38,502 nucleotides of DNA from Flavobacteriales bacterium. Its GTDB lineage: Bacteria > Bacteroidota > Bacteroidia > Flavobacteriales_F > PHOS-HE28. Positions 1 through 38,502 of this stretch are shown one piece after another. The stretch covers positions 1 to 38,502 of the forward strand of contig JADZAC010000087.1 of assembly GCA_020852835.1 (NCBI GenBank). Reading direction: 5' to 3'. Made by a program: the position numbers and the translations under genes. Each line of letters begins with the position of its first letter. Position 1 is the stretch's first letter. The notes under the pieces are model-generated. The model was given only the letters and a program-made list of their open reading frames with translations, searched no databases and was not told the DNA's origin.

Positions 1-803
1 AAGGAATACCAGAGCGCCGCCCAGTTTGCCGGGGTGCCGAGCAGCGCCCCGCGGAAGCCCTCGATGATGGGCGACATGGGGTTGGCGGCGATGACCAGGA
101 AGGATCTGCTTGCGGGATCCAACTTGCTGAGCGGGAAGATCACGGGGCTGGCGTACATGAGCAGCTGCACGGCGAAGCTGATCAGGAAGTTGAGGTCTTT
201 GTAGCGGGTGGTGAGGGCTGCCACGATGAGGCCGGTGCCGAAGGCGAGCATGAGCTGCAAGAGCAGCAGCAGCGGCAGCCAGAGCAGGGCGATGCCCGGT
301 GCCCAATGGTATGATCCGCTGAAGCGGTACGCCAAGGCGAAGAGGAAGAAGAACAGCAGCTGCACCAGGAAGGTGAACCCTGCCGAGCAGGTGGAGGAGA
401 GCGGGGGTATGAGCCGGGGGAAGTACACCTTGGTCATCAGCGGTGCGTTGGCCGTGAGGGTGGCGGCGGTTTTGTTGATCACGCCGGCGAAGAAGCTCCA
501 GGGCACCACGGCGGCCATGTAAAAGAGCAGGCCGGGGATGCCCGGCACGGACATGCGCGCGATGAGGCCGAAGACCACGGCGAACATGATGGAGGTGAGC
601 AAGGGCTGCACCAGCACCCACAGGGGGCCGAGGATGGTTTGTTTGTACACGGCGGTGAGGTCGCGCACCACCAGTTCGCGCAGCAGGTCGCGGTAGCGCC
701 AGATCTCGCCCAAGTCCAGCCGCCACCAGGGGCGTGCCGGGGCGATCACCACGTCCCAATCGCTCGGGGCCGGGGCATCAGGCCTGGGTTCCGCCGTCGT
801 CAT
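1..803 (-). CDS. ABC-2 type polysaccharide/O-antigen export permease (Wzm/TagG-like), 3' end cut off
   Basis: Inner-membrane permease half of an ABC exporter for polysaccharide or polyol chains; 267 codons are visible and the C-terminus lies beyond position 1. The N-terminal cytoplasmic part contains LRELVVRDLTAVYKQTILGP, typical of ABC-2 O-antigen permeases, followed by PLWVLVQPLLTSIMF and hydrophobic helices around residues 67-90, 97-115, 150-170 and 185-210. Late motifs include RYKDLNFLISF and ASPVIFPLS, also typical. I chose the ATG at 801-803, which reads MTTAEPRPDAP and overlaps the end of the upstream kinase gene by 26 bases; no ATG nearer the conserved region is in frame. The overlap suggests translational coupling. 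The partner ATPase (Wzt-like) is not in the window and should lie to the left. Family call is firm, substrate is inferred from the glycan genes nearby. Confidence 0.88.
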   Translation of the reverse strand, partial: MTTAEPRPDAPAPSDWDVVIAPARPWWRLDLGEIWRYRDLLRELVVRDLTAVYKQTILGPLWVLVQPLLTSIMFAVVFGLIARMSVPGIPGLLFYMAAVVPWSFFAGVINKTAATLTANAPLMTKVYFPRLIPPLSSTCSAGFTFLVQLLFFFLFALAYRFSGSYHWAPGIALLWLPLLLLLQLMLAFGTGLIVAALTTRYKDLNFLISFAVQLLMYASPVIFPLSKLDPASRSFLVIAANPMSPIIEGFRGALLGTPANWAALWYS

Positions 804-3207
804 GGTGATCATCGGCCGGGGTGCCCTGCCTGCTGCGGCGCTTGCGCCCGTAGCCGTAGCCATAACCGCCGTAGCCGTAGGCGTAGCGGTAGCCATAGCC
901 GTAGTTGCTGTTGTAGTAGTACTTGCTCTTCTTCATGCGCACCCCGTTGAGGATGAAGCCGAAGTTGGGCGCGGGGTTGGCCGCATGCACGTCCATGGCG
1001 TTGCGCACGTGGTCCTTGTTGGCAAAGCGGGTGTTGATCACAAAGAGGGTGGCATCCACGTGGCGCATCATCAGCAGGGCATCGGTGATGAGGCCCACCG
1101 GAGGGGTGTCCACCAGCACATAGTCGTAGTGTTGGCGCCCGTAGTTGAAGATGGCCAGCAGCTGGTCGCTGAGGATGAGCTCGCTGGCATTGGGCGGGCT
1201 GGCCCCGGCGAGGATCACGTGGAAATTATCGATCGTGGTGGGCTGGATGCATTGTTCCACGCCGGCCTTGCCAACGAGGATGGTGCTGATGCCCGTTTTG
1301 CTCTTCATGCCCAGGCCGGTGCCCACCTTGGGCTTGTGCAGGTCCAGTTCCAGCAGCAGCACCTTCTTGCCGGCCTTGGCCAGTATGGCGCTGAGGTTCA
1401 CCGAGCAGAAGGTCTTGCCCTCGCTGGGGCGGTAGCTGGTGAGCATCACCACGCGGCCGGTGCCTGCGGCGGTGGCCGGCAGGTACTCCAGGTTGGTGCG
1501 GATGGTGCGGAAGCTTTCGGTAATGGCCGCCTTGGGGTCGCTGTCCACCACTACGTAATTGTCGGCGACCTTCTCGCTGGCGATCACCTCGCCGAACACC
1601 GGTGCATGGGTGGCATTGCGCAGCTGTTCGGCGTTCTCCAAACGGTCGTAGAACACCACCCGCACGAACACCAGCAGCATGCTCAGCAGGCCGCCGCCCA
1701 GCAGAAAGGTGTAGAGGATCTTGGTCTTGTCCGGTTTTACCACGCCCTTGGAGCGGGCGGCCTCGATCACCTTGGTCTGGGGCACGATGCCCGCGCGGGC
1801 GATCACCGTGCTGGCGCGTTTTTCCAGCAGGAATTCGTAGAGCTTTTCGTTCACCTTCACCTTGCGCTGGAAGGCCTCCACATCGCGCTGGTTCTCGGGC
1901 ACGGCGCGGATCAGGCCCGTGTACTCGCTGGCCTGCTTGTCCAGGTCGGCGATCTTCTGGGTGATGGCTTCTCGCGTGTTCTTGAGGTAGATCAGCAGGT
2001 TGGCCTTGGTGAGCTGGATGGTCTTCTGCGTCTCCTGCACCGTGGGGTTGTCCGGTTCGAGCGCAAAGGCGAACCGGTTCAGGTCCATCTGCATCTTGTA
2101 CAGTTCGCCCAAGGTGTTCTTCAGGAAGCCGTCGTCGCTGAGCACGTAGAAGGAAGGGGGAAGCAGTTTGCCTTCGCCGATGTTGGTGACGTAGTTGCGC
2201 AGGTTGTCCACGCTTTCGATCATCAGCTGGAAGCGGCGCTTCTGCACGTCCAGGTCCACCAGCTGGTTGAAGTACATGGAGCTCTCCTTGTTGAGGTCCA
2301 GGATGTCTTTGCTGCGCAGGTAGCGCTGCAGGTCATCTTCATACTGGCCCAGGATGCCGCTGACCTCATCGAGCTGTTTGTCGATATACTTGAGCGTGTT
2401 CTCGTTGATGTCCACATCCCCTTGCAGGGTGTACCTGATGTACTCGCTGCTCAGGGTGTCCAGGAAGAGCTTGGCGCGGTCGGCCACCTCATCTTCCACG
2501 GAGATCTGCAGGATGGAGGTGTAGGGGATGTCTTCCACGGTGAGGGCCCGGGCATATTTGGCCACCTGGCGCTCGCGGGCATGGCGGATGAAGCGGTAGT
2601 CGCTGGCGGTGTACTTGCCGATGGTGGCCGCGGAGATGTCCGCGCTGGGCGTGATGCGCAGGGTGAAGTCGGCATCGGCCACATCCTTGTTGAAGGGAAA
2701 ACGTTTGGTGACCACGCCCTCGCCGGCATCGTAGCTTACCGAGTAGGTGCCCGGGTCGATGATGTGCAGGTCGATGGGCCGCTCGTAGAGCTTGTTGTTG
2801 AGCACCTGCATGTCCACGGTGAACGGCAGGTTGGAATAGATCTGGCTGGTTTTGAAGCGGCCGATGATGTAATAGGATACCTGGAAGTCGAGCTTGTCCA
2901 AGGTGCGGTCGATGAGGTCGTAGCTGGTGAGCACGCGCTTCTGGTTGACGATGTCGCCGTAGGAACTGACGAAGCCGATGTTGCGGTACATCTGGCTCTG
3001 GTAGTCGTAGGCGGTCTGGTCCTTGAGCAGGATCTGCGTGGAAGCGCCGTACACGTCGGGGATCTTGTAGGCGTAGAGGTAGGAGAGCACCGTGGAGAGC
3101 ACCAGGACGATGGCCACGAAGTACCAGTTCTTGGATACGATGCGGGCCAGGGCGCGCAGGTCGTTCACCTCGATGATGCCGCCTTTGGGGCCTGTGGATG
3201 CTGCCAT
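778..3207 (-). CDS. Wzc-like polysaccharide co-polymerase with C-terminal bacterial tyrosine kinase
   Basis: Inner-membrane protein that controls chain length and export of capsule or exopolysaccharide and autophosphorylates on tyrosine. The 809 residues show a first membrane helix near 28-48, a long periplasmic region with coiled-coil-like stretches, a second helix near 495-520 and a cytoplasmic kinase domain. The ESFRTIRTNLEYL motif precedes a Walker A (RPSEGKT, about residues 592-600). A Walker A' (LLLELDLHKPKV) has Glu where Asp is more usual. The Walker B DYVLVDTPPVG is near 697. The tail (about residues 758-785) holds twelve tyrosines in roughly 25 residues and then a basic end, fitting the tyrosine cluster of BY-kinases. 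A perfect TATATTTG -7 element lies 52 bases before the ATG. The next gene is an ABC export permease, which is not the usual partner of Wzc. Confidence 0.93.
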   Translation of the reverse strand: MAASTGPKGGIIEVNDLRALARIVSKNWYFVAIVLVLSTVLSYLYAYKIPDVYGASTQILLKDQTAYDYQSQMYRNIGFVSSYGDIVNQKRVLTSYDLIDRTLDKLDFQVSYYIIGRFKTSQIYSNLPFTVDMQVLNNKLYERPIDLHIIDPGTYSVSYDAGEGVVTKRFPFNKDVADADFTLRITPSADISAATIGKYTASDYRFIRHARERQVAKYARALTVEDIPYTSILQISVEDEVADRAKLFLDTLSSEYIRYTLQGDVDINENTLKYIDKQLDEVSGILGQYEDDLQRYLRSKDILDLNKESSMYFNQLVDLDVQKRRFQLMIESVDNLRNYVTNIGEGKLLPPSFYVLSDDGFLKNTLGELYKMQMDLNRFAFALEPDNPTVQETQKTIQLTKANLLIYLKNTREAITQKIADLDKQASEYTGLIRAVPENQRDVEAFQRKVKVNEKLYEFLLEKRASTVIARAGIVPQTKVIEAARSKGVVKPDKTKILYTFLLGGGLLSMLLVFVRVVFYDRLENAEQLRNATHAPVFGEVIASEKVADNYVVVDSDPKAAITESFRTIRTNLEYLPATAAGTGRVVMLTSYRPSEGKTFCSVNLSAILAKAGKKVLLLELDLHKPKVGTGLGMKSKTGISTILVGKAGVEQCIQPTTIDNFHVILAGASPPNASELILSDQLLAIFNYGRQHYDYVLVDTPPVGLITDALLMMRHVDATLFVINTRFANKDHVRNAMDVHAANPAPNFGFILNGVRMKKSKYYYNSNYGYGYRYAYGYGGYGYGYGRKRRSRQGTPADDHHDDGGTQA

Positions 3208-3259
3208 GATCTGTGCGCGGAGCGCCCGGCCCGTGCGGGGCGGGTGTTATCGAGGGCGG

Positions 3260-3267
3260 CAAATATA
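3260..3267 (-). promoter_or_regulatory. Bacteroidota -7 promoter element for the Wzc-like gene
   Basis: On the minus strand the sequence is TATATTTG, an exact match to TAnnTTTG. It lies 52 bases upstream of the ATG at 3207, leaving a leader of about 45 bases. I did not find a convincing -33 TTTG at the usual spacing. Confidence 0.6.
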
Positions 3268-3742
3268 GCCATGGCCCAGCGGCGGGTTCCATGGGGGGCC
3301 AGGGCATGCTCATCAAAAGGGCCATGCTGAGATCGGGATGACGCGGGATCAGGTTCAACAACTGGGGAAACCCGCCGTTGCCATGCGGTGAAGGCCCTTC
3401 AATTTCCCCGCCTGAAAGGCATGCTGGCGAACGGGACCGAAGCGGGCATGCTGCTTCATTTTTGCCCGAACAATGTGCTTGTTGAAGGCGGCACAAAACG
3501 CGCGAGCTGCCCTGAAGGGCCTAAGGACTGAGGACCAATGCCAGCGCTTTGAATGAGCCCTTTGACAAGGGGATCTTTGATCGCCCGTGCACGGCATCGG
3601 GTACAAGGCCGCGCCTTTTTCCATCGCCCCGCGGCTTGCTCCGGTCGATCCCCAGCCGGGCTCGGCCGTCGTTTTCCACAGCCACCAGCCCATCGTTGAT
3701 AAGATGCCTTGTACGGCCGGAAGCACTTGCGCAGCGCGGGGC
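3268..3742. other. Long divergent intergenic region, no recognised gene
   Basis: Between the two outward-facing promoters lie about 475 bases without a credible coding region. Open frames here are short, low in recognisable content and conflict with each other on both strands. Small hairpins are visible, such as AAGGC-CGC-GCCTT followed by a short T run at 3605-3620. I could not match the region to a known RNA family, and it may hold an untranslated RNA, control sequence or nothing specific. Confidence 0.4.
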
Positions 3743-3750
3743 TACATTTG
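3743..3750 (+). promoter_or_regulatory. Bacteroidota -7 promoter element for the exosortase cassette
   Basis: TACATTTG matches TAnnTTTG exactly and sits 36 bases before the ATG of the PID-CTERM gene. The same octamer precedes the O-antigen ligase gene at 12814. The three genes that follow overlap, so this promoter probably drives all of them. Confidence 0.6.
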
Positions 3751-3786
3751 TCCGCGGTGCTTGTTGCCATTATTCGTTCCGTATTC

Positions 3787-4005
3787 ATGAAGAACCTGTA
3801 CCGCACGTTGCTGCTTACGGCCTTGTTTGTGATGCCTTTGGCCGGTGCCCTGCTGGCCCAGCCCGGCTCGGGCGGCAACCCGCCCTGCTGGCCCCCGCCC
3901 TGCATTCCCATTGACGGCGGCCTTTCCCTGTTGATCGGGGCCGGTGCGCTGCTCGGCAGCAAGAAGGCCCTGGATGCACGCAAGGCCCGCAAGTCCGCGG
4001 TGTAA
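3787..4005 (+). CDS. Small secreted protein with PID-type C-terminal sorting signal (probable exosortase substrate)
   Basis: A 72-residue protein made almost wholly of targeting signals. Residues 1-24 are a signal peptide (MKNLYRTLLLTALF, predicted cut near ALLAQ). Residues 25-40 are a short Pro/Gly-rich stretch with two cysteines (C34 and C39). Residues 41-45 are PIDGG, followed by a hydrophobic helix to about 57 and a basic tail with KK and RK pairs. That order (motif, membrane helix, positive tail) is the layout of exosortase/sortase sorting signals, and PID-CTERM domains are described from Bacteroidota. I chose the ATG at 3787 because the longer open frame lacks a signal peptide start. 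The stop overlaps the exosortase start by one base. After processing, only about 16 residues would remain outside the membrane. Function of that peptide is unknown. Confidence 0.85.
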   Translation: MKNLYRTLLLTALFVMPLAGALLAQPGSGGNPPCWPPPCIPIDGGLSLLIGAGALLGSKKALDARKARKSAV

Positions 4006-4562
4006 TGGCCTTCGGCATGCCCCCGGCGCGGGCGGGCCGTGATCCCTTGCTCCGTTTCCTGCTGGTCGCCGCCTCCCTCTATGCTGGCTGGTACCTCCTG
4101 TATTCCTTTGTGCTGCACCCCTCGGGAGCGTTGGACCATGCGGTGATCGATTCCTTGATCCACTGGTCCGGGGCCATCCTCACCACCTTGGGCTATGCCC
4201 TGATCCCCGAGCCGGTGAATGCCGACAACATCCGCACCATCGGTATTGAGGGAGGCCACCTGCTGTGGATCGGCGACCCCTGCAACGGCGTGGGCCTCTT
4301 CGCCGTGTTCCTCATCTTCCTGCTGGCCTATGGCGGGCCTTGGAAGCACAAGCTGTGGTTCGGCACATTGGGCATCCTCTCCATCCACCTGATCAACGCC
4401 CTGCGCGTGGCCGCCCTCTGCATTGTGGTGAGCATCAATTACGAGTGGCTCAATTTCAACCACGATTACACCTTCTATGTGATCGTCTACGGCTGGGTGT
4501 TCCTGCTGTGGTACCTCTGGGTAAAGCGCTTTGCCACGCGTACAGCCGTACCCGGCCCATGA
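4005..4562 (+). CDS. Exosortase-family membrane transpeptidase (Bacteroidota type, probably XrtX-like)
   Basis: Multi-pass inner-membrane cysteine enzyme expected to recognise and cut the C-terminal sorting signal of secreted proteins, probably joining them to another molecule. The 185-residue sequence has the exosortase triad in order: Cys93 in GDPCNGVGLF, Arg134 in LINALRVAAL and His153 in FNHDYTFYVIVYGWVF. Hydrophobic helices lie around 16-36, 50-65, 96-110, 118-145 and 155-172. It starts with ATG overlapping the stop of the PID-CTERM gene (TAATG) and ends overlapping the next start (ATGA), so the three genes form one tight unit. Its own predicted substrate is therefore encoded directly upstream. 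The family is confident; the XrtX subfamily name is from memory of Bacteroidota exosortases and is not tested. Confidence 0.9.
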   Translation: MAFGMPPARAGRDPLLRFLLVAASLYAGWYLLYSFVLHPSGALDHAVIDSLIHWSGAILTTLGYALIPEPVNADNIRTIGIEGGHLLWIGDPCNGVGLFAVFLIFLLAYGGPWKHKLWFGTLGILSIHLINALRVAALCIVVSINYEWLNFNHDYTFYVIVYGWVFLLWYLWVKRFATRTAVPGP

Positions 4563-5050
4563 ACGCGCGCGGGTTATACTGGCCCCGCCGCATGGAGGCG
4601 GCCTTGGTGCTGGTGGTCGGCATCGCCTTCGGCAGCTGGCGCGAATTCGCCTTCATCAACCTCAACTACCAGATCGACCACCTGGAACGGCATACGCCGT
4701 TCTCCTATGCCCATTCGTTGGTGCAGGCCTGGACACGCGGTTTGGACCTGCCCACATTGCTGGCCCTCAAGTGGGCACTGGCCTTGGGTTCCATGGCCGT
4801 CATGGCCGGGCTGTGCATCCTGCTGGCGCGCATCCTCTTCGGCAATTGGAGCCAGGCCAAGTTGATCCTTGCCGGTTTTGCTGCCTTTGCCCTGCTCTCC
4901 TTGGCCATGCACTTCGCCGCTCGGTGGGCACCGCCGTTCGAGCTGGTGAGCGTGCGCCTGTCGCACATGCTGCAATACCCCGTGCCGCTGGTGTTCGTGT
5001 TGATCGCCGCCACCTTGCCGCGCACGGACCGCAACCCAAAGGCGGAGTGA
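4559..5050 (+). CDS. Small exosortase-associated membrane protein
   Basis: A 163-residue protein with about four hydrophobic helices (near 11-28, 60-90, 98-122 and 138-156) and no enzyme motif that I recognise. The segment FINLNYQIDHLERHTPFSYAHS between the first and second helices would form a periplasmic or cytoplasmic loop. It starts with ATG overlapping the exosortase stop (ATGA), so it is translationally coupled. NCBI-type annotations describe small membrane proteins tied to Bacteroidota exosortases, and this fits by position, size and topology. It may help substrate delivery or anchor the enzyme, but that is inference only. Confidence 0.7.
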   Translation: MNARGLYWPRRMEAALVLVVGIAFGSWREFAFINLNYQIDHLERHTPFSYAHSLVQAWTRGLDLPTLLALKWALALGSMAVMAGLCILLARILFGNWSQAKLILAGFAAFALLSLAMHFAARWAPPFELVSVRLSHMLQYPVPLVFVLIAATLPRTDRNPKAE

Positions 5051-5072
5051 GTGCGGCGTTCAGGTCCCGCCC

Positions 5073-5306
5073 CCGTCATTGCGAGGGCTTGTGCATTTAA
5101 CAAGCCCGAAGCAATCTTTAATTGAGCTGGACGGAATTAAAGATTGCTTCGCCCGGTGACGGGCTCGCAATGACGGTGGGCTTGGCCCAGTGACGGGCTC
5201 GCAATGACGGTTGGGGAGTGGTGCCACGGCGTGTGCGGGATCACTTCGGCCTCGTGCCTCGGCCTCGTGATGACGGTGGGCCCGATGACGGGCTCGCAAT
5301 GACGGT
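5073..5306. repeat. Palindromic repeat element with direct-repeat tail (REP/MITE-like)
   Basis: The core is a nested palindrome. CCGTCATTGCGAG at 5073-5085 pairs with CTCGCAATGACGG at 5164-5176. Inside it, a perfect 16-base arm at 5108-5123 (GAAGCAATCTTTAATT) pairs with 5135-5150 around an 11-base loop. The right end is repeated: TGACGGGCTCGCAATGACGGT occurs at 5157-5177, 5191-5211 and 5286-5306, with a partial copy near 5264-5282. It fills the gap between the exosortase cassette and wecB. Similar TCATTGCGAG-type repeats are widespread in bacterial genomes. No transposase is present, so it would be non-autonomous. Confidence 0.8.
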
Positions 5307-5348
5307 GTGCTTCGGCGCTCGTTCCCCCCTCCTCGCAACAACGAAGCC

Positions 5349-5356
5349 TACTTTCG
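5349..5356 (+). promoter_or_regulatory. Probable -7 promoter element for wecB
   Basis: TACTTTCG differs from TAnnTTTG at one position and lies 45 bases before the wecB ATG. The same octamer precedes the flavoprotein gene (16346-16353), which supports it as a real variant in this genome. Confidence 0.5.
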
Positions 5357-5401
5357 CGCCCGCCATGCCGGCCCAATGGCCCGCGGCGAATTATCCACGG
5401 C

Positions 5402-6487
5402 ATGAAGAAGTTGATGGTGGTGGTGGGCACGCGCCCGAATTTCATCAAGGTTACACGCTTCAAGGCGGAGGCGGCAAGGCGCGGCATGCAAGTGCAGCTG
5501 GTGCATACCGGCCAGCATTACGACGATCGTATGAGCACCGTGTTCTTCGACCAGTTCGGTCTGCGCCCCGACCGCTTCCTGGACACGCCCCAGGCCAGCC
5601 CCGCCGCCCAGATGGGCCACATGATGATCGGGCTGGAGGCCGTGGCCAAAGAATGGAAGCCCGACCTGGTGATCGTGCCCGGCGATGTGAACAGCACCTT
5701 GGCCGGTGCGCTCGTGGCCAACAAGATGGGCTTGCCGCTTGCCCACTTGGAGAGCGGCCTGCGCAGCGGCGACATGGGCATGCCGGAAGAGATCAACCGC
5801 ATCCTCACCGACCGCATCACCGACATCTTCTTTGTCACCGAGCAAAGCGGCATCGACCACCTGATCGCGGAAGGCCGACCCGGGGAGGCCGTTCATTTGG
5901 TGGGCAACACCATGATCGATACCCTGGTGGCCTACGATCCGCAGGTACGGGCCGCCACCGTGCTGAAAGACCTTGGGCTGAATAATGGCGGCCACGTGCT
6001 GATGACCATCCACCGGCCAGCCACCACGGACGATGCCGGTGAACTCGCAAAACTCGTGGAGCTGATCGCCGTAGTTTCCGAAGAACGCCCGGTGGTGTTC
6101 CCCGTGCATCCGCGCACCACCGCCAAGCTGGAGGCCACCGGCCTGTTGCCCCGGTTGAAGGCCTTGCCCAACCTGCGCCTCGCCGCGCCCATGGACTACT
6201 TCAACTTCCAGCAGCTCATTGCCACCTGCGCCTTTGTGATCACCGACAGCGGCGGCATCCAAGAGGAAACCACCTACCGCCGCATACCGTGCCTCACGTT
6301 GCGCCCCAACACCGAGCGGCCCATCACCGTCACTTTGGGCACCAATGAACTGATCACGTTCGACCTGCAGGTCCTGCGCAACGCCATCGGGCGCATCCAG
6401 GCCGGAACATTCAAGCAGGGATCGGTTCCCCCGCTCTGGGACGGACATGCCACCGAACGGGTTCTTGATGTGATCGCCCGCCTGTGA
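5402..6487 (+). CDS. wecB: UDP-N-acetylglucosamine 2-epimerase (non-hydrolysing)
   Basis: Cytosolic enzyme that interconverts UDP-GlcNAc and UDP-ManNAc, giving a precursor for surface polysaccharide. The 361-residue length is normal for the family. Motifs in order are GTRPNFIK (usually GTRPEAIK) at the N-terminus, HTGQHYDD, VPGDVNSTLAGA, HLESGLRS, MPEEINRILTDRI, MTIHRP, FPVHPRTT, TDSGGIQEE and RPNTERPITVTLGTN. These cover the nucleotide-sugar site and catalytic acids of the family. The ATG at 5402 starts directly at the conserved MKKLMVVVGTRP. The next glycosyltransferase starts four bases before this gene ends, so they are co-transcribed. With no obvious ManNAc dehydrogenase in the window, the product might be used as ManNAc or oxidised elsewhere. 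Confidence 0.93.
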   Translation: MKKLMVVVGTRPNFIKVTRFKAEAARRGMQVQLVHTGQHYDDRMSTVFFDQFGLRPDRFLDTPQASPAAQMGHMMIGLEAVAKEWKPDLVIVPGDVNSTLAGALVANKMGLPLAHLESGLRSGDMGMPEEINRILTDRITDIFFVTEQSGIDHLIAEGRPGEAVHLVGNTMIDTLVAYDPQVRAATVLKDLGLNNGGHVLMTIHRPATTDDAGELAKLVELIAVVSEERPVVFPVHPRTTAKLEATGLLPRLKALPNLRLAAPMDYFNFQQLIATCAFVITDSGGIQEETTYRRIPCLTLRPNTERPITVTLGTNELITFDLQVLRNAIGRIQAGTFKQGSVPPLWDGHATERVLDVIARL

Positions 6488-7617
6488 TCCTCTACCTCAC
6501 ATACAACGATGCGCCCGGCGGGGTGTACTGGAGCCAGGTCACCGATGTGGTGGCCTACCTGAACACCTTGGGCGGCGCACGCGTGCGCTTGGTGGCCCTG
6601 GTGAGTTTGCGCGACTACGCTGCCATCCGCCGCAAGATCAAGGCGCATGCACCCGGGGCCGTGGTGTTGCCCATGGTGCCCGGCGTAAAGCGGTGGCGCG
6701 CCAACGGCGCGTTGGTCAACCTGGTGTGCCGGCTGCTGCGCCCCTCGGCCATCATGGCGCGGGGGGTGCTGGCCACTTGGATGGCCTTGCGCGCCCGTGA
6801 CAAAGGCTTGGTGGGCAAAGTGGGCTTTGATGCCCGCGCGGCCTACGCCGCCGAATGGGAGGAATACCGCATCATCAACGATGATGCCCTCATCGCGCAG
6901 TTCCGCTCCTTGGAGGCCGAGGCCCTGGAGCAGGCCGACATGCGGCTGGCCGTGAGCCACGCCCTGGTGCAGCATTGGCGGGAGCGCTACGGATATGCGG
7001 GCATCCGCCACGTGGTGATCCCTTGCACACTGGGCAAGGCGCACCTGCGGCAGCCCTCCACCGGCGCTTCGGCGCGGCCGCTGCCCGCCACCGGCCCGCA
7101 GGATGTGCTGCTGGCATACGCCGGTTCATCGGCGGGCTGGCAATCCTTCGAGCTGCTCAGCGGGCTGTTGCGCACGGCCTTGCATGCGCACCCGGGGCTC
7201 CAAGTGCTCTTCCTCAGCCAGGCCGATCGCGGCATCGATGCCTTGGTGCAGGAATTCCCCGGCCGTGTGGCCCGCCGGTGGCTGCCGGCGCAGGATGTTC
7301 CGAACGCATTGCGCGGTTGCGACGCGGCCCTGCTGGTGCGAGAGGATTCCATCACCAACCGCGTGGCATCCCCCACCAAGTTCGCCGAGTACCTGGCCTG
7401 CGGCCTGCCGGTGATCATCAGCGAGGGCATCGGCGATTTTTCAGCTGCCGTGCTGCAAGACCGGCTGGGCACCGTATGCCGGCCCGGGACGGCCTTGCCA
7501 CCCCTTCACCGGCCCTCCGATGCGGAGCGGGACCGCCTGCGCAACTATGCCATGGAGCACTTCACCAAGGAAGGATTCCGCGCTTCCTACCTCGAACTGA
7601 TGCGCCATTTGGCCTGA
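6484..7617 (+). CDS. GT-B fold glycosyltransferase (family 4-like)
   Basis: Cytosolic sugar transferase for glycan assembly. The 377 residues show a divergent N-terminal domain (YWSQVTDVVAYLNTLGGARV), a middle segment ending HVVIPCTLG, and a GT4-like C-terminal donor site with ASPTKFAEYLACGLPVIIS followed by EGIGDF. The start is GTG at 6484, which overlaps the wecB stop; no ATG is available before the conserved N-terminal strand. The gene ends 26 bases before a convergent glycosyltransferase. Donor and acceptor cannot be told from the sequence. Confidence 0.82.
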   Translation: MILYLTYNDAPGGVYWSQVTDVVAYLNTLGGARVRLVALVSLRDYAAIRRKIKAHAPGAVVLPMVPGVKRWRANGALVNLVCRLLRPSAIMARGVLATWMALRARDKGLVGKVGFDARAAYAAEWEEYRIINDDALIAQFRSLEAEALEQADMRLAVSHALVQHWRERYGYAGIRHVVIPCTLGKAHLRQPSTGASARPLPATGPQDVLLAYAGSSAGWQSFELLSGLLRTALHAHPGLQVLFLSQADRGIDALVQEFPGRVARRWLPAQDVPNALRGCDAALLVREDSITNRVASPTKFAEYLACGLPVIISEGIGDFSAAVLQDRLGTVCRPGTALPPLHRPSDAERDRLRNYAMEHFTKEGFRASYLELMRHLA

Positions 7618-7643
7618 GCGCTCCGGGCCTTGCCCTTGGCGCG

Positions 7644-8921
7644 CTACGCCAGCACCTCGCGCAACATCCGATCGGTGACCTTGGGCAGCAGATAGGCGCT
7701 GTGGTCGGCAGTGCGGTCCGTTTCCACCTTGCGCTGGCCCGTGATGATGCGCGGAAGTTCCGCGACCAGCTCTTCCACGTGGATCGAAGTGCCCATGCGC
7801 TGCTCCGTGATGGTGCGGCTTACCAGGCCGGCCTCGCCCACATGCAGGATGGGCGTGCCAGCGTAGAAGATCTCCTGGAACTTGGTGCCGATGATGTCCT
7901 TGTTCACCTGCGGGATGTACAGGATCACCAGGTTGGCGGCACGGACCTTTGCAAACACCTCCTTGGGCGCAAGCGGCGCGTGGAACCGGATGGTCTCGCC
8001 CAGGCCCCGCTGCTCCGCTTGCTCCTCGTACCAGCGCGTGTCGTGCCCGGTGACGTAAAGGTCCAACACGCACTGCGCCAAGGCCTGTGGCTGCTGGTTG
8101 CGCAGGGCCTCAAAGGCGGCGAGCAACTGCCGGAAGTAATGCTCGGCCTCGGCCGCACCGTACATGCTGCCGGCATAGACCATGCGGAAACGGCCGTCTT
8201 GCACAGGCCGGATCGAAGCGTCAAAGTCCTCGGGGTCCACAGCATGGGGCAGCAGCACGTACTTGGCCGGATCGGCAGGGTAGGTGTGGCGCAAGTGCTC
8301 CACGATGCGTTCATGCGGGGTGGTCACCTTGTCCGCATGTTGTATGGAAACGGCTTCAAGGGCCCTCTCCCGGGCGCGCCGTGGTTCACCGATGGTAGCC
8401 AGTCCGTAGTGGTTCTTCCAGGTCCATTCATCGCGCAGGTCCAGCACCAGGTGCACTTGCGGAAACAAGCGTTTAAGCTCCGCTGCGTAGGCCATTAGCC
8501 GGAACGGTGCGCCCGTGGCGATGACCCGCCGGATGCCGTGCTTGCCGATCAGCCGGCTTGCCGTACGGTGCAACTGGCCGCGCCAGAAGATGGACGGGTC
8601 GAACCAGTTGCCGCGGCACAGCCACGGCAGCACCTTCATCCAGCCGTGGTACCGCAGCTTGTCGGCCAGGGTGCGCACCTGCACTTGGGTAAGCACCGCC
8701 GGATACCGCGCAGGCAGCACGTGGTGGATGATGCAGGCATGATCGGCATCCGCGCTCCACAACGAATGGGGCCTGCCCGGCAACAGCTCGCCACGGACCA
8801 CATGCACCGGGTGCCCGCGTCGCGCCAGTTCCTTGGCGAACTTGGCCCAGCGCCTGCCCCCAATGCCCGGTACCGGCGGAAAGGAATGGCAGATCAACAA
8901 GATCGGTTCACCGGGCTGCAT
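7644..8921 (-). CDS. Glycosyltransferase family 4 protein, on the opposite strand to its neighbours
   Basis: The 425-residue protein begins MQPGEPILLICHSFPPVPGI with a GG-R-W segment just after, the usual nucleotide-binding N-terminal loop of GT4 enzymes. Later motifs are VLDLRDEW, LLPHAVDPEDFD, FRMVYAGSMYG and a donor-site region IGTKFQEIFYAGTPILHVGE. I chose the ATG at 8919-8921 over one 63 bases earlier because the conserved strand starts here and because a TACCTTCG promoter element (8929-8936) ends seven bases upstream, which would make the mRNA nearly leaderless. It is the only minus-strand gene between wecB and the second epimerase, so it probably has its own transcription. Sugar specificity unknown. 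Confidence 0.85.
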   Translation of the reverse strand: MQPGEPILLICHSFPPVPGIGGRRWAKFAKELARRGHPVHVVRGELLPGRPHSLWSADADHACIIHHVLPARYPAVLTQVQVRTLADKLRYHGWMKVLPWLCRGNWFDPSIFWRGQLHRTASRLIGKHGIRRVIATGAPFRLMAYAAELKRLFPQVHLVLDLRDEWTWKNHYGLATIGEPRRARERALEAVSIQHADKVTTPHERIVEHLRHTYPADPAKYVLLPHAVDPEDFDASIRPVQDGRFRMVYAGSMYGAAEAEHYFRQLLAAFEALRNQQPQALAQCVLDLYVTGHDTRWYEEQAEQRGLGETIRFHAPLAPKEVFAKVRAANLVILYIPQVNKDIIGTKFQEIFYAGTPILHVGEAGLVSRTITEQRMGTSIHVEELVAELPRIITGQRKVETDRTADHSAYLLPKVTDRMLREVLA

Positions 8922-8928
8922 CGGGCCG

Positions 8929-8936
8929 CGAAGGTA
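8929..8936 (-). promoter_or_regulatory. Probable -7 promoter element, near-leaderless start
   Basis: Minus-strand TACCTTCG is one base off TAnnTTTG and is followed after seven bases by the glycosyltransferase ATG. Transcription would begin at or next to the start codon. Confidence 0.45.
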
Positions 8937-9047
8937 GCCGCAGCCGGGGGTGAGGGCCCGGGTCGGGCAGGGCAAACGCATCAAGATCGTAGGCCACCCA
9001 TGCCCTGGGGAACTGTTACTGCAAGCGGCTTGTGAGTGATCGTCGTT

Positions 9048-9186
9048 GGGGCTTCGGCTCCTCGGATGCGGTGCATCCTGCTGAGCGGAGCCGAAGCGGG
9101 AGTGCCGCTACGCTTATGCTCAGCCCACAGTTTCTCTTTTCAATTGTCGTTAAAGCGCACACTGGGCTGAGCGGAGCCGAAGCCCC
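9048..9186. repeat. Inverted-repeat element built from GGAGCCGAAGC units
   Basis: GCTTCGGCTCC at 9051-9061 is the exact reverse complement of GGAGCCGAAGC at 9087-9097. A second copy, GGCTGAGCGGAGCCGAAGCC, lies at 9165-9184. Between them GCTCAGCCCACAGT (9118-9131) pairs with ACTGGGCTGAGC (9161-9172) with one unpaired base, making another hairpin. The element sits in a 497-base gap between divergent glycan genes. From 9187 to 9400 I see no gene: frames are short and broken, and a decayed insert there is possible but not provable. Confidence 0.65.
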
Positions 9187-9400
9187 TTACAACAAGAACC
9201 TAGAGCAATTCCTTCTACAAGCTTCCGGTAAATACAGCGATTTAGATGCGTTTGCCCTGCCGGGGTGGGCGAATGGCAGGTAGTGCAGATTCCTTGGGCT
9301 GCACCGGATGCCGCCACGTAGATGTGCTCCACCTCAGATCTTCGGGAGCGTTGCTGCCGAGCCCAGGCACGCTCCGCTTCGCCCTTACGGCGCACCAGCG

Positions 9401-9408
9401 TAGTTTAG
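9401..9408 (+). promoter_or_regulatory. Possible -7 promoter element for the sugar epimerase operon
   Basis: TAGTTTAG resembles TAnnTTTG with one mismatch and is ten bases from the ATG at 9419. The match is weaker than others in the window. Confidence 0.35.
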
Positions 9409-9418
9409 CCCGCCAAAC

Positions 9419-10405
9419 ATGGGCAGGCATGCGATCATCACCGGCGGGGCCGGATTCATCGGCAGCCACTTGGTGGACAAGTTGCTGGGCGAAGGAGGCT
9501 GGCAGGTAACGGTGGTCGACAACTTCGATCCATTCTATGCCCGTGCCACCAAGCAGGCGAATATCGCCGCCCACCTGGCCAACAGCAACTTTCAGGCAGT
9601 GGAAGGCGATATTCTGGATGACGCCGTGCTGGCGCAGGCGTTCAGCCGCCACCCGGGAGCGGATACCACCGTGGTGCATCTCGCCGCGAAAACCGGGGTG
9701 CGCCCCAGCATCCATCAAGTGCTCGAGTACCACCGGGTAAACGTGACCGGCACCCTGAAGCTCTTGGAGCGGGCCCGGGAGCACCGTGCGGCGCACTTCA
9801 TTCTGGCGAGCAGCAGCAGCGTTTACGGCGAGAACCCCCAGGTTCCTTGGCAGGAATCCTTGCAGGCACTGCAGCCCATCAGCCCCTATGCCGCCACCAA
9901 GCTCGCCGCCGAGCAGTTCGCCCGGGTATATGCCCGCCTGCACGGGCTGCCCACCACGGTGCTGCGCTTCTTTACCGTATACGGACCGCGCCAACGCCCC
10001 GATCTGGCCGTGCATGCCTTCTTCCGAAAGATCACCGGGGGAATGCCCGTGCAGCGCTACGGCGACGGTTCCACCAGTCGCGACTACACCTATGTGCACG
10101 ACCTTGTGCAAGGCGTGCGCGCCGCCATGGACAGGCTGCCCCAACGCACTGACGACCATGGCGCCTTCGACCTCTTCAACTTGGGCAATTCTGACACCAT
10201 CCGCCTGCGGGACCTGATCGCGGCCATTGAAGCGCAGCTCGGCCGCAAGGCCCTGATCGAGGAGCTGCCGGGCCAACCCGGTGATGTGCCGCGCACCTTC
10301 GCCGACATCACCAAGGCGCGGACACTCTTGGGCTACCGGCCGGCAACGCAATTGGCCCAAGGCCTGCAGGAGTTTGCACGCTGGTACGCTGCCCAGCCTT
10401 CCTGA
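9419..10405 (+). CDS. NAD-dependent nucleotide-sugar epimerase, UDP-glucuronate 4-epimerase-like
   Basis: Extended short-chain dehydrogenase acting on a UDP-sugar in the cytosol. The 328 residues contain the NAD-binding GGAGFIGS (residues 9-16), VVDNFDPFY, HLAAKTGVRPS, and the catalytic serine region ASSSSVYG. The YxxxK pair is Tyr157 and Lys161 in SPYAATK. LRFFTVYGPRQRPDLAVHAF is characteristic of UDP-glucuronate/UDP-galacturonate 4-epimerases rather than GalE. RDYTYVHDLVQG closes the substrate site. The product, UDP-GalA or a related sugar, would feed the glycosyltransferases that follow 50 bases downstream on the same strand. The family is firm; the exact substrate is likely but unproven. 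Confidence 0.85.
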   Translation: MGRHAIITGGAGFIGSHLVDKLLGEGGWQVTVVDNFDPFYARATKQANIAAHLANSNFQAVEGDILDDAVLAQAFSRHPGADTTVVHLAAKTGVRPSIHQVLEYHRVNVTGTLKLLERAREHRAAHFILASSSSVYGENPQVPWQESLQALQPISPYAATKLAAEQFARVYARLHGLPTTVLRFFTVYGPRQRPDLAVHAFFRKITGGMPVQRYGDGSTSRDYTYVHDLVQGVRAAMDRLPQRTDDHGAFDLFNLGNSDTIRLRDLIAAIEAQLGRKALIEELPGQPGDVPRTFADITKARTLLGYRPATQLAQGLQEFARWYAAQPS

Positions 10406-10455
10406 CCTGACCCGCTTCCGGCAGGCGATACGGCTCCTGTCCGTATACTCGCCCT

Positions 10456-11493
10456 ATGCCCATCGTGGGGATCAGCAATAAAACGCGCTACTGGCAGCAC
10501 TACTGTTTCAACCAGCCGCCGGCGGGTTACCGCTATGTGCGCGGTTGGGACATGCCGTGGCAGCTGCTGCGCATGGGCTCCCAATTCGTGCTCAACACCA
10601 AATGGTTCTTGCCCCTGCAGCCGGTGCAGCTCTACCATACGTACAACGGCATTGTGGCCAACAGGCATCCGTGGGTGGTGGAGGTGGAAAGCCAGCTTCC
10701 GCGCTACGGCACCTTGCCCCCGGAGCATCCACGCTACCGTTGGGGGCAGCGTAAGCTCGCCGAAAGGCATTGCAAGGCCTTGATCTTCACCAGTCAACGC
10801 ACCCGCGAGCTGAATCAGCACCGGTTGACCGCCGCCGGCGTGGATCCCGCCAAGATGACCGTGATCTATCGGGCGGTGCAACCTTATCTCCCCGAAGGCC
10901 GCCACCCGGGGCGCTGCACCGTGGTCTTTGCCGGAAACGGCTTTTTTCGAAAGGGGGGCGTTGAGCTGCTCAAGGCCTTTGTGCAGCTCAACAGGCCCGA
11001 TGCGCGCCTGGTGATCATCAGCACCTTGGAGGTGGATTGGGGAGTATACCCCGATGCGGGCGTGGTGGCATGGGCCGCCCGCACCATCGCCGATGATCCC
11101 CGCATCACCCTGCACCGCGCCTTGCCCCACCACGAGGTGATCGGGCAGATGCGCGCCGCCGACATCTTTGTGAGCACCACCTTCCGCGACCCCTTCAACA
11201 ACACCGTGCTGGAGGCCATGGGCTGCGGTTTGCCGGTGATCTGTTCCGATACCGGGGCCCTGCCCGAAGTGGTCCGCAACGGTGGCAACGGATGGGTGCT
11301 TCCCGTGGAAGGACGCACCAGCGCCGACATTGCCGCAGAGGTGGCCGCCCGCTTGCAGCAGCTGATGGACGACGACGCCTTGCGCTTGCGCATGGGTGCC
11401 GCCAGCGCAACCATCGTTCATGAGCGCTTTTCGCTCAGCGTGCGCAACGCTGCCCTTGCACGCGTGTACGACCAAGCACTTGGCCGCGGCTGA
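10456..11493 (+). CDS. Glycosyltransferase family 4 protein
   Basis: The 345-residue GT-B enzyme has an unusual N-terminal half (YWQHYCFNQPPAGYRYVRGW, LYHTYNGIVANRHPWVVEVE) and a standard GT4 C-terminal half. The latter has VVFAGNGFFRKGGVELLKAF, LPHHEVIGQMRAADIFVSTT and the donor motif NNTVLEAMGCGLPVICSDTG. The ATG at 10456 follows a weak TATACTCG element by four bases. It lies in a plus-strand run of epimerase, two transferases, polymerase/ligase and a second epimerase. It would add one sugar of the repeat unit; which one is unknown. Confidence 0.87.
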   Translation: MPIVGISNKTRYWQHYCFNQPPAGYRYVRGWDMPWQLLRMGSQFVLNTKWFLPLQPVQLYHTYNGIVANRHPWVVEVESQLPRYGTLPPEHPRYRWGQRKLAERHCKALIFTSQRTRELNQHRLTAAGVDPAKMTVIYRAVQPYLPEGRHPGRCTVVFAGNGFFRKGGVELLKAFVQLNRPDARLVIISTLEVDWGVYPDAGVVAWAARTIADDPRITLHRALPHHEVIGQMRAADIFVSTTFRDPFNNTVLEAMGCGLPVICSDTGALPEVVRNGGNGWVLPVEGRTSADIAAEVAARLQQLMDDDALRLRMGAASATIVHERFSLSVRNAALARVYDQALGRG

Positions 11494-11607
11494 CTTCCTC
11501 TTGTGCCCGGTCGATGAAGTTCGGGGCGGACCGCTCCAGCCTCCCTTCGGCCAACGCCGCAGAGCTCGGCATTTCGGGCTTTCTTTGCCGTGCCGACCGC
11601 CGCATCC

Positions 11608-12804
11608 ATGCATATTCTGCTTGTCACCGATGGCATCTATCCCTTTGTGCTCGGCGGCATGCAGAAGTATGCCTACGACCTCACCATGGCCTTGGCGGGC
11701 AAAGGTGTGCGCACCACGGTGGTGCACTGCATCCCCCATGGGCAGGCCGGCAGTGAACGGCAACGGCCCGAATTCGCAGCTTTGGACCCAAAGCTCGTGG
11801 ACTTCCTTTCCTTGCCGTTTCCCGCACAAGACCGCTGGCCGGGCCACTACCTGAGGGCCAGCCGCCGCTATTCAGAGCAGCTTTGGGCCCTGATCAAGGA
11901 CCTCCCCGGGGAGTATGACGTGGTATACTGCCAAGGCTTCACGGGCCTGGCCTTCATCAAGGCCCGCCAAGCCGGGCAACTGCAGGTGCCGGTGGTGACA
12001 CACCTGCACGGTTATGAAATGTTCCAAACGCCGCCTTCGCTCAAGGCGCGGCTCACCCGGGGGCCACTGCGCGCCATGGCCCGCCAAGCGGCATTGGGCT
12101 CCGATGGCGTCATGAACCTGGGAAGGCACATTACGGACATCCTCAAACGCATCGGCCTGCCCGACGGGCGCATCTTGGAATGTCCTAGTGCGATAGGCTC
12201 CGACTGGTTGGCCGATCCACCACAGTTGACCCTACAGGACCCGCGGGTCTTCATGTTCATTGGCCGTGATGAGCGCCGCAAAGGCATCCAGGAGATCAAT
12301 GCCGCCTTGCGCCGGTTGATCCAAAGCGGAACCCAAGGCTGGCGGTTCCATTTTGTCGGGCCCATGAAGGAACAAGGCCGGGTGCTTGATCCCCGGGTGG
12401 TCTACCACGGAACCGTGCGCGGTGAGGACAACATCAAGGCGTTGCTCCGGAAGGCCGATGTGCTGCTCTGTCCCAGTTGGTCCGAAGGCATGCCCACCGT
12501 GATCATGGAAGCCATGGCCTGCGGAACGGCGGTGATCGCAACGGATGTCGGCGCCTCGGGGCGCTTGGTGGACGGTACCGGTTGGTTGCTGCAAAGCCCC
12601 GACCCGCGCGCCATCGCCGAGGCCATGCAGGAGGCCGTCACCATGCCGGCACAGGAGCTGCTGGCCCTGAAGAGGCGGTCCGTGCAGCATATCGCGGAGA
12701 ATTTTACATGGGAGCGGGTGGTGGAGCATAAGCTGCTTATGCTGGACGCCTTGATCCAGCGCAGGCGCAACGCACCGCCCAAGGCAACCGCCCAAGCGCC
12801 ATAG
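11608..12804 (+). CDS. Glycosyltransferase family 4 protein
   Basis: A 398-residue GT-B glycosyltransferase. MHILLVTDGIYPFVLGGMQK is the classic N-terminal strand and Gly-Gly loop. VVTHLHGYEMFQTP is the acceptor-side loop, RVFMFIGRDERRKGIQEINA begins the C-terminal domain, and LLCPSWSEGMPTVIMEAMAC is the donor motif with its EGxPxxxxEAMxxG pattern. I start at 11608, where the conserved strand begins, not 18 bases earlier. An element TTTCTTTG (11580-11587) lies 20 bases upstream but is a poor promoter match. Sugar specificity cannot be assigned. Confidence 0.88.
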   Translation: MHILLVTDGIYPFVLGGMQKYAYDLTMALAGKGVRTTVVHCIPHGQAGSERQRPEFAALDPKLVDFLSLPFPAQDRWPGHYLRASRRYSEQLWALIKDLPGEYDVVYCQGFTGLAFIKARQAGQLQVPVVTHLHGYEMFQTPPSLKARLTRGPLRAMARQAALGSDGVMNLGRHITDILKRIGLPDGRILECPSAIGSDWLADPPQLTLQDPRVFMFIGRDERRKGIQEINAALRRLIQSGTQGWRFHFVGPMKEQGRVLDPRVVYHGTVRGEDNIKALLRKADVLLCPSWSEGMPTVIMEAMACGTAVIATDVGASGRLVDGTGWLLQSPDPRAIAEAMQEAVTMPAQELLALKRRSVQHIAENFTWERVVEHKLLMLDALIQRRRNAPPKATAQAP

Positions 12805-12813
12805 GCCGCCGGT

Positions 12814-12821
12814 TACATTTG
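12814..12821 (+). promoter_or_regulatory. Bacteroidota -7 promoter element before the O-antigen ligase gene
   Basis: TACATTTG is an exact TAnnTTTG match, 32 bases before the ATG at 12854, in a 49-base gap after the upstream transferase. The ligase gene may therefore be transcribed both from here and by read-through. Confidence 0.55.
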
Positions 12822-12853
12822 CCCGATCGGGGCGCACGCGCCCAACAGGCAGC

Positions 12854-14221
12854 ATGAGGCAATTCATCCGGGCGCACTACCAACTGCTTGTCTTCATCCT
12901 GTTGTGGATCGCCGTGGCGGCCTTGGCACCGGTCCTGCTCTACGCCGTGCTGCCCATCGGCGTGTTCCTGTTCCGAAGGGCCGGGCGCTGGCACGATATC
13001 CTTTTCGGGTTCATCATGTGCCTGGTGCTTTCCGACATGCTCAAGGGGCTGCCTGGCATGGATGTGATGAAAACCGCCAAGTACACCTACATCATGGCAC
13101 TGGGCGCACTGCTGCTGGTCGACCGTGTGCGCATGCAGCCCATGGCCCGCGTGTTCCCCATTTTCCTGCCGTTCCTGGTCTATGCCTTCTTGCCGCTACT
13201 ACGCTCCGAGGTGCCCGTGCCGGCGTTCCAGAAAACGGTTTCCTACGGGTTGCTCTTCCTGGTGGTGCCCAACTATGTCCTGTTCAATTTCCGCCGCTAC
13301 GGCTGGGAGTTCTTCGGCAACCTTGTCCGTTTCCTGATGTTCATGTTGCTGGCCCAGCAGTTGCTGCCGTGGTTGGATCCGGGGGGAACCTACTACTTGG
13401 CCGGCCGCTTCAAGGGCTTCTTCGGCAACCCCAATGGCATGGCCATCTTCGTGTATCTCACCTTGATGCTCGTGGTGGTGGTGAACCACCTGCGCAAGGA
13501 CCTGTTCTCCCGTACCGAGATGGTCCTCTACGGGCTGTTGCTGGCCTATTACCTGATCACCTGCGGCGCGCGCACCTCGCTCATGTCCGCATTGATGTTC
13601 CTGCTCTTCATCCAGTTCTTCCGCATCTCGATGTTCCTGGGGGTCCTTTCCTTCATCGCCTTCGTGGGGCTGGGGGAATTGATGGTGGCCAACCTGCCCG
13701 CCATCATCAACGCATTGGGCCTGCACGAGTACCTGCGCGTGGAGACCCTGGCCAGCGGCTCCGGACGCTATGTGGCGTGGGAGTATGCCTGGCACCAGGT
13801 CCAGGAACAAGGCTTGTTCTTGTTCGGCGCCGGCTTCGACCATGAGTTCGTGGTAATGGAGCGCGCCAAACAACTGCTCTCCAGCATGGGCCACCAGGGC
13901 GGCGCTCACAATACCTACCTGGTGTTTTGGATGAACACCGGCATTGTGGGCCTGTTGTTCTTCCTGCGAAGCCTCTTCCTGATCTTCATCAAGGCCGGGA
14001 AAAACACCCCGGTCGCCATGGCCGTGCTGTTCTCCGTGCTCTTCTCCATCCTGTACGAGAGCTGGCTGTCCGGCTCGCTCAATCCGTACACCAGCCTGCT
14101 GCTGGTGCTCCTCACCATCATGTCCGAGGATGAGATCATCGGTGCGGTGGAAAGCGCCAGCCCGGCCCAGCCCGATCCCGGCGAAGCACTCCCGCCGCCC
14201 TTGATCCTTCCCGCTCGCTAA
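12854..14221 (+). CDS. O-antigen ligase/Wzy-type polymerase family membrane protein
   Basis: A 455-residue integral membrane protein with about ten to twelve hydrophobic helices and a larger periplasmic loop in the second half (around residues 285-345). There, HEYLRVETLASGSGRYVAWE and GHQGGAHNTYLVFWMNTGIV match the WaaL/Wzy_C pattern, in which conserved Arg and His residues (SGR, HNTYL) serve glycan transfer. It would polymerise lipid-linked repeat units or ligate chains to an acceptor in the periplasm. Position inside the glycan locus supports polymerase as the more likely role, but sequence does not separate polymerase from ligase. The C-terminal tail after the last helix is short and acidic, then Pro-rich. 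Confidence 0.87.
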   Translation: MRQFIRAHYQLLVFILLWIAVAALAPVLLYAVLPIGVFLFRRAGRWHDILFGFIMCLVLSDMLKGLPGMDVMKTAKYTYIMALGALLLVDRVRMQPMARVFPIFLPFLVYAFLPLLRSEVPVPAFQKTVSYGLLFLVVPNYVLFNFRRYGWEFFGNLVRFLMFMLLAQQLLPWLDPGGTYYLAGRFKGFFGNPNGMAIFVYLTLMLVVVVNHLRKDLFSRTEMVLYGLLLAYYLITCGARTSLMSALMFLLFIQFFRISMFLGVLSFIAFVGLGELMVANLPAIINALGLHEYLRVETLASGSGRYVAWEYAWHQVQEQGLFLFGAGFDHEFVVMERAKQLLSSMGHQGGAHNTYLVFWMNTGIVGLLFFLRSLFLIFIKAGKNTPVAMAVLFSVLFSILYESWLSGSLNPYTSLLLVLLTIMSEDEIIGAVESASPAQPDPGEALPPPLILPAR

Positions 14222-14226
14222 ACTTG
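14219..14226 (+). promoter_or_regulatory. Possible -7 promoter element for the second epimerase
   Basis: TAAACTTG matches TAnnTTTG except one base. It overlaps the stop codon of the ligase gene and lies 23 bases before the ATG at 14250. Confidence 0.4.
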
Positions 14227-14249
14227 CAGTGTTCCCCTCATCCCGCGAA

Positions 14250-15188
14250 ATGTCCCGAATCCTCATTACCGGCGGCGCCGGATTTATCCCCAGTGCTTTG
14301 GCCATACGCTTGGCCAACATGCCGGGCAACGAAGTGGTGGTGGTGGATAACCTCACCACCGGCGATGTGCGCAAACTCGAGCTGGAAAGCAACTCCGGCA
14401 TCCACTTCATCAAGTGCGACGTCAACCGTTTCGAAGACATCAGCAGCGTGTTCTTTGCCTACCGGCCTGAACAGGTGTTCCACTATGCCGCCGTGGTGGG
14501 CGTGAAGCGCACCACCGACAACCCCGTGCACGTGCTGCACGACATCGAGGGCATTCGCAACGTACTGGACCTGTGCAAGAACACCGGCGTAAAGCGCGTC
14601 TTCTTCAGCAGCAGCAGCGAGGTGTACGGCGAGCCCGTGGAATTCCCCCAGAACGAACTCACCACCCCGCTCAACAGCAAGCTTCCCTATGCCATCGTGA
14701 AGAATCTGGGAGAGGCCTTCCTGCGTAGCTACCACCGCGAGTACGGCTTGGACTATACCGTGTTCCGCTTTTTCAACACCTACGGGCCCAAGCAGAGCAA
14801 GGATTTTGTGGTGAGCAAGTTCATCCGCGCCGCCCTCAAAGGCGAGGATATCACCATCTATGGCGACGGCTCCCAAACGCGCACCTTCTGCTATATCGAC
14901 GACAACATCGAGGCCACCTCCAACGCGTTGCTCAACGGGGAGGTGGTGAATGAGGTGGCCAACATCGGCAACGACCAGGAGACCTCCGTGCTGGAACTCG
15001 CCCGCTTGATCGTTGCGCTCACGGGCAGCGCTTCGAAGATCGTGCACCTGCCGCCGTTGAAGGAAGGGGACATGACCCGCCGCATGCCCGATATCAGCCG
15101 CATGCGCCACCTGCTGGGCCGCGAGCTGCTGCCCCTGCAACAAGGCTTGGAGCGCATCCTGGCCAACACGTCCTTCATTTTGGACTGA
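14250..15188 (+). CDS. NAD-dependent epimerase/dehydratase, UDP-glucuronate decarboxylase-like, with GFIPS dinucleotide loop
   Basis: An extended SDR of 312 residues predicted to convert a nucleotide sugar for the glycan locus. The NAD loop reads GGAGFIPS (residues 8-15), so the third glycine of GxxGxxG is Pro14; codon CCC is clear at that place. The rest is intact: VVVDNLTTG, FHYAAVVGVKRT, SSSSEVYGEP, Tyr147 and Lys151 in LPYAIVK, FRFFNTYGP and DGSQTRTFCYIDD. The last two resemble UDP-glucuronate decarboxylases and UDP-glucose 4-epimerases. I start at ATG 14250 instead of an in-frame GTG at 14229, since the Rossmann strand begins right there. It is the last gene of the plus-strand glycan run and is followed by a hairpin region. 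Confidence 0.83.
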   Translation: MSRILITGGAGFIPSALAIRLANMPGNEVVVVDNLTTGDVRKLELESNSGIHFIKCDVNRFEDISSVFFAYRPEQVFHYAAVVGVKRTTDNPVHVLHDIEGIRNVLDLCKNTGVKRVFFSSSSEVYGEPVEFPQNELTTPLNSKLPYAIVKNLGEAFLRSYHREYGLDYTVFRFFNTYGPKQSKDFVVSKFIRAALKGEDITIYGDGSQTRTFCYIDDNIEATSNALLNGEVVNEVANIGNDQETSVLELARLIVALTGSASKIVHLPPLKEGDMTRRMPDISRMRHLLGRELLPLQQGLERILANTSFILD

Positions 15189-15245
15189 CCGCAAGGCGGG
15201 CAGCAGGGCAGGAGCAACGCCAACAAAAGGCTGCCGGGCGGCCAT

Positions 15246-15271
15246 GAAAAAGGGGCCGAAGCCCCTTCTTC
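15246..15271 (-). terminator. Rho-independent terminator of the DUF6089 gene
   Basis: AAGGGGC (15250-15256) pairs with GCCCCTT (15261-15267) around CGAA. Read on the minus strand this is GGGGCTTCGGCCCC with a stable TTCG loop, followed by five T residues. It sits between the convergent ends at 15188 and 15294 and may slow transcription from both sides. Confidence 0.75.
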
Positions 15272-15293
15272 AATGGATTGTTCGTGACCAAGG

Positions 15294-16241
15294 TCAGAAT
15301 TTGGCCCGGCTCCTGCGGCCGACGCGCTTCTTGCCGCGCATCCAGTTGTAGCGCTGGCGGTAAAAGTTGGATTGGCCCCGCAGTACATAGCTATACGTAA
15401 AGGTCATCGTCAGGTAGCTGTCGTTGTGCGTGGGGTCGCCGCGCTTGAGGCCCTTGCTGTACTGCACGGCCTCCGCGGGGTCTGGGGTGGTGCCATTGGG
15501 GCCGTATACATAGCTGGACTGGTCCGCCAATTGGGCGGCCAAGCCCGAGGCGCCACCGGGCAGCAAGGCGGGATCGGCGTATACTGTGCTGGCGTCATCC
15601 AAATAGTCGCTGAAGGTGGTACGCCATCCGAAATCCCAACCCACGCGGTGGCGACGGTTGAAGGTGAAATGGAAGCCCATGCCCGCAGGCACCCCGAAAC
15701 CCAAGGGAGAGTAGCCCGCCTGCTCGGTGTCCATCTCCCGCAAGTTGTAGTACTCGCCGGTGTGATTGAGCTGGCCCTTGGGGTTGCTCAGGAACACCGA
15801 GGCGCCTACATAGGCAAACAGGCGGAAATCGGTGCGGTAGCGGCCGCTGCCCCCCAGGTCATTGTCTTGGAACAGGGTGAACTCCGGCCGTGCATAAAGT
15901 TCCAGCAGGTCGTTGCGGAAGTTCAGGTTGCGACCTACCCGGGCCGGGTTGGTGCTCAAGTGGTCGGCGCCTTGCAGGCGCATGTACATCAAGCCCCCGT
16001 TCACTGCAATGGTGCGGTTGATCTTGCGGCGGGCAAAGGCTCCGAACGCCCAACGCGATTGGTTGAGCTTCATGTCCCACAGGAAATCCTGCCGGGTTTT
16101 CTCCTTACCGCCCATTTCGCCCAGGTAGTTCGCACCGCCCACGTGGCCGCCAACGTCCCAACTGTACTGGGCATGGGTGGCTCCTGCCCACAATAGCCCC
16201 AGCAAGGCCAGTAATACCAAGGGTGTTCTTCCTGCCTGCAT
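15294..16241 (-). CDS. DUF6089-type outer-membrane beta-barrel protein
   Basis: A 315-residue secreted protein with a signal peptide (MQAGRTPLVLLALLGLLWAG, cut near THAQ). It begins with YSWDVGGHVGGANYLGEMGG, then alternating amphipathic strands such as LNQSRWAFGAFARRKI, LFAYVGASVFLSNPKG and HRVGWDFGWRTTFSDYLDD. The last two are typical of DUF6089 and related Bacteroidota barrels near T9SS and envelope genes. It ends with a very basic tail (GKKRVGRRSRAK). I start at ATG 16241; the much longer open frame upstream runs antisense through the flavoprotein gene and is not real. Promoter element TATGTTTG is at 16266-16273. Function beyond an outer-membrane location is unknown. Confidence 0.82.
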   Translation of the reverse strand: MQAGRTPLVLLALLGLLWAGATHAQYSWDVGGHVGGANYLGEMGGKEKTRQDFLWDMKLNQSRWAFGAFARRKINRTIAVNGGLMYMRLQGADHLSTNPARVGRNLNFRNDLLELYARPEFTLFQDNDLGGSGRYRTDFRLFAYVGASVFLSNPKGQLNHTGEYYNLREMDTEQAGYSPLGFGVPAGMGFHFTFNRRHRVGWDFGWRTTFSDYLDDASTVYADPALLPGGASGLAAQLADQSSYVYGPNGTTPDPAEAVQYSKGLKRGDPTHNDSYLTMTFTYSYVLRGQSNFYRQRYNWMRGKKRVGRRSRAKF

Positions 16242-16265
16242 GCAATTCAGTTCTCCGGTTGGTCG

Positions 16266-16273
16266 CAAACATA
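16266..16273 (-). promoter_or_regulatory. Bacteroidota -7 promoter element for the DUF6089 gene
   Basis: The minus strand reads TATGTTTG, an exact TAnnTTTG match in an AT-rich patch (ATATATACC on the plus strand), 24 bases before the ATG. Confidence 0.6.
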
Positions 16274-16345
16274 TATACCAAGTCCGGTTATACGCGGTTT
16301 CTCCCCTTTGGATATCAACATAATACACGGCCTTGGTTGTACAGC

Positions 16346-16353
16346 TACTTTCG
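16346..16353 (+). promoter_or_regulatory. Probable -7 promoter element for the flavoprotein gene
   Basis: TACTTTCG, the same variant octamer as upstream of wecB, lies 29 bases before the TTG start chosen at 16383. Its place inside the longer reading frame supports the later start. Confidence 0.5.
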
Positions 16354-16382
16354 CGCCCGTTGACCACGCCAACTTTTTCGCC

Positions 16383-17333
16383 TTGAGCAATCGCATCACC
16401 TCCCTCTTCGGCGTACGCTACCCCTTGGTGCAGGCCGGAATGATCTGGAACTCCGGCTGGCGCTTGGCCTCGGCCGTAAGCAATGCCGGCGGCTTGGGCG
16501 TCATCGGTTCGGGCAGCATGTATCCCCAGGTGCTGCTGGAGCATGTGCGCAAGTGCAAGGCCGCCACCAACAAACCCTTTGCCGTGAACATCCCCATGCT
16601 GTACCCGGCCGTGGAGGAGCACATCGCCACGGTGATCGCCGAACAGGTGCCCATTGTGGTGACCAGCGCCGGCAACCCCGCCACGTGGACGGCCAAGTTG
16701 AAGGATGCCGGGGTTACCGTGGTGCATGTGGTGGCCAGCGCCAAATTCGCCCGCAAGGCCGAACAAGCCGGGGTGGATGCCGTGGTGGCCGAAGGCTTCG
16801 AGGCGGGGGGCCACAATGGCCGCGAGGAAACCACCACCTTGGTGCTGGTGCCCTTGGTGCGCGACGCCGTGCAGGTGCCCGTGATCGCGGCCGGGGGCAT
16901 TGCCCATGGCCGGGCCATGCTGGCCGCCATGGCCTTGGGCGCGGATGGGGTGCAATTGGGCAGCCGCTTTGTGTGTTCCGAGGAGAGCAGCGCCCACCCC
17001 GCCTTCAAGCAGCATGTGGTGCAAAGCCAAGAAGGCGACACACTGCTCACCCTCAAGGAATTGGCCCCGGTCCGCCTGATGCGCAACGCATTCTACGAAG
17101 AACTCCGGCAGGCCTATGCCCGCTGCGCCGGCATCGAGGAGCTCAAGCAGATCCTGGGGCGGGCCCGTGCCAAACGCGGCATGTTCGAAGGCGACCTGGA
17201 ACAGGGTGAACTGGAGATTGGCCAAGTGGCCGCCGCACTCCACGAGGTGTTGCCCGCAGCGCAGATCGTGGAACGGGTAATGCAGGAATTCAGGCAGGCC
17301 CGCCTGCAGCTGGCTGCGATGGAAAGCCTATGA
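16383..17333 (+). CDS. Nitronate monooxygenase / FabK-like FMN flavoprotein
   Basis: A TIM-barrel FMN enzyme of the 2-nitropropane dioxygenase/FabK family, 316 residues. It would oxidise nitronates or reduce enoyl-ACP; homologs in Bacteroidota are mostly labelled nitronate monooxygenase. Motifs: YPLVQAGMIW at the N-terminus, SAVSNAGGLGVIGSGSMYP, VVTSAGNP, EGFEAGGHNGREE with the catalytic-type histidine, IAAGGIAHGRAM and GADGVQLGSRFV for FMN phosphate. The start is not an ATG: I choose TTG at 16383, where SNRITSLFGVRYP begins. An in-frame TTG 75 bases earlier would place the promoter element inside the gene. It diverges from the DUF6089 gene and is followed 49 bases later by a large secreted protein. 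Confidence 0.85.
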   Translation: MSNRITSLFGVRYPLVQAGMIWNSGWRLASAVSNAGGLGVIGSGSMYPQVLLEHVRKCKAATNKPFAVNIPMLYPAVEEHIATVIAEQVPIVVTSAGNPATWTAKLKDAGVTVVHVVASAKFARKAEQAGVDAVVAEGFEAGGHNGREETTTLVLVPLVRDAVQVPVIAAGGIAHGRAMLAAMALGADGVQLGSRFVCSEESSAHPAFKQHVVQSQEGDTLLTLKELAPVRLMRNAFYEELRQAYARCAGIEELKQILGRARAKRGMFEGDLEQGELEIGQVAAALHEVLPAAQIVERVMQEFRQARLQLAAMESL

Positions 17334-17382
17334 GCAACGCCCTGCCTTGCTCCGGGCATGCTCCTTGCTAGGGCGCTGCGTC

Positions 17383-19479
17383 ATGGACAAGATACCGATC
17401 CGGATGGAATTGCGTTGGTGCAACGTGCGCGTTTGGTCTTTCCTCTGCGGGGCGCTCCTGCTCCCTTGCTTGGCTTCTGCCGCCGTGCTGGAGCCCCCCA
17501 GCCTGCGCTGCACTTCCGTGGGCCCCGCCGGTGAGGCCGTGCTCACTTGGGTGGTGCCGCCCGACCCCAACGGACTTTTCCTCCGCTACGATGTGTTCCA
17601 TGCGACAGATCCTGCGGGGCCCTTTGCGCTGGTGGGGCAAGTGGCCACCTATGCCCAAAGCACGTTTACCCACACAGGCGCCGGGGCCGATGCGGCGCCG
17701 CAGTACTACTACCTCACCACGGTCGCGGCTGCAGCACCGCCGAACACCTCGAGCTCCAGCGATACGCTCGCTACCATGTTCCTGCAGGTAACCCAAAGCG
17801 TGCCCTTGGGCAGTTCCGTGGTGGATTGGAACTTGCCCCACGACCCGCCTTTGCCCGGCGCCAACCCTGTTGGCTACGTGCACATGGAGTACCCCGTGGG
17901 CACCTGGGCGCTGGCCGACAGCCTGGTCAATACGTTGCACCATTGGCAGCGCGTGGTTTCGGTCTGTGCCGATTCGCTCACCTTCCGTGCCACTTTGCCC
18001 GATGCCAGCGGCTGCATTTCCACCAGCAATGCCCATGGCGCCTTTTTCCAGGACATCAGCCCGCCCACGGTGCCCACCATCGTGAACCTCACCGTGGATA
18101 CGGCCACCAATCAGGCCGTGCTCAGCTGGAACCCCAGCCCGGAGACGGACACCGACGGGTACATCATTGTGCTTTCCACCCCGGGAGGCAATGTTATTCT
18201 CGATACCCTCTACGGACAGTTCAATACCACCTATACCTGGCCGCTGAGCAATGCCGGTGCCGGTCCTGAATCATACACCGTGGCCGCCATCGATACCTGT
18301 TGGAAAGGCACCCCGCCCAGCCCCAACACCAGTGCCGCATCCAATGCCCATACCAGCGTCCACCTGGCCACCACCTACGACCGTTGTGCAGCAACCATCC
18401 GTGTGGACCGTACCGATTATACAGGCTGGCCGGTGGACCACTACGAACTGTACCTGCAACTGGACCATGCCGGACCGTTGAACTTGATCGCCCTGATGGA
18501 TCCCGCCACCTACCAGCACGTGTTGACCGGAGTGCTGCCCGGGCGGGAGTATTGTTTTGTGGCCAAGGCCGTGGGCCTGCGCGAAACCCTCAGCAACCTG
18601 CACTGCCGCACCACCGCCTACCCGGCGGTACCGCAGTGGAACTACCTCCGCACGGCCACCGTTGCCGGTGAAGACCAAGTGTTGGTGGAAGACAGCGTGG
18701 ACACCGGTGCTTTTACCCGCCGCCTGCTGCTGGAGCGCAGCCACAACGGTCTGCCTTGGGAGGTGCTGGCCACCGCTGTTCCGGGCACGGCCTCCGTGGT
18801 TGCCTTCATTGATACCGATGCACTCCCCGCCGATCGCAGCTATACCTACCGGGTGCTGGTGGAGGACAGCTGCGGAAATACCGTGGTGACCAGCAACACC
18901 GGCAACACCATCCACCTGGCCGCCACGGCCGGCCTGGGCGGAGTGAACCAACTGCTATGGAACGGCTATGTGCAGTGGGCCGGCAACGTTTCGGGTTACC
19001 GCGTGTTCCGCAGCGTGGCGGACGGACCTTTCTCCCTGTTGGCCACCACCGGTCCGGCCCAATGGAGTTTCCAGGATGATGTGCAAGGGCTGTGGCAATC
19101 CTCCGGCAAGTGCTGCTACTATGTGGAGGCGGTGGAGGCCGGCAACCCCTCCGGCATCAACGCCCTGAGCACCAGCAACAGCGCCTGTGCCGTGCAGCAG
19201 GAAGAGGTGTGGGTGCCCAATGCATTCATCGAGGGCGGCTACAACAACACCTTTCGGCCCGTGCTGGCCTATGCGGATGTCAGCGGTTATGAGTTCACCA
19301 TTTTCAACCGTTGGGGCCAACAGATCTGGACCACGACCGACCGGCACCAAGCTTGGGACGGCCGCGTGGGAGGCGGGCTGGTGCCCCAGGGCGTGTACGC
19401 GTGGTACTGCACCTTCCGCAACGGAGCCGGCAAAACCGTGGAGAAGCGCGGCACGGTGACCTTTGTCGCGGGGCAATGA
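17383..19479 (+). CDS. Secreted fibronectin-type repeat protein with T9SS type B (gliding-motility) C-terminal domain
   Basis: A 698-residue extracellular protein. A signal peptide follows either ATG 17383 or ATG 17404 (MELRWCNVRVWSFLCGALLL, cut near ASAA); the second gives a more ordinary leader. The body has several beta-sandwich segments with fibronectin III flavour, for example AVLTWVVPPDPNGLFLRYDV, AVLSWNPSPETDTDGYIIV and SYTYRVLVEDSCG. The final about 90 residues match the gliding motility-associated/type B sorting domain: VWVPNAFIEGGYNNTFRPV, YEFTIFNRWGQQIWTT, QAWDGRVGGGLVPQGVYAW. Such domains direct transport through the type IX system to the surface. No catalytic domain is visible; a surface adhesin or structural role is plausible. 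T9SS machinery genes are not in this window. Confidence 0.85.
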   Translation: MDKIPIRMELRWCNVRVWSFLCGALLLPCLASAAVLEPPSLRCTSVGPAGEAVLTWVVPPDPNGLFLRYDVFHATDPAGPFALVGQVATYAQSTFTHTGAGADAAPQYYYLTTVAAAAPPNTSSSSDTLATMFLQVTQSVPLGSSVVDWNLPHDPPLPGANPVGYVHMEYPVGTWALADSLVNTLHHWQRVVSVCADSLTFRATLPDASGCISTSNAHGAFFQDISPPTVPTIVNLTVDTATNQAVLSWNPSPETDTDGYIIVLSTPGGNVILDTLYGQFNTTYTWPLSNAGAGPESYTVAAIDTCWKGTPPSPNTSAASNAHTSVHLATTYDRCAATIRVDRTDYTGWPVDHYELYLQLDHAGPLNLIALMDPATYQHVLTGVLPGREYCFVAKAVGLRETLSNLHCRTTAYPAVPQWNYLRTATVAGEDQVLVEDSVDTGAFTRRLLLERSHNGLPWEVLATAVPGTASVVAFIDTDALPADRSYTYRVLVEDSCGNTVVTSNTGNTIHLAATAGLGGVNQLLWNGYVQWAGNVSGYRVFRSVADGPFSLLATTGPAQWSFQDDVQGLWQSSGKCCYYVEAVEAGNPSGINALSTSNSACAVQQEEVWVPNAFIEGGYNNTFRPVLAYADVSGYEFTIFNRWGQQIWTTTDRHQAWDGRVGGGLVPQGVYAWYCTFRNGAGKTVEKRGTVTFVAGQ

Positions 19480-19554
19480 CCGGCGCCGGCACAACGGCGG
19501 GGGCCTCCCTTTGAGCGGGCGTGTGCGGCGCACCGGTGCGGTGCCGTGAACGGC

Positions 19555-20694
19555 TTATTGCAGGCCGCCGCGGATGTAGTTCAACACGGCCGTACCCTTG
19601 GGCGTGATCCCGTTGGGATTGGTGTTCGCCGTGTTGTTCTTCGCGTTGGGGTTGTACAGCACCTGGTCCAGCAGGTAGTCGCCGGCTTGCAGGTGTTGCA
19701 TGATGTTGCGGAAGTGCGCCACCGTCAACTGGCCCACCTGCTGGATGGGCAATTGGGGGTTGATGATCCCGGCCTCGGTTACGGCAATATGCCGGCCCGG
19801 GGGCAACATGGCCCGCAAACGGTCGATCTGGCCGTAGTCATATCCTTCCAGGCTGCTGCCGCGCACGTACAAATGGATGGTAGCGTTCAAGTCGCGGCTG
19901 CGGTAAGCGCCGTTCACGGCCTTGGCCACCACGCTGTTCCACTGCTCACTGCGGTCCGCAGCACCGCTTTGTTCCTTGGCCGGGGCGAAGATCAAGTAGT
20001 AGGGCAGGTTGAAACGGTCCAATTCCTTCCAATAGGCGGGCAGGATCTCGTTCACATACAGTTCCGGGGTGATCGCGCGGGTCACTTCCTCATGGCTGCG
20101 GTCCCCTTTGGCAAACTTCGGCAGGTAGTACTCGTTCATCATTTCAATGAAGTCGAACGTGGCTCCGGCATCCATCCAGCGCTGGAGCAGTGCGGCCTGG
20201 TTGGCCGGGGCGTCATTGCCGTTGATCACGAACACCAGGCGCACGCCCTGCTTTTTCTGCAGTGCGGCCCATTTGCCGATCATGCCTTCGGTCCAATCCT
20301 TTCCATAGGTGTTCTGCGATATGGTGCCGCCGTTCACGCGGATCACCAGGCGGTTTTTGATGGCCGGGGCACTGAGCTGGTCCAGCAAGTTGTTGGCCAG
20401 GGCGGTTTGCTCGTCCACATCTTTGGAGCCCTTGGCATTGAAGCCGAAGTAGGGGCGGCCATCGGTGCTCATGCTTTGCTGGGGCCCATCGGCAGGTGGG
20501 GCCGGTGCCGTTGCCGGCGCCGCGGGATCCGTGGTGCCGGCCTGTGGCGCCGGGGGGGCGGGCGCACCAGCTTGGGGGGCGGAAGGCGCCGGTTTTTTAT
20601 GGTGCGGGCCGTTGGGGTGCATGCACCCTGCAGCGCCAATGGCCAGCAGCAGAACTGGGAGCAGGCGGTACCAAGGTTGGGCGGGCTTGATCAT
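19555..20694 (-). CDS. Lipoprotein with TIM-barrel, clan-A glycoside-hydrolase-like domain
   Basis: A 379-residue lipoprotein: signal MIKPAQPWYRLLPVLLLAIG, lipobox IGAAGC with Cys24, then a Pro/Ala-rich linker to residue 70. The folded part starts YFGFNAKGS and has alternating strands such as NRLVIRVNGG, VRLVFVINGN, TFDFIEMMNEYY, PYYLIFAPAK, IHLYVRGSS and HIAVTEAGI. Asn187-Glu188 and Glu307, 119 residues apart, sit where clan GH-A enzymes hold their acid/base Asn-Glu and nucleophile Glu. I infer a cell-surface or periplasmic glycosidase-like protein, but I do not recognise a specific family. I chose the ATG at 20692-20694 because the lipoprotein signal begins there. A CATCTTTG element at 20803-20810 (minus) is a possible promoter. 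Confidence 0.7.
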   Translation of the reverse strand: MIKPAQPWYRLLPVLLLAIGAAGCMHPNGPHHKKPAPSAPQAGAPAPPAPQAGTTDPAAPATAPAPPADGPQQSMSTDGRPYFGFNAKGSKDVDEQTALANNLLDQLSAPAIKNRLVIRVNGGTISQNTYGKDWTEGMIGKWAALQKKQGVRLVFVINGNDAPANQAALLQRWMDAGATFDFIEMMNEYYLPKFAKGDRSHEEVTRAITPELYVNEILPAYWKELDRFNLPYYLIFAPAKEQSGAADRSEQWNSVVAKAVNGAYRSRDLNATIHLYVRGSSLEGYDYGQIDRLRAMLPPGRHIAVTEAGIINPQLPIQQVGQLTVAHFRNIMQHLQAGDYLLDQVLYNPNAKNNTANTNPNGITPKGTAVLNYIRGGLQ

Positions 20695-20867
20695 TCCGGT
20701 AAGGGATGTGGGTGTTGAGGTGCGTGGGAAGGCTCGGACGGATGGAGCCGCACAGATGGCCAGGGCCAATGCCGTGCCAAGCTGATCGCCCCAAAGCTTG
20801 AACAAAGATGATCGAATTCATGCGCACGTCTGCCGCGGGCGGCACTTTTTCCACCCCCAGGTTTGCG

Positions 20868-21596
20868 TTAGCGCAGGCGGAACGTTTCCGCCACCAGGCC
20901 GCCTCCCACCGTGTGCTCCACGAACTGCACCACCCCTTGGGCATCCACCAGTAACACGGTGCTGCACCGCGTTCCATACTGCGGCGAGCGGATGAAGATG
21001 GCTGAGGCGGCGCGTTCCTGTTCCAGCGGAAGACCGGTCTGTGGCAACTGCCCGTCTTCGGCGGTTTGATCATCGGCCAGCAGGGCGAACAACCCATCCA
21101 TCAGTGCGGCATCGGGCCGGTGCAGCAGGGCATCCAGGGTGGTACGGGCTTTCTCCACCTTGGGCCAGGGCGTGTTCAGAAAGGCGTTGCTCAGGCCATG
21201 GATGCCGGGTGCCAAGGGCAGACCTGCCGGTTGCACGTTGTTGTGGTAATGCAGCGCTTTCACGTGGCCGTAAAAGAGGTTGAACCCGGCGTATGCCTCG
21301 CCATCGGCGGCTTCAATGTCGCGTTCCAACGCCTGTCGCACCAGCAACCCGCGGGAGGGGCCGGGTTGCGGGGCGAGGCGCATGTTGCGGTGGTTGGTGA
21401 TCGCGGCGAAGCGGCCCCTGCGGGTGATCCCCAGCCATGTGCCCCCGGCCTGCAGGTCCCGCCCGGCCAGCAATTGCGGGGCTTCCGGCCAAAAGTGCGC
21501 AGCTTCCGCCGGGCGATCGCGGAATTCATCCCGGTTGGCCGCCACGATCAACGGGAAGCGCGGATGCACTCGATAGGCCAGGGCGATCAGGCACAT
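20868..21596 (-). CDS. NRDE family protein (TANGO2-like)
   Basis: A 242-residue cytosolic protein of the NRDE/TANGO2 family, which has an Ntn-hydrolase-like fold and no firmly established bacterial reaction; human TANGO2 is linked to metabolism and heme handling. Residues 1-3 are MCL with the conserved Cys2, and AANRDEF near residue 20 is the family signature. GTWLGITRRGRFAAITNHRN and PGIHGLSNAFLNTPWPKVE are further family motifs. The start codon lies only four bases after a perfect TACCTTTG promoter element, suggesting a leaderless mRNA. It diverges from nadA. Confidence 0.88.
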   Translation of the reverse strand: MCLIALAYRVHPRFPLIVAANRDEFRDRPAEAAHFWPEAPQLLAGRDLQAGGTWLGITRRGRFAAITNHRNMRLAPQPGPSRGLLVRQALERDIEAADGEAYAGFNLFYGHVKALHYHNNVQPAGLPLAPGIHGLSNAFLNTPWPKVEKARTTLDALLHRPDAALMDGLFALLADDQTAEDGQLPQTGLPLEQERAASAIFIRSPQYGTRCSTVLLVDAQGVVQFVEHTVGGGLVAETFRLR

Positions 21597-21600
21597 GCTG

Positions 21601-21608
21601 CAAAGGTA
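21601..21608 (-). promoter_or_regulatory. -7 promoter element, probable leaderless start of the NRDE gene
   Basis: Minus-strand TACCTTTG, exact TAnnTTTG, is followed by CAGC and then ATG. With a start point about five to seven bases after the element, the mRNA would begin at or beside the A of the start codon. Confidence 0.6.
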
Positions 21609-21663
21609 CCGCCCGTCCGCGGCCCAACTGACGCTTGTCAGCCCCCGGGGATGCCAAGCGGCA

Positions 21664-21671
21664 GACCTTTG
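21664..21671 (+). promoter_or_regulatory. Possible -7 promoter element of nadA, near-leaderless
   Basis: GACCTTTG differs from TAnnTTTG only at the first base and is followed by five bases and the nadA ATG. It mirrors the divergent element of the NRDE gene 56 bases away. Confidence 0.45.
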
Positions 21672-21676
21672 TTGCT

Positions 21677-22657
21677 ATGACTTCCCCGAACCCGGCGACG
21701 GCACCTGTTCCGGCCACCGCAACCCGCTCAGACCATGAACTGGTGGAAGAGATCCACCGGCTCAAACAGGAGCGCAACGCCATCATCCTCGCACACTACT
21801 ACCAGCAACCGGAGATCCAGGAGCTGGCCGATTTCGTGGGCGACAGCCTCGGCCTGGCGCAGGCGGCCGACAAGACCGGCGCCGACACCATCCTCTTTTG
21901 CGGCGTGCACTTCATGGCCGAAACGGCCAAGATCCTCAACCCCGGGCGCAAGGTGCTGCTGCCCGACCTCAATGCGGGCTGTTCCTTGGCGGACAGCGCC
22001 CCGCCGGAGAAATTCCGCGCCTTTCTGGACCGGCACCCGGACCACGTGGTAGTGAGCTACATCAACTGCAGCGCCGAGGTCAAGGCCATGAGCGACATCA
22101 TCTGCACCAGCAGCAATGCCGTGCGCGTGGTGCAAAGCATCCCGGCAGACCGCAAGGTGATCTTCGCCCCGGACAAGCATTTGGGCGCCTACGTGCAGCG
22201 GGCCACCGGCCGGGAGCTCGTATTGTGGGACGGTGTTTGCGAAGTGCATGTGGACATCAGCATCGACAAGTTGAAGTTCCTCCTGGGCAAACATCCCGAT
22301 GCCAAGCTCGTGGCCCATCCCGAGTGCCCGCCGCACATCCTGGCCGAAGCCGACCATGTGGGCAGCACCAGCTCCCTGCTCGACTTCGTGCAGCGCGACC
22401 CGGGCCACACCTTCATCGTGGCCACCGAGGGCGGTATCCTCCATAAGATGCGCGCCGCCGTGCCCCACAAGCACCTTATAGCGGCCCCGGCCAACGCGGA
22501 AAATTCCTGTGCCTGCGCCGAGTGCCCCTACATGAAGCTCAATACCTTGGAGAAGGTGCATGCCGCACTGCTTCACGGAAAGCCGGAGATCACCATGGAT
22601 GAGGCCGTGCGCGTGGGTGCGTTGCGCTCCCTGCGCGCCATGCTCAACCTGGGCTGA
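21677..22657 (+). CDS. nadA: Quinolinate synthase A
   Basis: Cytosolic [4Fe-4S] enzyme that condenses iminoaspartate with dihydroxyacetone phosphate to quinolinate in NAD biosynthesis. The 326-residue protein has AIILAHYYQQPEIQELADFV, the substrate motif GVHFMAETAKIL, and three cysteine sites for the cluster: NAGCSLAD, WDGVCEVH and the late CACAECPYMK. Other family segments are INCSAEVKAMSDIICTSSNA and AHPECPPHIL. I start at ATG 21677; the longer frame upstream overlaps the promoter element. It is followed 18 bases later by nadB, its pathway partner, so the two form an operon. nadC is not seen here. Confidence 0.95.
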   Translation: MTSPNPATAPVPATATRSDHELVEEIHRLKQERNAIILAHYYQQPEIQELADFVGDSLGLAQAADKTGADTILFCGVHFMAETAKILNPGRKVLLPDLNAGCSLADSAPPEKFRAFLDRHPDHVVVSYINCSAEVKAMSDIICTSSNAVRVVQSIPADRKVIFAPDKHLGAYVQRATGRELVLWDGVCEVHVDISIDKLKFLLGKHPDAKLVAHPECPPHILAEADHVGSTSSLLDFVQRDPGHTFIVATEGGILHKMRAAVPHKHLIAAPANAENSCACAECPYMKLNTLEKVHAALLHGKPEITMDEAVRVGALRSLRAMLNLG

Positions 22658-22675
22658 TCCCTTGCCAGCGCAACC

Positions 22676-24280
22676 ATGGAAAATACCGTGATCGTCGTAG
22701 GGGGAGGCATCGCCGGGATGGCCTTCGCTGAGCGCCTGGCCGACTTGGCCGGGCCGCAGGTCCGCATTGTGCTCCTCACCAAGGCGCCTGTGGAGGCCAG
22801 CAATTCCTACCTCGCCCAAGGCGGGGTGGCGGCCGTGGTGCTGCCGGAAGATTCCGTGGAGGAACACGTACAGGACACCTTGGCGGTGGGGGCCGGCCTG
22901 TGCGACCCGCGCGTGGTGCGCTTGATCGTGCAGGAAGGCCCCGCCAGCATTGCCCGCCTGGTGGGCGCCGGTGCCCGCTTCGATGCCGATGCCGACGGCC
23001 GCCTGCAATTGGCCCGGGAGGGCGGCCACTCCCAAGCACGCGTGGTGCACCACCGCGATACCACCGGCGCCGAGATCGTGAGGGTGCTCCACGAGCGCGT
23101 GGCCGGTGAACCCCGCATCCAGGTGTTGGAGCATCACCATGCACTGGAGCTTGCCGTGGAAGGCGAGGGCCCGCACAAACGCTGCACCGGCTTGTTGGCC
23201 TTGGACATCCGCAGCGGCAAAACCGCCCTGTACCCGGCCACTGCCGTGGTGCTGGCCTCCGGGGGGCTTGGCCAGGTGTACCGCCACACCACCAACCCGG
23301 CGGCTGCCACCGGTGACGGTATCGCCATGGCCATACGGGCCGGAGTGGCCTTGCGCGACATGGCCTTCGTGCAATTCCATCCCACCGCCCTCTACGATCC
23401 CGCCAATGGCCCCACCTTCCTGATCAGTGAGGCCGTTCGCGGAGCGGGTGCCCGTTTGTTGCATCCCGATGGCACCCCGCTGATGCCCGGCCAGCACCCT
23501 AAAGGCGACCTGGCCCCGCGCAACGTGGTGGCCCGCGTGATCCACCGCGCCATCCAAAGCAGCGGCCGACCGCACGTATGGCTGGATACCGCACCCATCG
23601 GCGTGGAAGCCTTTGCCCGACTGTTTCCCAACATTGCCAACACCTGCGGCCAGCGCGGCATCGTGGGAGGCCGCGACCCCATCCCGGTGATGCCGGCGGC
23701 ACACTACGCCTGCGGCGGCATGCGCACCGATGACCGCGGGGAAACCTCCCTGCCAGGCCTCTTCGCCCTGGGGGAATGCGCCAGCAGCGGGTTGCACGGC
23801 GCCGACCGTTTGGCCTCCAACTCCTTGCTGGAAGCCTTGGTGATGCCCCGGCGAGCTGCCGAAGCCGTGGCCACGCGGCCGCTCGCACAACCCCGTTCGC
23901 CAGGCCCTGACTTAGTGCTGCCCACATTCCGCCTGGAGCCCGACGTGCCCGAAGCCAAGGAGCTGCGCCGGGAGTTGCAGGCGCTTATGACCGCCCAAGT
24001 GGGCATCTTGCGTACGCGGAAGGGTTTGCAACAAGCCAGGCAACGCTTGGCGGCAATAGGGGCCCGCTGTGCCGCAGCAATGAACACGCCTGTGCCTGCG
24101 TGGGCTTGGGCTGAATTGCGAAGCATGGCCCAGGTGGCCGAAGCCATTGCCGCTTCCGCCCTGGAACAGCAGCACAACCTGGGTGCTCATTGGTGCGAGG
24201 ACTTGGCCGAGCCGCCAGTGACCGCCAGGGAGATGCACCAAAACCCGATCCAGGTCGGCAACGCCACAGGCCGCGCATGA
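22676..24280 (+). CDS. nadB: L-aspartate oxidase
   Basis: FAD enzyme that oxidises L-aspartate to iminoaspartate, the first step of de novo NAD synthesis, handing its unstable product to NadA. The 534-residue sequence starts with the FAD-binding VIVVGGGIAGMAFAERLADL. It continues with SNSYLAQGGVAAVV, GGHSQARVVHHRDTTG, LASGGLGQVYRHTTNPAAAT, DMAFVQFHPTALY, HYACGGMRTDDRG and GLHGADRLASNSLLE, all standard for the succinate dehydrogenase/aspartate oxidase family. QFHPT and the RLASNS loop carry active-site residues. It lies just downstream of nadA and overlaps the next small membrane-protein gene by four bases. Confidence 0.95.
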   Translation: MENTVIVVGGGIAGMAFAERLADLAGPQVRIVLLTKAPVEASNSYLAQGGVAAVVLPEDSVEEHVQDTLAVGAGLCDPRVVRLIVQEGPASIARLVGAGARFDADADGRLQLAREGGHSQARVVHHRDTTGAEIVRVLHERVAGEPRIQVLEHHHALELAVEGEGPHKRCTGLLALDIRSGKTALYPATAVVLASGGLGQVYRHTTNPAAATGDGIAMAIRAGVALRDMAFVQFHPTALYDPANGPTFLISEAVRGAGARLLHPDGTPLMPGQHPKGDLAPRNVVARVIHRAIQSSGRPHVWLDTAPIGVEAFARLFPNIANTCGQRGIVGGRDPIPVMPAAHYACGGMRTDDRGETSLPGLFALGECASSGLHGADRLASNSLLEALVMPRRAAEAVATRPLAQPRSPGPDLVLPTFRLEPDVPEAKELRRELQALMTAQVGILRTRKGLQQARQRLAAIGARCAAAMNTPVPAWAWAELRSMAQVAEAIAASALEQQHNLGAHWCEDLAEPPVTAREMHQNPIQVGNATGRA

Positions 24281-24684
24281 GCACCATGGAACCGCGTACC
24301 CGGCGCCCGCGCGGCTCGCTGCCCACTGCCATTGTCGTGGGGTGCTTTGGGCTGCTCACCCTGGCCGCCAGCGCCGCCGTGCTCTTCAACGTGGCGGGGG
24401 CCGCCAGCCAAGCCGGCCAGGTGGTGCCCTTGGTGCTTTGGACCAACCTGCTGGCCAGTACGCTGTACATCGCTGCTGCCCTCGCCCTGATCCGCCGCCT
24501 GACATGGGCGCCGTGGCCACTGTTAGGGGCCCTGCTGTTGCTGCTGGTGGCCGCCTTCGGGTTTTTCCTGCATGTGCAACATGGGCTGCCCTATGAACAG
24601 CGCACCATCGGGGCCCTCTCGTTCCGCATCTTTGTCACCGCCCTCTTCTATGCGGTGGTCCGCCATTTTTCAAAACCTGTTTGA
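24277..24684 (+). CDS. Small four-helix membrane protein
   Basis: A 135-residue protein with four hydrophobic segments (about residues 17-38, 48-68, 73-95 and 108-128) and an Arg/Pro-rich N-terminus (MSTMEPRTRRPRGSLPT). I recognise no family or motif. Its ATG overlaps the nadB stop (ATGA), so it is translationally coupled to NAD synthesis genes, but that may be only positional. An alternative start is the ATG nine bases later. Function unknown. Confidence 0.72.
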   Translation: MSTMEPRTRRPRGSLPTAIVVGCFGLLTLAASAAVLFNVAGAASQAGQVVPLVLWTNLLASTLYIAAALALIRRLTWAPWPLLGALLLLLVAAFGFFLHVQHGLPYEQRTIGALSFRIFVTALFYAVVRHFSKPV

Positions 24685-24708
24685 TCCTTCATACCCCCCA
24701 ATTTCCGG

Positions 24709-25191
24709 ATGAACTCCTCCACGATCGGCACTTTCCTGATCACTGCCTTGATCACTGCTGCCTGCGGCACGGCCGATGCCCCGCACGGTCATGAACATAA
24801 CCACGGCCAGGAGCATGATCATGCGGCCATGCCGGCCCACGATCATGAGCATGAACATGCCCAAGCCGCGGAAGGCCCTGCGGTGCAACTGGACCACGGT
24901 AAAACCTGGGCTGCCAACCCGGAGACCACCGCAGGCATTGCCGCCATGAAGGCCTTGGTAGAAGGGTATCAGGCAGAGGCCGGGGATGGCGCTGCGTTGC
25001 GTGACGGCCTGAATGCCGAGTTCAAACAGATCTTCGCCAAGTGCACCATGACAGGCGAGGCGCATGACCAATTGCACAACTACCTCATTCCGGTGAAAGG
25101 CATGCTGGACAGCCTGGGCACGGCGCCGGAGGCGGCCAAACTGGAGGCCTTGGGGCAGTACTTGGGCACCTACGGCCAATATTTCCATTGA
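24709..25191 (+). CDS. Histidine-rich small lipoprotein
   Basis: A 160-residue predicted lipoprotein: signal MNSSTIGTFLITALI with lipobox ITAAC and Cys19. Residues 26-50 hold ten histidines in 25 positions (HGHEHNHGQEHDH and HDHEHEH), a likely Zn, Cu or Ni buffer. The C-terminal domain (about 58-160) is helical, with FKQIFAKCTMTGEAHDQLHN followed by YLIPVKGML. I believe similar domains occur in other Bacteroidota lipoproteins of unknown role, some without the His stretch. It follows the small membrane gene by 24 bases and precedes queD by 60. QueD is a zinc enzyme, but a link is speculative. Confidence 0.78.
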   Translation: MNSSTIGTFLITALITAACGTADAPHGHEHNHGQEHDHAAMPAHDHEHEHAQAAEGPAVQLDHGKTWAANPETTAGIAAMKALVEGYQAEAGDGAALRDGLNAEFKQIFAKCTMTGEAHDQLHNYLIPVKGMLDSLGTAPEAAKLEALGQYLGTYGQYFH

Positions 25192-25251
25192 GCCTCACCC
25201 ATGCTGCCCGCAGGTGGCCCAGCTGGTAGTTCGGAACGGAATTTTTCATAG

Positions 25252-25701
25252 ATGATGCACCCTGAACGGACCGTGCGCGTGACCAAGCGCTTCCATTTTG
25301 AAATGGCCCATGCCCTGCGCTGCCACGATGGCCTTTGTGCCAACATCCACGGCCATTCCTATGTGCTGGACGTGACGCTCGAGGGGGTGCCGCGCTCGGC
25401 GCCGGGGCACCCCAAGGACGGCATGGTCATCGACTTTTCGGAACTGAAGAAGATCGTGAACCGGGCGGTGGTGGACCGCTACGACCACGCGTTGGTGCTC
25501 CACGAAGCGGACCGCGGGCAAGCATCATCGGGCCACGAACTGTTCGGCCGCACGCTCTTCACGCCATGGCAGCCCAGCTGCGAGAACGTGCTGCTGGACA
25601 TCGTGGAGCGGCTTCAGGCCGCCCTTCCTGATGGTAAGGCGCTATACGCGGTGCGGTTGCAGGAAACCGCATCCAGTTGGGCAGAGTGGGGCAGGGGCTG
25701 A
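25252..25701 (+). CDS. queD: 6-carboxytetrahydropterin synthase (QueD / PTPS family)
   Basis: Zinc enzyme converting dihydroneopterin triphosphate to 6-carboxytetrahydropterin in queuosine/7-deazaguanine synthesis. The 149-residue sequence has all the key parts: FHFEMAHAL with the first zinc histidine, the catalytic cysteine and zinc histidines in GLCANIHGHSYVL, VIDFSELKKIVN, YDHALVL and the late PSCENVLLDI. Between residues 80 and 105 there is an extra loop (HEADRGQASSGHELFGRTLF) as seen in Bacteroidota versions. Start is ATGATG; either ATG is possible. It converges on the response regulator gene with 18 bases between the two ends. Confidence 0.92.
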   Translation: MMHPERTVRVTKRFHFEMAHALRCHDGLCANIHGHSYVLDVTLEGVPRSAPGHPKDGMVIDFSELKKIVNRAVVDRYDHALVLHEADRGQASSGHELFGRTLFTPWQPSCENVLLDIVERLQAALPDGKALYAVRLQETASSWAEWGRG

Positions 25702-25719
25702 GGTCTGCCCGCCATTGGT

Positions 25720-26781
25720 TCACAGGTTGGCCAGCTTCATCAGCCGCCGGTGGTCGGTGATGTTGATATCACGACCTTGGGTGCTGATCAGGCCCTCATC
25801 CTTCAGGTCGGTAAGGCAGCGGATCAAGGATTCCGTGGCCGTGCCCACGATGGCGGCCAGCTCATCGCGGCTGATGCGCACGCCCAGGTCTCCGCTGTGC
25901 TGGGCGCTGAATCGGTCATTGAGCTGGATCAAGGATTGGGCCACGCGCTGGCGAACGCTCGCATAGGCCAGTTGCAGCAGGCGCTCCTGTTTTTCACCTA
26001 CCTCCTTGCTGAGCATGCGGATGAAGCGCATGGAAACGTCGCGGTCGCGGTACAGCAGGCGCAACAAGTCTTCCCGCGGCACCAGCGCCACCTCGCTCTC
26101 TTCCATGGCTTCGGCCGTTTCCACGGCATGGCCGCTTTCCAGCAGGCCGAGGTAGCCGATGAAGTCGCCCGGTACATGCAGGCCGGTCACGAATTCTTTT
26201 CCATCGTTGTTCACCTTGTAGGTACGCACCTTGCCTGAAACCAAAAAGGGCACGTGCCGCATTTCATCGCCTTCGTGGAACAGCACGCCCTTGCGTTCGT
26301 ACACCTTGGATTTGCGGTCCCTGCCCAGGTCTTGCAGGGCTGCGGTTCCCCGGGCTTGCTCCATAAAATCGTTGAGCCCGTTGAGGGTGCGGTCAAATCC
26401 CTTGCGGAACAGGTCGCTGCGCCTGAGCCGCCCTTCGATGGCATTGAGCAGCTCGCTTTCCTCAAAGGGCTTGGTGAGGTAGTCGTCGGCGCCCAGCTCC
26501 ATGCCCCGCCGCACGTCGGTGCGCTCGGCCTTGGCCGTGAGGAAGATGAAGGGGATCTCCGCCGTTTCCGGGGTGCGCGCCAACAGGTGCAGCACGCCGT
26601 AGCCATCGAGTTCCGGCATCATGATGTCGCAGAGCACCAGGTCGGGCATTTCCTTGCGCGCGAGGTCCACGCCGCGCTTGCCGTTTTCGGCCTTCAGCAC
26701 CCGGTAGTGCGCCAGTTCCAGGATCTCCGCCGTGTTGTCGCGCACGTCAGCATCGTCTTCAATGAGCAGAATGGTCTTCAT
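25720..26781 (-). CDS. Response regulator: receiver domain fused to a CRP/FNR-type DNA-binding protein
   Basis: A 353-residue regulator joining two systems. Residues 1-120 are a receiver domain with the acidic pocket (IEDD), phospho-acceptor Asp52 in LVLCDIMMPELDG, Thr82 and Lys104 in YLTKP. Residues 155-255 form a cyclic-nucleotide-type beta barrel (GVLFHEGDEM, LVSGKVRTYKVNNDG, PGDFIGYLGLLESG). Residues 270-350 are a CRP-like winged helix with recognition helix around 304-325 (SRDELAAIVGTATESLIRCL). There is no FNR-type cysteine cluster. The kinase gene lies six bases upstream, so phosphorylation by that kinase is the likely input, tuning CRP-like promoter binding. A small-molecule ligand for the barrel is not evident. 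Confidence 0.92.
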   Translation of the reverse strand: MKTILLIEDDADVRDNTAEILELAHYRVLKAENGKRGVDLARKEMPDLVLCDIMMPELDGYGVLHLLARTPETAEIPFIFLTAKAERTDVRRGMELGADDYLTKPFEESELLNAIEGRLRRSDLFRKGFDRTLNGLNDFMEQARGTAALQDLGRDRKSKVYERKGVLFHEGDEMRHVPFLVSGKVRTYKVNNDGKEFVTGLHVPGDFIGYLGLLESGHAVETAEAMEESEVALVPREDLLRLLYRDRDVSMRFIRMLSKEVGEKQERLLQLAYASVRQRVAQSLIQLNDRFSAQHSGDLGVRISRDELAAIVGTATESLIRCLTDLKDEGLISTQGRDINITDHRRLMKLANL

Positions 26782-26787
26782 GGTGGT

Positions 26788-27984
26788 TCATTTTCCCGGA
26801 ATGCGCATGTAAAAGGCGCTGCCTTGACCGGGTGTACTGGTAAAGGTGATCTCCCCGCCCATCAGGTCCACGTAGCGTTTCACCAGGTGCAGCCCCAGGC
26901 CGGTGCCTTGGATGGTAAGCACGTTTTGAGCGCGGAAGAACGGGGTGAACAGGTGGGGCTGGTCTTCCAACGGTATGCCGATGCCCCGGTCCACCACGGC
27001 GATCATCAGTTCGCCTTGGTTGATGCTGGTGCGCAGGGTGATGGTGCTGCCTTCGGGGGAGTACTTGATGGCGTTGGTGACCAGGTTGGTGATGGTGTTC
27101 AGCAGCATGGTGCGGTCCACCATCACCGACCGTTCTTCGCTGTCATGCCCGTATTCCAAGGCCTGCCCCGGCTTTGCCGTGCCGCGCAGCTCTTCCACCA
27201 GGCCGATGCAGAAGTGCACGATGTCCATGGTTTCAGGCTGCACTTGCACATCGCTCTGCCCGATGCGCTCGAAGGAGAGAAAGTCGTTGAGGATGCTGGT
27301 GAGGTCGCGCACTTTGCTGCGGATGCGCTGCACATGCTTGAGGATCTTGTCCTGGTCGCCCGACCCGGCATAACGGGCGATCAGGTCGGCCGAGCCCATG
27401 ATCGTGCTCAGCGGCGTGCGGAACTCATGGGAGGCCATGGATACAAAGCGGGACTTGAGCGCGTTGAGCTCCTTCTCACGTTCGTAGGCGATCTCCACGG
27501 CACGCGCCCCCTTGGCCAGTTCGGCCGTACGTTCCTCCACCCGCTTTTCCAGCTCGGCGGTGTTGCGTTGCAAGGCCTCCTCCGCCTTTTTCCGTTCGGT
27601 GATGTCGGTGACCAGCCCCATCACGTACAGTTCCTCGTCCACGCTGAAATGGTTCAGGCCCACTTCCACCGGGAATGCACTGCCGTCCTTGCGCAAACCG
27701 AACAGCTCCCGCCCGCGGCCCATGTGCCGCTTGGAAGGCCGGGAGTTGAATGCATGGCGGTGGCCCTTGTGCGCCGAACGGAAGCTTTCAGGCATGAGCT
27801 CCTCGATGGAACGCCCCAGCAGTTCTCCTTCGGCATAGCCGAAGAGTTCCACCAGTCGCGGATTGCACATGCGTATGGCGCCGGTGCGGTCCACCAGCAC
27901 CAGCCCCTCCGCAGCCGTACTGAACAGCATGTCGCGTACCCGTTCCAACTGGATCGGATCAACGTTGGTCTCCCCGTGCACCAT
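26788..27984 (-). CDS. PAS-domain sensor histidine kinase
   Basis: A 398-residue kinase without membrane helices, so probably cytosolic. Residues 12-135 are a PAS domain (AAEGLVLVDRTGAIRMCNPR, LFGYAEGELLGRSIEELMPE, MGLVTDITERKKAEE). A coiled coil covers about 135-175. The HisKA motif SMASHEFRTPLS places the phospho-histidine at His186. The ATPase domain shows an N box (NLVTNAIKYSPEGS), G1 (VVDRGIGIP), an F box (LFTPFFRAQ) and G2 (GTGLGLHLVKRYV). The start is ATG 27984; a TTG three bases before it is less likely. It sits between a cysteine-dioxygenase-like gene (15 bases upstream) and its response regulator (6 bases downstream). Confidence 0.93.
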   Translation of the reverse strand: MVHGETNVDPIQLERVRDMLFSTAAEGLVLVDRTGAIRMCNPRLVELFGYAEGELLGRSIEELMPESFRSAHKGHRHAFNSRPSKRHMGRGRELFGLRKDGSAFPVEVGLNHFSVDEELYVMGLVTDITERKKAEEALQRNTAELEKRVEERTAELAKGARAVEIAYEREKELNALKSRFVSMASHEFRTPLSTIMGSADLIARYAGSGDQDKILKHVQRIRSKVRDLTSILNDFLSFERIGQSDVQVQPETMDIVHFCIGLVEELRGTAKPGQALEYGHDSEERSVMVDRTMLLNTITNLVTNAIKYSPEGSTITLRTSINQGELMIAVVDRGIGIPLEDQPHLFTPFFRAQNVLTIQGTGLGLHLVKRYVDLMGGEITFTSTPGQGSAFYMRIPGK

Positions 27985-27999
27985 CAACAGGGGGTGAAG

Positions 28000-28545
28000 T
28001 TATTGTTCGGGAGCCAGTGCCGTGCCCGATACGGAGGACTGCCCCGTCCGCTCATCATACACGCGCCAGCGCCGGATGGGGCGCGCGTACAGGTTCAGTG
28101 TGATCGCCCGGCCCGGCCCGGTGTTGGAATGCCGGTGGATACAATCCTTGGTGGTCATGTAGGCCAGCTGGCCCGGTTCCAATTTCCGTTGGCCTTGCAG
28201 CTTCAGCTCGCCATTGCCGGCAAGCTTGAACCGTTCCTCATATACCGTGCCCAGCACAGGCTTGATCCAGGCCATTTGGCTGTCGTAGTCGTGGATACTG
28301 GTGCGCTGGCCCGGCTCATAACTGATCAACAACAGCTCCAGCTCAGGGGTGCGGTGCAAGCATTTGCGCGTATAGTGGCGCTCATCCCAAATGATGTACC
28401 GGGAGAGCGCTTCGGCCTGCACATCAAGGCGTTTCATCGCCTCGGTATAGCCAGCGGGCTGTGCTTCTGCATTGAGCACGCGGATCAGTTCCTCGATCGT
28501 ATCGATCGTTCCCGCCTCGGGGCGGTCTTCCAGCAAACGGGGCAT
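28000..28545 (-). CDS. Cysteine dioxygenase-family cupin with altered iron-site residues
   Basis: A 181-residue cupin resembling thiol dioxygenases. YTRKCLHRTPELELLLISYE with PGQ just after, then IHDYDSQMAWIKPVLG and CIHRHSN, align with the Arg60, His86-x-His88 and His140 regions of classical cysteine dioxygenase. Here Arg60 and His85 are present, but the second metal histidine is Tyr87. TLNLYARP replaces the usual SLHLY, so the Ser-His-Tyr triad has Asn151 for His while Tyr153 stays. His137 and His139 could supply ligands. It may act on another thiol or be altered in activity. It is the first gene of an operon with a histidine kinase and a receiver-CRP regulator, and starts four bases after a TAATCTTG element. 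Confidence 0.8.
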   Translation of the reverse strand: MPRLLEDRPEAGTIDTIEELIRVLNAEAQPAGYTEAMKRLDVQAEALSRYIIWDERHYTRKCLHRTPELELLLISYEPGQRTSIHDYDSQMAWIKPVLGTVYEERFKLAGNGELKLQGQRKLEPGQLAYMTTKDCIHRHSNTGPGRAITLNLYARPIRRWRVYDERTGQSSVSGTALAPEQ

Positions 28546-28549
28546 CGGC

Positions 28550-28557
28550 CAAGATTA
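28550..28557 (-). promoter_or_regulatory. -7 promoter element, probable leaderless start of the dioxygenase-kinase operon
   Basis: Minus-strand TAATCTTG is one base off TAnnTTTG and is followed by GCCG and ATG, giving the same four-base spacing as the NRDE gene. Confidence 0.5.
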
Positions 28558-28632
28558 GCGGATGCACCGGGTTCGGTGAATGATCTTCATCAGCTTAACG
28601 CCCAAGGCTGCCAAGGCCGGCATGCCGTTCAC

Positions 28633-28640
28633 TAAATTTG
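28633..28640 (+). promoter_or_regulatory. Bacteroidota -7 promoter element for the universal stress protein
   Basis: TAAATTTG matches TAnnTTTG exactly, 16 bases before the ATG at 28657. It is divergent from the dioxygenase promoter about 80 bases away, so the two could share control sites. Confidence 0.6.
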
Positions 28641-28656
28641 TACAAACACCCTGCCC

Positions 28657-29490
28657 ATGATGCGCATCCTGCTCCCCACCGACTACAGCGAACACGCATT
28701 CCATGCAGCAGCGTATGCGGCGCGGCTGATGGGGGTGGAAAACGTGTCGTATTTCCTGGTGCATACCTACATGGACGCCGACCCCTCGGTTACCGCGTGG
28801 GGCAACATGGCCGAAGAACTGTACAAGGCAGCCAGCGACGGCATGGTACACTGGGAGGGGCGCATCCGCGGTTCCGCTGCATTCCACGGTGCGAAACTGG
28901 CCAAGGAAGTGGTGTTCGGCCCGCTTACCGGCGTGCTTAACGAGATCGCGCGGGACAAAGCCGCCGATCTGGTGGTGATGGGCACCCAAGGCCGTTCCGG
29001 CGGTGGCTTGTTGGGCAGCAACGCCGCCGGCGTGGTGAAACACAGCCGTGTGCCTGTGCTGGTGGTGCCCGCGAATGCACCGCTGACCGGAGTGGACCGG
29101 ATACTCTTCGCCGACGATCAGCGCAGGGTGAAGGCCGAAGACCTCAAGATGCTCCTGCACATTGCTTTGCGCACGCGTTCGGAGGTGGTGCTGGCGCATG
29201 TGCTGCGCAATGCCGAGGAAGTGCCGCGGCCTGCGGTGGTTTCCTTGTTCGATGAATTGTTCCAAGCCATACCGCACCGCTTTGCCGTGGAAGAAGGCCA
29301 GGATGTGGCCGGTACGATCGATATGCTGGCCGAGCGTGAAAGCGCCGGCATGATCGCGGTGCTGCACCGCCATGCCGGGTTCTTCGAGGACCTGTTCCGC
29401 TTCAGCACGGCCAAACGCCTGGCGTTGCACACCAATCTGCCCTTGCTGGTGCTGCAGCACCAGGGCAGCGGGGATGAAGAGATCCTGTAA
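28657..29490 (+). CDS. Universal stress protein, two-domain
   Basis: A 277-residue cytosolic protein of the UspA superfamily. The first domain (1-145) starts MRILLPTDYSEHAFHAAAYA and ends with the ATP-binding pattern VVMGTQGRSGGGLLGSNAAG and PVLVVPANAP. The second (150-277) begins VDRILFADDQRRV but has lost most of the glycine loop and ends LPLLVLQHQ, so only the first half probably binds nucleotide. Two adjacent ATGs (28657 and 28660) are possible starts. It would be induced under stress or growth arrest, as is usual for the family. It stands alone on the plus strand, divergent from the dioxygenase-kinase operon. Confidence 0.88.
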   Translation: MMRILLPTDYSEHAFHAAAYAARLMGVENVSYFLVHTYMDADPSVTAWGNMAEELYKAASDGMVHWEGRIRGSAAFHGAKLAKEVVFGPLTGVLNEIARDKAADLVVMGTQGRSGGGLLGSNAAGVVKHSRVPVLVVPANAPLTGVDRILFADDQRRVKAEDLKMLLHIALRTRSEVVLAHVLRNAEEVPRPAVVSLFDELFQAIPHRFAVEEGQDVAGTIDMLAERESAGMIAVLHRHAGFFEDLFRFSTAKRLALHTNLPLLVLQHQGSGDEEIL

Positions 29491-29601
29491 GCCGGTCCGG
29501 TTCCATGCCTTCGCGCCGGAAGGCCATCACCGGTGCCACGGAAGGCAGTAACCGGAGGGCCATTGACGGATGCTATCCTGCAGTGGGCGCTGAACCGGCG
29601 T

Positions 29602-30066
29602 TCAGACAGGCTCGTGTGCTGGTGCCGTGCCGGTAAGGAACCGGTCTTGCAATTCGGCCGTCGCCACTATGCATTGCCCGCGCCTGCCAAACCAGCGGTA
29701 GCGATTGCGGGCCACCAGGTCGTACACGGCATCCCGCAGGAAGCGCGGCACCAGGATGAAGATGAAGGCGAGCTGGCACGCACCGCCCAGGTCGCGGGCC
29801 GCATGCAGTGCGGCGCCGGAGCGGACGAACACGCGGCCCTTGCGGCAGTATACCAAGGAGGTCAAGGCCTGGGGGGGGCGGCCATGGCTGCTCAGGACCG
29901 CCTGTGCGGCCATGGATCGTAGCGCCGCAAAGCGGAACCGCCGCTTGCGGTCGTGCCGTATGATGAATTGCACCAGTCCGTTGCAGAGGTTGCAACCGCC
30001 ATCGAACAGCAAGAGGAGGTCCGGCAATGGAGTATCTACCCCGGTCCCGGTCCGATCAGTATCCAT
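29602..30066 (-). CDS. DCC-family thiol-disulfide oxidoreductase-like protein (DUF393)
   Basis: A 154-residue protein with the DUF393/DCC signature. LLLFDGGCNLCNG carries the CxxC pair that gives the family its predicted thioredoxin-like redox role, then FIIRHDRKRRFRFAALRS, and near the end RFLRDAVYDLVARNRYRWFG with a conserved cysteine shortly after. The start at 30066 gives a 16-residue N-terminal extension ahead of the conserved strand. It follows the ureohydrolase gene with 12 bases between, so both are on one mRNA. Substrate unknown. Confidence 0.85.
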   Translation of the reverse strand: MDTDRTGTGVDTPLPDLLLLFDGGCNLCNGLVQFIIRHDRKRRFRFAALRSMAAQAVLSSHGRPPQALTSLVYCRKGRVFVRSGAALHAARDLGGACQLAFIFILVPRFLRDAVYDLVARNRYRWFGRRGQCIVATAELQDRFLTGTAPAHEPV

Positions 30067-30078
30067 GGCCCGGTATGC

Positions 30079-31131
30079 TCAAGGATTGGCTTTGGCCAGA
30101 ACACCGCACAGGTGCCAGAGCAGCCTGGCGCCCACGTTGGCGTCCCAGTCGCCTGTGGGGCCCGGAGCCACCTCCACCAAGTCGAATCCGATGATCTGCT
30201 TGCCGCTGGCGGCCAACCGGGAGAGCAAGTAAGTGGCTTCCTCGAACGCCAGGCCGCCCGGCACCGGGGTGCCCGTGTGCGGGCACAGCGCGGGGTCCAA
30301 TGCATCGATGTCGAAACTGATGTGCACGTTTTCCGGGAGTTGTTCGATGATGCGGTCGCACTGTTCGCGCCAGCGCAGGCCTTCGTATTGCTCACGGCGC
30401 AGTTCGGCGCTGCGGTGGATGCGCACGCGCAGCTCTTCACGGGCGAATACGCGCGCTTCCTCCTCGCAGAAGTCGCGGATGCCCACCGATACGATGCGCT
30501 CCACCTGGGGGAGCTGCAGGGCATTGTGCATGATGCTCGCATGGCTGTAAGCAAATCCCTCATAGGCGTTGCGCAGGTCCAAATGCGCATCCAAGTGCAG
30601 GATCCCGAAGCTCTCGTGGCGTTCAGCGTGGGCGCGGTACATGCCCAGTGGCGTGCTGTGGTCGCCCCCGACCAGGCCGGTAAGCTTGCCTTGGTCCATC
30701 CAGTAGGCCGTGCGCTGCTGCACCCATTCGTTCATCACCGCGCTTTCCTCATTGACCAGCCCAAGGGCTTTGGCCGCTCGTTTTTCAGCTGCCTTGCCAC
30801 CCCCGTTCACCAGCAGGTCGATCACCTGTGCCGATTCCTTCTTCAGCGCTATGCTCTGCTCCAGCAACGCCTCGGGGAGCTCGTCCATGGCGATGCCGCG
30901 CTTCCACAGGTCGGCGAATTCCGGGTGGAACAGATCCACTTGGAAGGAGGCTTCCAGGATCGCTTCCGGGCCTCGGGCCGTGCCGCCGCCGTAGCTCGTG
31001 GTCACTTCCCATGGCACGGGCACCAGCACGATGTCGCTTTCTTCAGGGGTGAATGGCAAGCCATAGATGCCCGCCTGTGCATTGCCCGGGCTGTTGGGGT
31101 CGAACTGCTTGATCTTGGATGCTTTGCTCAT
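30079..31131 (-). CDS. Ureohydrolase family protein (agmatinase/arginase/formimidoylglutamase-like)
   Basis: A 350-residue dimanganese hydrolase that would split urea or formamide from a guanidino or formimino compound. Metal-binding motifs are GLVGGDHST, HLDAHLDLR (DAHxD) and ISFDIDALDP. CPHTGTPVPGGL matches the agmatinase-type substrate loop. An extra segment of about 60 residues (roughly 75-135, ELPEALLEQSIALKKESAQV) lies between the first strands and GGDHS, typical of the longer Bacteroidota versions. Start at ATG 31131, where MSKASKIKQFDPNSPG begins; the open frame upstream carries no conserved part. It is followed by the DCC protein in one operon. The exact substrate cannot be read from sequence. 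Confidence 0.85.
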   Translation of the reverse strand: MSKASKIKQFDPNSPGNAQAGIYGLPFTPEESDIVLVPVPWEVTTSYGGGTARGPEAILEASFQVDLFHPEFADLWKRGIAMDELPEALLEQSIALKKESAQVIDLLVNGGGKAAEKRAAKALGLVNEESAVMNEWVQQRTAYWMDQGKLTGLVGGDHSTPLGMYRAHAERHESFGILHLDAHLDLRNAYEGFAYSHASIMHNALQLPQVERIVSVGIRDFCEEEARVFAREELRVRIHRSAELRREQYEGLRWREQCDRIIEQLPENVHISFDIDALDPALCPHTGTPVPGGLAFEEATYLLSRLAASGKQIIGFDLVEVAPGPTGDWDANVGARLLWHLCGVLAKANP

Positions 31132-31195
31132 GGCCGTGCTTGCTTGGGCCGCGAAGTTCGGTATCGGGCCGCCATGGCCGGAGGGGTACCATGGA

Positions 31196-31224
31196 AACGG
31201 CCCCGGGGCTTGCCCAGGGCCGTT
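31196..31224 (-). terminator. Hairpin after the PspC gene, probable terminator
   Basis: AACGGCCC (31196-31203) pairs with GGGCCGTT (31217-31224) around a GC-rich loop. On the minus strand it is followed by TTTCC, a weak T tract. It lies 52 bases beyond the PspC stop and upstream of the ureohydrolase gene. Confidence 0.55.
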
Positions 31225-31275
31225 CAAGGTCAAGCGAGCGGAACCCCTCGTTGCCGCTGCTTGCCACGCTTTCCG

Positions 31276-33066
31276 CTACGGCCGCAGGCCCGCGGAGAGC
31301 AGTTCGATCAGGTTGGGCATGTAGGTGGAGGCCCCCTCCATGCTTGCCACGGCCTCTTCGCGGAGCTGCTTGGCCGCGATCCGGGCTTGCCTTTTCACTT
31401 GGGTTGCCGGTGCCTCGGCCGGAGCGGTTTGTTGGGCCGGTGGCGCCGGCACAGCAGTGGTGTCCCGGGCCGGGCTGGGCACGCCGCCCTTGGTCAAGCC
31501 TTCCGGGGTCATCGTCCATCGATGCCCTACCATGTCACCATCATAGGTGTTGGTGGTGTTGGCGATGTCGTCCAGCATGCGGCGTGAGCCATCCCGCAGG
31601 AATACGGACCGGCCATTGGGCACTTGCAGGATGAACCGCACCTCTTGGCAGCGGAGCTTGTCCTTGGAGGGAAACTGCACCACTGGCGACAAGTACAGGG
31701 CATCACCCTCTTGGCGGTAGTCATAGCCCACATTGCCGGCACGTGTGCGGGCATCCTTGGCGGTGGCGCCGTGCGCGCTGCGCACCACCAGCAGGTGGAA
31801 CAAGCTGTCGCTGCTGGCTTCCACATCCACATCCGCCCAAGCTGCGCTGGTCGTGCCGTTGTCCAGGTGGATCCCTTCCAGGTCCACGTCCATTCGGCCT
31901 CTATCATAGCTGAAGGACCAACCGTAGGAGCTGCTGTCGGCGGGGGGCAGCATGTCCAGGTAAATGGTGCCATCGGCCGGCTGTTGCAAGGCGGCTTCGG
32001 TGCGGATGCTGTTCTCCCGGCGGTAATCGGTGCCCAGGGAAACTGCCGCCCATACGGTGGGTACCAGGGCAATGAGCCACAGGACCGTGAGGGTAATGCC
32101 CAGCCAGCGCGGCGCGGGGGTGCCCAGCAGCAGGCGGAATCCCGCCAGGAACAGGGCCATGATGGGGATGATCACCAAGCTTAGGGCGCCAATGGCGAAC
32201 CAGAGCGCATGGCCGGAGCTGTTGAAGACCTGGCCGCCCAGGTCCAGCAGGCTGATGTCCGCATTGCTCCATGTGGCGTGCCACAGGCCCACTGTACCGC
32301 CGATGGCGCCGGTGAAGACGCTGATGAGCAACGAGAAGGCCAAGAGCAGTACGATCACCCCGGCGAGCTTGCCCAGCACGTCGCTGGCCTGCTGGCCGGC
32401 GTTGCGTGCGGCGGGGCCCCATTGCCTGCCGAGGTCCTTGGCCTCTTGCGCCATGCGCTGGCCGCCGGACTTCACCCGTTCGGTGCCTTCATCAAACATG
32501 CGCTTGATGTTGTCCACCGTAACCGGCTCGCCTTGCATCTCCAGCTTTTCCGCGGCCGTGGAGGCTTCCGGTACCAATACCCACAATACGATGTAGATCA
32601 AGGCGGGCGATCCCCAACCGGCCAGCAGGAAGATCAGGGCGATGATGCGCAGCCACAACGGATCAATGCCGAAGTAGTGGCCCAGGCCGGAGAGCACGCC
32701 GGCGATCTTCTTGTCGTCCGTGTCGCGGAACAGGCGCTTGTGGCGCCGGGTGCTGCCGTAGGTCTGCCCGCTGCCGCCGCCCGCGCTGCGCTCATCGGCG
32801 GTTTCGCCGTCCACATAGTCCTCGGGCTGGCCCATTACCTGCTTCACATGGTCCACATCGGCCAAGGACACCGCCTGCCGGCCCTGCAGGCGCTCGGTGA
32901 AGAGCTCGGCGATGCGCGCCTCGATGTCGGCCATGATCTCCTCGGCTTCGCTGCTGCCGCTGAACTTGGCCCGTATGTTCGCCAAGTAGCGCTGCAACTG
33001 GTCGTAGGCATCTTCTTCGATGTGGAAGACGTTGCCGTTCAGGTTTGCTGTGAAGGTCTTTTTCAT
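31276..33066 (-). CDS. PspC-domain multi-pass membrane protein
   Basis: A 596-residue inner-membrane protein. Residues 1-90 are cytosolic and acidic (FHIEEDAYDQLQRYLANIRA, DIEARIAELF). The PspC domain follows (about 105-170: KRLFRDTDDKKIAGVLSGLG, FGIDPLWLRIIALIFLLAGW, IYIVLWVLVPEAS). Three or four more helices cover about 230-360. A large beta-rich region (370-540) comes after the last helix, then a Pro/Ala-rich linker and an Arg/Lys-rich helical tail. PspC proteins sense or protect envelope integrity. ATG 33066 is the start and overlaps the PadR stop (TGATG), so both are translated together; a GTG three bases upstream is less likely. PadR probably controls the pair. Confidence 0.87.
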   Translation of the reverse strand: MKKTFTANLNGNVFHIEEDAYDQLQRYLANIRAKFSGSSEAEEIMADIEARIAELFTERLQGRQAVSLADVDHVKQVMGQPEDYVDGETADERSAGGGSGQTYGSTRRHKRLFRDTDDKKIAGVLSGLGHYFGIDPLWLRIIALIFLLAGWGSPALIYIVLWVLVPEASTAAEKLEMQGEPVTVDNIKRMFDEGTERVKSGGQRMAQEAKDLGRQWGPAARNAGQQASDVLGKLAGVIVLLLAFSLLISVFTGAIGGTVGLWHATWSNADISLLDLGGQVFNSSGHALWFAIGALSLVIIPIMALFLAGFRLLLGTPAPRWLGITLTVLWLIALVPTVWAAVSLGTDYRRENSIRTEAALQQPADGTIYLDMLPPADSSSYGWSFSYDRGRMDVDLEGIHLDNGTTSAAWADVDVEASSDSLFHLLVVRSAHGATAKDARTRAGNVGYDYRQEGDALYLSPVVQFPSKDKLRCQEVRFILQVPNGRSVFLRDGSRRMLDDIANTTNTYDGDMVGHRWTMTPEGLTKGGVPSPARDTTAVPAPPAQQTAPAEAPATQVKRQARIAAKQLREEAVASMEGASTYMPNLIELLSAGLRP

Positions 33067-33401
33067 CACGAGGGGTTGTTGCGGGTGGTTTTTTTCACGG
33101 CTTGCATCAATTCAGCCCAGGTATCATCCAGTTCCTTGAGGAATTTCAGGCCCACCGGGGTGAGCTTGTAGTATTTGCGCGGCGGGCCGCTGCGGCTTTC
33201 TTCCCAGCGGTAGTTCAAGTAGCCGGCATCCTTCAGCCGGGTGAGCAGCGGGTACAGGGTGCCTTCCACCACGATCAACCGCGCATCCTTCAACTTGGCG
33301 ATCACGTCCGATGGGTACATCTCCTCGGTGGACAAGAGCGATAGAATGCAATATTCCAGCACGCCCTTGCGCATCTGTGCTTTGGTGTTCTCCACTTTCA
33401 T
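33066..33401 (-). CDS. PadR-family transcriptional regulator
   Basis: A 111-residue winged-helix repressor-type protein. MRKGVLEYCILSLLSTEEMY begins the N-terminal helices. YPSDVIAKLKDARLIVVEGT and LYPLLTRLKDAGYLNYRWEE hold the recognition helix and wing, and GPPRKYYKLTPVGLKFLKEL is the usual PadR C-terminal end. I start at ATG 33401 (MKVENTKAQ), not 63 bases earlier. A near-consensus promoter (TTTTG, 21 bases, TATGTTTG) lies 48 bases upstream, and a perfect inverted repeat overlaps its -33 box, which suggests autorepression. It overlaps the PspC gene by one base. PadR-PspC pairs are common in Bacteroidota, with a presumed envelope-stress role. Confidence 0.92.
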   Translation of the reverse strand: MKVENTKAQMRKGVLEYCILSLLSTEEMYPSDVIAKLKDARLIVVEGTLYPLLTRLKDAGYLNYRWEESRSGPPRKYYKLTPVGLKFLKELDDTWAELMQAVKKTTRNNPS

Positions 33402-33449
33402 CGCTTGGTGCTTTCGGTCTTCTTGGGCGATGCCCGGTAGTTGACGATG

Positions 33450-33483
33450 CAAACATATATGCACAAGATGGTATTATGCAAAA
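33450..33483 (-). promoter_or_regulatory. Full promoter (-33 and -7) of the PadR-PspC operon
   Basis: On the minus strand TTTTG (33483-33479) is followed after 21 bases by TATGTTTG (33457-33450). This is the best complete Bacteroidota promoter in the window, in an unusually AT-rich patch. Confidence 0.7.
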
Positions 33484-33498
33484 CAAAGTACTGTTTTG
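33479..33498. promoter_or_regulatory. Candidate PadR operator palindrome
   Basis: CAAAACA (33479-33485) and TGTTTTG (33492-33498) form a perfect inverted repeat with a six-base spacer (AAGTAC). The left arm contains the -33 box, so a bound dimer would block polymerase. Assignment to this PadR is inferred from position. Confidence 0.5.
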
Positions 33499-33640
33499 TG
33501 ATGAACGGCCTCTGCCCGGCCATGAACGGTTGGGCTGGAAGCAAGACCAGCGGTGGGGGAGGCTGTTGGCCACAGGCCATCCCCGGGGAAGGTGGCCGTA
33601 TCGCGCTGCGGCAAGGGATCACTGAACACCCGCCATGGCC

Positions 33641-33677
33641 AATAAAAAAGGGCCGGCCCAAGCGGACCGGCCCTTTT
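33641..33677 (-). terminator. Rho-independent terminator of the receptor-hydrolase operon
   Basis: AAAAGGGCCGG (33646-33656) pairs with CCGGCCCTTTT (33667-33677). On the minus strand the 11-base-pair stem is followed by a run of six T residues. It lies about 20 bases after the stop of the secreted hydrolase-like gene. Confidence 0.85.
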
Positions 33678-33697
33678 CAGGGAGCTTGTGGGCAGGA

Positions 33698-35392
33698 TCA
33701 ATCCAGCATCAGCTTGCGGGTCACCGTGCCTTGGTCGAAGGTGAGGACAACGAAGTAGGCGCCAGCCTTCAGGCTGTTGCGCTGCAAGGTGAAAGCGCTG
33801 TTGTCCACGTTTTCGGCATGCACACGGCGGCCGTTCAGGTCGTACACTTCCGCCATGCGGATGGTGCCGTTGGCGCTGGTGATGCGCACGGCGTGCCGTG
33901 CCGGATTGGGGTACAGGTCCACGCCCATGGCAACGGGGTCGCCCTCATCAATGCCCACCAGGGAGCAGGGTCCCAATTCCAGTGCGCACACGATCCGCGG
34001 GTTCATGTAGCCCATGATGGTGTCGATGTAAGTACGGCCCTTGGTGCCGCTGAAGTTGGGATTGCTGGCTTGGCTGGCCTGGCCGGTGGTGAGGGTGCCC
34101 GGGCCGGGGCCGTCCAGGTCTATGTTGGCCAACGGTCCGGCGGGATCCCACCATTGCCATGGGCTGGCTTCTTCCAAGGTGCCGGGCATCATGGCCGGCC
34201 AGTTGGGGGTTACCAAGGGGTACAAGCCTTCCAGGTTGGTGTTGATGTGCACCGTGGTGGTGCCATGCACCTGGTTGGTGTTGTACAGGGAACGTGCTCT
34301 ATCGGTGAACGGGTTGCCATTGGGCAGTGTGGCGAAGCTGGCGTTGTTGCCAAAGTCGTTCACCAGTTCCATGAACACGTTGCTGCCTTGCACATCCACC
34401 ACTTGCTCGCCGGTGGTGGGCACGATCACGATGCCGGCGCCGAACGGGGCGAAGGGATCAAAGACGGTGTGGAAGGCCACCATCGGCGCATCGCCTGCTG
34501 CCAGCCAGCTCGTATCGGCCAGCGCGCCGCCGGCGTTCACGCAGAAATCGATGTCGCTGTCCTGGCCGTTCGGGCGGTACAGGGCCAACGAGCCGTTGAA
34601 GCCTTCGATGTTGCCCACGGTGGCCGTATCCACATAGCTCACCGCCGGGTTGAACGGATCGGGAAGGAACTTCTCGATGAAGAGCTCATCGGGGTCGTCC
34701 AACGTGGCGGTGGCCAAGGCGATGTATCCACCGGTGCCTTCGCCGTAGAGGATGAACTTGTCATTGTCGATGGCATAGGTGTTGGCACCGGCCCCGTCCG
34801 CCTTCAGGTTGCGCACGCACTGCTTCACGTCGTGGATGGCCCGGTAGATGGCGTTGAGCAGGGTGCCGCGCCGGATCTCCAAGGTGCTGCCCAGCGGGTT
34901 CCAGCCCATGCGGTAGCTCATGCTCACGGCCACGTAGCCGCGGCGCGCCATGCGCTTGCACACTTCCACGGCGCTGCTGTCCTTGCGGGTGCCGTTGGGA
35001 CTGCCGTTCAGGGGCGGGGGCAGTGCATTGCCCGTGTGCACAAAAATGAACACCGGCCGCTCGTTCTCGGTGTCCACACCTTGGTCCGGCTGGTAAACGT
35101 CCATCTTCAGGTTGGTCACCTTCACCACGGTGCTTTCATCCAAGGGGTCGAAGAAGGCCGCAGGTATGGGTTGCGAGGTGCTGACCAAGGTTTGCAGCTG
35201 CATCACTTCCGGGCCGTAGGTCGCCGGATTGGTGAAGTCGGAGGTGAGGAAATCGATGTTGGTGCCGAAGGTCACATCGTTGGTAACGGTCACTTGGCTG
35301 GAAGTGAACACCTCTTCCAAGTAGCGCTGCTGGGCTTGCGCACTGAGGGCAAGCACCGCCAGCGGAAGGGCTATGCGTAGTTTTTTGTTCAT
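33698..35392 (-). CDS. Secreted alpha/beta-hydrolase-like protein with T9SS type A sorting domain, nucleophile serine missing
   Basis: A 564-residue exported protein. The signal peptide is MNKKLRIALPLAVLALSAQA. Residues 85-480 resemble carboxylesterase-type alpha/beta hydrolases (VYQPDQ, RPVFIFVHTGNALPPP, RGYVAVSMSYRMGWNP, TYAIDNDKFILYGEGTGGYI). At the nucleophile elbow the sequence is GEGTGG (residues 217-222), with Gly219 where GxSxG has serine; HTGN replaces the HGGG oxyanion motif. It may be inactive, use Thr220, or act as a binder. The last about 75 residues are a type A secretion domain: VDLYPNPARHAVRI, MAEVYDLNGRRV, LKAGAYFVVLTFDQGTVTRK. Start is ATG 35392. It lies 41 bases after the TonB receptor, and a TAACTTTC element at 35419-35426 could add its own promoter. 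Confidence 0.83.
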   Translation of the reverse strand: MNKKLRIALPLAVLALSAQAQQRYLEEVFTSSQVTVTNDVTFGTNIDFLTSDFTNPATYGPEVMQLQTLVSTSQPIPAAFFDPLDESTVVKVTNLKMDVYQPDQGVDTENERPVFIFVHTGNALPPPLNGSPNGTRKDSSAVEVCKRMARRGYVAVSMSYRMGWNPLGSTLEIRRGTLLNAIYRAIHDVKQCVRNLKADGAGANTYAIDNDKFILYGEGTGGYIALATATLDDPDELFIEKFLPDPFNPAVSYVDTATVGNIEGFNGSLALYRPNGQDSDIDFCVNAGGALADTSWLAAGDAPMVAFHTVFDPFAPFGAGIVIVPTTGEQVVDVQGSNVFMELVNDFGNNASFATLPNGNPFTDRARSLYNTNQVHGTTTVHINTNLEGLYPLVTPNWPAMMPGTLEEASPWQWWDPAGPLANIDLDGPGPGTLTTGQASQASNPNFSGTKGRTYIDTIMGYMNPRIVCALELGPCSLVGIDEGDPVAMGVDLYPNPARHAVRITSANGTIRMAEVYDLNGRRVHAENVDNSAFTLQRNSLKAGAYFVVLTFDQGTVTRKLMLD

Positions 35393-35418
35393 GTGGTCCG
35401 GGGCTGGTTTGTGTTGTC

Positions 35419-35426
35419 GAAAGTTA
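35419..35426 (-). promoter_or_regulatory. Possible internal -7 element before the secreted hydrolase-like gene
   Basis: Minus-strand TAACTTTC matches TAnnTTTG except the last base, 26 bases before the ATG and within the gap after the receptor stop. Confidence 0.35.
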
Positions 35427-35433
35427 CTTGTTT

Positions 35434-38310
35434 TCAAGGATTGTTCAGTTCATAGGAAAGCTGAATGTATGCCAACCGCCCGATGCGCGGGCCGCCGTAC
35501 ACCAGGTATACCTCGTTGTTGATGGCCCGATCGAGGCGTTCGGCCATAGGCACGTTCTTGTCCCAGAGCGGGAGCAGGCCGAAGAGGTTGCTGGCGCCCA
35601 GTTTTACCGTGAGGTGGTGCGCGGGGAACTTGACGTTGACCTGGGCATCCACCATATCGTAGCTGGGGATAGGCCCGGTGAATTGGGGCGAACCCTCAAA
35701 GAGGTAGCCTTCCACATATTTCCAGTTCAGCCCGTAGCCCAAGCGTTTGTGGGTGGTGAAGGGGATCAGGCGGTCGCGTGCGCTGAGCCCCGCGTTGAAT
35801 TTGTTCACCGGGGTGTTGAAGGCCGGGATGATCGGGTCGCCTTCGCCGGTGGTGAGCCGGTTGTAACCGTAGTTGAAGGTATAGGTGAGCTTGGGCCGGT
35901 ACCAGTTCAGCCCGGCGTTCACCCCGCGGGTGACCACCATGGTAGAGGCATTGGCGGCCACACGGTAGGCTTGCAAGGCCATGGGCGGGGTGTTGCCCGC
36001 CTGGGGGAATTCGGCGTGCAGGCCGATGATGTAGCCGATGAAGTCGGTGTACCAACTGTTGTATGCGTTGATGTCCAGGTACACGCTTTCCCAATGCGTG
36101 CCGCGGTAGCCGGCTTCAATGGTCTTTACTTGCTCGGGCCGTACGCGGTCCACGTTGAAGTAGTCCAGCAGGCTGCGGTTGAGGTCGTTATCGCGATAGA
36201 CCTGGAAGCTTTCTATGGTGAACATGGAGTCGCGCCCTGCCTCGAACTGCCCGTCAACATTGCCCAGCAGCAAGGCCCGGCCCACATTGTAGTAGAGGTA
36301 TTGGTCGGCCAAGGTGGGGTTGCGGATGGCGCTGCTGAAGCCCGCGCGCCACACGTGTGCCGGAGTTTTGGCGTACACCAGGGAAAGGGCCGGGGAGATC
36401 AAGGGGCTGAAGTTCTCGTTCTTGTCCAGCCGTACGGTGGCCGTGGCAGTGAGCCGGTTGTCCAGGAATTTCTTTTCCAGCCCGGCATAGAGGCCGAATT
36501 CGCTGTTGCGGATGCGCACATCCCCGGTGTCGCGGAAAATGGTGCCCGCGCTGTTGGGCAGGTATTCCCGTACGTTGCCTCCCACGGTCACGGTGCCGAA
36601 GGCCGGTTTGAACTTGTATTCGCCCATGGCATGGGCCAGCATGCTGCGGTCGAAGAACAGGGAGCCGCCCTCGGTGAACCGCTTGCCGGTGATCTCGTCG
36701 AACTTTTCATCAAAGCGGCTGGTGCCGGGCGTGTAGAACGGGTCCAGGAAGGCCGTGTTCATGGCGTTGGTATGTGCCAGGGCCTGCTGGTGCAAGTTGA
36801 AGAAGTAGTCGCTGTGTTCCTGGATGAAGGCGTCCTGCCAGGCGATCCACTGGGCCTGGTTCCAACCCATTCCCACGGCTTCGCTGGTGGTGATGTAGTC
36901 GGGCATGGCCTCCACGACCGGGGTGATGGTGTTGCCCCAGTAGGTGTTGTATTCGAAGTTCCAGCCGTTGGCGCCGCCCGTGGGCCCGCTGGCGTCCTGC
37001 AGGCGCAGGGCCGTGGTGTAAATGTCGTAGGTGCGTCCGGCGTCTTCATGCGTCACGTACGCACGGGCGAACCATCTGCCGGCTTGCCCGATTTCCAGCC
37101 GGTGCTGGAAGAACTGGATGTCTTTCAGCTGGTAGCGGTTGTCGCCTTGGTACACCGTGCTGCCCGTGCTGAAGTTGGAGGCGAGCACCGCCTCCACGCT
37201 GTCGCTCACCAGGTAGTGCAGCGAGCCGCCCACTTTGAGGTTGCGGGTGCCGTAATCCACCAGGTCCGATTCCTTGTAGCCATTGCGCAGGAAGAGCCCC
37301 AGGCCGGGGTAGCTGCGGCGGCCGAAGAAGGTGTCGTAGTTGTTGTTCACGCTGACATCCTCGTCTCCGTAGATGTTCACCGCATCAAATCCGCCGGGGT
37401 TTTCCATGCCTACGGGGCTGTCGCTGGTGGGGGCATAGTTGTCCGCCCGCCAGTCGTCCGCGCGCAGGGCGTAAGCGTTCAACTTGTACGCCCAGCGCGG
37501 ACCGGCGGCGGAATCACCGATCACGTCCGCCCAGCGTACCGCAGCCTCCAGCATGTTGCGCTCGCCGCCCTTCACACTGGCGCTCAAGCCCCGGAACAGC
37601 CACGGGCTCTTGGTGGTCATGTTGATCACCCCGTTGAAGGCGCCCGGCCCGTAGAAGGCGGTGCTGGCCCCGGCGATCACGTCCACCTTCAATACATCCA
37701 GGTCGCTCGCCCCCAGAAAGTTGCCCAAGGAGAAGTTCAGCCCCGGGCTTTGGTTGTCCACGCCATCGATCAATTGCAGCGAACGCACCGGGCTGGTGCT
37801 GTTGAAGCCGCGCGTGTTGATCACCTTGAAGCCGAAGCTGGCCGCCGTCATGTCCACGCCCTTCAGGTTGCCCAGGCCTTCGTAGAAATCGCCTCCGGCC
37901 ACTTCCTTGATGGCCAACAGGTCCATGGTTTCCACCGTGAGCGGCGCTTGCTTCTGCCGGTCGCTGATGCGTTCGCGCACCACCTCCGCATCTTGCAGCA
38001 ACAGGGCATCGGGTTGCAGGTTGATCCGCAGCGGCTTTTCTACCGTGGCTACGGCAACTTGTTGGCTCTTGTACCCGAAATACACCACGGTGAGGGTGAA
38101 GGGAGGGGCTTGGTCCACCAGCAGCGTGAACCGGCCGTCCAGGTCGGTGGTTGCGCCGCCGGTGAGGTCAGCTACCTTGACCACGGCCCCCACGAGGGCT
38201 TCGCCCGTGGCCGCATCGTGCACGCTGCCGTTCAGCCGCACGCCTTGCGCGCAAACAGGGCCCCATAGGAGCAACGCGCCGGTGAGCAATAAAAAGGATC
38301 GGACGTTCAC
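35434..38310 (-). CDS. TonB-dependent outer-membrane receptor with carboxypeptidase-like regulatory N-domain
   Basis: A 958-residue outer-membrane transporter. The signal peptide (VRSFLLLTGALLLWGPVCAQ) is followed by a carboxypeptidase D regulatory-like beta sandwich (about 22-105: LNGSVHDAATGEALVGAVVK, TTDLDGRFTLLVD, TVVYFGYKSQQVAV). Next comes a plug domain (about 115-240: VINTRGFNSTSPVRSLQLID, DVIAGASTAFYGPGAFNGVI) and a 22-strand-type barrel to the C-terminus (IGRLAYIQLSYELN). I choose GTG at 38310, since no ATG fits the signal peptide. No SusD partner follows; the next gene is a secreted hydrolase-like protein. Substrate unknown (siderophore, peptide or glycan). A promoter with TTG, 19 bases and TAACTTAC lies at 38368-38397. 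Confidence 0.9.
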   Translation of the reverse strand: MNVRSFLLLTGALLLWGPVCAQGVRLNGSVHDAATGEALVGAVVKVADLTGGATTDLDGRFTLLVDQAPPFTLTVVYFGYKSQQVAVATVEKPLRINLQPDALLLQDAEVVRERISDRQKQAPLTVETMDLLAIKEVAGGDFYEGLGNLKGVDMTAASFGFKVINTRGFNSTSPVRSLQLIDGVDNQSPGLNFSLGNFLGASDLDVLKVDVIAGASTAFYGPGAFNGVINMTTKSPWLFRGLSASVKGGERNMLEAAVRWADVIGDSAAGPRWAYKLNAYALRADDWRADNYAPTSDSPVGMENPGGFDAVNIYGDEDVSVNNNYDTFFGRRSYPGLGLFLRNGYKESDLVDYGTRNLKVGGSLHYLVSDSVEAVLASNFSTGSTVYQGDNRYQLKDIQFFQHRLEIGQAGRWFARAYVTHEDAGRTYDIYTTALRLQDASGPTGGANGWNFEYNTYWGNTITPVVEAMPDYITTSEAVGMGWNQAQWIAWQDAFIQEHSDYFFNLHQQALAHTNAMNTAFLDPFYTPGTSRFDEKFDEITGKRFTEGGSLFFDRSMLAHAMGEYKFKPAFGTVTVGGNVREYLPNSAGTIFRDTGDVRIRNSEFGLYAGLEKKFLDNRLTATATVRLDKNENFSPLISPALSLVYAKTPAHVWRAGFSSAIRNPTLADQYLYYNVGRALLLGNVDGQFEAGRDSMFTIESFQVYRDNDLNRSLLDYFNVDRVRPEQVKTIEAGYRGTHWESVYLDINAYNSWYTDFIGYIIGLHAEFPQAGNTPPMALQAYRVAANASTMVVTRGVNAGLNWYRPKLTYTFNYGYNRLTTGEGDPIIPAFNTPVNKFNAGLSARDRLIPFTTHKRLGYGLNWKYVEGYLFEGSPQFTGPIPSYDMVDAQVNVKFPAHHLTVKLGASNLFGLLPLWDKNVPMAERLDRAINNEVYLVYGGPRIGRLAYIQLSYELNNP

Positions 38311-38367
38311 AAGCAGCAGGTCTGGTGGGTGGTGGAAACGGGGGAAGGCAAAGCAAGTTTTGCAGGC

Positions 38368-38397
38368 GTAAGTTATGCACGCATACCAATTGTGCAA
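38368..38397 (-). promoter_or_regulatory. Probable promoter of the TonB receptor operon
   Basis: On the minus strand TTG (38397-38395) is followed after 19 bases by TAACTTAC (38375-38368), a partial TAnnTTTG match at correct spacing, 57 bases before the GTG start. Confidence 0.45.
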
Positions 38398-38486
38398 GCC
38401 GCAACAAAGTCGCCTTCGTGCGTGCATCGAGGGCGGCACCGGGAGCCCCGGAACGGAAATGCCGGGAGCCAGTACATTGGCGGCCT

Positions 38487-38502
38487 TTCATTTGCGAACA
38501 TG
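38487..38502 (+). promoter_or_regulatory. Possible near-leaderless promoter and start codon of a gene running off the window
   Basis: TTCATTTG (38487-38494) is followed by CGAAC and then ATG as the last three bases. The five-base spacing is like that of nadA and the NRDE gene. The coding part is outside the window, so a gene is only inferred. Confidence 0.4.

Follow-up and report, generated by a model that had tools for sequence, protein, structure and literature searches.

The 38,502-nucleotide stretch of DNA analysed here (the window) carries what is probably a one-substrate exosortase module, in which the exosortase XrtX would cut a PID-CTERM peptide and join it to an acceptor serving a glycan exported by Wzc, Wzm and Wzt. 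The system is already known in kind; this variant has a single peptide substrate, which contains two cysteines, and is locked to a locus for ABC-type polysaccharide export. What is new is the one-to-one pairing of XrtX and PID protein, the two-cysteine peptide with a predicted length of ~17–19 residues, the linkage to wzc–wzm/wzt and the homology of the membrane partner to that of XrtF.

Three overlapping reading frames, divergent from a gene for a Wzc-like kinase, make up the cassette (positions 3,787–5,050, forward strand). They encode a PID-CTERM substrate of 72 residues (3,787–4,005), the exosortase XrtX of 185 residues (4,005–4,562) and an XrtX-associated membrane partner of 163 residues (4,559–5,050). 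As an earlier note on this DNA had described, a TAATG overlap at 4,005 joins the PID gene to xrtX and an ATGA overlap at 4,559–4,562 joins xrtX to the partner gene. The Wzc-like chain-length/tyrosine autokinase is encoded on the reverse strand (778–3,207) and was recognized by its match to TIGR01007 (153 bits), by the Pfam domains Wzz, GNVR and AAA_31 and by synteny. Since this divergent gene starts at 3,207, it is separated from the PID gene by 579 bp, which confirms the long intergenic region noted previously. A single promoter had also been proposed. The Bacteroidota −7 type promoter motif TAnnTTTG is found at 3,743–3,750 on the forward strand, 44 bp ahead of the PID start codon; of 26 loci tested, 25 have this motif in the upstream 120 bp, where shuffling gives an expectation of ~1.5, and its spacing to the start codon is 22–46 bp in the loci that have it. 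This recurrence supports a single promoter for the cassette, and the retention of the cassette across the order and beyond argues against a chance arrangement.

The PID protein scores 29.3 bits against the PID_CTERM family (NF046080; membership at 26 bits or more, with a PID motif, a helix and a basic tail as family traits), which bears out its initial description as a PID-signal protein, and its assignment draws in addition on alignment and codon comparison. It displays, in order, a signal peptide, Gln25, the two-cysteine core CWPPPC, the PIDGG sorting motif, a transmembrane helix and a basic tail. Gln25 is the probable mature start and fits the Bacteroidetes Q-rule, by which a glutamine at this position is converted to pyroglutamate (PMC5837995). 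If signal peptidase cleaves ahead of Gln25 and a second cut falls near the PID motif, the mature peptide is expected to comprise ~17–19 residues (QPGSGGNPPCWPPPCIP, reaching the PID motif). The ‘small protein' of the earlier note thus stands as a PID substrate, with the correction that its processed form would be a peptide of this length.

The 13-codon core PCWPPPCIPIDGG is encoded by 28 different DNA sequences in 28 loci, the only kind of residue change being an Ile-to-Val replacement seen in two of them; as these loci were chosen by the PCWPPPCIPIDGG motif itself, the count is one of varying bases and unvarying residues. The same core is present in unselected loci of the genus, and the peptide core is under strong protein-level constraint. 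Its length, its probable pyroglutamate start, its near-invariant sequence and its single copy would also suit a peptide with both ends blocked that XrtX releases instead of attaching, and that serves as a secreted signal or in a structural role. We consider such a role improbable, as no receptor gene is seen in the cassette and exosortase-family processing is thought to leave its products attached to the surface (PMC11980579).

In more distant PID proteins the filling of the core is altered (for example CGGPFGPAC, CDGPFGPVC and CWPAPC, among others), and the last cysteine always lies 1–3 residues ahead of the PID motif (70 of 70 adjacent PIDs with at least two cysteines). A cysteine so placed would be compatible with acylation of the MYXO-CTERM kind, yielding a C-terminal lipopeptide with XrtX acting only as a protease, and cleavage by myxosortase does need an invariant cysteine (PMC11980579). 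This reading is unlikely, if slightly less so than release of a free peptide: in Chitinophagaceae-like and Hymenobacter genomes that encode XrtX, the PIDs lack a cysteine at this place, and the presence of two cysteines rather than one suggests a disulfide, which we propose would link the two within the peptide.

The 185-residue protein, initially described as a Cys-Arg-His exosortase, lies narrowly over the NCBIfam cut-off for exosortase X (NF046081; 171.7 bits against 170). It also reaches 48.5 bits, against a cut-off of 23, for the exosortase/archaeosortase superfamily (TIGR04178), whose members are multi-span membrane proteins with a conserved Cys-Arg-His triad. All 68 aligned XrtX relatives match NF046081 with E<1e-30, and Cys93, Arg134 and His153 are invariant among the 68 aligned exosortase sequences. 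The contrary outcome that the earlier note had envisaged, a profile search showing that this protein is no exosortase, did not occur. The AF2 models of the exosortase (pLDDT 92) and of its partner (pLDDT 94) are confident; no solved structure or fold match was found for either.

The small membrane partner is a relative of the XrtX-associated membrane family (NF046082) and no formal member, since its score of 28.8 bits is below the curated threshold of 75, and to this extent its proposed role is supported; 65 of 67 aligned partners match the same family at E≤0.01. A membrane ORF of fitting size is found downstream of xrtX in 75 of the loci examined, with a four-base overlap in 38, a count that leans towards finding a partner because the search demanded a membrane ORF. 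Profile comparison (hhalign) with the XrtF partner gives a probability of 91%, against at most 0.7% for reversed and shuffled controls, and the two are remote homologues. The XrtF system (TIGR04128/TIGR04127; Fjoh_1448/1449) resembles the window cassette in that its exosortase is related and the gene after it encodes a homologous partner, but the window XrtX falls under the XrtF cut-off (80.5 against 90). No hidden small substrate was seen beside xrtF in 16 loci. Flavobacterium johnsoniae forms much less biofilm and colonizes surfaces less when either xrtF or the partner gene is deleted (PMC10936215).

Enzyme and substrate are paired one to one. In the genome of the window, a single exosortase and a single PID protein exceed their cut-offs, and the search for other PID-CTERM proteins that the earlier note had advised returned no further credible one in this genome. 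Of 45 same-order genomes, 40 contain one XrtX, 39 contain one PID protein and five contain neither; all 39 with a detectable PID have exactly one, adjoining exactly one XrtX, the PID gene immediately preceding xrtX in the same orientation. In the lone genome of the order with XrtX and without PID, xrtX sits at the start of a contig. In 395 genomes from the phylum, PID and an above-cut-off XrtX occur together in 44 of 46 (p about 3e-41, a statistic that ignores relatedness); at this level PID genes are often multi-copy and, in the loci read, mostly apart from xrtX, and the PID proteins read contain no cysteine. Relatives carrying xrtX far from any PID gene, which the earlier note had regarded as damaging to its proposal, thus do exist, mainly in Chitinophagaceae-like branches; none was found in the genus of the window. 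The PID proteins read in Chitinophagaceae-like and Hymenobacter relatives with XrtX are cysteine-free near the PID motif, and the Chitinophagaceae-like systems differ from that of the window in that their PIDs (those read) are cysteine-free, are often multi-copy and lie away from xrtX. In one locus (L177), xrtX has a divergent wzc as its direct neighbour and a two-cysteine PID protein is encoded ~7.8 kb off on the opposite strand, indicating that the substrate can become unlinked.

The stable glycan gene linked to the cassette is wzc, followed by the ABC exporter genes wzm/wzt; wecB and the glycosyltransferase genes are replaceable. All 20 genus-level loci (20 kb each) have a divergent, adjacent wzc, and wecB and glycosyltransferases vary among them. 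The association with glycan genes put forward earlier therefore holds for wzc with wzm/wzt and fails for wecB. In the window the latter (5,402–6,487, forward strand; UDP-GlcNAc 2-epimerase, TIGR00236, 269.9 bits) is the first of the locus-specific glycan genes; it was rejected as a conserved partner of the cassette, being undetected in most sampled same-genus 20-kb loci.

The window begins inside wzm, encoding the membrane protein of an ABC-2 polysaccharide exporter (1–818, reverse strand; the contig end cuts the gene and its 5′ limit is approximate), with 81% identity over 258 residues to the wzm product of locus L046, which matches ABC2_membrane. All 36 genus-level loci that extend far enough carry wzm behind wzc (some representing one genome counted twice), as do, within 8 kb, 12 of 27 other loci; wzt is usually present too, behind wzc/wzm. 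Among 72 scorable loci, a divergent wzc is found with 55 of 64 two-cysteine PIDs, the adjacent gene being missing in nine such loci, against none of five cysteine-free PIDs; these loci are not independent, as PID types cluster by descent in the XrtX tree. Two-cysteine PID and divergent wzc travel together, and shared ancestry contributes. In the phylum sample, 5 of 55 genomes have wzc no more than 5 kb from xrtX, where a rough uniform model predicts ~0.2, and sampled XrtX genes outside the lineage of the window are mostly not beside wzc. Sulfotransferase genes come after wzc/wzm/wzt in the loci examined, and those near wzc in loci L042, L046 and L036 suggest a sulfated exported glycan.

We infer the processing of the PID peptide from its family, and the acceptor from this linkage. 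The PID protein would be exported by Sec, and signal peptidase I would expose Gln25, which would probably be cyclized to pyroglutamate. XrtX and its partner would then cut at the PID motif, leaving the helix behind, and by transpeptidation XrtX would join the new C terminus of the ~17–19-residue peptide to a surface acceptor. Since the Wzc/Wzm/Wzt export operon lies opposite the cassette, the conjugate likely serves a surface glycan, most likely the one exported by Wzc/Wzm/Wzt, as an end-cap, an anchor or a retention tag. The joining of the small protein to the local polysaccharide by the exosortase, as first suggested, is plausible from the gene arrangement. The glycan, or its lipid-linked form, is tentatively proposed as the acceptor; the more specific reading, that XrtX joins a ribosomal two-cysteine peptide to the exported polysaccharide and so provides a glycan with an encoded end-cap or anchor, is possible and somewhat doubtful. 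Against a glycan acceptor, the group attached by the archaeosortase ArtA of archaea is a lipid and not a glycan, the ArtA substrates being lipid-anchored with archaetidylethanolamine implicated (PMC7157517). Attachment to a membrane phospholipid, as has been proposed for ArtA, is the strongest alternative; we rank cysteine acylation and a freely released signalling peptide below it. The lipid-anchored peptide might then regulate the Wzc/Wzm exporter or be a small accessory to it, which would agree with linkage of the cassette to wzc and not to sugar-transfer genes, but no lipid-synthesis gene was recognized among the neighbours examined; we regard it as possible without expecting it.

To our knowledge, the group that exosortases attach to their substrates is an open question, in part owing to the many substrates that a genome often encodes. 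With a single enzyme, a single partner and one short peptide next to a polysaccharide exporter, the cassette is a minimal system in which mass spectrometry could identify what is attached. Our literature search found no experiment on any XrtX and no published work naming PID-CTERM. Compared with the NCBIfam XrtX/PID-CTERM system, the window has an exosortase and a sorting motif over the cut-offs (NF046081 and NF046080) and a partner related to NF046082; it differs in the partner scoring under that cut-off, in its single adjacent two-cysteine substrate per genome and in its divergent wzc–wzm–wzt operon. The proteobacterial PEP-CTERM/XrtA (EpsH) system likewise ties an exosortase to exopolysaccharide genes, but there one genome can carry dozens of substrates, with more than 60 in Aquincola (PMC9850573), in contrast to the one peptide of the window cassette.

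Two further features of the window were observed. Between the partner gene and wecB (5,070–5,308) lies a 34-nt tandem repeat with CTCGCAATGACGG palindromic arms, whose 19-nt core has nine exact copies on six contigs of the genome; it is a dispersed REP/MITE-like element. Further downstream, positions 17,386–19,479 encode a large secreted protein with a CHU_C/type IX secretion C-terminal domain.
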